A stretch of DNA of 64,000 bases from Sphagnum magellanicum (taxonomy: Eukaryota; Streptophyta; Sphagnopsida; Sphagnales; Sphagnaceae): positions 1 through 64,000 of the forward strand of contig CM038913.1 of NCBI GenBank assembly GCA_021904315.1, in the 5' to 3' direction. Positions 1 to 64,000 of this stretch are shown here, one piece after another. Made by a program: the position numbers and the translations under genes. The notes under the pieces were generated by a model. The model was not told the DNA's origin and did no database searches. It was given only the letters and a program-made list of their open reading frames with translations. Within the stretch, counting starts at the first letter, position 1. The number at the start of each line of letters is the position of its first letter.

Positions 1-3000
1 TTTTAAAAATCCAATGAATTGATCTCAAGATTAAATCAAAGATTCCCTTCCAAAAAAAAAGTTAGCATCAGGACTTAAGGTCCATAAACTACACAATAGT
101 GGTATAATGCAAAACAAAATTAAAAACATTGCTTAAAAAAGTACATTGATTTTGAATAGTGTTGGTAAAAAATAATTTCACCTTGAATTTATGTAATTTA
201 ACTATGACATGTCCAATAAATGAAAATTGTTATTATTTTACATTCAATTTTAATTTTAAAAATCTTCTTTTGTGAATAATAACATTTGGGGCTCTAAAAA
301 GGTTTGGGGGTTGAAAATAGGACCCAAATGCAAGGTGATTTTAAGGATAATTGTAATATGAAAATTTCCAAATATATAAAGACAAATTATTTGATGCCTT
401 GTTTGAGATGAAAAAGGAAATTTTAGAAAGACCCTTTCATTGTTGATTTTGAAGGGGGGAAAAAATAAGTCACATTGGTAAAAAAACCAATCTATGGGTG
501 ATTCTTTGATTTTAAATGGTTATTTGATTTTTCCTCAAAATTTTGAAAATCGTGCTTATATATTCAAACTATGTATTTATTTTTTCTAGACCGAAATTAT
601 GTATTATAACTATTTTTTGATTTTTGATGGTTGCACTTATCAATCCTAATGGGGTGATGACATGCTAGTGGGTATGATGTTGAATTGGCAAAGTTGAATA
701 CATGTGAAATATCAAAAGACATGTCATTTTTTTCTTGGTCTTTTGGTTCATTCCTACAAATGTCTAAGCCCAAAATGGTCATAACATGTGTTTTATGTTG
801 GATTTGTAGTACGTAAACCTTCATTTCATGTTTTTTTTTCCTTGACTTTTCAAGAGGGCAATGAAGTTCAATTGAAGTTGTTTGGGATTATGATTAGAAA
901 TCACTAACCCCAATCTTGATTTTTTTAATATTATCAACATTTGCATCCAATAACTTCTACTTTTTTTTGTTGATTCTTGCCAAAGGACTATGTCACTAAA
1001 AAAGTGTTACATTTCAAAAGATTTTATATTGATGCAAATAACATCAAATGTCCATTGTTACGGTGGAGGAAACACAAAGCTATGTTCCCTATCATCAGTT
1101 TGTTTTGCATAGAGAATTGTCAAATCACAAATAAAAGACAAAATGTATTTTCTCCCATGTTAATATGTTGATCAATCTCCAATGATATAATTTACAAACT
1201 CACAATCTTGAGTGATTGATCTTTGTTCACAAAAATTGGCCTAGTGACCTAATGTCCAATTGTAATATTGTACAAAACCTAGTGGATGCGGTTGAACTTA
1301 AAGCGAAATTGGCAAAAGAATTGAAAGAATAATTTGCAGGTGCTTTTGAGCATGAGGAAGCAAATGATGTGCATGATTGTTGGAAGACCCACTCTAGCTT
1401 AACAAGTGTTATTAATTTTGTATCATGTGTTTGAAAAAAAATCTTGAATTGATGCAATGATTTGAATGTTTTTACAAGTTTAGTTGGGTGTTCTTACACA
1501 TGTCACATGGTGTGAGTTGTTTGAATGTAATTAAAGTTGTTTATTCATGATCTAAATTTAGTGTGATGAACCACTTCTATACAAATGAACACGATTGCCA
1601 CATTAAAGGTATTTGTAATTTAACCACTTCATGAGTTCAAACAATTTATTGCTTTCACATTTGTAACCATTAATTCATGGGTTGGTTTGCAATTTGTAAA
1701 CCTTACAATTAACTTGCAAGAGGGGCAACTCATGTTAAATCTACTTGGATGCAACTATTCATTCTTTTTGCTTTTAAATCTCCTTACATTGTATATTGCT
1801 GTTGCATATATATTAAATTTTGTAGTTATTATGCTTTTCTATGGGTGTAAGTGATGGGTGTTTCATGTTTTCTTAAATGTGAAAGCACATGCCATGTTGT
1901 ACAATTGTTGTAATGCATAGTTACATGTTATAGGGTTTTTTTCAATTGATCATCACCTATAAACTATTGACACCCATTTATAGATAAATGTCTTGTGTCA
2001 TAAATCAAATCAAGACCTACACTTTGCCCTTATGTTTGTTTGAGTGGCATTATAATATTTAAGCTATGGTTAGGAAACCTTATGTAAGATTTTCTTTTTG
2101 GAAATATTGGCAACAATGCCGAAATGCATTGGCAACACTCAAAGTTCATCAAATATGTAGTTTAACAATTTGGCACCATTGATAATAAAGTATTATATGC
2201 ATGTGCTTGTCTTTTTTTCTCTAAAATTAATGTATATTGAAAACATTAAATTGTTTCTTGAGGAAAAAAAACTACAAATGATGGTGAATATATCAAAAAA
2301 ATATACTAGGCGCTTGAAATGCCTTTGATTTGTTGCAAGTTGGAGCAACTTTATCATTGGTATATATATCAATTGTGCCAATCATGTCTATGGGTTGCTT
2401 ATTTGTGTTGAATGTTGTAATCATTGCAAAAGTCGTGTGATTTTACACTATATATGACAACAAATGGAGGCTACTATAATAAGTTAGTATTGAGGTTGGA
2501 AAAACCCAGGAAAGTTCATTTGCAACAAAAAACTTTGTTGTAATCACATGTTTCCACTAAACTATAATAAGTTTATTCTAACAACCCCTTGCCCAATAAT
2601 TATTTGCTAGTGTCATCATCATATTCCAATTGTTCAAATCTATATATTTTAAACGTCAAGTGCATGAAGACAGAGTAAATTTAATATCATTCAATACCAA
2701 AAGTGGCCTTTATACATAATTGTAATGTGCAAGATGTGAAAGAAGCCACCTTATGTTAAAAAGCTAGTTTAGAACAACCAATTTTTCAAACATGGCAAGG
2801 TTATATAAAATTTAAAAACTATTAGATATAATTCCATTTTTAAGGTCTTAAAATAATTAATCTAGTAAAAATTTGGAAAATTTGTTGGAACTAAATAGGT
2901 TATTTGAAATTTGAAAAAGGTAATAGGTTCTTAGAAATTTGATTTTTGGAAAAACCAAAATTGTCATCCTTACTAAAATCAAATAGTTGCCCTTGACATT

Positions 3001-3094
3001 GGTAAACCCCCATTTTTCCCTTTTGGTTTTCTTATAAACATAATAAACATCCCATCCCAAGACTAGAAATCATGGTCTTCCTTTCCAAATTTAA
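1..3094. other. AT-rich intergenic stretch, no gene seen
   Basis: This stretch is strongly AT-rich with long A and T runs. The open frames are short, start at non-ATG codons or match nothing I recognise. I see no splice-bounded exon, RNA gene or ordered repeat in it. Confidence 0.6.
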
Positions 3095-3205
3095 CATTTC
3101 ACAAGTTAAATACCACCACTAAAAGGCCTCATTCAAGAAGGTGAAAGTTTTAGTGTAAATATTGGTTCACCCTAGCCTTATTTGGGGTGCACAAACACCT
3201 TCATA
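3095..3205 (+). repeat. Dispersed repeat, left copy of a pair
   Basis: The segment around 3109-3200 shares an ordered series of words with 63525-63612: a GTTAA(A/T)TAC lead-in, CCACTAA(A/G)AGGCCTCA, TCAAGAAG(G/T)TGAA and GGTTCACC. The two copies are far apart and in the same orientation. Both are diverged, so this is probably an old non-coding repeat or transposon remnant. Its class is not identifiable from the sequence. Confidence 0.5.
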
Positions 3206-3369
3206 ATTGGCACGATGGTAAAAACCCCAATTTTTTAAGGTTTCTTTTCAATATTATAAATGTCTCATCCTTAAAACAAAATTAATGTCTTTAAGTCCAA
3301 TTTTAAGATTTTGGGGTTAAACATAACCATTAAAATGTTTCATTAAAAAATGAATGCAACTAGGAGATC

Positions 3370-3925
3370 ACACTTTGAAATCATTGAAATAATTAGGAGA
3401 ACACAATCAAAACCACCTATATGAAGTGAAAAAAATATTTTGACATCATTGAGATAACCAAAAGAGCACAACTAATTGAAACTACACTAGAAATAGCCAG
3501 AAGAACATATCTTGAGACCATCAAGACCATTGAAATGACCAAAAGATCACAATTCAAAATTGCCAAGACCAAATGAAAAACAAAATTTGAAACCATTGAC
3601 ATAAGGTGAAAAAATCATTTTAAAATGACCAAATCAACTAGGAAAACACATATCAAGATCACTAAAATAATTAAGTAAGCTAACTCAAGACCATTGAATT
3701 GACTAAGAGAACACAACTCAAAACCGTAAAAAACACTATAAAAACAAATTCTCAAGACCACTAAGATGAGTAAGAGAACACAACTCGACCATAGAGATGA
3801 GGTGAAGAGCACAACTTGAGACCACCAAGACTATTGGAAGAGCACATCTTGAGGCCATTAAGATTAGGAGAACACAACTTGAAACCATGTGTAGAGCACA
3901 ATTCAATATGACCAAAAGAATAAAA
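3370..3925. repeat. Degenerate minisatellite
   Basis: A phrase resembling AGAGAACACAACTCAAGACC, followed by ATTGAAATGACC-like words, recurs irregularly about every 30-45 bases. Clear occurrences start near 3389, 3462, 3495, 3640, 3710, 3774, 3810 and 3880. The minus-strand open frames here are by-products of the repeat and share its low-complexity composition. Confidence 0.6.
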
Positions 3926-4084
3926 CAAATGAACATTGGGAATATAAGAACTTATAAGAATCATGAATGAAGTTTTTCTTCCTTTAAGCATTGCAAGAGG
4001 GAGGATAAATATATTATTTCTTCAAGCTTGGAATGTGTAACAACATTGAGAGTGGTGGGCATGAAGGACATGGCAAATAGAATG

Positions 4085-4945
4085 AAGGTTCTATAAGAAA
4101 AAAAACCTTGTGCCTACAAACTCGTGATTATGGGTGTCGCAACCCCACTTTGGCCAAGTGTGGGGGTGAAGCCCAACACTTGGAAAAGTTGGAGGTTTGG
4201 AATCCTCCGGGACTCCCGAATGTTCAGAGCTCGACAGCAAGGGGCAAAACACCTCGAATTGGGGTGTTCTTGGTGTCATTGAAAAGGTCTTGAAACGTAG
4301 ATATCGAAAATGCCCTCGCATTGGCAATTCGGACATCTGCAGCCCAAGTTATGGGCAAAAGAAGGGCCGGGAGTCAAACTGGCAGTTTGACTCCCGACCA
4401 CTAAAAGTCGGGAATCGAGCTCTTCCCGACGTCCGATTTGAGTGTGCGACACGGCGTTGAAAAGATCTCGACGAGGGCTACAACTTTGGTTCAGATCTCG
4501 TCGTGATCCAACTTTGCAGTTGGGAGTTATGGCGGTTCAAAGTTCTGGGAGTCCCGCCGGGACAATTTCGGGACTCCATTTCAGGAGTCCCGGGAATTTG
4601 TGCCATTCGGATGTAGCCTCCGCGACCAGCCGCAGAGAATATTATATGGGGGAAGGTGGTGGCTTCCCCCGAGTCCGGGCCGTGGTGAGTCTTGTGTGTC
4701 CAAGTGCCCGTGGCAAGTCCCTACACCAAAGGGTGTCCCGAATGTTAAACTAACCCGATTTGGTTGGTTTTGGATGCAGATTCACACGAGCTAAGCTAGT
4801 CCCTCTTCCTAGTCTAATCCCGGGGCTCCCAACTCGACCCTCTACCCCTTTCTAGAGTTGGAAGCCGGGAGCGTGCTACCAAGTTCAACTTTCCGCAACT
4901 TGACTTTGTGAAACCCTCAAGTGGGTTTCACCCTGTGACTTAGGA
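4085..4945 (+). repeat. GC-rich dispersed repeat, copy 1 (transposon-like)
   Basis: This is a sharply GC-rich island in AT-rich DNA, related along its length to 32080-32866 and 53903-54915. Shared landmarks, in order: a perfect 13+1+13 palindrome (GGGAGTCAAACTG, then its complement) near 4369-4395; a TATTATA box near 4635; an 8-bp stem (GGGGGAAG / CTTCCCCC, loop GTGGTGG) near 4650-4672; GTGGTGAGTCTTRTG, which resembles a splice donor; and a closing phrase near 4910-4940. Copy 1 is rich in CG dinucleotides; the other two are not. It has no convincing protein frame. An LTR or other non-coding part of a retroelement would fit, but no primer-binding site, polypurine tract or target duplication was established. 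Confidence 0.7.
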
Positions 4946-6349
4946 GCGCGTTAATGGGAATTTTCATTCCCCTTGTGATTGTTCATGAAACATTTTCACG
5001 CCCATGAATGTTGATTTAAAAATTTTATACTAATTTAGATCTTAGCCACACATTCAATTTGAAGATTTTGTTTGTTTGTTTTTCATCCATTTTGGTGATA
5101 GGTAGGTAGTGTCCATTTGTCAACATATGATTGTTTCATGATATGTGTTTGATGGATTGTTTTTTCAAGTTTTTGACCCCCCAATTTTTGGAATAACAAG
5201 TGAAAACACATTACACTATCTATAAAATGTTATCATAATGCAATTTTTGCAAGATTATAAAATTTGTAATTGGCCATGCAATTAAATAAAAGTGATTAAG
5301 ATGAGAAATGATTTAACATTACAATGTTTCATATGTTATAATCGCATTGTATGAATTTCATGAATAGTTTTTGAATTGTCACAACTTTGTGGACTTTTAA
5401 AATAATACTAAATTTTACGATAACAATTCATAATTGAATAATATGAACTTAATGCACTTTCATATAATGTTTTTTAATGAATAAAGGATTCAATGATAAT
5501 ATGATTTGATGACTTTGATACAGGGAGGACTTTTTGGAAAGATTTTGATGACCAAGTTTGTTTATGTATCATGAATTATGGGTTTTTTTAATAAGTCTTT
5601 TATTTAGTGAAAGTAATAATTTAGAAGCTCATTTTTCAAATAAAAAATCTCCAAAGGTAAATTAAGATCAATTTATTTTTTAATGACGAATGCTTAATGA
5701 CAACTTTCAAAACAACTCATGTGATTCAAAGTATGATGCCTTCACATTGCTTTCATAATGTTAATTTGGATGATTATAAACCTTCACATGTGTAAAATTG
5801 TTGCACCCTAATGTGTTTTCACCCATGCATGATTTTTTCATTTTTTATCCATTTTGAACAATTTAAAAGATTATGGGTGTGCCTTGTATAATAATAGTCT
5901 ACATTTTATTTTTGAAACCTATAAATAGAAGAAAATTAATTAGTTAAAAGAAAGTTATTTCATTTTTCAAAATGCCTTGCAAACCTTAAACCCAAAACCC
6001 AAAAAGTAGATTAAATAGTGCATGTTTTTTTATTTTTATGCATGCAAGGATTAATTTTTCACAAAGTTGCAAGTATGTGTATTTTTAATTGACATTGTAA
6101 GCTAAAATTTTTAAATTTACACAGACATCAACATTCGAGACCATGTGGATAAAGCATATTGTCTCCAATAAAAAAAATAGGGTTGTGTTTGAGTGCAAAT
6201 CTTTACTTGCCAAAATGGCACAAAATAGTGCCTAAAATATCATGTGGCAAAAACAAACTTGGATGTGTTCTATGAAATTGATGTGTTAACAATCCATTAG
6301 CTTACCTGGGTATCAACTACTAACCACCTAACTACATGAAATACCCGGG
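4946..6349. other. AT-rich intergenic stretch, nothing recognised
   Basis: This is AT-rich sequence without a supported exon or ordered repeat. It separates dispersed repeat copy 1 from the fold-back-related segment. Confidence 0.5.
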
Positions 6350-6416
6350 CAACTAACTACCTACCTATTGTCCTCCCTATCTACCCTCCCACCTACCTAC
6401 CTCCCTACCTATTGTA
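6350..6416. repeat. Imperfect CTAC/CTCC simple repeat
   Basis: Runs of CTAC, CTCC and CTAT tetramers (CTACCTACC, CCTCCCTA and similar) fill about 65 bases, forming a degenerate tetranucleotide repeat. Confidence 0.6.
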
Positions 6417-6509
6417 GTGGTATCAGATATTTATGATATTGGGTAGGTATTGAATTTTTGTTATAATTGCATCTTGAAGTTTTAAAAATATTTTTGAATA
6501 AGATGACCG

Positions 6510-6725
6510 TAGGTTCCCATGATACAAGCATATACCTTAGTACCTTGGCCAATTTGACGTTAATTATATTATTTTCAAAAATGCTGAAATTTTCAAATAA
6601 CATTGTTTTCAAATAATTTCTTTTGGAAGGAAAATAATGAATATTTAAAAATATTCCATTTGTTGAAATGATTTTTTCAAAATGAATTAATTATTTGACG
6701 GACATGTGTTGAAATGGCCACAATA
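6510..6725 (+). repeat. Partial, diverged copy of the fold-back element arm
   Basis: The order TACCTT(A)GTACCTTGGC, ATGCTGAAATTTTCA, AATTAATTATT and GACATGTG(T)TGAA matches the left arm of the fold-back element at 10640-10860. Only one arm is evident here, so this looks like an old, truncated relative. Confidence 0.55.
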
Positions 6726-6814
6726 CTATAGTATATGGTCTCAAAGAACATTCAAGTTTGGATAGTACCATACAATTTTCATTTGACAATGGTAAAACCT
6801 TGACATTGGTACAA

Positions 6815-6835
6815 GGTGTGTGTGTGTGTGTGTGT
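6815..6835. repeat. (GT)n microsatellite
   Basis: About ten uninterrupted GT dinucleotides. Confidence 0.9.
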
Positions 6836-8784
6836 TTCACATCTAATTTTGCTCTTTCTTCCTTTTGTTGAAAACTTGAAAGAAAAAATTGCACTAAGAA
6901 GAAGTAATTTTTTTTGAAGAAGTAGTACATAATGAAGCATCCCATTGCAGGTTTAACGTTTATTGCCAATATCCTTTTTTTTCTCCAAAGAAACCCAATA
7001 AAAAGGTGGTTACATTTCTTCAAAAACTAATATTCCCTTGTTTTTTTTTTTTTGACGATTTTTTGTCCAAAAATAATAAGACAATTTTTTTTCAATTTTG
7101 TCTATTTTGGTCACCAGATGTGAAAAATTGCCACTCTAAAAATAATAATTTAAAAAGCACTCCTGGGAAGAAGGTTGTTAGGGAGTTATGAACCATGGAC
7201 AACTAAAGACACTGAAACCACCATTATTTTTTATTGTATAAATTTTACTAAATTTGTGAAGGAATCTTAATTTCTAATGTTGCCCACTTTGCATTAATAA
7301 ATTATGGGCCCTAAATAATAAGATTTTTCTATTTTTATCTCCTCACAAAATACGTGGGCCATGTTCATAAATGAATGGGGCCTGGCTATCCTACTACAAA
7401 GTGATCCCAAAGTTTCATGTAAATTTTGTTTTGTTTTGTGGTCCTCTAGTTTGGAGATTTGAGAATTCCATTAGACCAAATGGGGTTTTTTTTTTCGCCA
7501 ATTCTAGGTACCATAGCCAAAAGTGGGTCCCTATGTGACCACACTATTGTAGCTATTTGTTGGCCTTGCCTACCAAGGCAAGGTTTTTGTGTTTAGATTC
7601 ATTATAGAGTATAGTAACTTAAGGGATTTTGGCCCCAAGCTAATAATAATAGTTCTATTTTTATATGAGGATTTTTGAAAGGCGATATTTTGGCTAGTGT
7701 TGAAACTTGAGATTAGTTATAGAGTTATAATATAGAGATATTCGTAAAGTCAGGAAAAGACAACACCAGGACCCTGAGTTTGGTCATATACACAGGGTGA
7801 GGATTTTTTTTAAAACTGCAAAAAAGTACATTAGGGGAGATGAAAACTCAGAAAACCATCAATTTCTGAGTTTTCACCCTTTCTTTCTTTTTTTCCTGAG
7901 TGCCTCCATGGCTGCTACATAGATTTTCACTGCTCCTACCCGTACAGCTACTATAGTTCCTCTCGAACCTTGAGCATTAAATGTTGAGATTCAGCATTTC
8001 GTACTGAGTTTTAATAAAATTTCCTTACTTTACGGATACCACTACAAGAGAGGTTAGGAGGTGAAAGGAGGCCCAAAGGCAGGGTGATGACAGGGTGAAG
8101 GTGTGGAAGATTGATTTTTGAGTGGATTTTGTTGCTGGGAAGTTTAAACAAATTGCAAAAATTGGGTTTTGGAAGGAAAAATCAGTCGAGCTCTCAATAT
8201 GTTCACATTGTCGAATTTAAGAAACTTCAATCCTGAAAATGTCATAAATAAAGAATGTGTTCACACTTGGGCCAACAACACATGCCACCACACTAGTTGC
8301 ATCTATGTATGAGTTGGGATCATACAAATTTTGACTTGAAATTGGAAACCAATTTGTGAGAGGCAAAAATGGAGACCTAGTTATATTATTTAAGGTAATT
8401 TTTTTTTCTATCAAATTCATTTTTACATGGAATTTGTTTAGAAAATCACTTAGCTATGTTTTGTGGTTCCATTGTCTTTTGATTGAACTTGCCATTAAAG
8501 CAAAACCCATTAGGTACAGCAGGTCCATCACACCCCTCATTTTATTGTTTTAGTGAACCCCACCTACAAATATGAAAATTTGGACACTAAAAAATGAGAG
8601 AATACCACACCACCGGGGTCAATTATTATAGCCAAATTGCACAAAAAATGTAAAAAAATAAAGAAATCATTATTGCCAACTAATTAATTACAAATAATCT
8701 ATTTTATTGGGCCTTGTGAACACCATTGTTTGTGAAAATTTACAGGTCCAAAGTCCAAACCCCATTTTCCAAAGTATTTGAAGG

Positions 8785-8785
<1 letters not shown>
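6836..8785. other. AT-rich intergenic stretch, nothing recognised
   Basis: Long poly-A and poly-T tracts alternate with ordinary AT-rich sequence. I found no exon supported by splice sites and family resemblance, and no repeat of note. Confidence 0.5.

Positions 8786-8819
<34 letters not shown>
8786..8819. repeat. (AT)n microsatellite
   Basis: About 16 TA/AT dinucleotides. A 13-base G run follows closely at 8844-8856. Confidence 0.9.
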
Positions 8820-8821
<2 letters not shown>

Positions 8822-8856
8822 TGGGTCCCCCAAAAGTTAGTTTGGGGGGGGGGGGG

Positions 8857-9604
8857 CGAGCAAAAAAAGACAAAATTATCAAATATATTTGGTTGGTTTT
8901 GAGTGTGTAGTGAAGTCAAAGATATAGAAGCATGATTACGGTTGTTTACTTCATTTCCCGCTTTATAGCCAGTTTTGGCACAATCTTCTTGAGGAAGGTC
9001 GCCACATTTTTCTATGGAAGATCCCCACTGTGGCTACAAACAAAAAATCTTAGAAAAATAAAATAAAAAACAACACTGCTAGGGACAACCTGGGGTCGAT
9101 CGCTCCTGGCAACTACCTCCTTGCTATGAGATAAATTGTCACATGATTGTCTCCCCCATTTCATGGATGGATGACGGGACCCCCACCCCCAATAGAAAAA
9201 AAAAAACATTTCTCCCTTTCCCCCTCTCCCCAAAACCCAAAAAAAGGAAAAAATTGGTTACACTGATTGCATACCGAGCCTTCCTCAGTGCCTGCCTGAA
9301 ATTTTTATTATGGGCCGATACCCCTTCATAACAGGATGGATACTTATTGTGTTATAAATAAGGTAGAATGGGCACTTCCTTGAAACAGTGGAGTTTTGCA
9401 ATTTAAAAAGGGCCCGCGCCCTCCCCCTCTTTGTCTTGGATGGATGGAGGGACGAATGGATGACGAGAGGGACGACGGGAGGGATGGATGAAAAGGACGA
9501 CCACCCAAGGACGACAAAACCAACGATATTATAGATATAGACGAGTGGGTGCCCGTGACCTTTGGCCACTGTGAAGTCCCCCGGTTTTTTTAAACTTGAT
9601 TCGT
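8857..9604. other. Intergenic DNA with GGA-rich segment
   Basis: There is no gene. Around 9430-9520 the plus strand is rich in GGATGGA, GGGACGA and similar words. These resemble the GGACGGAC words of the adjacent tandem array (9605-10421), so this may be a decayed extension of the same element. Confidence 0.4.
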
Positions 9605-10421
9605 GTTTTAGTTTTTTTTAGAAACTTTTAACTTTTTTTATTTTTTTATTTTTATGTGTTTTCTATTTTTATTATTATTTTGTGATCATCTAGCCGGACG
9701 GACATTTCATCCATCCCCTTAATCGGGACGGACAATAGCTAAAAGAAAAAAAAACTTCCCCTAAATCCATCCCGTCATCAAGCCGGACGAACATTTCATC
9801 CATCCCCTTAATTGGGACGGACAGTAGGTAAAAGAATAAAAAGGTAGTCTTGGTCAATACGAAAAAAGAAAAAAATTGATTCTGGGCTGTCCAAGGCCTA
9901 AATATATTTTTTCTGGTCTTCCCCTAAATCTGTCCCGTCATCAAGCCGGACGAACATTTCATCCATCCCCTTAATTAAGACGGACAGTAGGTAAAAGAAT
10001 AAAAAGGTAGTCTTGGTCAATACGAAAAAAGAAAAAAATTGATTCTGGGCTGTCCAAGGCCTAAATATATTTTTTCTGGTCTTCCCCTAAATCTGTCCCG
10101 TCATCAAGCCGGACGAACATATCATCCATCCCCTTAATTAAGACGGACAGTAGCTAAAAAAAAAAAAAAGGTAGTCTTGGTCAATACAAAAAAATAATAA
10201 TAATAAATTGATTCTGGGCTGTCCAAGGCCTAAATTTTTTTTTTCTGGTCTTCCCCTAAATCCGTCCCGTCATCAAGCCGGACGGACATTTCATCCGTCC
10301 CCTTAATCGGGACGGACAGTAGCTAAAAGAAAAAAAAGGTAGTCTTGGTCAATACAAAAAAAAAAAAAAAAAAAAAAGATTCTGGGCTGTCCAGTTTTAG
10401 TTTTTTTTAGAAACTTTTAAC
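9605..10421 (+). repeat. Four-and-a-half-copy ~165-bp tandem array
   Basis: CTTCCCCTAAATC starts at 9755, 9918, 10081 and 10250, giving periods of 163, 163 and 169 bases; a partial unit precedes the first. Each unit contains CCGTCATCAAGCCGGACG, then TCCRTCCCCTTAATCGGGAC, an internal inverted repeat (TCCGTCCC / GGGACGGA), then a poly-A tract and GATTCTGGGCTGTCC. The array is bracketed by a direct repeat of about 28 bases (GTTTTAG, eight T, then AGAAACTTTTAAC) at 9605-9632 and 10394-10421. The last unit keeps CG where earlier units often have CA or TG. There is no coding content. Confidence 0.85.
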
Positions 10422-10639
10422 TGGCCGCCCTGCCCTGCCCTGTTTTTGTCGCCACAGACAGACGGACACCATGTTTGCTTTTATATATAGGATATATATA
10501 TATATATACTTCATCCAAAATATATTGTAGAGGCCATTTTATTGTTGTGGGCGGATGTGCTCTTACCCATACATCTTTATTTTAGTAACTTAGGAATGGT
10601 GTCAACCTTGGTGTTAGTAACCATGGTTCCACCTTGGTA

Positions 10640-11145
10640 ACCCATCATAGTACCTTGGCAGCTTCAGCACAAGTTATATTACTTTTAGAAATGCTGAAAT
10701 TTTCAGAAATTATTTTTCTCGAAGAATAATTTTGTGTGAGTGAAAATGAAGAATCTTTCGCAATATTCATGAGATTTTTTTTCTGAAAAGGAATATTCAA
10801 AATTAATTAATTAATTAATTATTCAGCAGACATGCATGTGCTGAAGTTGCCCATGTACTATGATATTGGTTTATAGGTGCATTGGCCTACTTGGATCATT
10901 ATGCTTACACATAACCACCCAGCTTGTAGGGGAAATATCATAGTACCTTATTGACTTTGGCACATGTTTGCTGAATAAATAAATAATGAATTTTGAAGAT
11001 TTCACTTCAAACATTTTTTTAATTTATTTTTCAATAGATTCTTCATTTTCCTTCACACAAAAAAATAAAATCTTCAAGAAAAATAATTTAAAAAAATTCA
11101 ACATACAATTTGTGTCAAATCCATCAAGATACTATCACTAGAAAA
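10640..11145. mobile_element. Fold-back (long inverted repeat) element, MITE-like
   Basis: The left arm (about 10640-10860) and right arm (about 10930-11145) are imperfect reverse complements. The left arm has AAATTATTTTTCTCGAAGA followed by AATTTTGTGTGAGTGAAAAT. The complement of the right arm gives AAATTATTTTTCTTGAAGA followed by a T-rich GTGTGAAGGAAAAT block. The outer parts also match (CATAGTACCTTGGCAGC against GATAGTATCTTGATGG). A short loop lies near 10880-10930. It has no coding capacity. A single diverged arm lies at 6510-6725. A non-autonomous fold-back transposon is the simplest reading. Confidence 0.65.
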
Positions 11146-12171
11146 AAAAAAACTATTTTTCGCAACTTGTTTTATGCAACAACGTATTAAAAAGGCCTAG
11201 AGGGTATTTGAAGCCTATTCAAAATACCTGTAGCCTAGGGTCAGTTTCCACATTGACAAAATGAATAATAATAATTTTTTAAAAAAATGAATTCATTTTT
11301 TAATTTTGAAAATTATCTATTTTTCGATTACCTACTATAATATTGTGATATGAGTAAATGAAATTATTCAAAATGTAGCCTATGATAACTAGGTATGTAC
11401 ATAACCATTGGCATGCATTGGTCCAATGGATGAACCCTTTATACATTGGATCATCCATTGGATATCATTGCCATCCATTGGATGATCTCATTGATTTTTA
11501 GCCACATATTGAAGGTTGATACAAGAAATTGTAATGGATTAGTTTCTCAATCAAATCAACAATTTTTTTTGAGTTTCATTAGTGAATTCATTTTTCAATT
11601 GAATTAGCGACTTTATTGAGTTCCATTGATGCATCAATTTTTATTTTTTTATTTTTTAGAGTAGCTTTAGTAGTGCCCAATACATGATCTGCAAATTAAA
11701 ATTAGATGAAGAAAAATCAAAACATGCTGGTTTGGCTCAACAAAATGATTTCAGCCCAACATTTTGGCACAATTTGTTGACGATATAGTAAACCGCGCAA
11801 CAAAGTCTAACACTTGCCCAAAAAAGGGTTTGAATAGATTGCAAATAGGAGCTAATTGCAATTTCTCATCTCACTTGGAATTTTTAATTTATTGTAAAGT
11901 AAATTATTGTTTGGATATAACAAAAATAAAATAAAAATGAATATAATAAAAATAAAGCATTTTCATAATGTTGGGATTTTATAGGATATAACTTATACAA
12001 AGTGAATGATTAACTTGTTGGGTTTAGGGTTTAGGTTTCATATAATTCCCCTTGCAAATTATAGAATTTTCTCAATTTCAGAAGAGTTAAATGAAATGAA
12101 AGGTATATTTTTAATCATCATCAAAAGTTTCTAAAAAACTGTTATTCGATTATAATTCCTTTGAAAATAAA
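11146..12171. other. AT-rich intergenic stretch
   Basis: No gene is seen. Around 11410-11490 the words CCATTGGAT and ATCCAATGG recur and could form small hairpins. Otherwise there is no structure. Confidence 0.45.
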
Positions 12172-12290
12172 TAAATTTCTAGGATCTTTATTTAAATCTA
12201 TTTTCAAAATCATATAATACCAAGTCTAAATAACTAAATTTCTAGGATCTTTATTTAAATCTATTTTCAAAATCATATAATACCAAGTCT
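12172..12290 (+). repeat. 63-bp tandem duplication
   Basis: A segment from TAAATTTCTAGGATC to ATAATACCAAGTCT is present twice, back to back, with period 63 and essentially no differences. The duplication is therefore recent. Confidence 0.85.
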
Positions 12291-12534
12291 CTAATTGCAA
12301 AAATGCATAAATACATAAAAAGCAAAGGCACCATAGTTCAAAAAGAAGAAGAAGATTAACTTTAAATTGAGCACATTTGGGACTGAAATATATTATTACA
12401 GTTTTTATTAATACCTATATAGTTGATTTTTTTTTAAAAATCTATTTATTTATTTTTGGGTCGCTTTGTGAGAAAACTGTCCAGAAAGAACACAACCATA
12501 CCAGGGGTTGGGGGTTGGGGGGGGGGAGGATTTT

Positions 12535-12712
12535 CTCAACATATTTTCATCCATCTGGTTGCATCTGATACTTTCATCCAAGAATACGATCAATTTTATC
12601 CATAATCCTGCAAACGAAGCAGGGATGAACTTATTCTCATCCATCGGATAGCCTCTGACACTTTCATCCACGAATACGGTCAATTTTGTTCATAATCCTG
12701 CAAACGAAGCAC
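12535..12712 (+). repeat. 90-bp tandem duplication upstream of the pectinesterase
   Basis: ACTTTCATCCA(A/C)GAATACG, CAATTTT and CATAATCCTGCAAACGAAGC occur twice at a period of 90 (CATAATCCTG at 12601 and 12691). The copies differ at several positions. The duplicate ends just upstream of a (GTC)n run at 12719-12738 and lies in the likely promoter or 5' leader of the pectinesterase gene. Confidence 0.8.
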
Positions 12713-12891
12713 GGCTTTGTCGTCGTCGTCGTCGTCGTGGTGCGCCCGTTGCTGCGGTCGCAGAGCTCTTTGCCGCCATCGCCACAAAGAGCGGCACGGG
12801 CTTGAACTTCCTCCTCCTTCTGCTGCTGCTGCTGCTGCATCGTCATCCTCGGCTTCTGTTTCTGTACCTGTTCCGGAGATTTTTTTTTTCA

Positions 12892-14714
12892 ATGCTGGGA
12901 AACCATGGCGTTGGGCAGGTGGTGCGTGTGGCACAGGACCGCAGTGGACACTACCTGACAGTGCAGGCAGCGATCGACGCGGTTCCGCTCTGCAATACGC
13001 AGCGAGTTGTCATCAGCATTGCCGCTGGAGTGTACCGACAGCCAATTTACGTCCCCAAGACCAAGAATCTGATCACGTTGCAGGTAAAAAGGGGTCTGGA
13101 CCGTCGCTGGGGTGTGGGTATCTTGGTCAACAGTTGCCAAGCAGCCTTGGTTGTCGTCAGAAAAGCTTCATTGTCTCCGTTTGTGTAAGCCGGTTCTGGA
13201 TTCAAACTGCAGCAGGCCTTTGTGCTGAATCTTGAACAGGGAGCTTTATTCCAGTTACAATAAAAATCGGGTTTGAAAGTTGAAGGAAATGTGTAAATCC
13301 CACCTTTGCAGTAGGAAAGTCGCCCTATGAGTCGTGAAGACAGCTCTCAGTCATGCGTTGATGGTAGAATAAGGAATTCTTTCTTTCTTGCCTTGGGGAT
13401 TAGGGTTTCATAACTGCAGATTTGCAGGTGTGATTCTTCCTCTTGTAAAGAAGAATGGCATTCTGTACCCTGACGATCCTGAGTGAATTTTGTTCCCCAC
13501 CCTTGGAGCTCCTGCCTTGTAGGATGTGTACACCTTTCTTAAAGGCCATAAGCAGGGCAATGTGGCTCACCAAGTCAAGGAGTTGAAGTCTTCAGTTCCC
13601 AGTTGGTTAATTATGATGTGCATTGCATTTTCTGGTTTGAGTCTTTGCATTGGCTGCAGCTGAATCTTAAACTTTATGGAGGTCCAATGCTGCCCAAGTG
13701 CACAAGACATGAATATGACATCTTGAGTCTTTCATGTCCAGATCATGTACTAGTACATGCTTGGATCTGTACCATGGTTCTAGAGATAGCCTGAACCAGT
13801 GGAATGACTCAAAATGAGAGTGAATGCACACTATGATCATTTGATCATATTTTGTGTGCAAGTTCATGGCACATGTGAAAGTTTGGGCTTTTGAGTCTTT
13901 GGACCTGGTGGAAGTGCAGGGAGCAAATGCACATGACACGATTCTTACATGGAGCAACACTGCTACAAACATTGAGCATCACCAGGCATCACGAGTGATT
14001 GGGACAGGGACGTTTGCCTGTGGCTCAGTGATTGTGGAGGGTGAGGATTTTATAGCTCAAGGACTCACATTTGAAAATGGTGCACCACAAGGATCAGGTC
14101 AAGCAGTGGCCATCAGAGTAACTGCAGATCGGTGTGCATTCTATAACTGTCGGTTTTTGGGATGGCAGGATACTGCTTATCTGCACTATGGCAGGCACTA
14201 CTTCAGAGACTGTTACATTGAGGGAAGTGTAGATTTCATCTTTGGGAATGGGCAAGTGCTGTTGGAGCACTGCCATATCCACTGCAAGTCTAATGGCTTT
14301 ATCACAGCGCAGCAGCGCCGCAATGCAAATGAGACCACAGGCTTTGTGTTTTTGACATGTGTGATTACAGGCACTGGCAGTGGTGCTCCGTACATGCATC
14401 TTGGCCGGCCATGGGCACCATGTGCACGAGTCATTTTTGCTTACACTTGGATGGATACTTGCATTCTGCCTGTGGGTTGGAACAACTGGAATGACAGAGC
14501 CAATGAGAAAACAGCATGCTACATAGAGTACAAGTGCTCAGGGCCTGGAAGCAACAAATCTCAGCGTTGTTCATGGGCTCGCCAATTGCAAGATTCTGAT
14601 GCTGCTCAATTTCTATCACCAGATTTCATTGATCCACAGCAATCATGGTTGACGCAGCGATTCAAAGATGCTCCTCCCTATGTGCCTGTTCCATTGTCAG
14701 CAAGAGCGTTATGA
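12892..14714 (+). CDS. PME31: Pectinesterase (pectin methylesterase), PME31-like, two exons
   Basis: Pectin methylesterases remove methyl esters from homogalacturonan, usually in the cell wall. Exons are 12892-13083 and 13920-14714, joined in phase 0 across an 836-bp intron (CAG|GTAAAA to GTGCAG|G), giving 328 residues. The first in-frame ATG is 12892; the frame stays open upstream but only through a CTG-repeat leucine run without an ATG. Family residues are all present: GVYRQPIYVPK; QAVAIR (Gln125); GWQDTAY (Gln147, Asp148); VDFIFGN (Asp169); LGRPW (Arg227, Trp229). IEHHQASRVIGTGTF and IRVTADRCAFYNCRFLGWQD closely recall Arabidopsis PME31, which also lacks the inhibitor-like pro-region. No clear signal peptide follows the chosen start; if a non-ATG or upstream-exon start is used, a hydrophobic leader would be added. 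It converges on the exonuclease gene. It looks intact. Confidence 0.9.
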
Positions 14715-17271
14715 TGTTCAAGTTTTGGATACATAGTACACTTATACACTACCTGAGAACTGGCAGAATACTGTGCATTCACCCCCCTTGCTCAAGGTTT
14801 CAATGGCTCTTGCAGATCTGGCATATTATCATGATTTTCATCACCTGGCTGCTGTGTTGTCCACGGGTTTAATTTGTAGTATACCTGAAGTGAAAATATA
14901 TGAACTGTGGCGATATTTCCACATTCTGCAAGGAGCTGCCAATTCAGAGGTTTGACTATGTAGCTGGATTATCTGTGTTCTAGGAAACAGTTCTCTCTTT
15001 ATAGAAAATTCATGAAAGAAAACGGTGTTGAGGAATAGATCCCTAGAAGGGACACACTGCTTATGCCTGTGTTGCTTGAGAATACTATAGCTACTTTAGT
15101 GTACTTTGAAGGTCCAGTGTGTGGCAGGGAGAACACTCTCTTGAATGACAAATTATGTCATGAGCCAGGATAACAGCTGTGTTGTATCTCTGTATACTTG
15201 TTCTTGGTCTCAGCTCAGATCTTGTCTTAGACTGCAAAATGAAGGATTAATTGAGTGCTCCTGGAGTGTGCAAGGAGATGGTTACTTACACCTATCAGCT
15301 GGGCACTTCAAGGTTTATCTGTTGGGAGCATAAGGCCCCTCCAGCTACCTATATTGGGTGATAAGGATGGTCCATTTTCTAAAGCAGGGTTTATCTTTTT
15401 CTAAAGTCATGGTCCCTTCCAGAAAAAGGTTTTCTCTTTGTGTCCAGTTTTTCTTCTCCTGTTTTCTTTTTTGCTTCTCTGTCAAGCTCTCTTCTTAAAG
15501 ACATGCTTTGTTTACCTGTAAAGTTCTCTTGCAGGTTGAGAGTAGTAAGGTTTTAGCTCCTTGGAGGGCCATTCTAAAGTCTTACAAGTCTTTAAGTGTT
15601 TAGGAGAGTTCTTCTCCCTTTTGCTTGTGTGCTTTATTTGTGTCTGTTTTTCCTTTTCTTGTTTTCACTTTTATGTCTCTACTTGTTAAAAGTCCTTTCC
15701 TTATTCTTTAAGACATCCTTTGCTTACCTATAAGGTTCTCTTGTGGGTTCAAAGTAGTAAGGCTTTAGCTCCTGAGAGAGTCATTCTGAAGTTTTACAAG
15801 TCTTAAAGTGATCAGGAGAGTCCTTTGTCTTCTCTTGGTAGTGTGTTTTTCTGTTTTTCTTGTCTGTGCTTTTGGCTTTGGGGCCTATTTTAACGTCAAG
15901 AGCAGAGTCCCAGTCTGTTGTAAGGCATTCGAAGGTTTTGCTGCAGGTGACTCTCTGCAAGTGCCAGCACTGTGATCTTTGAGTTGTAACAAGCAATGCC
16001 TTTTGATTCATATGCCTCATGTTCATTTCATATCTCAATTACTGCTAAGTTGGGAGTTGTCAATAGTCAATTTTACAGATTTTTTAGGCTTTTGTAGTTG
16101 TAAAGAGTTCTTTGTCTCTCAGATGGTCAGTCTTATTGCCCTTCTGAAGAATAAAGACTACCCTCTAAAGATTCTGTATAAAAGGACTAGAGGGTTTGCT
16201 CGATAAGAAAAATTCCTTTTTGGAATTTCTGCATTTGCAGTATTCTGAATGATTCTGTATAGTCTTGTAAGTGGGGAGCTTCTTGTAAGCCCACTTGGTC
16301 TTTGTTCTTCCCTGCTGTCCTTTTCTGCATGTTTTGTCGATCCTATTGTGTCTTTCTGTTTTTTGTTATCTCCTTGTGTTGTCATTTGTTGCTAGCGGGT
16401 AGCATGACTGAGTCTTGCCATTGCTTCCGGGTTTGCAGCAGAAACTTGGTATGCAGTTTAGTGTTTTCACTGGCCTTTACCAACTGTAGGGAGCTGATGA
16501 AGTCAGTGTGGAAGTTATGATAGAGAAGTCACTATCACGCATGCTGCTGTTAGTGTTCCCTGAACAGGTGTGAGACTGGCTCTGTTGTTCATACTGCTTT
16601 AGTTTTTTATTTTGTTTTTAGATCTTTTTCAGTTTTTGTTTCTTGGTCCTATGTTCTCTGTTTTGTCTTTCCTTCTTTGGAATTCTCTGTGGCCGGTTGA
16701 AGAGTTAACCTTGCTTTGATTTTTCTTAATTGTGAGATTGGAGATTTCTTGATTCTTATGGGAGATATTATATCTATCAACACCATGTTGATTTGAAGCT
16801 GTGGATTTGACTTTCTGTTTCATAGATTGTATCAGGATACCGTCCAAATGTGAGAATTTTGCATGAGAACCATCAAGTTGTTGCAAATACAACTTTTTGC
16901 ATGTTTTTGCAGTCAATTTCAATTGATCACAACTAATTTAGTCCTTGCCCTCTGAACTTTTGCCTGACCAGCTTGCATGTGCATTCTATTGTGTGGACAA
17001 GCAGGACATCAATGGCAATGCATTGGCAACGAGTTGCAAGTTTTTGTCCAGAATATTTTTTGACTCTGGATGTTTACAACACCAGAGTTCCTAATGAAGT
17101 AGCAGGACCAATACAAGTGCTCACCATTTGCAGCTTGCACTTCCCCTGCTCATATGCTTGTATCTGTACTTATGATCATTTCTGTTGAAAGTCTGCTTGC
17201 ATTGCAGGGTGGTGTAGACGTAAGGGCAAGCTGGTGAGGTCTTCACAATCTCTTCACAGTGCACATGAGTG
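14715..17271. other. Interval between convergent genes, no gene seen
   Basis: This T-rich sequence on the plus strand lies between the 3' ends of the pectinesterase and exonuclease genes. It probably contains both 3' untranslated regions. No exon could be supported. Several TTTTCT-rich stretches with CTTTAGCTCC-like phrases recur around 15540-15790 (for example GTTTTAGCTCCTTGGA and GCTTTAGCTCCTGAGA), suggesting an old short duplication. Confidence 0.45.
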
Positions 17272-19527
17272 CTATGAAACTGGTTTGCACTTGCCCACAT
17301 CAGAATTGCCCTCTGGCAATGAACTTATCACAGGGTCAGGAAAGGACTTAAGCACCTGCAACACATGTGGTGCAGATGGATTGCTTAGCCAGCTTTCTTT
17401 CACCTCTCTTTTTTCCATATCCACATTTGTACAATATTAGCCACTGCTTGAATTGGAAATCACAAGATTGTTTTAGCTGACATGATGGTTGCAGAGAATC
17501 GAATGGAGTAAATAAGGGCAGCAGTGATGATGGTGGGGGGGAGGGGTAACCTGATAAAGATGCCATGATGCAAATGCATCAGTTGCTGCATACAACAGTT
17601 GCGGTTGTGACGATGGTTCAGCTTCCCAGTCTCCAGTTCGTATGCTTCGCACTTTCTCAACCTGTTGATACAACCAACATTTGCAAAACTGGTTTCAAAT
17701 CATCAGTGTCTTTGCATTCTGTAAGTGGCATTTTGCCTCAAAACACTGAAACCCTAATTTCTTCTGATGGACATAGGAAAAAGCACAGCATTCTCCTCTA
17801 ATGTATTTCCTAGTTCAGGAATAGTCATTCAAGCGAGTGCAAGAGAACACACATCTCTGATGCAATACATAAGATGATCATTATCTTTCTTCCAGTAGTA
17901 AAGGAAACAATGCGCCTTACTTTCAATTGAGAAAAGATCACCAGACCTGCTTACATGTTAGCTCCTGTGCAAGACTGGAGAGACTCCACTGCTTGACTGC
18001 ATGTGGGTCACTTGTGAGCTTTGCATTAGCAAGGATGGAGAGGTCCACCAGCCCATGTGTCCAGATCTGATAGTCTTGTCGCAGCTTTGCAGCATCTCCA
18101 TGTATACCTACCCCAACCTGTCAATTCTTAGGTCAGATTCTGCAGGTGCATGTCAAGAATCTTTTGCACATAAGATGAAGACATGCATATGAGGATCTAG
18201 GGGTGGGGGGCAGACAAACAGAGAGAAGGATCTGTCTTAAACATAGCATGAGACAGAACTGCTTTCCAACAATGCGATTTCCCATCTTCAAGTTGTCAGA
18301 TGCAAAGCTCATATTACATTTTCAGGTTGTCAGACGCAAATCTCCGCACCTAATTAAGGATTTGCAACATTGACAGGTTGTACATTGCACATTGATTGAT
18401 CGGACTTTGTGGGGATAGTATTGAAGGTGAAATTTTCTTTGCTGGAAAATCGAAAGTGATGAGAGCTGCCTACCTTGAGAATGGTAGAGTCTTGTAAGAT
18501 GCTAAGAAGGGAAGGAGGAATGCCTGAGTGTTTGATATGCATCACAGCACATCGGCTTGCTTCCAAGCACAGTTGCACAACAGCAACCTTCCCTGCTCCT
18601 TCCCCTGGAGAAATCTCTTTCCAAACAATGATTCTTAGAATTAGATCATCATCACGCACATCAAACAAAAATAAAATTACACACAATCAACAATAGGTTC
18701 CCTTGCCAAACAAGAACTTCAAACCCTAATCAGAAATGGATTGAGTTTTTACCTACCTCTCTGGAATGAAGCTTTCCATTCGGTGTCAAACCCCATGGCC
18801 ACTTCTGCTGCTGTTGCTTCCTGTCTCTTCCCTCTTACAATTTCCAAGATCTCTTCTGCAGCCATATTCACCTCTGCTTCTGACTTGCTGTACACTATGC
18901 GACCCTTGAACTGCAGCAATGGCAACTTGCTTTTCACCTTGCCTGCAGAGCGAGATTGCTAATCCGTAATGACATTTTTCACAGAATCAATCATATGTTG
19001 CAGAGATGGTGAAATGCTAGCAGCAATTGTTTACCTGCATTTGTTGTTTGCCATGGAACTGTGAGCTGACTTAGATTAGTCTGTCCCCAAGCTGCGGGCA
19101 AGGATCTGCGTTGCCTCTTTGTGTGACCGAAACCTCCTTCACATTCTCTCGCTGCTGCTGCTGCATTATTTGTTTCTCGCTGTCTGTCATCACTTGTGGC
19201 AGCGACAACCTCTCTCCATCCTCCTGCTCCTCCTCCATAGGGCTCTCTGAGCTCACATCCTCTTCGACATGGCGTTATTGTGGTTGCCAAAGGTTGCTTG
19301 GAGGCAATCACGTCATGTGCACTCTCAGGGGTGGTTGTCTGTTTTGGACTCTGTGCCCCTTGTGGATCTCTTCTGTCACCTGCTCCAACAAGAGCGTCTG
19401 AAGAAGGAAGAGCAACAACACGTCTTTGAGCGGAAGCAAGTGCAAGTTCAATGGCAGCCCATTCAATGGAATCCACCCATTCCATTTCCATCACCATAGA
19501 GTTCTCCTCCTTCTCCTCGTCTCCCAT
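17272..19527 (-). CDS. WEX: Werner syndrome-like 3'-5' exonuclease (WRNexo/WEX), six exons
   Basis: This is a DEDDy-family 3'-5' exonuclease, the stand-alone plant counterpart of the WRN exonuclease domain, with roles in DNA repair or, for Arabidopsis WEX, gene silencing. Exons on the minus strand are 19527-19035, 18942-18757, 18604-18474, 18117-17947, 17661-17551 and 17355-17272. All have GT..AG borders and the phases (1,1,0,0,0) join without a break: 391 residues. The N-terminal ~165 residues are low in similarity and acidic/glutamine-rich. The domain begins at FKGRIVYSK. Catalytic residues are visible: Asp217 and Glu219 in GFDTEW, Asp278 in VGVGIHGDAAKL, Tyr351 and Asp355 in YAATDAFASW. 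VMHIKHSGIPPSL and ASWHLYQVLKSFPDP match family positions. The start is the first in-frame ATG (MGDEEKEE). The spacing over every junction equals that of plant homologues, so no exon is missing. Probably functional. Confidence 0.9.
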
Positions 19528-20013
19528 TTCTTGTATGATTTTTCCTTCCAACTCTTCACTGTTTCTGTGTGAGAAAACAGCTCGTCCGTGCAATGCCGTT
19601 GCACTGTGTGCTCTTACATCTTCTGCTTCTCAGATCAGATCTGGTATGTTTAGGGTTGTGATCTTCTCTTCTCGACTCAAAGCTTTTTGCAAGATGTCAT
19701 CAATGTAGTAGCTTTGTGACTTTCCCTTCCCATGTGCAAGATTTTTCCAATTTCAGATTGATGAGAGAAAATTTTCCATCAATGTTTTGCTAGAATATTT
19801 TTCCTTGGGATCTTCTTCTTCTTCTTCTAAACTCTAAACCCTAAACTGCTCGCTGCCCATGCTCATTATCTTTTCTTGTGTGTGTGTGTGTGTGCGTGTG
19901 AGAGAGGGAGAGAAAGGGACCTGCAGTCTGAGAGAAAGCGGTGTGAAAATGCTTCCTGAATTCTGAGCTGCTTTCTCAATTGTTTGCATTTCTTTCATGT
20001 ACAGGAGAGTTCT
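19528..20013. promoter_or_regulatory. Presumed promoter region of the WEX gene
   Basis: This interval lies immediately upstream of the WEX start. It contains a (GT)n run followed by GAGAGAGGGAGAG (19876-19920) and a CTTCTTCTTCTTC tract near 19813. CT/GA-rich tracts are common near plant transcription starts. No TATA box or defined operator could be assigned. If the HD-Zip-like relic downstream was once a gene, this was a divergent promoter. Confidence 0.3.
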
Positions 20014-21120
20014 GATGCAGTTGGGAGCAAACTATGGCAGTTTCTACAACTCTTTTGATCAGGAAAATCAATCACCTGCTGCAGGTCACCACCCTCTGCA
20101 CAACTGCATTCAATTCATGCCTCTCTAGCAGCAAAACTCTTCCTACCATCATCGCCATCATCACCAGCATCATCATCATCAGGAAGAGAATTATTTGTCC
20201 TTTAGTGTTTTCAAAACTACTACAATCAAAATGATGATGAGGATGATCATGCAGGAAATGATCAAGTGCTGCTGCATGGATTCTAGACCAAGAAAGGTAA
20301 GAAAAAACACAAGTTTCTGTTTCATAGCAATGTCATTTTGCTGGTGTTCTATAAGATATGTGCAAACCCTAGATGTGCCACTGTTGGGTATGCATTTTAC
20401 TTCAGTATGCAAACCATAGAATGCACCAATGTTTCAGAGTGTGTGCATTTCTTTCAGTAGACTCTAATGGAAAATGTACAAATGTGTCTTCAGCTATGCA
20501 CTGGTCAGCCTAGGTTTCTGTACTCTGTTTTCCATGTGCTATAAAGATACACATTCCTTGTGGAAAATGAACCTCAAGTCTAAGGGAAAGCAATTCTTAC
20601 AATACTCTTGTGCTACCAATGTACCAAACTGCATCCCCTGGCACAAGATGTCCAAGTCACAGATTCAAGCCTTTCTAAAGGTGGAGAAGCATGAACAGAA
20701 ATCAACTTTTTGAATCTTACTCAACGACATGAAGCAAGCACTGCATGAGTAGCAAAAAGCATTGAGTGGCTGATGTGTGTCATCTTCTAGCCTCGCTCAT
20801 CTCACTGTATGCTGTAGTATTGTGTGCATTGAAACACTCGGTTCTCAAGTTGTTTGGACCTGGAAATTGGCTTGTGGTCAAACAGCTTGACCTCAACTTT
20901 TTGCAGAAGTTTGGCATGATCTTCTTAGTGTGAGAGTGATGAGGTTGTTGAGATGAATATGCTACAAGTGCAAGAAATGTGTTGATTGATATGTTCAGCT
21001 CCTCTCCAAAGAAAGACAATGCTGAACCACAATCTGAGAAAGGAGATGAAGCACAACAAGAACTGCCCACCTTAAGCTCCTCCTCCACATTCAACTTCTC
21101 CTCTTCAGGGGCCCATCAAG
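20014..21120 (+). pseudogene. Possible decayed class I HD-Zip transcription-factor gene
   Basis: An ATG at 20014 opens a frame (MQLGANYGSFYNSF), followed by a stop, a His-rich tract (HHRHHHQHHHH) and, after a frame change, an acidic tract (QNDDEDDHAGND). Near 20645-20700, KSQIQAFLKVEKHEQKS is reminiscent of the homeodomain start (QVQALEKSFEVENKLEPER). Near 20848-20905, CAAGTTGTTTGG and then CAAACAGCTTGACCTCAAC resemble the helix-3 and zipper junction (QVAVWFQNRR..KTKQLERD). A serine-, glutamate- and glutamine-rich tail follows (20990-21118), ending in a donor-like CAAG|TAAGT. The pieces lie in the right order but are broken by stops and frameshifts. Each match alone is weak, so this call is tentative. 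Confidence 0.3.
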
Positions 21121-22249
21121 TAAGTGATCAACATCCTTGCATGGTTTTGAAGCACTATCTCTCACTACAACTGGGTTCTGAGCTCCAACACTCCTACAAT
21201 GAGTTCTTTTGTTTGGTCTTGGGTGAGTGTTTCCAAACCCTCAAAACTTCTGTGGAAGTTCATGCAACAAAACCCATGGTCTGATCATATGGGGCTGGTT
21301 CCATATCAAAGTTTTGGAAGCTTGAACATATTACCTCTTGAAAAAATCTACTATCAACAAATCCATCTTGAACAGCATTTACTTAAGCAGACTTGCATTT
21401 GAGCTTTATGGTTAGATTGACTATGTCATCTATAGCTGCACATATAAATTCCTGAGCTCAATACTAGTGAATTCTAGAAAACTCTTAAAACCCCAGTGTG
21501 AAAGACATCATCAATCAGAAGGAATCTCACTACAGATTGTCTATATATGTGTTAGGGTGCAGCTGAAGAAGCCAGTTGTTGGTGGCAACTAGGGATGCTG
21601 TTGGACATGGAACTGGCACTCTACAGGCCGCATTCTGGAACAGGGCATTCCTTGACTGATCAAGGTCATCAAATCTCACACTAGTTGTGGTATGCAAAGG
21701 CCACAACATTTGCTGTTGAGCCCAACATCTTTGTTGTAGCAGCAAATGCATTGCCTTCGAATGTGAACATGGGGTAACATACCTCACAATCCTACATCTC
21801 CCAAGATTTCAATGCACAACATTTGTTATTTCTCCACAATGGAAAATGCAATATATTCCATGCTTGGAGTTAAGGAACTGAAAGATGTTTGCTAACTCTG
21901 TTTGCAGCCAACATGATCTTCCTCTTGATCTTCCTCTCATGCTGCAACAATATTCAATTCCATTGGCCTATGTTTTTAAACTACATTTGCAAATTTTAAA
22001 TAATGTTTTTGGAGATTTCTTGTGTTTATTCATCAATCTCTATCTATGGACAACAATGCGTTGAATTAGCACATAGGTTTTGCCCCATTTTATTGATATA
22101 CTTCAATAAAATACATCATATGACATATGACATATTTTATGTTAAATGCTGTTGGTTAAAATTCATGATCTTTTCATCATTTTATGAGCTAATATTATGT
22201 TATAAGTAGGAGAGTAATGGACAATTCTCATTTTGAAAGAAAAGCTTTT
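21121..22249. other. Intergenic stretch, nothing recognised
   Basis: Mixed-composition sequence grades into AT-rich DNA. I could not support an exon on either strand. Confidence 0.4.
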
Positions 22250-22850
22250 CATATTTAAATTTAAGTTTTAGGGTTTGGCTTTAGGTTTTAGGGGTGAATT
22301 AGCTTGTAGGGTTTGAGAGTTTTAAAATTTAGGTTTTTAGCTTATTGTTTAGATTTTGTGTTTTGAGTTTGAGTTCAGGGTTTTACTGTTTTTGGTTTAT
22401 GGTTAGCTTTTACATGTTTAAGTTTTAGGGTTCATGGGTTACCCTTTTAGGGTCCGAGGATTAGGTTTTCATGTGAGGGTTTAAGCTTTTGTGATTTGAG
22501 TTTAGGGTTTAAAATTGACAGTTTATGGTCTATGTTCAACTTTTGAAGTTAGTGGTTTTAGGGTTTAGACTTTCCAGATTTAGGGTTTAAATTGAAGGTT
22601 TAAGTTTTTATGGTTAGAGTTTAGGGTTTAAGGTTTAGATTTTTAGGGTGTAAGCTTTTAAGGTTTTCAACTTATGGTGGGTTTTGGGTTTTAATGGTTC
22701 AGGGGTAGTATTTAAAAGTTTTAGGGCAAAGTTTAGAGGTTTAGGGTTTAGGTTTTGGTGATTTGAACAAGTTTAGTGTCTAAGGATCTAGGGTTATCTT
22801 AGGGTTTATGATCTAAGTAACTAGGTTAAGGTTTAGACTTCCAGTTAGAA
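22250..22850 (+). repeat. Degenerate interstitial telomere-like sequence
   Basis: The plant telomere heptamer TTTAGGG occurs at least ten times exactly within about 550 bases (for example near 22266, 22503, 22558, 22579, 22618, 22720 and 22740). Many one-base variants (TTTAGGTT, TTTATGG, TTTTAGGG) fill the gaps. All are in the same orientation. The order is irregular, so it is not a functional telomere array. Either an old interstitial telomeric insertion or a slipped T/A/G-rich simple repeat would fit. Confidence 0.65.
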
Positions 22851-25800
22851 AACATTGTATATCATGAAATAGTAATGTTTCCAATAGCATAATAAGAATT
22901 TAATATTTAAAAGCGTCTAAATTGGATTGTAATGCATGAATGCTTAAGGAATTAATGGTCATTGTTTACTTTTCAGTTTTTTTTTTAGCAACATCTTAAA
23001 ATTTTATATTTAGTTTTAAATAAGATGACTTGTAATGAGGAAGTCCATGGGAATTTGATTTTGGAATTTTCTTGAAACATTATTAAAAATTATTCTTTTG
23101 TGTTTGTGTTTCATTTATTTTGTTTGAAACCTTAAAACCCTATGCCTTAGACTCAAACCTTTGAACCCCTAATCCATCCTTCCAAAACCTTTTCAACATA
23201 ATATCAAAATTCATATTACAATGCCAAATGAGAGCAACAACAAACATTATTAGGGCACTATATTACATGTTTAGTTCTCTCTTTGTCCACATGAAACCAA
23301 AATACCTCCTCCATTGTAAATAGCCCAAAAAAACAAAAATCCCAACCCAAACACCCCCTTATCCCCCCACCTCCTAAAAGAATAAAAATAAAACTTTTCT
23401 AAGTGCATGTCCAACCTTCTCATCGGTTGCATGAAAATCCTACTTTTAAAACTCTTTGTCATCATTTTTGACTTGGGTTAACACCCCCCAATCATGAATT
23501 GGGGTATTTATTGTGTTTCATCTTTTGTCAACATTTTCATTCATTAATTGTAATAGTACATCCCAACTATTTGTTCTTGTAGAATATGATATGAAATAAA
23601 GTAAGACTTTAGTTGTTTTGAAAAACATATTGATTATATCATAAGAAAATTTCCTATTAACACTAGTCAATTGTGTTTGTGTTATTTTTCAACGTGAAAA
23701 TGAGAACAATGGTCTCAAACCACCAAAACAAATGGTTGAATAATTGTATTATTTATAATATTTATCAAAAACCAAAGCATAAAGTTGAAAACATTTTTTT
23801 ACACACACACACACACGTTCTAAATTATACACATAATCAAATATAGATGTTTTTAGTCCATCATTTTTATTTACATTTGCAAGAATTGCAAGATCTTACT
23901 AGTTTTTTTTCATTATTGGAACCTGCACATTTACATATGAAGGCGTGCAACAAAATCTTGCAAAGTTTTGATTATTATGTTAGGACAAACATCTTAGCAT
24001 ATATATGAACTTATATTCATAATTTCTTTTTTAAAACATCAACAATTGAAGAATTCTCATATGTTATTCATGACAATACATTTTTATAAAAGATTAAAAT
24101 ATGTTTGATTTTATGATTCTCCCATGTATCCCATATTGTTCCTATCCTTTAAATTGGAATTTTTGCACAAATGCAAAACATGCCGTTATTAAATGTAATT
24201 TTTAAAAAATTCATTAAGTATGTTATTAATAATATGATTCCTCAATGTTAAATCTAATAACTTATTAAAATACTTTTTCTTTTGTAAGTTGTGTATATAT
24301 ACAAACATGATTTTCCAAGTCCATGCTCTTTAGTGAAATGAAAAAATAAATAAATTAATGTGATTTAAATGCATATGAGATTTAATAATTAAACCATCAT
24401 GTCAAAATCCTTGAGAAGCTAAAACAATAACACAAATGTCTAGGAATATTTGAATTTAGTTTTTATACTTAATAATTACCTTTTTATTAATTATACATTT
24501 TACATAATGTTAATTAATTTTTTTAATAATAAATTTTTATTATCATTTTCAAACTACAAAATGACAAATATTATCATCGTGTTTGTTAAATGTCTAATTT
24601 CTGCAAAGGTAATAACAATTTCTAATTCTGAAATTTTGATTTGTATTGTTGTAATGTGATTGATAATCAAATAAATTGCTGTGTTGGAGAATTAAAAATA
24701 AAAATAAAAATTGTTGAAACATAGTATATGATGTCATGCACTTGAAACATACTTGGATGACATTTATCCATATATCACATCAAGCCTTGAACTTCTAGGT
24801 TTCACATGCATGCCCTTGTTCATGCAAACCATTTTTTTTCTTTGTGAAACTACTAGAGTCTTACACAAGCAATCTTATGTCTAGTTATTGCAATGATCAA
24901 TAGAAGTATAATTCCAAGCTTGAATAAAAATCTTATGGCAAACTTTGTAATCTTAACATTAGTGCCAAATGCGTTATCTGTAGGGTAACACCCCAAGAGT
25001 GGGGCATCACTAAAATGAGGACTCCCAAGGCAGAGCCAAGAAGGTTCTTATTCTGGTAATGCCCCAATTCCATAGGTGTTGCCTAATGTAAAACACAACA
25101 AAAAATTTATATAAAAAAATAGGGGCAAACATTTCATAAAATGAAATGCATGTTGTATTGTTATATGGTGGCCGTTTTATTTTACTAAATGGTTACCGTG
25201 TTATTATGTTTTATAACATATTTTCCAAATTCATTGAGAAATTTGGAACAATGTTTTATGTTTGCTTTCCAACTTTTTTAATTCATAATACCTTTCAAGA
25301 TCATCTTTAGCAACCTTTCCTAACAATTAACTTGTGTTTAAAAACTCAAGATTTTAAGGAGGGTGAAACTTTTGAAAGAAGGTAGAATGACATTTTTAAA
25401 AGATTTATGTTTATCATACTAAGCAAGGTGTGGTTGCTAGGTTTTAATTTCCCCTTAGATCTAAATGATATCTCACTAGTTCTTTACATCCCCAAATACA
25501 AAACTTGGCATAACATTAACTCACATCACACGACTCTAAATCATAGTTGTAACATCGAACAATGGATTCTTTGTGTTTCATTGGGATCTTATGACTCATA
25601 TTGCCATGGTTATTATTGTTTATTCATATATATATATATATATATATATCATACGTACATTCCAATTGTTGGAACTTGATAACTATATTATTGAGTGAAA
25701 GGTATTGGAACCCAACTCAAACAATGTATTTACAAATTGACCTAAATATATAAATTTCACTCATGCAATATGCATCCTTGTTGTATAAAGATTTTTTTTT

Positions 25801-28235
25801 CCACCTATAGATTATTTAGATATATCCCAAAAAAATTGTCCATCAATTTCAAATACATACCCTATGCAAAAATGCACATGTGCAACTTTGGGGGCATAGT
25901 AAATAATATGTGTTGGAGAGGCAATCTAGTTTAAAGAAACTCAAATAAATAAACATCTTATAATTTTTTTGCGTCCAAATATGTTTTCAAGTTCACATTT
26001 GATAAAATCTAAAAAAGGTGTGAACCATGTACATTTTAGAGAATGCTAGAGTCCAAAAATAAATAATCAACATTTTAATTTTAAAGAATGTAAACATTTA
26101 CAAAAAGTTTCTTAAAGTTCTATTAGATGAGACTAGCATTCAATTGGTTAGTTTAGATTGAATTTAAAATTAAAAAAATCTAGCAATATATATACCACAA
26201 CCATCATATGTTCTCTAAACACAAAGTAAGGAGACAAAAATCTACTTCAATACAAATAGAGAGAAAAGCTAAGAAATTAGTAAGTCTTCGGGTAAAATTT
26301 TTAATAATTGTGATTATCCATCATACTTAATTCTTTGCCTTCTATTGAAAAATTATGAGGTTGTGAAAGAGATGAATAGGACACTTATATATTTCCTTCG
26401 TGGTGACATTGTTATTGAACATGTTATTTTCAAAATTTTGTATTATGTATCATTGATATTTTGGAAGTCAAGGCCTTCCCCATTTTTGGAACCCAAGGAT
26501 GTGAAAATTGATAAGTGGTCTCAACTCCAAAACTTCAAAAATCTAACGACATTGAATGTCATTTGCAGAGATCCAATTAGTCATATCATGGAGTGGACTA
26601 GTGGGAATTGGAAGTGTTCACATCTTGTAAGATAATTAAAATCTCTTGAATTCAATATTTACTAAGAATTACGCAAATGTTTTTAGGCCTAATGTTTGGC
26701 ACGCAATTTTCCATTCCTCTTAATTGTGCATTTGGAAAACATTTGACCATAATCTATTGAGTAATTCAAGTGTTGAATGCACTATTCAATTTTGTCAAAA
26801 TGGGGAAGGTAATTTGTCAAACAAACATTGTTATTAAAGATAACACATTGTTATTAAAAAATGTGTTAAGGTTCCATCTGACAAAATGGACAAATGGGTG
26901 AGTAATTCTTATACATTGGCAAATGTTAGACTTGCCATGATCACATGTTTGATGTCCATTGAATGTGAGGTGTTGAGGGAATTGGGAATTAAAAGATCGT
27001 CATAGATCACGAGGGTTGTTTCAATACAAGAAGGGTAGATGTTTGGGGTTAGTAATCCATCGTAGTGTTTATCTTTCCTCCCTTTGAGGTGGTGGTCAAA
27101 TGCATCACGGAACCAATGCATCTCAACAAGGAACCAAACTTGACAAAGTAATTTTTGAATTATAAAATCAAGGAATTATGTAACTGGCTATGCCTTTCCC
27201 AAGGGACAATGGGGTACATTTTGGAAAGCTTAAGAAGGCTATTAAAATTGCTCAAAGTTCCACTTAGTTTCTATGTGATTTTTATTTAGTATGAAGTGAC
27301 AACACTTCTTTTGGTACTATAATTTCATGGAGATTTGGTGCCATCCCAATGTCCAAGCAACAACAATTGATCTACTCTTGTGTAATTGAGGTAAAAGAGC
27401 GTGTCATCTCAAGCATAATTACAATGTTGACCTCCTCTCTTGAAATTGAGTTTGGAGTTGGATTGTAATGTCAAGATTTGTAAAGCCAAAAACATTCTAA
27501 CTCTAATAACAATCTTGTTTACTCAGTAATAATCAAATGCTAGTTTATGCAAACACCCAACTCCCTAGCTCACCCTATACACCACCATATGTATGTATAT
27601 TTATGTATGAATGTGTGTGTGCATGTATGACAATGGTTGAATTTCCTATTCCCAACAAGGTTGCAAATTTTTGATCTTGTTAATATTAGTAACCATATGG
27701 CGTTTGTAGCTAGACATGGGTGTTTAGGGTTTCACAATGGTAAGAAAGAAGCTTCCATTCAAGTTGAAGTGGGCCAAAAAGTGTTTTAAATAGCAAACAA
27801 TTACCCAAACAAGATTGAGAAGAATCTATACTATGTCAAATGCACTATTCTTTTGTAATTCAATATATTTCAAGGACATCATTGCATTTGTGACATCATG
27901 GATTTTGATTGCCAATAGATATATTGTAATTAACATGGCGATAAAAAAATATTCACATATAGTAGCCAACAAAAGTGATTGAGAGAATATCAATTCCAAT
28001 ATCATGTCAATTATATTGAGCTTGTGTGATTTGCGAGTGTAAGCATTTGAAAGTTCTTTAAATATGGTTCAAGTGGGACCCTAAGAAACTTGAAATAAAA
28101 TTGTTTCACCATTACAACACAAACAAGCCACAATTTTGCAATGGAATAGATTTAACAACTTTATGTTAACATGATAAAATGCTAAGCCCTAAATATTGAC
28201 AAAGAGTAGGCAAATGAGGCTAATTAACAATGTAC
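22851..28235. other. Long AT-rich intergenic stretch with microsatellites
   Basis: No gene is supported. An (AC)n run lies at 23801-23816 and an (AT)n run at 25626-25649. A small palindrome (CACCCCAAGAGTGGGGC) is near 24993. An open frame at 26345-26635 contains KIDKWSQLQNFKNLTTLN but matches no family I know and has no clear splice context. Confidence 0.45.
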
Positions 28236-30077
28236 TTAAGTTGTAGATTTCTTTCGAATTCCAGACTTAATTTCGGCTGCCTTTTTAGCAGTTTTTTTAG
28301 TTGCAACTAACTTTGCTTGATTTTCCATCTTTTGTTTCATGGGTATATAAACTGGAGGTTTCCTAGGGGGTGGAGGCAACATCATTTGGAAACGAACTTT
28401 AGCTTCTATGTATACTGCAAAGTCATCTAGTTTATGAAAAAACTCATGATTTGCTTTTTCTACCTGCAAACACATCAAGGCGCAATGGATTCATCAATTA
28501 ATTGTGTAATTGGGTATATGATCATATCAATGGTTAGAATCAAGTGATACATTAAGTTTCAAGGCCCAAAGTTCAAACAATCTTCTTCCAAGCACAAATT
28601 GCACATGATCATTCAACCAATATCACCAACTCACTCAATAGCCCATCTACATAATTTTGGTTGTAGAACAATATTGGCACATATGAAAAGTTGGAGACAA
28701 ATTAGAAACAAATGGGGAAGGTGTAGCATACTTTTGTTGAATCAAATTTGTAATTGGTATGGGAATGACTCTCCAATTTCCTTTTGTAAATGCAATAGCA
28801 TGCGTTAATTCTTCGCCATAAATTCTATAAAACAAATCATAAACAAAAAAAATTACATGAAAATTCTTTGTTTATGTTCACTATAGAACTTATCAGCATA
28901 GAATTTTGGTCTACAGTGAGAAACGGTTGGTGAAATTTTTTCATTTGGTTGAATTTACTAAGTACCTCATAACCTAATATATGCATGGTGTGCAAAAGCA
29001 AGGGATACATAGAATGCTTATACCCAAAATAAGACAAAACCCTAAAAGATTTGTGAATGAACTTTGCTGAATCAGTAGTAACTAAATGGGTCAAGAACTA
29101 ATTAATAAATGTGTGTGAAGAGATGGGAACCTCTGGCACAGTTCTTTAAGGTCTGATCTTGCAAATTCCAAGAGTTTGCATTGAGGAACATTGTTGGAAT
29201 GACAAAACCTTCATGAGGTCTTACATACAATAGAGTGTAACTCAATTAATTATCAAGACCAAACAACTATGATAACACACTCCCACAATCTAACCCATGA
29301 ATGGAAATGTGTGCAGATTTTTGCATTTTTGCAAAAGCTTTATGAAATCTTCAATTGTGTGCACACACCACCTCTTTTCTTTCAAAATTGGTGATGCTAA
29401 AAAATGGTTGCAATTGTATAACTTGGTCAGCAAAGTTAGTTTTCAAATATGGCAGTAATGGGTAGTGTTCACCTTGCAAGTTTCTTGTCACTTTCAAACC
29501 CAATATCACCTGCAAATTCTATCAGATACTCATTAGATTACTATATGTAGCAACTTACTTCTCCAATGAGTATAAATTGGGATGTCATTAGTATTGTGTG
29601 CATGAGGATTTTGAACATTTACTGTGTTGGTTATACATGCAGATGTATCTTCAACAATTGCAAGAACTTTTAAGATATGGCCATGGTGTTGAACTTGTAG
29701 TTAGAGACATGTTTTTGTTGCAATGTTAGTCTTATGGTCTACCCTATTGTATGTAATTGAAGTGTATAATGAAGATTAAAAAAAGGGTCAACATCTTTAA
29801 AGCCAAACCAACCCTACCTCAAGTTCAAAACCTTGCACATTTGTTCCTTGAATCCCTAACATCCCTAATCATCATCGTGATGGTCATCATACCCATCCCA
29901 ACATTTTTGAGCTTTTGCACCCAATGTACTTTCATTCTTCGATCGATCGATGAATGGGATTGAGTAGAATTAAAGTTGTGGGTAGGTAATATAAAGTTTT
30001 ACACATACCAATGACAACTCCTTTAATAGTTTTGCATCAGCCTCTGATTGATTCACTATGTATCTTACTCGCACCAT
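28236..30077 (-). CDS. Unrecognised multi-exon gene, Lys-rich C terminus
   Basis: I do not recognise the product. Exon-like blocks on the minus strand are 30077-30009 (ATG start, MVRVRYIVNQSEADAKLLKE), 29509-29372, 29219-29131 (PHEGFVIPTMFLNANSW), 29081-28966 (YKHSMYPLLLHTMHILGYE), a block beginning 28824 (YGEELTHAIAF, WRVIPIPI) and 28463-28236 (FFHKLDDFAVYIEAKVRFQ, then MLPPPPRKPP). The last exon ends in a basic tail and TAA. Exons 1-2 join in phase 0 and 3-4 in phase 1. Joining 2 to 3 needs a weak donor five bases downstream (29367), and the join from 4 to the 28824 block does not keep phase with the obvious sites, so either an exon is missed or the gene is damaged. Splice-site quality and amino-acid composition favour a real gene over chance open frames. 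No signal peptide or membrane segment is evident. Confidence 0.45.
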
Positions 30078-32079
30078 GGCAGCAGAGTATATATGGCGCT
30101 TTTTGTTTGGGCCAAAATGGAAGTGGGAGCAAAATGGAGTCACAAGAGAAAGGGTATCTAGGGATTAGAGGGGGAAGAAGAAGCACTTGAGCTAAGTAGC
30201 AAGAGGAAATTGATCATGCAAGGAAGGAACTTTTAGTGTGGGAAGCCAAGAGGTGTGGAGATCATAAGAAAGATAATTGAGATCCATTGAGGTGGTTTGT
30301 TAAGTAGGAGGAAAGTGTCCTTCCACTTTGGAGTGTTTTAAATATCTATGTTATATGTGGAAGGATTTTTTTGCCTTTTTAATTATGTTTTATGTGCTAT
30401 TATTAATAATAAAGTGTTAAAGTTATCAAGTTTTAGAAAAGGTTGGTCTTTTGGATACCCCCTTTTTTTTTTTTGAAGATATATCTCTATTTGAACTTCC
30501 ATGAGAAAAGGAGTTGCCATTGGGATTGGGAATTGGAACATGGAAGAAATTTTGGGTTGCATGAGTAATTGTGTTATTTAGGGATCATTGTATATGTTTA
30601 CATAATGGATAGCTCTTAGATCCTTAACCATTTGAGAAAGTCATGAATCTGAATTTTGAAATATATATGTGGTGATAATGAATTGTATGAATTTGAAGGG
30701 ATGTGAAATGGGAGTTCATGGGATGGGCCAACATTAATAAAGAACCAATGTCTAGTATACAAATAAGGTATGATCCAAATAAAATGTCATATATCATTTA
30801 GGCACATGTTTACATTGTATTTGTTATTATAAATGGAATCATTTTGTAGTCAAATCTATTATTTTGTTAATTTTTTATATTCTTACAACATATTCTTGTG
30901 AATGTACCAAAAATTTATAAAATACATTTCATTTGTTATTAGAATAAGTTTGTGTTGATATGATTTTTAGTACATATTTTTAATAGTCTAACTTAATGAA
31001 ATTTTCATGAATGAAAACATGTTTACATTTGTTCATGTTAAAATGCATAACATACCCATAACTAGCATTTGGCATAAACTATCAACATTATATATATTTC
31101 AACAAAATGGGTTTGATAGCCCCATTTTAATTTTCCAAAATTTTGATAATTAGTTTTTAAGTACAAGAGATGCACATTCTTTTTTTTATATAAAAAGGGA
31201 TTATATCTTTTAAACAAAAGATCATGAATTCAAATTTTCAAGTTTTTCAGTAGGTCTCCTTAATTTCATTTTTTTCAACTTTCCTCTTTGGGAATTATTT
31301 AATACTAAATCTTAGGTATAGGTATAGTAATCTAAACTTTTTAGTTGTTAAACTCTTATGTGAACTAAACAAAATAAAGTAACCAATATTTCAACTACAT
31401 AGATGGTTTACTAAGAAGTTGTCAATATCAACAATTTGAAATAAAATGTGCAAACTTTATTATTTGAAAACTAAAAAAAATAAAGAAAGACCATAAATTT
31501 TTGTGTAATAAGAATGTCACAAATTAGTTCCTCATGTAGCCCAAGTTTTGTTACATCTTGAAACTACATAATTACAACCAAACACATTAGTATCCATCAA
31601 AGAAGAATATCTTAGCATTCCAAATCGCAAACATCTTAGTAATTGCAAAAAATTGTGTAGGATGTGATAGACTATTTAGTAGTATTCATGCGTGGATAAC
31701 TTGAAGATGGTAGTTTGTACATGCTTAAAAGGTTCTAAAGAAATATCTTTTAACTCCAAAATTTTGGCAACCTTCTTTGGTCCCATTCCCTATGCTATGA
31801 AACAAGAAAATAAAAGTGATTGAAGCCATCCTTGTGTAACTATACAATGAATCAATATCAAAGCATACAATGAATTAGGTTCAATGGATGTAAGCACACC
31901 ATCATTATGCCTACATTTTTGAGTGTAAGACTTTTGGATTAAGAAATTCAATTTGTAAAAAACAAAAAGCATGTTTTTTTTGTGTTCAACAATAATTTCA
32001 ATCATTATTATTGAGTCAAAACACCAAATGTGGAAGTCACCATCTTGTATCACATTTACATTTTTAAAATACATTGGAC
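30078..32079. other. AT-rich intergenic stretch, nothing recognised
   Basis: The first few hundred bases are the presumed promoter of the unrecognised minus-strand gene; AGTATATATGG (30086-30096) lies close to its ATG. The rest is AT-rich DNA without supported features. Confidence 0.45.
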
Positions 32080-32866
32080 ATAATCTCACTTTGGGAATTA
32101 GAGTCCCGATGGACTCTTAAATCTTCAAAAGGTGATTGCAGGGGTCAAAACCCATTGAATTGAAGAGTTTTTTATATCATTGATAATATCTTGAGATTTA
32201 AATGTTTAAAATGTGCTTGCATGACCCATTTGGGTACTTAAAACATAAATTATAGCCAAAAGAAAGGCTAGAAGTCAAATTGTCAATTTGACTTCCAATG
32301 ATTAAAAGTTAGGAATCGCTTTTATTCACTTGTGTGCAAGTGGTGTGTCACATATTGTTGGAAATAAATTAACCAAGGCTACAACTTTGCTTGAAACTTC
32401 ACCTTAATTGGAGGTTTGCATAAGAAGTTATGGGCTTCCAAAGTTGTGAAAGTTTCAATTTTGGAAATTTTGGGACTCTCAACTTGGGAGTCTTGGCACA
32501 AAATGACATTTGGGTGCTGACCTTGTGGCCAGGCACAAAAAATATTATAAGGGGGAAGGTGGTGGCTTCCCCCAAGTTCAAGCCATGGTGAGTCTTATGA
32601 ATTCGTGTTTGCTCGTGTTTTGTATGTGCATCAAAAGTGCTTCAACTACACATTAATCAACTTGTTGTTTGGTTTATGCAAGTTTGTGTGAATAATTGAC
32701 CCATTTGTCATTTGTCATAGTCCCCATCCTAAAACTCCAGCACGCCCCTCTACCATCAAAGTGCTATGAGCCAAGGAGCATACCCCAACTTCTCAAACTT
32801 TTGTTGTTTCCACCTGGGAACTCATAGTTGAATCTTTCAAGGAATTTGGGGGTGTGTCAAAGGTAG
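32080..32866 (+). repeat. Dispersed repeat, copy 2
   Basis: This copy is collinear with copies 1 and 3: the AAGTCAAATTGTCAATTTGACTT palindrome near 32273, the GGGGGAAG / CTTCCCCC stem near 32550, GTGGTGAGTCTTATG, an ACGCCCCTCTACC phrase near 32742 and the closing TTGAATCTTTCAAGGA near 32835. Most CG dinucleotides of copy 1 are TG or CA here. Its right end abuts the first LRR-array unit with no detectable spacer. It has no protein frame. Confidence 0.75.
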
Positions 32867-35800
32867 TCAATTTATCAATAGATGTAAGTAACTCCTTCAA
32901 CTATGAGCACTTTAACAAATCTAACTTTTCAAGGGCAATGAATTCATCAATAGATGTAAGTAATTCTTTCACCTATGAACATCCTAACAAATTCAAATAT
33001 TGAAGAGTATTTAATTTGTCAATAGATGTGGGGAACTCCTTCCACTAGAAGCAATTCAACAAATTTACATGAACAATCAATTTGTCAATACATGTAAATA
33101 ATTCTTTCAATTAGGAGCAATATGAGAAATGCAAATATTAAAAGTAGTTAATTTATAATATATGTAAGCAACTTTTTCAACTTTGAGCACTTTGACAAAT
33201 CCAACTTTTTAGGGGTAGTTGGTTTATCAATAGATATAGGTAATTCTTTCACTTATGAGCATGCTAACAAATATACATATTGAAAGGCAATCCATTTGTC
33301 AATACATGTAGGTAATTCCTTCATCTATGAACAATTTGACAAATTCAACTCTACATAAACAATCAATTTGTTAATAGATGTAGGTAATTCCTTCAATTAC
33401 AAGCACCCTGACAAATTTAATTTTTCAAGGCTAGTCAATTTATACATAGATGTAAGTAACTCCTTCAACTACAAGCTCCTTGACAAATGCAAAGATCGAA
33501 GGGCATCCAATTTGTCAATAGAAGTAGGTAATTTCTTCAACTGTAAGCACCCTAACAAATGTAACAATTCAAGGGCAGTCAACTTGTCAATAAATGTGGG
33601 AAATTCCTTCAACTACGAGCATTGTGACAAATTCGAAAATCAAAGAGAAGTTAATTTGTCAATAGATGTAGGTAATTCCTTCAACTGTGAGCACCTTGAT
33701 AAATATAACTTTTTCAAGGCTAGTCAATTTGTTAATAGATGTAAGTAACTCCTTCAACTATGAGCACCATGACAACTGTAACAATCGAAGGGCAGTCAAA
33801 TTATCAATAGATGTAAATAACTCTTTCAACTATAAGCACCCTCACAAATCCAACTTTTCAAGGCTAGTTAAATGGTTAATAGATGTAAATAACTCCTTTA
33901 ACCGCGAGCATTGTGACAAATTCAAGGTTTGAAGGGTAGTTAATTTGTCAATCGATGTAAGTAACTCCTTCAACTGTGAGCACCCTGAAAAATCCAACTT
34001 TTCAAGGCTAGTCAATTTGTCAATAAATGTAGGTAGCTCCTTCAACTATAAACACCCTAACAAATTCAAGGATTGAAGGACAGTCAATTTGTCAATACAT
34101 GTAGGTAACTCTTTCAACTCCTAGCACCTTGACAAAGTCAACTTTTGAAGGCCAATCAATTTGTCAATAGGTGTAAAGAACTCCTTCAATTGTGAGCACC
34201 CTAATAAATACAACATTTCATGGTAATCAATTTGTTAATAAATGTAGGTAACTCCTTCAACTTCAAACACTTTGACAAATGCAATAATTGAAAGGTAGTC
34301 AAATTATTGATAAATGTAGGTAACTCCAACTGTGAGCACCTTGACAAATCCAACTTTTCAAGGTTAGTCAATTTGTCAATAGATGTAGCGAATTCCTTCA
34401 ACTATGAGCACCCTCACAAACCTAACACTTGAAGGGTAGTTAATTTGTTAATAGATGTAGGTAACTCCTTCAACTCCAAGCATCATAATAAATCCAACTT
34501 TTCAAGGCCAGTCAATTTGTTTATAGATGTAGGTAACTCCTTCAACCGCAAGCACATTCACAATTGTAATTCATTAAGGCTAGTCAATCTGTCAATAGAA
34601 GTAGGTAATTCCCTCAACTTCGAATGCCCTAACAAATTCAAGGATTGAAAGGTGGTCAATTTGTTAATAGATGTAGCTAACTCCTTCAATTCTGAGCACC
34701 CTAACAAATTTAATAATCGAAGGGCAATCAATTTGTCAATAAATATAGGTAATTCCTCCAACTTCGAGCACCTTAACAAATCCAACTTTTCAAAGCTAAT
34801 AAATTTGTCGATAGATGTAAATAACTCCTTCAACTCCAAGCACCTAAATAAATCCAAGGATTGAAGGGTAGTCAATTTGTCAATAGATGTAGGTAATTCC
34901 TTCAACTTCGAGCATCTTGATAAATCCAACTTTTCAAGGCTAATCAATTTGTCTATAGATGTAGGTAACTCCTTCAACTGCGAGCACCTTGACAATTGCA
35001 ACTCGTTAAGGCTAGTCAAGTTTGTCAATAGAGGTAGGTAATTCTTTCAATTATGAGCACCTTGACAAATCTAATAATTGAAGGGTAATTAATTTGTCAA
35101 TAGATGTAGGTAACTCCTTCAACTCCGAGCACTTTGACAAATGCAACAATCAAAGGATAATCAATTTGTCAATAGATGTAGGTAACTCCTTCAACTTCGA
35201 GCACCTTGACAAATTCAACAATTGAAGGGTAGTCAATTTGTCAATAGATGTAAGTAACTCCTTTAACTCCGAACATCCTAACAAATTCAACAATCGAAAG
35301 GTAATCAATTTGTCAATAGATGTAAGTAACTCCTTCAACTTCGAGCACCTTGACAAATGTAACAATCGAAGGCTTGTCAATTTGTCAATAGATGTAGGTA
35401 ATTCCTTCAACTCTGAACACCCTGATAAATTCAACATTTGAAGGGTAATCAATTTGTCAATAGATGTAGGTAACTCCTTCAACTATGAGCACCTTCACAA
35501 CTGCAACAATCGAAGGACAGTTAATTTGTCAATAGATGTGAGTAACTCCTTAAACTCCTAGCACTTTAACAAATCCAAGGAATGAAGGGTAGTCAATTTG
35601 TGGATAGATGTAGGTAATTCTTTCAACTCCGAGCACCTTGATAAATCCAAGGATTAGAGGGTAGTCAATTTATCACTAAATGTAGGTAACTCCTTGCCCT
35701 ATGACCACCCTGACAAATCCAAGGATTGAAGGGTAGTTAATTTGTCAATAGATGTAGGTAATTCCTTGAACTCTGACCACCCTGACAAATCCAAGGATTG

Positions 35801-38800
35801 AAGGGCAGTCAATTTGTCAATAGATGTAAGTGATTCCTTGAACTCCGAACACCCTGACAAATCCAAGGATTGAAGGGCAATAAAATTATCAATAGATGTA
35901 GGTAATTCCTTCAACTGCAAGCATTCTAACAAATTCAATGATTGAAGGGCAGTTAATTTGTCAACAGATGTGAGGTATTCCTTCAACTCCAAACACCCTG
36001 TCAAATCCAAAGATTTGAAGGGCAGTCAATTTGTTAACAGATGTGGGTAACTCCTCTAACTCCCAACACCCTGACAAATACAATTTTTTAAGGCTGGTCA
36101 ATTTATCAATAGATGTAGGTAACTCCTTCAATTCGAAGCCCTTTGACAAATTCAATGTTTGAAGGGCAATCAATTTATCAATGGATGTAGGTAACTCCTT
36201 CAACTTCGAACACCTTGACAAATTCAATGATTGAAGGGCAGTTAATTTGTCAATAGATGTAGGTAACTCTTTCAACTTCGAACACCCTGACAAATCCAAT
36301 GATTGAAGGGCAGTCAATTTGTCAATAGATGTAGGTAACTCATTCAACTCCAAACACCCTCACAAATCCAATGATTAAAGGGTAGTCAATTTGTCAATAG
36401 ATGTCGGTAACTCCTTCAACTCCGAAAACCCTTACAAATCTAACTCTTGAGGTGCAATCAATTTGTCAATAGATGTAGGTAACTATTTCAACTCCGGACA
36501 CCCTCACAAATCCAATGATTGAAGGGCAGTCAATTTGTCAATAGATGTAGGTAACTCCTTCAACTCCGAACACCATGACAAATCCAATGATTGAAGGGCA
36601 GTCAATTTGTCAATAGATGTAGGTAACTCCTTCAACTCCGAACACCGTGACAAATTCAATGATTGAAGGGCAGTCAATTTGTCAATAGATGTAGGTAACT
36701 CCTTCAACTCCGAACACCCAGACAAATCCAATGATTGAAGGGCAGTCAATTTGTCAATAGATGTAGGTAACTCCTTCAACTTCGAACACCCTGACAAATT
36801 CAATGATTGAAGGGCAGTCAATTTGTCAATAGATGTAGGTAACTCCTTCAACTCCCAACACCCTCACAAATCCAATGATTGAAGGGTAGTCAATTTGTCA
36901 ATAGATGTAGGTAACTCCTTCAACTCCGAAAACCCTTACAAATCTAACTCTTGAGGTGCAATCAATTTGTCAATAGATGTAGGTAACTCCTTCAACTCCG
37001 AACACCCTAACAAATCCAATCATTGAAGGGCAGTCAATTTGTCAACAAATGTAGGTAACTCCTTCAACTTTGACAACCCTCACAAATCTAACTCTTGAGG
37101 TGCAATCAATTTGTCAATAGATGTAGGTAACTACTTCAACTCCGAACACCCTGACAAATCCAATGATTGAAGGGCAGTCAATTTGTCAATAGATGTAGGT
37201 AACTCCTTCAACTTCGAACACCGTGACAAATTCAATGATTGAAGGGCAGTCAATTTGTCAATAGATGTAGGTAACTCCTTCAACTCCGAACACCCTCATA
37301 AATTCAATGATTGAAGGGCAGTCAATTTGTCAATAGATGTAGGTAACTCCTTCAACTTCGAACACCGTGACAAATTCAATGATTGAAGGGCAGTCAATTT
37401 GTCAATAGATGTAGGTAACTCCTTCAACTCCCAACACCCTCACAAATCCAATGATTGAAGGGTAGTCAATTTGTCAATAGATGAATGTAACTCCTTCAAC
37501 TCCGAAAACCCTTACAAATCTAACTCTTGAGGTGCAATCAATTTGTCAATAGATGTAGGTAACTACTTCAACTTCGAACACCCTCACAAATCCAATGATT
37601 GAAGGGCAGTCAATTTGTCAATAGATGTAGGTAACTCCTTCAATTCCGAACACCATGACAAATTCAAGGATTGAAGGGCAGTCAATTTGTCAATAGATGT
37701 AGGTAACTCCTTCAACTCCGAACACCCTGACAAATCCAACGATTGAAGGGCAGTCAATTTGTCAATAGATGTAAGTAACTCCTTCACCTCCAAACACCCT
37801 GACAAATTCAATGTTTGAAGGGTAGTCAATTTGTCAATAGATGTAGGTAACTCCTTCAATAGGGAGCACGCTGACAAATTCAATGATTGAAGGGTAGTCA
37901 ATTTGTCAATAGATGTAGATAACTCCTTCAACTTCGAACACCCTGACAAATTCAATGATTGAAGGGCAGTCAATTTGTCAATAGATGTAGGTAACTCCTT
38001 CAACTCCGAACACCCTGACAAATTCAATGATTGAAGGGTAGTCAATTTGTCAATAGATGTAGGTAACTCCTTCAACTTCGAACACCATGACAAATGCAAT
38101 GATTGAAGGGCAGTCAATTTGTCAATAGATGTAGGTAACTCCTTCAACTCCGAACACCCTGACAAATCCAATCATTGAAGGGCAGTCAATTTGTCAATAG
38201 ATGTAGGTAACTCCTTCAACTCCGAACACCATGACAAATCCAATGATTGAAGGGCAGTCAATTTGTCAATAGATGTAGATAACTCCTTCAACTCCGGACA
38301 CCCTCACAAATCCAATGATTGAAGGGCAGTCAATTTGTCAATAGATGTACGTAACTCCTTCAACTTCGAACACCGTGACAAATTCAATGATTGAAGGGCA
38401 GTCAATTTGTCAATAGATGTAGGTAACTCCTTCAACTCCGAACACCATGACAAATCCAATGATTGAAGGGCAGTCAATTTGTCAATAGATGTAGATAACT
38501 CCTTCTACTTCGAACACCCTGACAAATTCAATGATTGAAGGGCAATCAATTTGTCAATAGATGTAGGTAACTCCTTCAACTCCGAACACCATAACAAATT
38601 CAATGATTGAAGGGTAGTCAATTTGTCAATAGATGTAGGTAACTCCTTCAACTGCGAACACCCTGACAAATTCAATGATTGAAGGGCAGTCAATTTGTGA
38701 ATAGATGTAGGTAACTCCTTCAACTCCGAACACCCTCACAAATTCAATGATTGAAGGGCAGTTAATTTGTCAATAGATGTAGGTAACTCCTTCAACTCCG

Positions 38801-39167
38801 AACACCCTGACAAATCCAATGATTGAAGGGCAGTCAATTTGTCAATAGATGTAAGTAACTCCTTCTACTTCGAACACCCTGACAAATTCAATGATTGAAG
38901 GGCAATCAATTTGTCAATAGATGTAGGTAACTCCTTCAACTCCGAACACCCTGACAAATCCAATCATTGAAGGGCAGTCAATTTGTCAATAGATGTAGGT
39001 AACTCCTTCAACTCCGAACACCATGACAAATCCAATGATTGAAGGGCAGTCAATTTGTCAATAGATGTAGGTAACTCCTTCTACTTTGAACACCCTGACA
39101 AATTCAATGATTGAAGGGCAGTTAATTTGTCAATAGATGTAGGTAACTCCTTCAACTCCGAACACCA
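32867..39167 (-). pseudogene. Distal, stop-ridden LRR units beyond the HNL stop codon
   Basis: This part is collinear with the coding LRRs but cannot be translated through. Many units carry TTG-TGA in place of TTG-TCA (plus strand CCTCACAAA in place of CCTGACAAA, for example near 36360, 36504, 36856, 37079, 37440, 37580, 38306 and 38726). Three carry TTG-TAA (36431, 36935, 37511). Open stretches of 60-195 codons remain between stops. No C-terminal domain is seen at the far end, which abuts dispersed repeat copy 2. It could be a transcribed 3' untranslated region, a decaying former coding region or a sequence reservoir. Confidence 0.8.
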
Positions 39168-41490
39168 TCACAAATTCAATGATTGAAGGGCAGTCAATTT
39201 GTCAATAGATGTAGGTAACTCCTTCAACTGCGAACACCCTGACAAATTCAATGATTGAAGGGCAGTCAATTTGTCAATAGATGTAGGTAACTCCTTCAAC
39301 TCCGAACACCGTGACAAATTCAATGATTGAAGGGCAGTCAATTTGTCAATAGATGTCGGTAACTCCTTCAACTCCGAACACCCTGACAAATCCAATGATT
39401 GAAGGGCAGTCAATTTGTCAATAGATGTAGGTAACTCCTTCAACTTCGAACACCCTGACAAATTCAATGATGGAAGGGCAGTTAATTTGTCAATAGATGT
39501 AGGTAACTCCTTCAACTCCGAACAACCTAACAAATTCAATGATTGAAGGGCAGTCAATTTGTCAACAGATGAAGGTAACTCCTTCAACTGCGAACACCAT
39601 GACAAATTCAATGATTGAAGGGCAATCAATTTGTCAATAGATGTAGGTAACGCCTTCAACTCCGAACACCATGACAAATCCAATGATTGAAGGGCAGTCA
39701 ATTTGTCAATAGATGTAGGTAACTCCTTCAACTGCAAACACCCTGACAAATTCAATGATTGAAGGGCAGTCAATTTGTCAACAGATGAAGGTAACTCCTT
39801 CAACTCCGAACACCATGACAAATTCAATGATTGAAGGGTAGTCAATTTGTCAATAGATGTAGGTAACGCCTTCAACTCCAAACACCATGACAAATCCAAT
39901 GATGGAAGGGCAGTCAATTTGTCAATAGATGTAGGTAACTCCTTCAACTTCGAACAACCTAACAAATTCAATGATTGAAGGGCAGTCAATTTGTCAACAG
40001 ATGAAGGTAACTCCTTCAACTGCGAACACCATGACAAATTCAATGATTGAAGGGTAGTCAATTTGTCAATAGATGTAGGTAACTCCTTCAACTGCGAACA
40101 CCGTGACAAATCCAATGATGGAAGGGTAGTCAATTTGTCAATAGATGTAGGTAACTCCTCCAACTTCGAACACCCTGACAAATCCAATGATTGAAGGGCA
40201 ATCAATTTGTCAATAGATGTAGGTAACTCCTTCAACTCCGAACACCCTGACAAATCCAATGATTGAAGGGTAGTCAATTTGTCAATAGATGTAGGTAACT
40301 CCTTCAATAGGGAGCACACTGACAAATTCAATGATTGAAGGGCAGTCAATTTGTCAATAGATGTAGGTAACTCCTTCAACTTCGAACACCCTGACAAATT
40401 CAATGATTGAAGGGCAGTCAATTTGTCAATAGATGTAGGTAACTCCTTTAACTTCGAACACCCTGACAAATTCAATGATTGAAGGGCAGTCAATTTGTCA
40501 ATAGATGTAGGTAACTCCTTCAATTCGAAGCCCTTTGACAAATTCAATGTTTGAAGGGCAATCAATTTGTCAATAGATGTAGGTAACTCCTTCAACTTCG
40601 AACACGCTGACAAATGGAATGATTGAAGGGCAGTAAATTTGTCAATAGATGTAGGTAACTCCTTCAACTCCGAACAACCTAACAAATTCAATGATTGAAG
40701 GGCAGTCAATTTGTCAATAGATGTAGGTAACTCCTTCAACTCCGAACACCATGACAAATCCAATGATTGAAGGGCAGTCAATTTGTCAATAGATGTAGGT
40801 AACTCCTTCAACTCCGAACACCCTGACAAATCCAATGATTGAAGGGAAGTCAATTTGTCAATAGATGTAGGTAACTCCTTCAACTTCGAACACCCTGACA
40901 AATTTAATGATTGAAGGGCACTCAATTTGTCAATAGATGTAGGTAACTCCTTCAACTCCGAACATCCAGACAAATTCAATGATTGAAGGGCAGTCAATTT
41001 GTCAATAGATGTAGGTAACTCCTTGAACTTCGAACACCCTAACAAATCCAACTCTTGAAGCGCAATCAAATTGTTAATAGATGTATGTAATTCCTTCAAC
41101 TCCCAACACCTTGACAAATCTAACTCTCGAAGCGCAATCAATTTGTCAATAGATGTAGGTAACTCCTTTAATTGGAAGCACTCTGACAAATTCAATGATT
41201 GAAGGGCAGTCAATTTGTCAATAGATGTAGGTAACTTTTTTAACTCCGAACACCATGATAAATCCAATGATTGAAGGGAAGTCAATTTGTTAATAGTTGT
41301 AGGTAATTCCTTCAACTGCGAACACCCTGACAAATTCAATGATTGAAGGGCAGTCAATTTGTCAATAGATGTAGGTAACTCCTTCAACTGCGAACACCCT
41401 GACAAATTCAATGATTGAAGGGTAGTCAATTTGTTAATAGATGTAGGTAGTACTTTTAGGTTGATGCATCTTGATAAATCAAGAACATGC
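32867..41490 (-). repeat. ~120-unit array of a 72-bp leucine-rich-repeat unit
   Basis: A 72-bp unit repeats head to tail for about 8.6 kb. Each encodes 24 residues of the type LNLSGCSELKELPTSIDKL followed by TALQS. About 32 units (41490-39168) lie in one open frame as the LRR domain of the HNL gene; about 87 more follow the stop codon. Units between about 36.2 and 41.4 kb are nearly identical; those near 33-35 kb are clearly more diverged and partly frameshifted. Higher-order structure is visible: a three-unit (216-bp) block with GTCAACAGATGAAGG at 39561, 39777 and 39993, and 7- and 8-unit blocks (504 and 576 bp) with CTTACAAATCTAACTCTTGA at 36431, 36935 and 37511. Unequal crossing-over or replication slippage is the expected mechanism. 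Confidence 0.95.
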
Positions 41491-44400
41491 AGGTTGGGAC
41501 AATAACCAAAATTCAATGGCATTTTTTTAATTTTGGCTTCTTGCCAATGTATCCATCGCAATTCATATACATATTGGTCATGTAAAAAACCTTCCACAAT
41601 GTTTGATGAGACTTGAGCCATGTCAAACAACCTTAATTTGGGGAGGTGTACATTCTTGAACATCCCTAAAACCAAATTTTCATTTCCTTTCAATGATAAA
41701 CCTTGTATTCTTGAAGCCACCTATCACATGAAAAATTACAACATATGAGTTTACACATATAACATTTAAATTATGTAATAAAATTAATGCGTTTTTTTAA
41801 TATACAAATTTTAAATTATAGATTTTTAAAAAAAATTGATGTAGTGATGATGACCTTTTGTTCATGCAAAATATGTAAATATGTTTTGGGATCCCATATT
41901 CGATTATTTTCCTCTTGTATTGCAAATTTTCGACCCATATCTCGCAATTGGTCATGCATAAATAAATTTCCATCTTCGTTGATTTTTACAAGAGATCTAA
42001 CTTTTAAGTTTTGCAATTCAAGTGTCGAAGTTTCAGAATCCCATATTTGAAGGGCTGTAATTTCTTTCAAATCACCAAAATAACAAGCAATATCCAAAAA
42101 CATATCCTTTTCTGGTTGGGCTAAATCTCTGTAAGAAATCTCCAAGCTTTGCCAAAGCACACAATTTTTACCCCCATCCAAATTTTCCGCTCTTCGTAAT
42201 TTTTCCAAGGCTCCGTTCCAAATTTGCAATCTTGTTTGCATATTGTAGCTTTGTTTCTTGTGCAAAAAACTACCCATGACTTCAAGGCTCAAAGGAAGAC
42301 CGGCACATGCTTCCACAATCTTCTCAAAAATGTTTTCAAAACCTTTTTCCACTTGTTTTATATTGGGAAATGTATGGGATAAAAAAAGTTCCGTTGCTTG
42401 TTTTTTGTTAAGATATGGCACTTCAAATTTTCCATTTGGATCTAGATGACCCTCTAAGACTCCCCAATTTCGACAAGTCACAATTACATCACTTTTTCTA
42501 TTTTTTCCTTGAAAAGTAAGAACTTTTGATAAATCATCGATAAGCTTTTCATCAACATCATCAATGACCACTAACACTTTCTTGGAAATCATGGTCTCCT
42601 TAATACGCTTAAGATCATCACCATTCACAACTTCCACGCCATTTTTTTTCCGGCAACACAAATCTTGTAGAAGTTGTTTTTTCAAATTTTCAATATTTTT
42701 TGATTTCACATCTGCCAAGAAACTAGATTTATCATATTGCTCATGGAACAAATGGTATATCTTTTTGCTCAAAGTTGTCTTTCCAATACCCCCCATTCCA
42801 ACCAAACCAATAATAGATACCTTTTGTAACAATTTATAAGTCTCCTTTGCTTTTTCTTCTAAGCTCACCTCCCATGATGGTAGTGATGGAAGTTGTCGTG
42901 GATTCTGTTGTGATTCATGCAAATCTTATATTAATATTTTGATTGAAAGAAATATATGCCATATAATAATTATTTAAAATACATTAATTTTATTTTTTGT
43001 TAAGAATATATAAATTATAAAAGTCCCATGTTATTACATCATACGTCTTGATGACAATTTAATATCTTATCAACTTAGTATATTTGAAGTGAACACAAAT
43101 CAATGTTATGAATTAACAAAAAAAATTAAATTGAGTTTTTGTCACTTATACGTTCAATGTTAAATTTTACAAAAGTGTTATGAACACAACTTCCCAAGGT
43201 TGTCATGGCATTATTAAGTTCGTCATAACATGACATGCCATTTTGAACATTAACACAACCTAATGTCATATCAAAATAGGATGAACTTAGGTGAACTTAG
43301 GGTTAACTTGAATCAAAACCTTGATAAGGTTGTCAAGGGCAAGGGTTTAATCGGGAAAAAAATCTATGACAAGTGAAACGATGACAAAAAATGGGAAATA
43401 TTCAAGTGATAAAAAATGACAAAAATTTAAGCAACTAAATTTTTTTGGTTTTTTTTTTTACTTCTAGGTGACCAAAAGAATTTTGGTTACCAAATCAATG
43501 GTGAGGATCAACCTTGCCATTGATTGGATGATTGAAAATTAGTCAATGACAATTTAAAGAAAAAACATTTATCATTTAGTAATTAAAAGTTCAATTGAAT
43601 GACCAAAAATTGAAATTCAATAAATAATATATATATTTTTTCCAATCACTTGGTCAAAGAATTAAAAAATGAATGATCATAAAATTTTGGTCACAAAATC
43701 AATGTTGTAGATCAATTCATTGACGATTGAACATTTCAAATAGATTGCTAGTTTTGTTTCTAGTTGTTATTAATTGGTTTTGGTTGCTTTAGTGATTTTT
43801 GGTTGCTAATGAATTGGCAACCAATTTTTTAAAATAATTTTTTTTCCGTCAACCAATTTTGATTGTTTAATCAACAATAAGGTTTATTTCCACCATTGAT
43901 TTTACGATTGAGATTTTAATCCCAAAACAAAAATGACTAACTAATTTCGATTGCTCACCTAATTTTTCGATCATTTGATTCTTTTGGTATTAATTATTGT
44001 TTCAATCATAATTTTTGGGGATGAGCATATCACCTTTTCTTGAAAAAGCATTGGGCATTCGACTTGATAGGTGTGTTAGAATTTCATGTGGATATGACAC
44101 TTGATGCAAAATCAACGTGTCATGTGCACTATGACAACCTATAAAATCTTTAAATTTTCCTTTTCATATAATGACTAACTAAAACTTTTGCATTGAAGTT
44201 GATGTCTCACCTTTAAAAAAATATTTAAACAATCCACCAATTTTGAGTAACTTATGTGCTCCCTTGTAGGTGGCTTGCAAATAGTCAAATGATTTGCGTC
44301 TTCAATTTTGTAATAATTATTACCAGATAATCGTTGGGCTGATGCATGTGGAACAAGAATTTCCTGCACATAGTTTAATGAGAATTGAAAATCAAATACA

Positions 44401-46022
44401 AGCTAAACATATTTTCATTGACTTAAAACAAAATTTTGTCAACATATTTTTTTTTCAATTAAAAAAATGTTATGAAAAGCTTAAAACATAAGGACATACA
44501 CACCAATTTCAAGCACATTCATTTGATTAGCTTCAATTCATCACATTTTTACACAAGGCTTGTGTAAAGATCTAAAAGATAAAATTGCAAAAAATTTGAA
44601 TTTCTACAAAAATATCAATATGCATATTTATTGAAGGTCATTGTATTGAAAAATTACCTCATCTTTGTTAATGGGTTGTCCTTCAACAAAAGCATAAATG
44701 TTAAGATTGTCTTTTGATCGATCAAATTCCACAGAAAGTTGTTCCATTTTTTGATCTAAAACTTGAACATTCTTATGTAAGCTTTGTTGTGGTGCTGAGT
44801 GGGTCTTGTTCAAAAAACCCATTTCCTGGCATATTTGTGCAAAATACATTGAAAATGTTTTTGTCCCACCTTCATGTGGAACACCATAGAAAATTACCCC
44901 AATAAGGTTATCATAAAAATCCTTGGATCTTGGATTCATGGCTAAATCCAAATCAGTTGATGTTTTTTGATTCATGCGTTTTTGGATTTCCACCACTAAA
45001 CTTTTGATGATCAAGCCACCAAAGCTATGACCAACCAATACAATTGGAGCACACCAAAGGTTTTCATAGCTGTAGATGCAAACAATATTTATAATTAGAT
45101 TATGTTTCAATGTCATTCTTGTATTTAAACTCCATTTATGGCATAATATAAGGATATTCAAATCTCATAAAAGGTATAAAATGAAATATATTGAAATATG
45201 TGTTATCAATATTTTCTATTAACATATTATCCCAAATTAAAAAAGAATTTTGCAACCTTGATAACTACTATAAATTACTAATGAAAAATATTACGAAATT
45301 TGAAATCCATTGAAGTATGGAAGGTTATGTTAAACACATGTTTAAACATGCAAAACTTTCAAATATTAGAATTGGGAAGGACATTGTTTCACCTTTGATT
45401 CAGCACCAAACTTTCTACAAGGTTCTTCCCAATATCTGTTACATCACCATTGACCCCAAAAATATTGGTATCATATGAAAGAGAAAGGATTTGGATATTT
45501 TCTCCCATGTCCTCAACCAACCATTCTTTTATCCAAAATGTACGGCGATCCTCTCCATTTATGTGGGTAATTGATGTCCATGTTTCTTTCCACGCATTGG
45601 AAATGTCCTTTCTAGAAACAATGCCGTGAAAAAAAATGATGACCAATTTCGGGTGTGTTAAAATGAAATTCGGATACACAATATGAACTGGACTTATCTG
45701 CAATTGACAAGATGATCAATACAACACAATTTGTAAAACATATCAACTTCTCTTTCATAGCTTTCAACCCTAAAACAATTCATCCATTTAGATCAAAATA
45801 ACATCCTACTTTCTAAATGAAAAAAAAATTGTGGTAAAGTCGAATTCACAATATTATATATATATGATACATTTTCATGTTCATAAAAACTCATTGGCAT
45901 AATTAAAAGCCTCATAAAAAGAAAATTGGAAATAAATAAATCTTGCAAACATCCTAAAAAATTTGAGGTCATAAAGGGTCCAAAATAATTACCTTTGGGT
46001 TTTCCAAATGAAACATTTTCAT
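39168..46022 (-). CDS. HNL immune receptor: alpha/beta-hydrolase, NB-ARC, LRR
   Basis: This is an intracellular NLR-type immune receptor. Minus-strand exons are 46022-45993, 45697-45393, 45069-44658, 44363-44211, 42904-41855 and 41720-39168. All junctions are GT..AG and phase-consistent, giving about 1500 residues. Residues ~11-300 form an alpha/beta-hydrolase domain: LVIIFFHGIVSR, nucleophile elbow VGHSFGG (Ser127), GVIFYGVPHEGG, and a late NHLTICKP with candidate catalytic His274. NB-ARC (about 301-650): P-loop GMGGIGKTT (336-344), kinase-2 KVLVVIDDVD (409-418), RNBS-B VIVTCRNW, GLPL as CAGLPLSLEV, RNBS-D FLDIACYF, and MHD at 616-618. A linker (FDMAQV, ELRWIHWQE) precedes about 32 LRRs of 24 residues. 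The ten-codon first exon (ending MFHLENPK) is inferred from an ATG preceded by an in-frame TAA and a good donor; it is the least certain part. The stop (TGA, 39170-39168) lies inside an LRR, so the C terminus ends abruptly in repeats. Confidence 0.85.
42905..44210 (-). other. Intron 4 of the HNL gene
   Basis: This 1306-bp intron separates the hydrolase exons from the NB-ARC exon. It is AT-rich and, around 43440-43960, contains recurring GACCAAAA / TTTTGGTT and CAATTTT / AAAATTG words in both orientations. That is suggestive of a decayed small inverted-repeat element but not clear enough to call. Confidence 0.6.
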
Positions 46023-47439
46023 TTAAGAAATTTTATATTATTAGAAAAGATTAACAAAATGAGTTCAACTTGAATCCAAACACAAGGAAAAAAAAAGACA
46101 TCACTAAAACCTGTAAAAAATTGAAAATAATAATGATAGATGGAAAATTAAAATTAAGAGCCAAATGACTCAAGGAAGGAGTTCACACATTCAATTGTTT
46201 TCAACATGTTAATAATGACCAAAATCATTTATGTATTGAATAATTTTATGTGTGTATATACTTTCACCAATTCTTATATGGGTGCATGCCCATGTCAATT
46301 AATTGCAAAGGTGTTGGTTTCACATAGACACTAATTCAACTAGTCTACAAAAAAAAAAACAACATATGGGGAAACAAGGAAACTATGAAGAAAGGTGAAC
46401 ACAACCATATGGACAAACCAAAAAGAGCAAAACATGGAATGATGAACTATACAAGATGTAAATAATCTAATTGAAATTCTCATTACAATGTCCCATTTGA
46501 CCAAGTTAATCGTATCCTAGTAGAATGCTAGACCTTGAACCATAGGCCAATAAAGGATTTTGAGCAATATTTCCCATTTCGAATGGTGATTATTTTTCTA
46601 AGCAAAAATAAGTTTATTCCCATTCCTAAAGGTTGTGTGCACGTTTCTTGGCATTGATATTTGGAAAAAAATACTATTGATAATGACTCATTTTTTGATG
46701 TGTGGAAATATGTGAGGGATACTCATTTTGCTATGCTATGACTTAAAAGTGGCAAATATACCTAGCCCACATGTGGCTTATGTTAGCATCTTGCTCCTTA
46801 ATCAAAACATGAAAATTTGACTATAAACTTTAATTAAAATAATTAAGAAAAGGCCATAGATCCATAATTTCCTCTTAGCTTATTTTGGTCAATCAATCTA
46901 TGTTAAAATGATGATTAAATCAATTACCACTTTTGCATATTCATAGAAACTTATCAACAAAATCATATGCCTCACATGTTGAATTTCTAATTTCTAAGGC
47001 ATTACAAGCCTTGGACAATGATCTTCAAAGTTCATAGTGTATTCACACCAAGTTGAACAAGTTTTCCAATACTTTGTTAACAAATGGAATGACATTCCAC
47101 ATATAATACATTAGTTCATGTTAGAGATTTCCCACTACTTATGATGCAAATCAAGTTAAAGTAAAAAATGACAAATGACCTACCTATAAGATGAGCAAGA
47201 TTTTCAATCTAAGATCCAACGTCAAAACAAGTTATTGAAAATTACAAACTAGGAAACAAACAACATGTGGATGAGGGGGTGTACATGTGTGCACAATGGA
47301 AGAACCTCCAAACAAGTTTTGTGCAAACCATCAAACAAGAATCCAAACGTTACCTTCACTCATCATTGTTGGTGAACTATTTAAGGCCAACCAAACCTCA
47401 ATGAGTTCTGAATTTTAATTTCCACAAGGTGGAAAGTGT
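46023..47439. other. Presumed HNL promoter and AT-rich intergenic DNA
   Basis: AT-rich sequence lies upstream of the modelled HNL start. No core promoter motif could be assigned with confidence, and no gene is seen. Confidence 0.4.
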
Positions 47440-47935
47440 GTGATCAAGACAAAGTTTTGTACAAAGAAAGTTCATCATCAGATCAACAAACAACCCCCAT
47501 CCTTTACTTCTTGTTCTTGTTAAAGAGAGATTTGAAGGTAGGTCGATCTCAATAGGTTCTATAGATAATCAGTAAGGTCCAGAAAGTGTGTATTAAAGGA
47601 AAAAAAAATTGTGAAAAGGAAAGCTTATCACAAAACCCTCAAACAACAAACCCTCCCACATCACATCCTTGTTGTTGACGAGGGCCTTGAAGGTTGGTCA
47701 ACCTCATAAGGTTCCAAAACATGCTCAACAAGTTGAAGAGGGCCTTGAAGGTCGGTCAACCTCAAGAGGTTCCGAAACATGTTCAACAAGTTGCAAAGTA
47801 TGGACTAAAGTTTTGTGCAAAGAAAACTTATCACGAAAGCAAACATCTCTCTCCCCCTTCCAGCCCCTCAAATCCTTCCTTTGTCATTGAACAGAGATGA
47901 GAAGGTTTAGGCCAACCTCAACACGTTCTAGAAAT
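47440..47935 (+). repeat. Diverged tandem repeat
   Basis: Phrases recur in order: AAGTTTTGTGCAAAGAAA, TTATCAC, TCAAACAACAAACCC, GAGGGCCTTGAAGGT, GGTCAACCTCA and GGTTCCAAAACATG. The closest pair of units begins GAGGGCCTTGAAGG at about 47679 and 47737 (period about 58). Longer, more diverged units precede and follow. It gives rise to overlapping open frames that are repeat artefacts. Confidence 0.55.
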
Positions 47936-50900
47936 CTTTTCCTCGGCACAAGTGCCAAGAGAAAGAGCCACAAACATATCACGAAGCGCCACGCTCGCGA
48001 TATCAGAGGTGCAACATCTCCTCTCCTTTTCTTCTTCGCGCCAAGAAGAACTTTTCTATTCCTCTTCATATTGTCGGCTCAAAATCCCCCTCCTTCCCAG
48101 ATCTGTAATGACCTTTTCTTCTACTGTCTTGCCTCTGTCAACATTCTCTTCCTCTACTACCTTGCCTCCCTCTCACAAAAATATCTTCCTCTACTCTCTT
48201 GTCATACCTCAACAATCATTTTCTCGATTGTATTGCACTCTACCGACAATCTCATACTCTTGTCCTCCCCCCAAAAATCTTTCCTCCTTGATACCCTCCT
48301 CTTGTGCATCTTCTTCTTTAGCGTCTTTCACTGCTCTCCTCGAAGCGCGTTGAATGTGTGGTCACGCTGCCTTATCTGTTCCCAACCCTCGCGCGTCATG
48401 CCTAGCCGTTCGCTGTACGCGTTTTCTTGGCATATTCGCTGCAGAATATTCCACCTACGCGTCTTTTCCAATCCAGTACAGTGTTTCAGTCGATTTCCGA
48501 TTCACTACCATGTTCAGGGCAACATGGCAGAGATATTACTCTGTATAACACACAGCTCGTTTGAAATTTGTTGCTATCCAGTTGTTGCAGCAACGATTGC
48601 AGAGAAAGAAACGAACTGATGCAGGGAGCAGAAAACCTGAAGAGAATTGTAGGCCAGAGGTGTTTCTGAACAGTGAATTTTCGAATTTCTACCAGTCCTA
48701 AACAGATGCAAAGGAGGTTATGGTCAGTTCTCAACTTCTTGAGAATACACATGGTGTAAGTGCATCATCAGATTGTGTTTATAGTCTCGGAATTTCTCTG
48801 ATTCTATGATCAAATTTTCTTCTTAGTTTTGTTAGAACATGAGAATCTAGCAACAAACATTGAGATTGACAGTCAGTTTGAATTCATTGGATTAGGATTC
48901 CATCAGGTGGAACTGGATTGAAGTGAAAAAATGAGTTGTGGACATTTCCAATATATCAGTATGATGAAGAACATTGAGCACATTGATCTGCAGAAGTCAA
49001 CATAGAACAAACAACACTTACAGGTTCATTCACTCCCTCCCCAAATGCCAACAATGATCAGCTGAAAGGCAAATCAGATTGTGAATTCAAATCATGTTCA
49101 AATCATGATCTTGTGGAGTCCAATGATTCTGTTAAACCTTGATTGGCAGGTTGGTTTCATTGTTAAATTCATTCTGTAGTAATTGTTTCACAGGATTCTT
49201 ACTTTGTTGATATTGGAAAATTTCAAAACTGAGAGTTTCTCCATTGAATGTGCTTACTGTTTGCATCTAACATCCAAAGATAGTTAGATTGGAGTTAGGA
49301 AAGAACTTGTATTGGATGATCAGTTTGCAGAGTTGAGCGTTATCAAAATCTAGGCTTCCCCCTTAAGTGCTCTTGTTTTGGGTTACCTGAGTTTAGGGTT
49401 TAGAGGCTCTTGGCACTGATCAGAAAGATTATGAAACAGTTCAGTTCATGGGTGTCAAGAAAAAAAGAAGCAGCCTTATTCAATGTTGAACTTTTTTGAG
49501 TCATGTATGTATCTTCTCCTGCAACCTTGTCAATTTGTTTCAGAGAATTGCTCAGCACTTATTCTCAACTTGGCAGATTTGGAACAGCTTCTGTTCAATT
49601 CACAGCAATTGCAAGTGAATTCATGCCTTCAAACTTGTGACTTATCATGCAGTTGGGAAGGGATAAATGGACACTTTGTGCACTGAGCATAGCATATCAT
49701 GCAATTCCTTGAGCTGGCTTCAGATGGTGATCAGTCATCATGCACTGCTATGCAAATGCTGTTGGTAATGTTCTGCAGCTCAATGCACTTTACAGGTTTT
49801 TAAAATTTTGTTTCACAGCATTCCTATTCTGGGCATCAGCACATAAGAAGGCAGTCAGTGGCGGTATTCAATTCTGAAGTTCACGAAGAAGTTGGTTGGT
49901 TGACATTTAACATGACAGGTATGTTACATGCTGCTTGAGGAGAAAGCAGACTGCATCTTGACTTCTACTGGCCAAGAAGAGGTTGGGAGTTGCAGCAGTC
50001 ATCAACGAGCAGTGCTCAGTTCAGTAGACCAGCTCCAGATTGTGAATGCAGTTGGTTCATGTATGCTAGGAGCTTCAATGGAGACAGAAAACTTGTTAGT
50101 GTTGTGCTGTTGAGAAAGTCTCTGTAAGTAATTATACTGATGTGATATTTTTGCCTTTTATAAAGCTTGTTTTTTCTTCATGACTACTCAACACTGTCTA
50201 TGTTCAATACTATTCAGGCCAATTGTTGTGTCTTGTTTTTATTACAAAGAACCAGTGATCAGTGTGTGGCCCTCTATAGACTTTGCTGTCTGTCATAGGT
50301 GAGCTTCACATTCAATGGTCTCCTTGGGAAGGACTCATTTCACAATCACAAGGTCACTCAGGTGTTTGAAGGGGACTTTTGTTTTCAGGCTGTAACATAT
50401 GTCTATGGTTCCTGTGTTTGCAAAGACCTTCCAGTGTTTTCCGAAAGCATGAGTGAAATGTGATCTGATTTGGTGTGAACTTTGAAGGATCACAGAAAAG
50501 GGTTCTCAATCTGGAAGCTGTTGTTTTTTCGCTCTTGGTTTGCTAGGCTCCTTTACATTTCATGGGATCTTATGAAAAAGAAGTCTGAAAGAGAGGACCT
50601 AATTCAGGCTATCTGAAGAAGCAGCTATCCAAAGGTATTGCATTGTTAGGAGGGTTTGATGATTGAAAGCATCAATTATGTGATCATCCAGGGTGAAGCA
50701 CTCCAACAGTGATCTTTCTATTTACCTCATGATTGTTTAGTTGAGGATCACTTGGGGGCACAGGGGTGACAAAGAAAAACCTTTTTAATCAAATCATATG
50801 CAACTGCGTGAAGCTTTTAGATCATCCAGTATCTCAATAATGTACTATTGCACCAAAATAATCAATCACATACCGATTGTTTGAACAGGCTAGATTTTCT

Positions 50901-53281
50901 GGAACAGGACCCCAAGCTGGAGTGAGAACGAGGTGTGAATTTTTCAAATCAATTGCACTTCTTTTGTTGTCGCCAGATGCAAGAAAGGTTTTCGGAAGCA
51001 CCGCAACCAAAACATATTGCAGTTGTGTTCCATGTAGACATCTAACGCCCTGGACTTACCTCCTGTCCCCAGAGTAGGGGTTTCGACACTGTTACTGGCT
51101 CAATGCATTGAGAGAGAGAAAGAGCGAGCTTTTCTGTCTCCGGTTCGTCGATGGAGAAAGAGGAATTATCTCGCAATACTGGATCCTACTATCCTCCGAC
51201 GATTGTGCAAAGAATGTCGAATGGTGATATCTGATGATGTTTCATTATATGAACAATGCTTTTCGGTTCTCGACTTCACTATCCCCTAGAAGAACCTAGA
51301 GGAAGTCACAAACAGAAAGACAGCGAAGGTCTCAGTAGTTTTGCTTCCACAGAGCTGGCAAGTCTCTGACAAGACTCGCTTTCCGGAACAAAGCATTATC
51401 AAAGATCACAGACCCACTTCGAGCACGATCCACATCTGATGAACTACGGCAAAACAGAAAACAACCCCCTGCTGCACATATGGGAAAGCCGAGCTGCTGG
51501 ATTGCAAATCAAGCTGGAAGGAAAAGAAATGAAAAAAGCAGAAAACTTACGGCTAGTAAGGCCGTCGCCAAGAGGATCTAACAATGTCAAATCAAAGAAA
51601 AACGAAGTAGACAGACACTCCAGCGACCCGGGCCTGTTCTTTTCTTTGCACGCACTAGTATCCAGACCGGGTCCACGAAGTTAGCAGGACCCATAAAACA
51701 TCTGAGCATGGATATCATTTGTGCGCACAAGAGTCGACGTGCGCAGCTACAGCTGCACAACGCTTGGAAGTTCTAGATTATGGAGTTGAAGGTGCACAAG
51801 ATCTACAACCACAAAAACTCAGTCTCGCAAGAAACCCTACTCTTCACATCGACGCAGTCGCAATAGCCATCGAGACAACGTCGCTCCTCAATAGCATTTC
51901 TTGCCACGTACACCACCTATTTATTAAGGATGAGAGTTGTAACGAGTGACAAAGCTTATGGGTTGCTGGGCGTCCGATAAAAACCGTAATGGCCTCTGCC
52001 ATATGGCTGGTGCCAACAAATCTAAACGGTGTTGGTGCAGAAACGATTCAGAAATCAGAAAACTCCCAATACACCCCCTACACAATTCCCCTTCAGTCTC
52101 GCTACAGAGGTTGTCACGAGGTTACAAACTTCTCCACGCCGAAACGCTTCCCCCCTGGTCTAAATACATGAGGTTACGAGCGAAGAATTTTGGGTTAAGG
52201 ATATAGGAGAAAGTGTGGTGCCATTTCTTGCGATCAGAAATGAGAAGGATCTCAACACTAAACAATCACAAATCAGGTGATCCGGCAGATAATACCAAAC
52301 AGATGGCGACATTCAGTAATCATTGCATGATTTTCTGCGATTTCTGTCTTGCGCAGGAAAATCTTGATGAACAGAGAGAGGGGGGGGGCCTTTGTAGACC
52401 TTAGAAGGTTTTGGTTGCAATTCCTCCCATGTTCCAGAAAGGAGAGAGGAAATAACTTTGGATCACCTAATAGGAGAACAGGACAACCTAGTCTTATCTT
52501 CACAATCTAGTTCTCATCTTTCTTTCCCCGTTGCAGCCTCGTTGAGACACACTTGCTGGCATCACCAACAGTGCCTGCAAGAACCAAAGACCCGAGAAAA
52601 ATGGATTAAATTTGCATCCTTGACAGAGATTGTTCTCGAAGGTCTTATAGGTGGAATGTGCAGCCAGTGTGGAGGTGGTTGTTGTCCAGATTCTTGAAGA
52701 CAACTCTACAAAACTGTAGCTGATGAGGCCCATGTGCAAAACTGTTTGCCGACCAGCTTTCTTGCTATGGTGACAGAAGCAACAACACTTGTTATATAGC
52801 ACCAATTCCATATCTCGGCACCAACAATCTTGCCAATCATCAAATAAAACACTCACCATACTCTTTGAATTTTCAGCAGCAATTCCAATCATAAGACGTT
52901 CTTACATGGTCTTCTACTTCAACTTGAGATGCTCTTTACAAATGTCTGTAACTCAATTACAGTAGTGACAAGTTAAAACCCTCACAATATTAGTTATTTT
53001 TACATGGCCGTGAGAAAAAATTAATTATCCTGACCATCTAAGGGAAGACCTTTTGCGGGAAAATAATAAAATCATTATCACCACCATAGTGTCCAGCAGA
53101 CAGATTCCTGTTGATTATATTTATGAGTTTCACTTCATTATTTTCTCTATGGGAAAAGCAAGCTGCGGGATCTGAAAAATTTAATGAAGGGTTTTGCAGG
53201 AACTAAAAAATTGTCTCCCATTGGCGTGGGAAAATTATGTGGGAAAATTTAATTATTTGCATTCTTCAGAAAGTTTGGGGT
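47936..53281. other. Interval without a supported gene
   Basis: Composition is less AT-rich than the left part, notably 47930-48620 and 51000-52500, so transcribed leaders or decayed genes may be present. A 240-codon frame at 47897-48619 is Ser/Phe/Leu-rich without a recognisable domain. An ATG at 51151 opens a 27-codon frame (MEKEELSRNTGSYYPPTI) that ends in TGA and could be the first exon of something. An open frame at 52500-52892 on the minus strand is also unrecognised. I support none of these as genes. Confidence 0.4.
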
Positions 53282-53750
53282 TTAACATATCTCTACAGTA
53301 TTCACTTCTTTCAGGCAGAGACCTGACTGTATGTTCACACCAGGCTCTTCTTTTCTGAGTAATTCAACATTTGCCTTGAGATCCCATTTGCCACCAGCAG
53401 CAAGGGGCTTGATTGCAGCCCATAGCCTGCAGCATTGCCAGGTTCTAAATCCAGAATTCGACTGGCAACTTGTTCTCCCATCTCCCAATTACAATGAACT
53501 CTGCAAACCATGAGTAAGGCCATCCACACAAGGCCATTTTGGTTTGCAGGACATTGTATTGATGAAATCCTCTGCCTCTTGCAGATGGCATTTGAAGAAT
53601 GTAGGTTGGTTGATGAACGGATCATATAGAGCAACTGTGAATTTAATATGATTGTTAGTTGTAGCCTTTTTGACATGTATGCAAAATGCAAAAGCTTTGA
53701 GGATGTTTAACGAGTCTTCAACAAAATGCCCAAACTCATAGACATTCAAT
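53282..53750 (-). pseudogene. PPR protein relic (PLS-type C-terminal part), partly inverted
   Basis: On the minus strand, 53600-53290 encodes LQEAEDFINTMSCKP, then (after a one-base frame change) WMALLMVCRVHCNWEMGEQV, ILDLEPGNAAGY and ANVELLRKEEPGV. This is the typical end of plant PLS-class pentatricopeptide proteins (last PPR motifs plus E domain), which bind organellar RNA for editing. On the plus strand, 53650-53745 encodes SCSLFDMYAKCKSFEDV, a stop, then RVFNKMPKL, an upstream PPR motif of the same kind but in the opposite orientation. Frameshifts, a TAA and the inversion show this is a rearranged relic. Confidence 0.75.
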
Positions 53751-53902
53751 TCACAACTAACTAAAATTATCTATTGATGAACATCCTTGCCTTATTTGAT
53801 TGTTGATAAACCTCCACATGCATTTAAGACTACTATAAAATTGACAAAATTCAACATCACTTTTTCTTGTATATGTTAATATATTTTAATGTTTTTTACT
53901 GT

Positions 53903-54915
53903 CATGACCCTAGCTTTGGACTTGTGAACAAAACAAGGGCTTGCAAAGGTGCGAACAAAAAAAAAGCTCGAAAGTTACATTTTACATTCCCAAGAGTGTA
54001 CGAGAATGTGAAGGGATAAACCCACACATCCAAATGGGTTCCCACTTTGGGAATTGGACTTTCGATGAATTTCCTAATTTTCAAAAAGGTATTTTACGGG
54101 TTAGAATTCATTGGATTAAAAAATATCTTATACCATTGGAAAGTTCTTCAAACATAAATATTTAAAATGGGGTTGCATGACTCATTTGAATATTTAAAAC
54201 ATAATTTATGATTAAAAGAAGGGTTGAAAATCAAACTATCAATTTGACTCCCAACCATTAAAAATTAAAAATCGTCCTAAAATACGTGTGTGAGAGTGAC
54301 ATGTCACATATCGTTGAAAAACTTTCAATGAAGGCTATAATTTTGTTTTAAACCTCACCTTAATCAAAGGTTTGCATGAGAAGTTATGGCCCTGCAAAGT
54401 GTCGAGAGTCCTAATTTTGGGAATTTCAAGATTTTCAACTTGGGAGTCATGGAACAGAATGACATTTGAATATAGCTTTTGTGACTAATCACAAAAAATA
54501 TTGTAAAGGGGAGGGTGGTGGCTTCCTTAAGTTCGAGCGGTGGTGAGTTTTGTGAGTACGTGTATGCTTTTGATTTTTCCACACATCAAAAATGTTTCAA
54601 CTTTGGACTAATCAACTTGTTGTTAAGTTATGCAAGTTTATGTCAATGATTGACCACTTGTCATTTGTTTTAATCCTCCTCTTGGAACTCCAACATGCCC
54701 ATGTACCTTCGTAATGTTGCAAATTAAGAAACATATCTCAATTTATTTTTCTTTTGTTGTTTTCATTTTCAGTTTAAGTCCTCATTTTGGAGTTTCAACA
54801 CGCCCCTCTATCTCCGTAGTGTTACGAGTTAGAGAACGTATTTCAATTCTTTTTTCTTCCATTGTTTTTACTTTCAGACTCACATTTAAATCTTTCAAGG
54901 ACTGTGATAGTGTGT
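53903..54915 (+). repeat. Dispersed repeat, copy 3, with internal duplication
   Basis: This copy is collinear with copies 1 and 2: ATCAATTTGACTCCC near 54238, GGGGAGGGTGGTGGCTTCC near 54508, GTGGTGAGTTTTGTG, and CGCCCCTCTATC near 54803. The segment beginning TCCTC.(C/A)TTTGGA at 54675 is repeated at 54779 (period about 104), so the right part is duplicated in this copy only. PPR relics lie on both sides. CG sites are largely decayed. Confidence 0.7.
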
Positions 54916-54929
54916 TATCTATGCTTCTC

Positions 54930-55140
54930 CATGTTTGACATGACCATGGTTGCCCAAGAAACGAAATCATGATCGTACATTCTGTTGAAAACTTTGTAAG
55001 CATCTTCTACGCTACCACACTTGATGTACATATTGATGAGACTGGTGTTCACAAAGACATCATATTCATAACTATAAAATTTGTGTATGAATGTGTTTGC
55101 TTTCTTGCAGTATTTGCAACTTTGTACATGCTTTGAGCAC
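54930..55140 (-). pseudogene. PPR motif relic
   Basis: The minus strand encodes TSLINMYIKCGSVEDAYKVF followed by NRMYDHDFVSWATMV (about 55048-54938). This is a textbook plant PPR P/L/S motif run. It is preceded by a frame-broken leader with a TGA. It lies upstream, in the same orientation, of the C-terminal PPR relic at 53600-53290, from which it is separated by dispersed repeat copy 3. The two probably derive from one gene. Confidence 0.75.
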
Positions 55141-57534
55141 TAGAACAAAACAAAAGGTGTTTGGAGTCATGCATTCTCTTTTCATTTGCTGGAAAAACCC
55201 AATGACTTGTTCCCACTGCCCAAATTTCACACACATTCCAAGTTGGGCATTCGATGCTCATTTGTCCACTCCTTGGAGCCATGGTAGCAAGTTTAGCTTT
55301 CACCCGACGAGGATTGTGTTTGCAGTTCAGCCAAAGTGGGTGTAGTGTTTTCTTGTGTTGGATAAGGGGAAATCTCGCATTCTTCTTCACTATTTTTGCT
55401 AGTTTCTTGTCCCACCACCGTGAAGGATCCAAGAGGGACTCTCACCAACGTTTCTATACAACCAATTCCTGTTGACAAAAATGACTGGGGCGATTTTTTA
55501 TGTTGATGCCCGGTTCTATTTCTTCCATCCATTCTGTTGCGGAAAGAAGATCAATAGAATTGCAGAATTTTTGTTGTTGAGCATAGCTGGGGTTGCTTGA
55601 TTTCTCTTGAGGACCACCACTCTTCTTCTTCGTCCCCATGAGTGATGGTGGTCCTTTTATGTAAGAACTCAAGACAACAAGGACTGTTCCGTGCTGCACT
55701 GAACAATTGCACTTCTCGGACCGATAAAAAAAAACACATTCCTTCCCAATGGACATCATCATTTGCGAAACAGAGAAACCCTACAGAAAAAGGAGAAATC
55801 GAACAGAACTGGAGCAACAACACTCATGAGCTCCCATATATCTTCCGCCCAATAGTATGAAACTCTACCAAACACATGCATCTAGCCTCATCCACATTAC
55901 GTGCGGAATATGATTCCTAGTTTGCTTTGATTGTTGGAACTTGGCGCAGATTTTTTGCATCGTTGTTCATCAGTCCATTTCCAGAATTGTTTGGAGATTT
56001 ACTTAGCAACTTGGCTTTTCAGACGTACTTTCTCTTTTGGGTTTCTTAGCTCGAGGATCCGAAGTTTGGGTTCTGTGTTGTGTTCTCTAATAAGGGGATG
56101 GTGGGGTTCGGCGAAATACAAAAAGTATTGCAGTGGTGTTATGGCTCGTTCAACCATCTGTTTTGTTGAGACCATTTTCGTGCTTCAAGCTCAGAGTTGT
56201 TGCTACATACCCAAGATCCGCTCGTCTCTCGATCTGGGATCATCAATCAAAAGCTTTAGGAATTAGGTAAGCTCATTTATTCTAGCGGAAGCAATTTCCA
56301 ACAATTTTTGTTTGTAAGTCTTTCTGATGGGTGTTTTTTTCTTTGGGTCCATTGTCAAGCTTTTGAGGATCGTTGTAAGGAGTCTTTTACTTTTGGGCTA
56401 GATTCGGCAACATCTTTTTCAGCATCAAGTGTCAGCAAAAGCTTTGTTGCTTCGAGTTACAACTACGTTGCAAGCGCTTGTTGGATTCTGATTATCAAGG
56501 AACTTCATGTTGAGTGCTACCTTGAATTGCCAACCCATGTTCGAATCTTTCTCGAAAGAATGTCATGGGTCTCTAGTAAACCAACTGGTAATTTGTGGGA
56601 TGGGATCAGATTCTTGGGCCTTGCAAGTCCTGCATGGCAGAATCAGAGTCTTTCTTCTTCCTTCATCAGTATTTATGGCAAGCAAGTCTATGTGATAGTT
56701 GTCAAAAAGATGTTTCTTTTTTCTGGAGTTCACCTCCTCATTGCTTGTGGAATTCAGAAAGAATTCTCACGTCTGTTTCTGCAAGATTTAGTGCACAGAT
56801 TTCCAAATGGTTTGAGATCTCCCTCACTATTTAAATGTTTTCTGGTAAGAAGTGTGGATTTTGGAGATTCTGGATTTCAAAGGAGAGCTTTGAAAACTAC
56901 ATTTTCTTGGGATGCCATTGAACCTTTCAAAGATATATAATCATCTTTTTTCTCGGGTAATTTCTCTTTGCTGACAGGTTGTTGATTTTGTTGTTGATCA
57001 GCCCAGAATTGATGTATCTGATTCATGGTAGATTACATTTGTTTTGCAGTGATGTTCCTAGCCTAGGGACTGGTTTTGAAGGTTCCCTCCAGTTGTAGCA
57101 TTCAGTGCCAAGTTTGGCTTGAACAAAATCTCTGCTTGATATAGTGTTGTTTTTCTAATCCTAATCTTTCATTTAAAGTGCAGATGATCCTTGCTGACAG
57201 TAACATAGAGAAGTTAAAGGTGCAATGTTTCAAGTTGTGTGCAGCAGTTTGCAGTATGGAAAGGAAGAGCGGCAACACAACAATTGGAAGCTTACATCTG
57301 CCATAGTCAAACACGTTTGTTTTTACATTTTGTACACCATGTGTTGCTGATTTGCAATCTCTAAAAGAAGGTAATTTGTGGAATAGAAGATGCAGAAGCA
57401 TGGGATCTTGGTTTAAGTTGTATCACTTTTGATGCTTGTTTAGTAGTGTGTAGTTGTGTTTTAAGGATTTAAGTATAGGAGGATCAGAAGTTGTCCAAGG
57501 GATCTCTAACTCTTGATGTTCGAAGATGCAACAA
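55141..57534. other. Interval without a supported gene; 210-codon open frame
   Basis: The plus strand has open frames at 55931-56266 and 56308-56940 (210 codons, opening at TTG; no ATG until about 56561). The products are Ser/Phe/Leu-rich with no recognised motif. They lie on the same strand and just upstream of the glycoside-hydrolase pseudogene and might be its former leader or 5' exons. I see no domain to support that. Confidence 0.4.
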
Positions 57535-59398
57535 TATTCAGGGCGAGTACTCGAACCACCACCAACAAACTCAAATTGGTGGGATAAAAAGTGTTTCTCT
57601 GGAGCCATAGTTGTTCAAGACAATCATACATGGGATCAAACGCAAAGTTTCAAATATCTTATGTACTATTATGGGTAGGATTCAGATCTCTGGGCCAGAA
57701 GAGTGACATTGTTCAACCCTTATCTACCCACAAGCAGAGTTGGCATGGCAGTAAGCCATGATGGAGTGTCTTTCACTTGATATAAAGGCCACCTTAGTGG
57801 AGGTGCAATAATGGATCCATCGCCAGATTCTGAAGCTTTTGATGTTGTTCATTTGGGAGTCAGCAATGTAGTGTTTGACACCAATGCAGGTGATTGGTCT
57901 ATGTATTATTTTGGAGGCAGCTTTGATGAATAACCTCTACCTGGAGGCTCTGCAGAAAATAAATTCAAGTGTGGTTGTCTATCAATCATCTCCTACAACC
58001 ACTCAAGAAAGTAGAACCTTTTGAGGATTCTGCATACACATGTATCACCAAGGTTCACAAGTCAGCATATCATATTTGAAGAATGGATGTAGGAGATTTT
58101 TTGAAGTTAAGAATCATTACCAGCTGATACTTGAAACCTCTAGTGTCATTCATGTCAAGGCATGAGCCAATTGTCACCGTGTTTTCTGGCAAAAGTCATA
58201 GTGCTTCAGGTTACAGAGCATGAACTGGAGATTTTTGTGTTGATGCTTTGTGACTTGACTTGGTGATGTAAGGGGTGTGATGTTGTAGCCAGGATTAGCT
58301 ATGTCTAGAGATGGGCTCTCATTTGAAGACTGAAAGGGTCCAATTCTAGAACTTAGAGATGCAGATTCTTGGGACAAGAATGGAGTTTCCTGGCCACGAG
58401 TGATCCCACCCAAAGGTATATATGATCTTACATTCCTATAGTGGTGAAACCCTTTTGCACTCTTTGATGTGTTTGGATCTTCATCAAAACATGGAACACA
58501 TCACATGCATGAGAACACTAAAAATTCCTTGGGTGCTGATGGGTTTGGAGGAACTTCAAAATTAACAGCCCTGATACTGGTACCTCTTGGTTTTGACATT
58601 GAAATGAATAGTTTGAGGGCCCTTCCTGTTATGTTGTTGCAATATTCCACTTTGATTTATGTATGGGTTGGAATACTTTCTATGACACAAAAATACTAAA
58701 AGACTCTTCTTCCAGTCACAGATGACCTCTGGAAAGTTCTTTTCAAGCAGACTTTTTTTTCTTCTGGTGCAAGGGAGGCAGGTTTCCTAGAGACTCATAT
58801 GAGGTGGGCAAACTCTTAGACTTCATTGTCTGGCAAATGCAAACTCACATAACCATGTACTATATGTAATCAGGAGGTGAAGATGGGAAATGGTTTATGA
58901 CCTATCACACACATGAGATAAAAGGACCAACAGGAGTTGGGTGTTTTTCACCCAGTGTAGCCACATCAACAGATGGAGAGATTGGGTGAAGGGTGGTAAA
59001 ATTCTGTCACCAGGTGCCCCAGGCTCATGGGATGAGGGAGGTGTTTCTGTCCACCATATGCTTAAAATTGGTGACTGATTTGTGACGTTCTATGAAGGCT
59101 CAGATTTCAAGTTTTAGTTTGCTGTTGGGTTACTGTCTCTGATGATGGAATTATCTGGGAGAGAGATCAGAACTATGGAACTAAACTTGGAGGACCAATT
59201 TTAAAGCCCCGGACAAGAGAGGATATCTGGGATAATGTGTTGGTGGGAACTCATGTTTTGGCAATGGAAGATGGAAGCTTCAGGATGTACTATTTGGGTG
59301 TTGGAAAAATTGAGGGTGACAATACCTCTCAGCAAGGGCTTGAACTTGCAGTTAGTGATGGTGAAAATTATCGATCATGGAGGAGGTTCAATGAATGA
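57535..59398 (+). pseudogene. Beta-propeller glycoside hydrolase (GH43/GH32-like) pseudogene
   Basis: Several plus-strand blocks in the right order read as one protein of the arabinanase/levansucrase/invertase type. They are GRVLEPPPTNSNWWDKK (57542), YLMYYYG and a stop (57655), VSHDGVSFT-stop-YKGHLSGGAI (57758), DWSMYYFGGSFDE (57891), KILSPGAPGSWDEGGVSVHH (58998), SDDGIIWERDQNYGTK (59134), ILKPRTREDIWDN (59201), THVLAMEDGSFRMYYLGVGK (59250) and LELAVSDGENYRSWRRFNE (59341). WWD/SWDEGG and DGS.RMYYLG repeats are typical of five-bladed propeller hydrolases acting on plant glycans. TGA replaces TGG in at least one blade, and TAA/TGA stops and frameshifts recur, so it is dead. Intron and exon limits were not resolved, particularly for 58000-58980. 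Confidence 0.7.
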
Positions 59399-62046
59399 AA
59401 TCTGATACTTGCTAAAAACATGCAATATGTTACAAAAAGATTTTGGGTGGTGGGGTGCTTCAACTTAGTCCAACCCCTGGTACTAATTTTCCTATATCCA
59501 GTTTTCAGTTCTTTTCTATGATTTTCAGTTTAACATTTTGCTTGTTAGTCCAGCCTTTAAAAAACGTTTTTCAGGATCCAATTTCCAAATTTTCAGTTCT
59601 TTTTTTCAGATTTTCAATTGAATGATTCTACTTGGCAATCCAGCCTCCAAACAGCTGGTTTTGGGACAATGGGCACTTTAGGATGTTAGTGTGACCTCAA
59701 ATAGATTTGGAGCACTCGAGATTCTAAATTCATTGTTGTGTAAATAGACCTAAAATCTGAGTGTCAGATGTCCTACTAGCTGAAGAACAATTATGGATCC
59801 TTGAACCCAAAATCCACCCAACATTGTATCAAGTGTGGAATATTCATGACATGCAACTGTCATGTGAACGCTGAGCAAAGTGAACAAAGCCAGCCCATGT
59901 GTGGAAGGAGCAATTCAAATCTTTGTTACCTAAAAGGATTTAAGCTGGCCATGTTCAAAGACATGTTGTGTTTGGCTTCTAAATGTACTATATACACTTT
60001 CTTGAAAGACAACAGTTTGAGATATTATGGACTGAATATTTGGTGACGGGGTGTCATTGGTGTCATCCACATCCTGGAGCTGAGTCTGTTTTATTTCAGG
60101 TTTCCCAAATCAACTGTAGGTTTGTCTGTTTCTTCAAAATTGGAGATGATGTTGGTTTCTTGGAACACACAAAGGTTTAGAATATTATGATCTTCTGGTT
60201 TTGTAAGTTTGTCATCTCTGTGCAGAGGATGTTGATAGATCGATTTGAGTCATTGAAATTCTAAACAAGATTAGGTGTCTGTTTCAGTATAGCTTCAACC
60301 CCTATTGACAAGCTGATGGTTCTTATCTCAGGTCTTCTAACTGGTGTGAGAGTCTGGTTTGCAAACATGTGAAATTATAGTCAGGGAACCAAATTTCCTA
60401 ATGGAAGTAGACAGATCATTGTCATCTCTTGAAGGGAGTCAGGGGTCACGTTCAGAGAGTTTTGAAATGCATGAAATTGAAATTCTGATGTGAGACAGGT
60501 TTTGGGTCAGGAAGTGAGCAGGGATTTCAAGTGGTGGACTATGAGCAATTTCATTGGTGTATGATTGGCATTGCAATTACAAATCCTCATAAGGTAGAAT
60601 GATTTATCAGTGCTTCTTGCTGGCTGCCCGCCTTGCAGGGACCCTCTTTCCCCTTTACTACATTTGATTTGTTCATTGTAGGTGGTCTAAGCCATTGAGA
60701 TGGAGGTCAAGTATTTGAATCATGAGAGAGTTTCTGTTTCCTTCTAAATTTTCCATTGTCAGTGTTGTAACACTGGAAAAAAACTAGTAAACAAAGACAA
60801 GGGATAGCATTTTGACTAGTAGATGAGACTCAGAGAATCTTCACACTCAGAATAATTGGAGCTCTTCAGATGTGCCAATATGGTTAGGATTTGATTATAC
60901 GCTATATTTGGATTGGGTATCTGGAAACAATAATTGAGAGTTGAACCTGAGCTGGTGTTCTGGCATAGAAGCATATAAAGGAGGTTGTGTTTCACCTAGC
61001 AACAGGTTGGTCAGGCAGACCAACTTAGACTGAAATGAAACAATTTGCTACAAAAGATATCTTGAAACTTTGTTTTCATCAATTTGTAAAACATCTGCAA
61101 GGGCTGCCTAGGACAGCCTTTTGAATAGTCCTCTCATGGTGGATTCTGGGCATTCTCAGCTGCATCAAGGCTCCTCCCATCACCTACTATGTAGATTCTC
61201 CAACAAAGATCAAACAAAATGTCTGGCATCTCTGGAAGTCTGACATAGATCTCCCTTACAGATGCAAAGAAATACAACATTAATTGTTCAATAGTGATCA
61301 TCCAACAAAAATCAAGCCCAACTCCCAAACTATCTTAATCTTCCCATCATCCTAATGATCAGATATGAAACCTCTTTCTATTCTTCTTGTTTCAGTCTCA
61401 CCCAAAGGTCATGAAGTTTTGATATTGGACATCCATCCCCCAAAAACAAGATTTTGGATTTCAATTATGTGTGTGTGTAGGTTTCAAATCCCACCCAACA
61501 TTTCTGCATAAGGAAAACCAAGAATGTCAACAGTAGGCTTCTGAGCATAATATTGTATAGCCCCAAAGTTGGGGGATTCTCAAAATCATGTGCAACTACA
61601 GGATCTTGAAGATACAAGCAAGGCCAAGTTGTTTGTGTCCTGCATTCTTCATTTGAATGGATGAGGCATTAGAGTTTTATATACATGGGAAGCAAATGAT
61701 GCATTCAATCATGCACACTGATGTCTCTTGGCTCAATAAAAACATGACCAAAGTGTGACTTGTCATGACTACTGGTGCAAGTAAGAGTTACGAAGAGCAT
61801 TGAAAAGGTTTTGTTAAGGTAGCTTCAGCGACGGTCAAGGTAGAACATAGCTTCTAAATGGAGCAAGCTTCAGAAGAAGACTAGGTGTGGGATCCAGAGT
61901 CACGAGGAGATGGTGAAGATGATCCTTCTTTCATCACTCTCGAGGAGAAGATGGAAGTATAAGGTTTTAATAAGGTTTGATGCAATGTTTTACTTCAATT
62001 TAAGTTTAGAGAATTCGGAGGTTGAAAGGAGGTGTCGGTGAAAGTG
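59399..62046. other. Interval without a supported gene
   Basis: No exon is convincing. On the minus strand 61328-61134 encodes YVRLPEMPDILFDLCWRIYI followed by VGDGRSLDAAE. It has protein-like composition but no family I can name and no clear splice borders; it may be a fragment of a decayed gene. Confidence 0.4.
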
Positions 62047-63080
62047 TCAAGGGATGGGAGAACTGTGGCTGAGAAGCAGCCTGCTAAAGGTTCGGGGGTC
62101 CGGTGGTGGCGGTATTGGTAGAAGTAGCACTGCAGCTACTCCTCCACAGAATGCAGCTCCAGCTCCAAACAAGAACGCAGGCATGTTGTCGCCTCCGAAG
62201 ACCTCATCCAAGGGTCCGGCTCCCAGGGAAACAATGAGTTGCGGGAGAGAAATAGACAAATTCAACGCCCCCATGGACACACCTTGCCCACCTCCAACGT
62301 CTTCTGTGAAAGTTACACCCATAGAGAATGACACAGAGAACGTCACCGCGAGAGAAACTCCCAGGAGTGATAACACCACCAGCGCCACGAATGTTACCAA
62401 AGGTTCTGGGCCTTCATCTTCGGCCGTCGTTGTTGCGGTTCGCTTTGCTATTGCTGTTATTAGCGTCGTGGCTGCGTAGCACGCTACCATAACCATGTTG
62501 CCTAATTCTTAGACGTACTTAGACCCAAGCTTTCCGCAAAGGTAATCTATGCAGAGCGAAAAGAGGTCGAGCACGATGGAATGGAGCACAAGCCCCAAGG
62601 ACCCCATGTGCACTTCGTCGAAGTATCGTTTGGTGAGATCCAAAAACGTCGGCCTGCCCATGTAGACTTTTCGCACCATCCAGTCCATGCCAAAGAAAAG
62701 GATAGGGAAGGTAGCCAGCCATGTGAGCGTCGTAATAAGGAGAATACACCACATAGGCCGAGGAAGATCCCGCAGCGCCTTCAGGATCTCCAAAAACATC
62801 GTTTCCGACTCCAGCTCAACCAGTTCTTCTTCCTCGTCTGGATTCTGCACCGCACCAGATACGGTAGGTGCCTTCTGGGTGGCTTCAGGGTGTGCAGAAG
62901 AACACTAGTGATCTGCGATCAATGGCGCAAAATGCCATATCTTTTCTGCTACCGTGTCTGGGTAGCAGAAAGTGAGGAATCTCAGAAGCCGCAGTGACGC
63001 TGAAGAATGTGGTGAAGGCAAGGACGACGATGGCGAGAAAATAGGCGAACTTAAGATTGAAGTAGAAAGAGTTGGCTCTT
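62047..63080 (-). pseudogene. Sucrose transporter (SUC/SUT, MFS) pseudogene, C-terminal half
   Basis: Plant SUC proteins are 12-helix H+/sucrose symporters of the plasma or vacuolar membrane. The minus strand carries the C-terminal half in order: NLKFAYFLAIVVLAFTTFFS (about 63050), a cytosolic loop (ELVELESETMFLEILKAL), DLPRPMWCILLITTLTWLAT, FGMDWMVRKVYMG, and then KLGSKYV, an in-frame TAA (62511-62509), ELGNMVMVACYAATT, QGVSMGALNLSISLPQLIVS, FGGDNMPAFLFGAGAAF and the end at 62047. Homologues have Trp-Ala where TAA-Glu stands. A second lesion lies at 62860-62920: the helix and loop are in different frames, with stops in each. The N-terminal six helices are not visible upstream. GC content is higher than the surroundings, so decay is probably recent. 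Confidence 0.85.
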
Positions 63081-63387
63081 CACGTTGTTTTCTTTTTCAG
63101 CACACACCACGACGAAAACAATGACTTCTTATTCTCCTTCCACTAAACACCATGCACAATAACTTCATCTATTCTTCTAAAATTCCTTCTCTCCACAATC
63201 AACTCTCCACAATCATCAACATCATTTGAGGGTCATTTCCCATTTCTAGAAAAAGAATTTGTTCATTCAAAACGAGGTATTTATTCATAATTAGGTACTT
63301 TGAAAAGGGGACTGTATTGAACACTTGAAAAATAAATATTACATGCTCTCTGAAAAGCGTTCAGAAAAATATTTCCTTAGGTTTTGT
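63081..63387. other. AT-rich stretch upstream of the transporter relic
   Basis: No N-terminal transporter exon is seen. This suggests truncation, or a long intron extending beyond this interval. Confidence 0.35.

Positions 63388-63421
<34 letters not shown>
63388..63421 (+). repeat. 34-base G homopolymer
   Basis: This is an uninterrupted run of G, followed by GT-GGGG(G)T interruptions to about 63450. Runs this long are rare and often of uncertain length in assemblies. Confidence 0.9.
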
Positions 63422-63422
<1 letters not shown>

Positions 63423-64000
63423 GGGGGTGGTTTGTTTGAGGATGGGGGGTGGACCTTGGGTGAACCAGCAGCACCTACACTGGTACCATACCATGGTAAA
63501 GTCCTAAATTCTTCTGGGTTTAATAGTTAATTACCTAAGGCCACTAAGAGGCCTCACTCAAGAAGTTGAAGGTAACTAGCATCAGGGCTGGTTCACCTGG
63601 GCCACCTTGAGAGTTTTTCCTGGGGTTTTCAGTTTCCCTCACCATTGATTCATATCTCAAGCTTTGCTTTCTAGGTGTGGTTCTTTGAACAAAAACCTGG
63701 TTCTAAATCTGCTCTTAGGCTTGAAAATCAAACTTGGTTTTGGTTCCAACATGCCAGTCTAATTGGGTATCCAGATTTTGCAAGTCCACCAAATTTTTTT
63801 TGCCCCACCCCCAATAGTTAGGGGATTTTCTGGGCCATTTTTGACGTAAAAATGATTAAATTAGCCACATCTACACGTGGGCACTTCCTACATCGTCACT
63901 TACAGCAGCCTTTCTGTGAAAAAATTGAAATGTTAAATTAATACTAGGTTTGGCAGAATTAATTTGGATGGATGTGTTTTTCCAGTGGAATTTGACTAAA
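63422..64000 (+). repeat. Dispersed repeat, right copy of a pair, and flanking DNA
   Basis: Within 63510-63615, GTTAATTACC, CCACTAAGAGGCCTCA, TCAAGAAGTTGAAGG and GGTTCACC match the copy at 3095-3205 in order and orientation. The rest of the window end shows no gene. Confidence 0.45.

Follow-up and report, generated by a model that had tools for sequence, protein, structure and literature searches.

A Sphagnum hydrolase-NB-ARC-LRR receptor gene with a probable two-compartment repeat array

The array and the gene that carries it

The window analysed here is a stretch of 64,000 nucleotides from Sphagnum magellanicum (GCA_021904315.1, contig CM038913.1, positions 1 to 64,000). On its minus strand lies a head-to-tail array of 72-bp units, each a 24-residue leucine-rich repeat (LRR). 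TRF places the array at 32865-41449 (period 72, 119.4 copies, 84% matches, score 10841), and wrap-around alignment at 32859-41449, in 120 rows of which the last is partial, with 89.6% of the aligned bases equal to the consensus. A 26-bp unit probe with up to 3 mismatches matches the window 104 times, whereas 100 shuffled versions average 0.00 matches. The open reading frame (ORF) takes in 31.7 units and 87.6 units lie past the stop. The first stop of the array falls in unit 31; units 0-30 are open, and the ORF ends at 39168. The original prediction that an NLR-type LRR exon sits in a long minisatellite made of the exon's own repeat unit, with about 120 head-to-tail units of which about 32 are in the open frame, is borne out by these counts. 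The array end that it gave, 41490, overshoots by about 40 bases of unique sequence, and its description of the units as exact or near-identical was too strong: the 31 coding units have 31 distinct DNA sequences and 29 distinct proteins, with mean pairwise identities of 90% (DNA) and 80.1% (protein). It also held that the remaining units run on with the same period; about 88 units do follow the stop at period 72, but indel-free periodicity ends with unit 74, and the array has small indels thereafter, beginning with unit 75. Higher-order repeat structure was considered and rejected, as identity is flat at lags 1-39 (0.90-0.92) with faint peaks only.

On its sequence, the window gene is a predicted alpha/beta-hydrolase-NB-ARC-LRR receptor gene (Hyd-NLR/HNL; Table 1). 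When exons A-C are joined, they score 22.4 bits against Pfam DUF676 (cut-off 20.3), which gives the N-terminal hydrolase of an HNL. Exon B alone falls below the cut-offs of both PGAP1 and DUF676, exons A and C each alone have no Pfam match, and a search by sequence found no hydrolase relative in the PDB up to E 1. Among 17 paralogous NB-ARC loci, tblastn matches exon A at 15 (46-100% identity, partial in L012), exon B at all 17 (partial in L011) and exon C at all 17. The NB-ARC domain is central, and the C-terminal LRR region matches LRR_14 (E 3.1e-97) and further LRR models. HNLs were defined as having three conserved introns: two of phase 0, of which one lies in the hydrolase and the other separates the hydrolase from the NBS, and a third behind the NBS; in the predicted gene model, introns B/C, C/NB-ARC and NB-ARC/LRR are all phase 0. 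The window gene is like published HNL / Hyd-NLR genes in domain order and in these introns, and unlike them it has an extra phase-2 intron (A/B) inside the hydrolase (PMC11218826, available text). The five exons joined give 1490 codons with a single stop, at the end. A first coding exon upstream of exon A was not found; similarity there is limited to L009_10 and L015 and looks non-coding, because it is equal in every forward frame and runs through stops.

Table 1. Features of the predicted gene and its array (positions in the window; L012 is a duplicate gene described below)
Feature	Position	Strand	Details
Alpha/beta-hydrolase exon A	45393..45697	-	305 nt, ends in phase 2; splice signals TTGCAG / GTGAAA
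Alpha/beta-hydrolase exon B	44658..45069	-	GHSFGG motif; tblastn match
Alpha/beta-hydrolase exon C	44211..44363	-	153 nt; splice signals; tblastn match
NB-ARC segment	41855..42904	-	Pfam NB-ARC E 6.6e-34; motifs located
Open LRR exon	39168..41720	-	31.7 LRR units behind a 90-aa pre-LRR segment; TGA stop in unit 31
Stop-free coding units 0-30	39219..41450	-	
Moving block, about units 0-72	36195..41450	-	not collinear with either near-identical paralogue
Moving block from stop onward, units 31-72	36195..39218	-	about 42 units
Shared frameshift/stop, units 75-76, FGFDRVFGVEGIPHIC*	35906..36050	-	L012 ORF ends here
Frozen tail, units 73-119	32859..36194	-	units 73-118 in the order of L012 units 23-68

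Paralogous loci and the two parts of the array

The 439-Mb genome holds at least 113 NB-ARC matches, with class membership established for part of them. Eighteen NB-ARC loci, picked for array match, were analysed. Their arrays have 28.6-119.3 units (a 19th locus, L029, has 14.4), and in 17 of the 18 the LRR frame stops within the array or ahead of it. At least 25 units are open in 12 of the 17 loci other than the window, and the longest LRR ORF among the relatives reaches 88 units (2186 aa). No Pfam domain was found in the C-terminal part of L013. Neither the receptor class nor the many sister loci had figured in the original prediction. Its expectation of rapid change in repeat number agrees with the unit rows of paralogues whose 5' flanks are 95-99% alike (120/70/78, 92/65, 48/61/57 and 71/57); one further such pair (58/57) barely differs.

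L012 is a duplicate gene 5.7 Mb away with 68.8 units, and its 5' flank (4055 bp) is 99.0%, its 3' flank (994 bp) 97.9% identical to that of the window gene. Window units 71-118 pair in order with L012 units 21-68, a 48-unit block at 98.05% identity, and for 45 of the 46 L012 units 23-68 the positional partner is also the best window match. The last 46 units are collinear at flank-level divergence, whereas the proximal blocks (about 73 units in the window, about 22 in L012) are not; the homogeneous block therefore moves and the diverged tail is frozen, with a distal border of the moving block that is uncertain by about two units (71-73). L011 (flanks about 96%) is collinear with window units 75-118 minus one unit (43/44), preceded by 33 units. 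Moving units 1-72 are 91% alike and indel-free, with a mean longest exact shared run of 29.5 bp, compared with 76% and 12.3 bp for tail units (73-117). In 10 of 11 loci compared, units of the frozen stretch resemble each other less than moving units do; L020 breaks the rule (0.789 vs 0.784), and its partner L021 follows it weakly. No collinear run was found between L016 and L027 (5' flanks 96.8%) or in several looser paralogue pairs. The nearest relatives of the 73 proximal window units lie within the window array for 57 and in L012 for 2, with 14 ties; of 22 proximal L012 units, 8 are nearer within L012 and 3 to the window, with 11 ties. L012 unit 35, inside the otherwise collinear tail, is letter-identical to window unit 10, a match that may record gene conversion.

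The original prediction treated the whole 8.6-kb array as one uniform minisatellite with turnover along its full length. The 72-bp period throughout and the strongly differing unit numbers of near-identical paralogues are what such a model expects, and satellite-like behaviour does describe the proximal homogeneous block, which turns over. It fails for the rest: gain and loss do not extend along the whole array, since 46 units have been kept in order at two loci at flank-level divergence, and the tail units are only 76% alike. The uniform model is contradicted at this locus and seems very unlikely.

Assembly errors are known to arise in tandem repeats, and the assembler could have stretched or mixed the array. 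Such errors are the subject of PMC6868369. Counting against an artefact are the differences among all 31 coding units, a longest exact repeat anywhere in the array of 165 bp, the like anatomy of other loci, two of which repeat the tail in order, and the approximately 70x PacBio data reported for the inferred source genome. Judged from the assembled sequence, an artefact is unlikely, and its chances appear very slim.

Stop codons and selection

None of the 31 units before the stop bears a stop codon, against 20 of the 44 units 31-74 (Fisher p 2e-6, which overstates the significance because units are related by copying). All three stop types occur, at five residue positions; within units 31-72, 20 of 42 units carry TGA, TAG or TAA, several as exact copies (54=62=69). 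Identical units also lie on both sides of the stop (9=33=67 and 14=48=64). Splicing, readthrough or editing might bypass the stops and yield a receptor with about 75 or more LRRs, given that one frame persists across units 31-74 because there are no indels. The number and variety of the stops, the loss of frame at unit 75 and the fact that most other loci also have ORFs ending within the array make a bypass scarcely credible.

With unit 85 excluded, the window tail and that of L012 differ over 45 units by 52 substitutions, comprising 30 N, 17 S and 5 stop-related changes against a neutral expectation of 33.9/14.3/3.8. The idea that the tail is still under protein selection was rejected, as these substitutions fit neutrality. 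Pooled over 14 of the 18 loci, scaffold N/S is 0.33 in ORF units and 0.77 after the ORF, and exposed N/S is 4.01 and 3.09, respectively. Taken by itself, the window gene gives no sign of tighter constraint ahead of the stop (scaffold 7 N/10 S before, 48 N/71 S after), and N/S relative to expectation is 1.37 in units 0-30 and 1.41 in units 31-74.

The lack of tighter constraint in this gene would also suit a dying pseudogene, in which nonsense mutations truncated an LRR domain once about 75 units long and selection is gone; so would an exact in-frame period up to and including unit 74 with no stop before unit 31, and the lack of any further domain before the stop. However, hydrolase, NB-ARC and 31 LRR units are stop-free over the 1490 codons, and zero stop units in the first 31 of 120, with 45 placed randomly and units taken as independent, has P = 2e-8. 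The other NB-ARC loci with long open arrays argue the same way, and a pseudogene is unlikely.

A model of the array and its relation to known systems

The reading that we favour, with a probability of roughly 0.7, is a two-compartment LRR array in which exchange goes on among the similar proximal units, the diverged tail is frozen in place and the protein ends at the first nonsense codon. At about 91% similarity, the proximal 72-bp units would be continually added, deleted and shuffled by unequal exchange and/or gene conversion, so that the receptor's LRR solenoid would change in length and surface. The ORF is presumably expressed, and the LRR may sense pathogens. Selection would remove stop codons only where they lie ahead of the present C-terminus; a chance nonsense mutation would hence set the protein end, and units beyond it would collect stops, still exchanging with coding units while similar. 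Distal units, now 76% alike, would have diverged until exchange practically ceased, probably through the loss of similarity, and be inherited as frozen, neutrally decaying fossils.

A more tentative extension is that the post-stop units might form a built-in reservoir: shielded from selection at the protein level, they would mutate freely, and conversion or unequal exchange would copy them into the coding block. Each such gene could conceivably hold its own library of LRR-module donors, a germline analogue of lamprey variable lymphocyte receptor (VLR) cassettes, and nonsense codons could perhaps mark a movable border between repeats that are expressed and repeats that are stored. Lamprey VLRs are assembled in somatic cells. 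By analogy, LRR modules beside the coding unit could act as donors in both systems, whereas the window array is known from one assembled genome and VLRs are somatic assemblies.

Changes in the number and make-up of LRRs in plant NLRs have mostly been inferred from divergent alleles. In the window gene the tail serves as an internal neutral control for the evolving part next to it, and a near-identical duplicate differs by about 50 units; it therefore becomes possible to measure how similar repeats must be to exchange, how fast LRRs turn over and how selection acts on exposed residues, and relatives are plentiful. No paper on plant NLR LRR arrays of this type was found by title and start of abstract among those listed, which covered few subscription journals. 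The main text of the Sphagnum divinum genome paper, by word search, lacks the terms NLR, LRR, leucine-rich and disease resistance.

The principle is known from the fungal HNWD receptors of Podospora anserina (het-d, het-e, het-r) and would here extend to plant LRRs. HNWD genes are NLR-like, the number and order of their repeats are changed by recombination or conversion, and some alleles have stop-bearing repeats; unlike the window gene they are fungal and have WD40 repeats, which are highly similar to each other and number about 10-12 in reported active alleles, and the available text mentions no long frozen post-stop tail (PMC2873952; PMC12222747). Lamprey VLRs are also touched on in PMC2873952. 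Fungal NLR repeats with high internal conservation are likewise internally similar parts of immune-type receptors for which concerted evolution has been proposed, with ANK, TPR and WD repeats in place of LRRs (PMC4986451, available text). Coding units 0-30 of the window gene fall short of the published level (>85% over >=100 residues), with a mean of 80.1% and 34% of pairs reaching 85%, by an identity measure that differs from the published program behind that threshold.

Among plants, HNLs have been held to be liverwort-specific (PMC3352924), and hydrolase-NLRs in Sphagnum have been described as minor subclades within the CC/RPW8 clade (PMC11218826), as far as the available texts go. The 18 array-matched loci differ from these HNL accounts, within the same texts, in the size of their arrays and in that most have post-stop tails.

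The receptor gene and its repeat array

Judged by its domain order, the gene that carries the array has the HNL (Hyd-NLR) architecture, a class named in Marchantia (PMC3352924). Its joined exons comprise 1490 codons with a single, terminal stop; the joined hydrolase exons match DUF676 at 22.4 bits (cut-off 20.3), and a first exon was looked for in this gene and not found. The Marchantia study took the class to be specific to liverworts and describes two phase-0 introns, one in the hydrolase and one separating hydrolase from NB-ARC, with one more behind NB-ARC (PMC3352924). The present gene has all three of these introns, each in phase 0, but adds a phase-2 intron in the hydrolase. Hydrolase-NLRs are reported from Sphagnum as minor subclades inside the CC/RPW8 clade (PMC11218826).

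Features of the window and open frames at sister loci
Feature	Position	Strand	Remarks
Alpha/beta-hydrolase exon, first of three	45697-45393	-	GT-AG splice signals
Alpha/beta-hydrolase exon, second of three	45069-44658	-	GT-AG splice signals
Alpha/beta-hydrolase exon, third of three	44363-44211	-	GT-AG splice signals
NB-ARC exon	42904-41855	-	NB-ARC E 6.6e-34; GT-AG splice signals
LRR exon ORF	41720-39168	-	31.7 units in frame, TGA in unit 31
LRR array	41449-32859	-	72-bp unit, 119.4 copies
Pectinesterase ORF	13854-14714	+	Pfam E 8.2e-60
Separate tandem repeat	9755-10370		163-bp unit, 3.7 copies, 92% matches; consensus unlike that of the LRR array
Longest LRR frame	L024:2617-9177		about 88 units, 2186 residues
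ORF of L013	L013:4768-9753 (G000:C2:252501-262500)		one ORF, 1661 residues, 38.8 in-frame LRR units
Open LRR units of L014	L014:4118-5206 (G000:C2:181501-191500)		about 12 units, then stop; array 17.5 units

Each array unit encodes a 24-residue plant-type LRR, LPTSIDKLTALQSLNLSGCSELKE. Counted from 0 at the coding end, units 0-30 are open, and 87.6 units lie beyond the end of the ORF. Units 0-74 contain no indels and have a mean pairwise DNA identity of 90%, the same whether units are compared on one side of the stop or across it. Stops occur in 20 of the 44 units numbered 31-74 versus none of the 31 before the stop (Fisher p 2e-6, with units that are not independent). The frame shifts at units 75-76; from that point onward, the match of full units to the consensus ranges over 68-90%, and small indels occur in a few places. 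No two of the 31 coding units have the same DNA sequence, and the mean identity of their translations is 80%. The longest exact repeat within the array is only 165 bp; therefore the large duplicated blocks expected of a mis-stretched assembly are absent, which argues against an assembly artefact.

A frozen tail beside a moving block

Comparison with two paralogues divides the array into a proximal block and a distal tail. L012 lies on the same contig, 5.7 Mb away, and is a recent copy: its flanks match those of the window locus at 99.0% in the 4055 bp before the array and at 97.9% in the 994 bp behind it. The L012 array, however, counts 68.8 units rather than 119. In unit-to-unit alignment, window units 71-118 pair in order with L012 units 21-68 (48 units, 98.05%), whereas the proximal blocks, of about 73 and 22 units, have no common order. 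The positional partner is the best window match for 45 of the 46 L012 units 23-68, and the L012 frame ends exactly at the frameshift of window units 75-76, which both loci share. L011, with flanks about 96% identical to those of the window, follows the order of window units 75-118 with one unit missing. Because 33 units precede these in L011, gain of units in the window gene appears likelier than loss in L012.

The exception to this pairing is L012 unit 35, whose positional partner would be window unit 85: it is letter-identical to window unit 10, while its neighbours keep their partners, and its sequence was not found elsewhere in L012 or in L011. One conversion event is likely, possibly between loci. 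With unit 85 excluded, the 45 remaining tail units differ by 52 substitutions, of which 30 are non-synonymous, 17 synonymous and 5 stop-related, versus 33.9, 14.3 and 3.8 expected without constraint at an assumed transition weight of 2.5. Since these counts are near expectation, the tail evolves like unique non-coding DNA. In the window gene, tail units are 76% alike with a mean shared exact run of 12.3 bp, and moving units 91% alike with 29.5 bp.

Exchange across the stop codon and selection

Units 9, 33 and 67 share one sequence and units 14, 48 and 64 another, and one stop-bearing unit occurs in exact copies at 54, 62 and 69; exchange thus does not respect the stop codon. The nearest relative of the 73 proximal window units lies within the window for 57 and in L012 for 2 (14 ties). 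For the 22 of L012, it lies within L012 for 8 and in the window for 3 (11 ties).

Unit positions were classed as scaffold or exposed according to general LRR structure. Pooled over 14 of 18 loci (leaving out L011, L015, L016 and L023), scaffold N/S is 0.33 in ORF units versus 0.77 beyond, and exposed N/S 4.01 versus 3.09; since units share ancestry, p-values of 3e-9 and 0.002 overstate the significance. The window gene alone has no scaffold difference (N/S counts 7/10 before the stop versus 48/71 after), and its overall N/S relative to expectation is 1.37 before versus 1.41 after. Such equality would fit recent truncation or relaxed selection and speaks for the reading of this gene as a dying pseudogene, improbable as we consider that reading overall.

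In the simplest account, exchange would require similarity. The proximal block would be similar enough to turn over, distal units that drift apart would leave exchange and fossilise, and selection would purge stops on the expressed side alone.

Sister loci in the genome

The genome searched comprises 438,994,042 bases in 31 contigs, and the window covers the initial 64 kb of contig 7. The coding array matches at least 107 places, grouped by eye into about 30 loci (19 of the 29 others were retrieved), and the NB-ARC exon at least 113, some being fragments of one gene. The NB-ARC exon is present in 18 of the 20 array loci analysed, counting the window's own, and absent from L013 and L014. Arrays of these 18 loci have 28.6-119.3 units; the frequency of long arrays cannot be read from them because they were chosen by array match, and L029, retrieved by NB-ARC, has just 14.4 units. 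The LRR frame stops inside or before the array in 17 of the 18, leaving 3.3-87.6 units behind; the sole exception is L018, where it spans the entire array. L011, L015 and L016 may be broken or mis-modelled, because their frame ends at once; in L016, the frame from the array's own start stays open for 19.9 units.

Collinear runs (at least 5 units, at least half reciprocal best matches) recur in other paralogue pairs. L024/L025 (97.6/98.5%; 92 vs 65 rows) share the last 16 units, L015/L009_10 (91.2%) 12 near the end and L022/L023 (96.8%) 6 near the end; L020/L021 (96.2%) have runs of 8, 18 and 7, and L019/L021 (93.4%) one of 6. No such run was found in L016/L027 (96.8/91.9%) or the remaining pairs above 80%. 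Self-similarity is lower in frozen than in moving stretches at 10 of 11 loci compared; L020 breaks the rule and L021 shows little difference.

Recombination is known to reshuffle the repeat arrays of NLR-like receptors in Podospora HNWD genes, and internally conserved repeats occur in fungal NLRs (PMC2873952; PMC12222747; PMC4986451). The window array shares the principle with HNWD but consists of plant LRRs. As far as the searches go, and among the papers listed, three aspects are new: a plant LRR version with up to 119 units, the pairing of a moving block with a frozen tail behind the stop, and the recurrence of that pattern at sister loci.

The L024 array is 92% identical to its own consensus, and its frame ends in nearly the same residues as that of its relative L025 (about 60 LRR units in frame). 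The ORFs of L009_10, L019, L020, L021, L022 and L029 end directly past Leu at unit position 11, where the following consensus Gln codon has apparently turned into a stop. The L013 ORF has LRR units of the window's type, no NB-ARC match and a 652-residue C-terminal part without Pfam match, which points to the same array type in a different kind of protein. The N-terminal sequence of L014 resembles that of L013 by eye.
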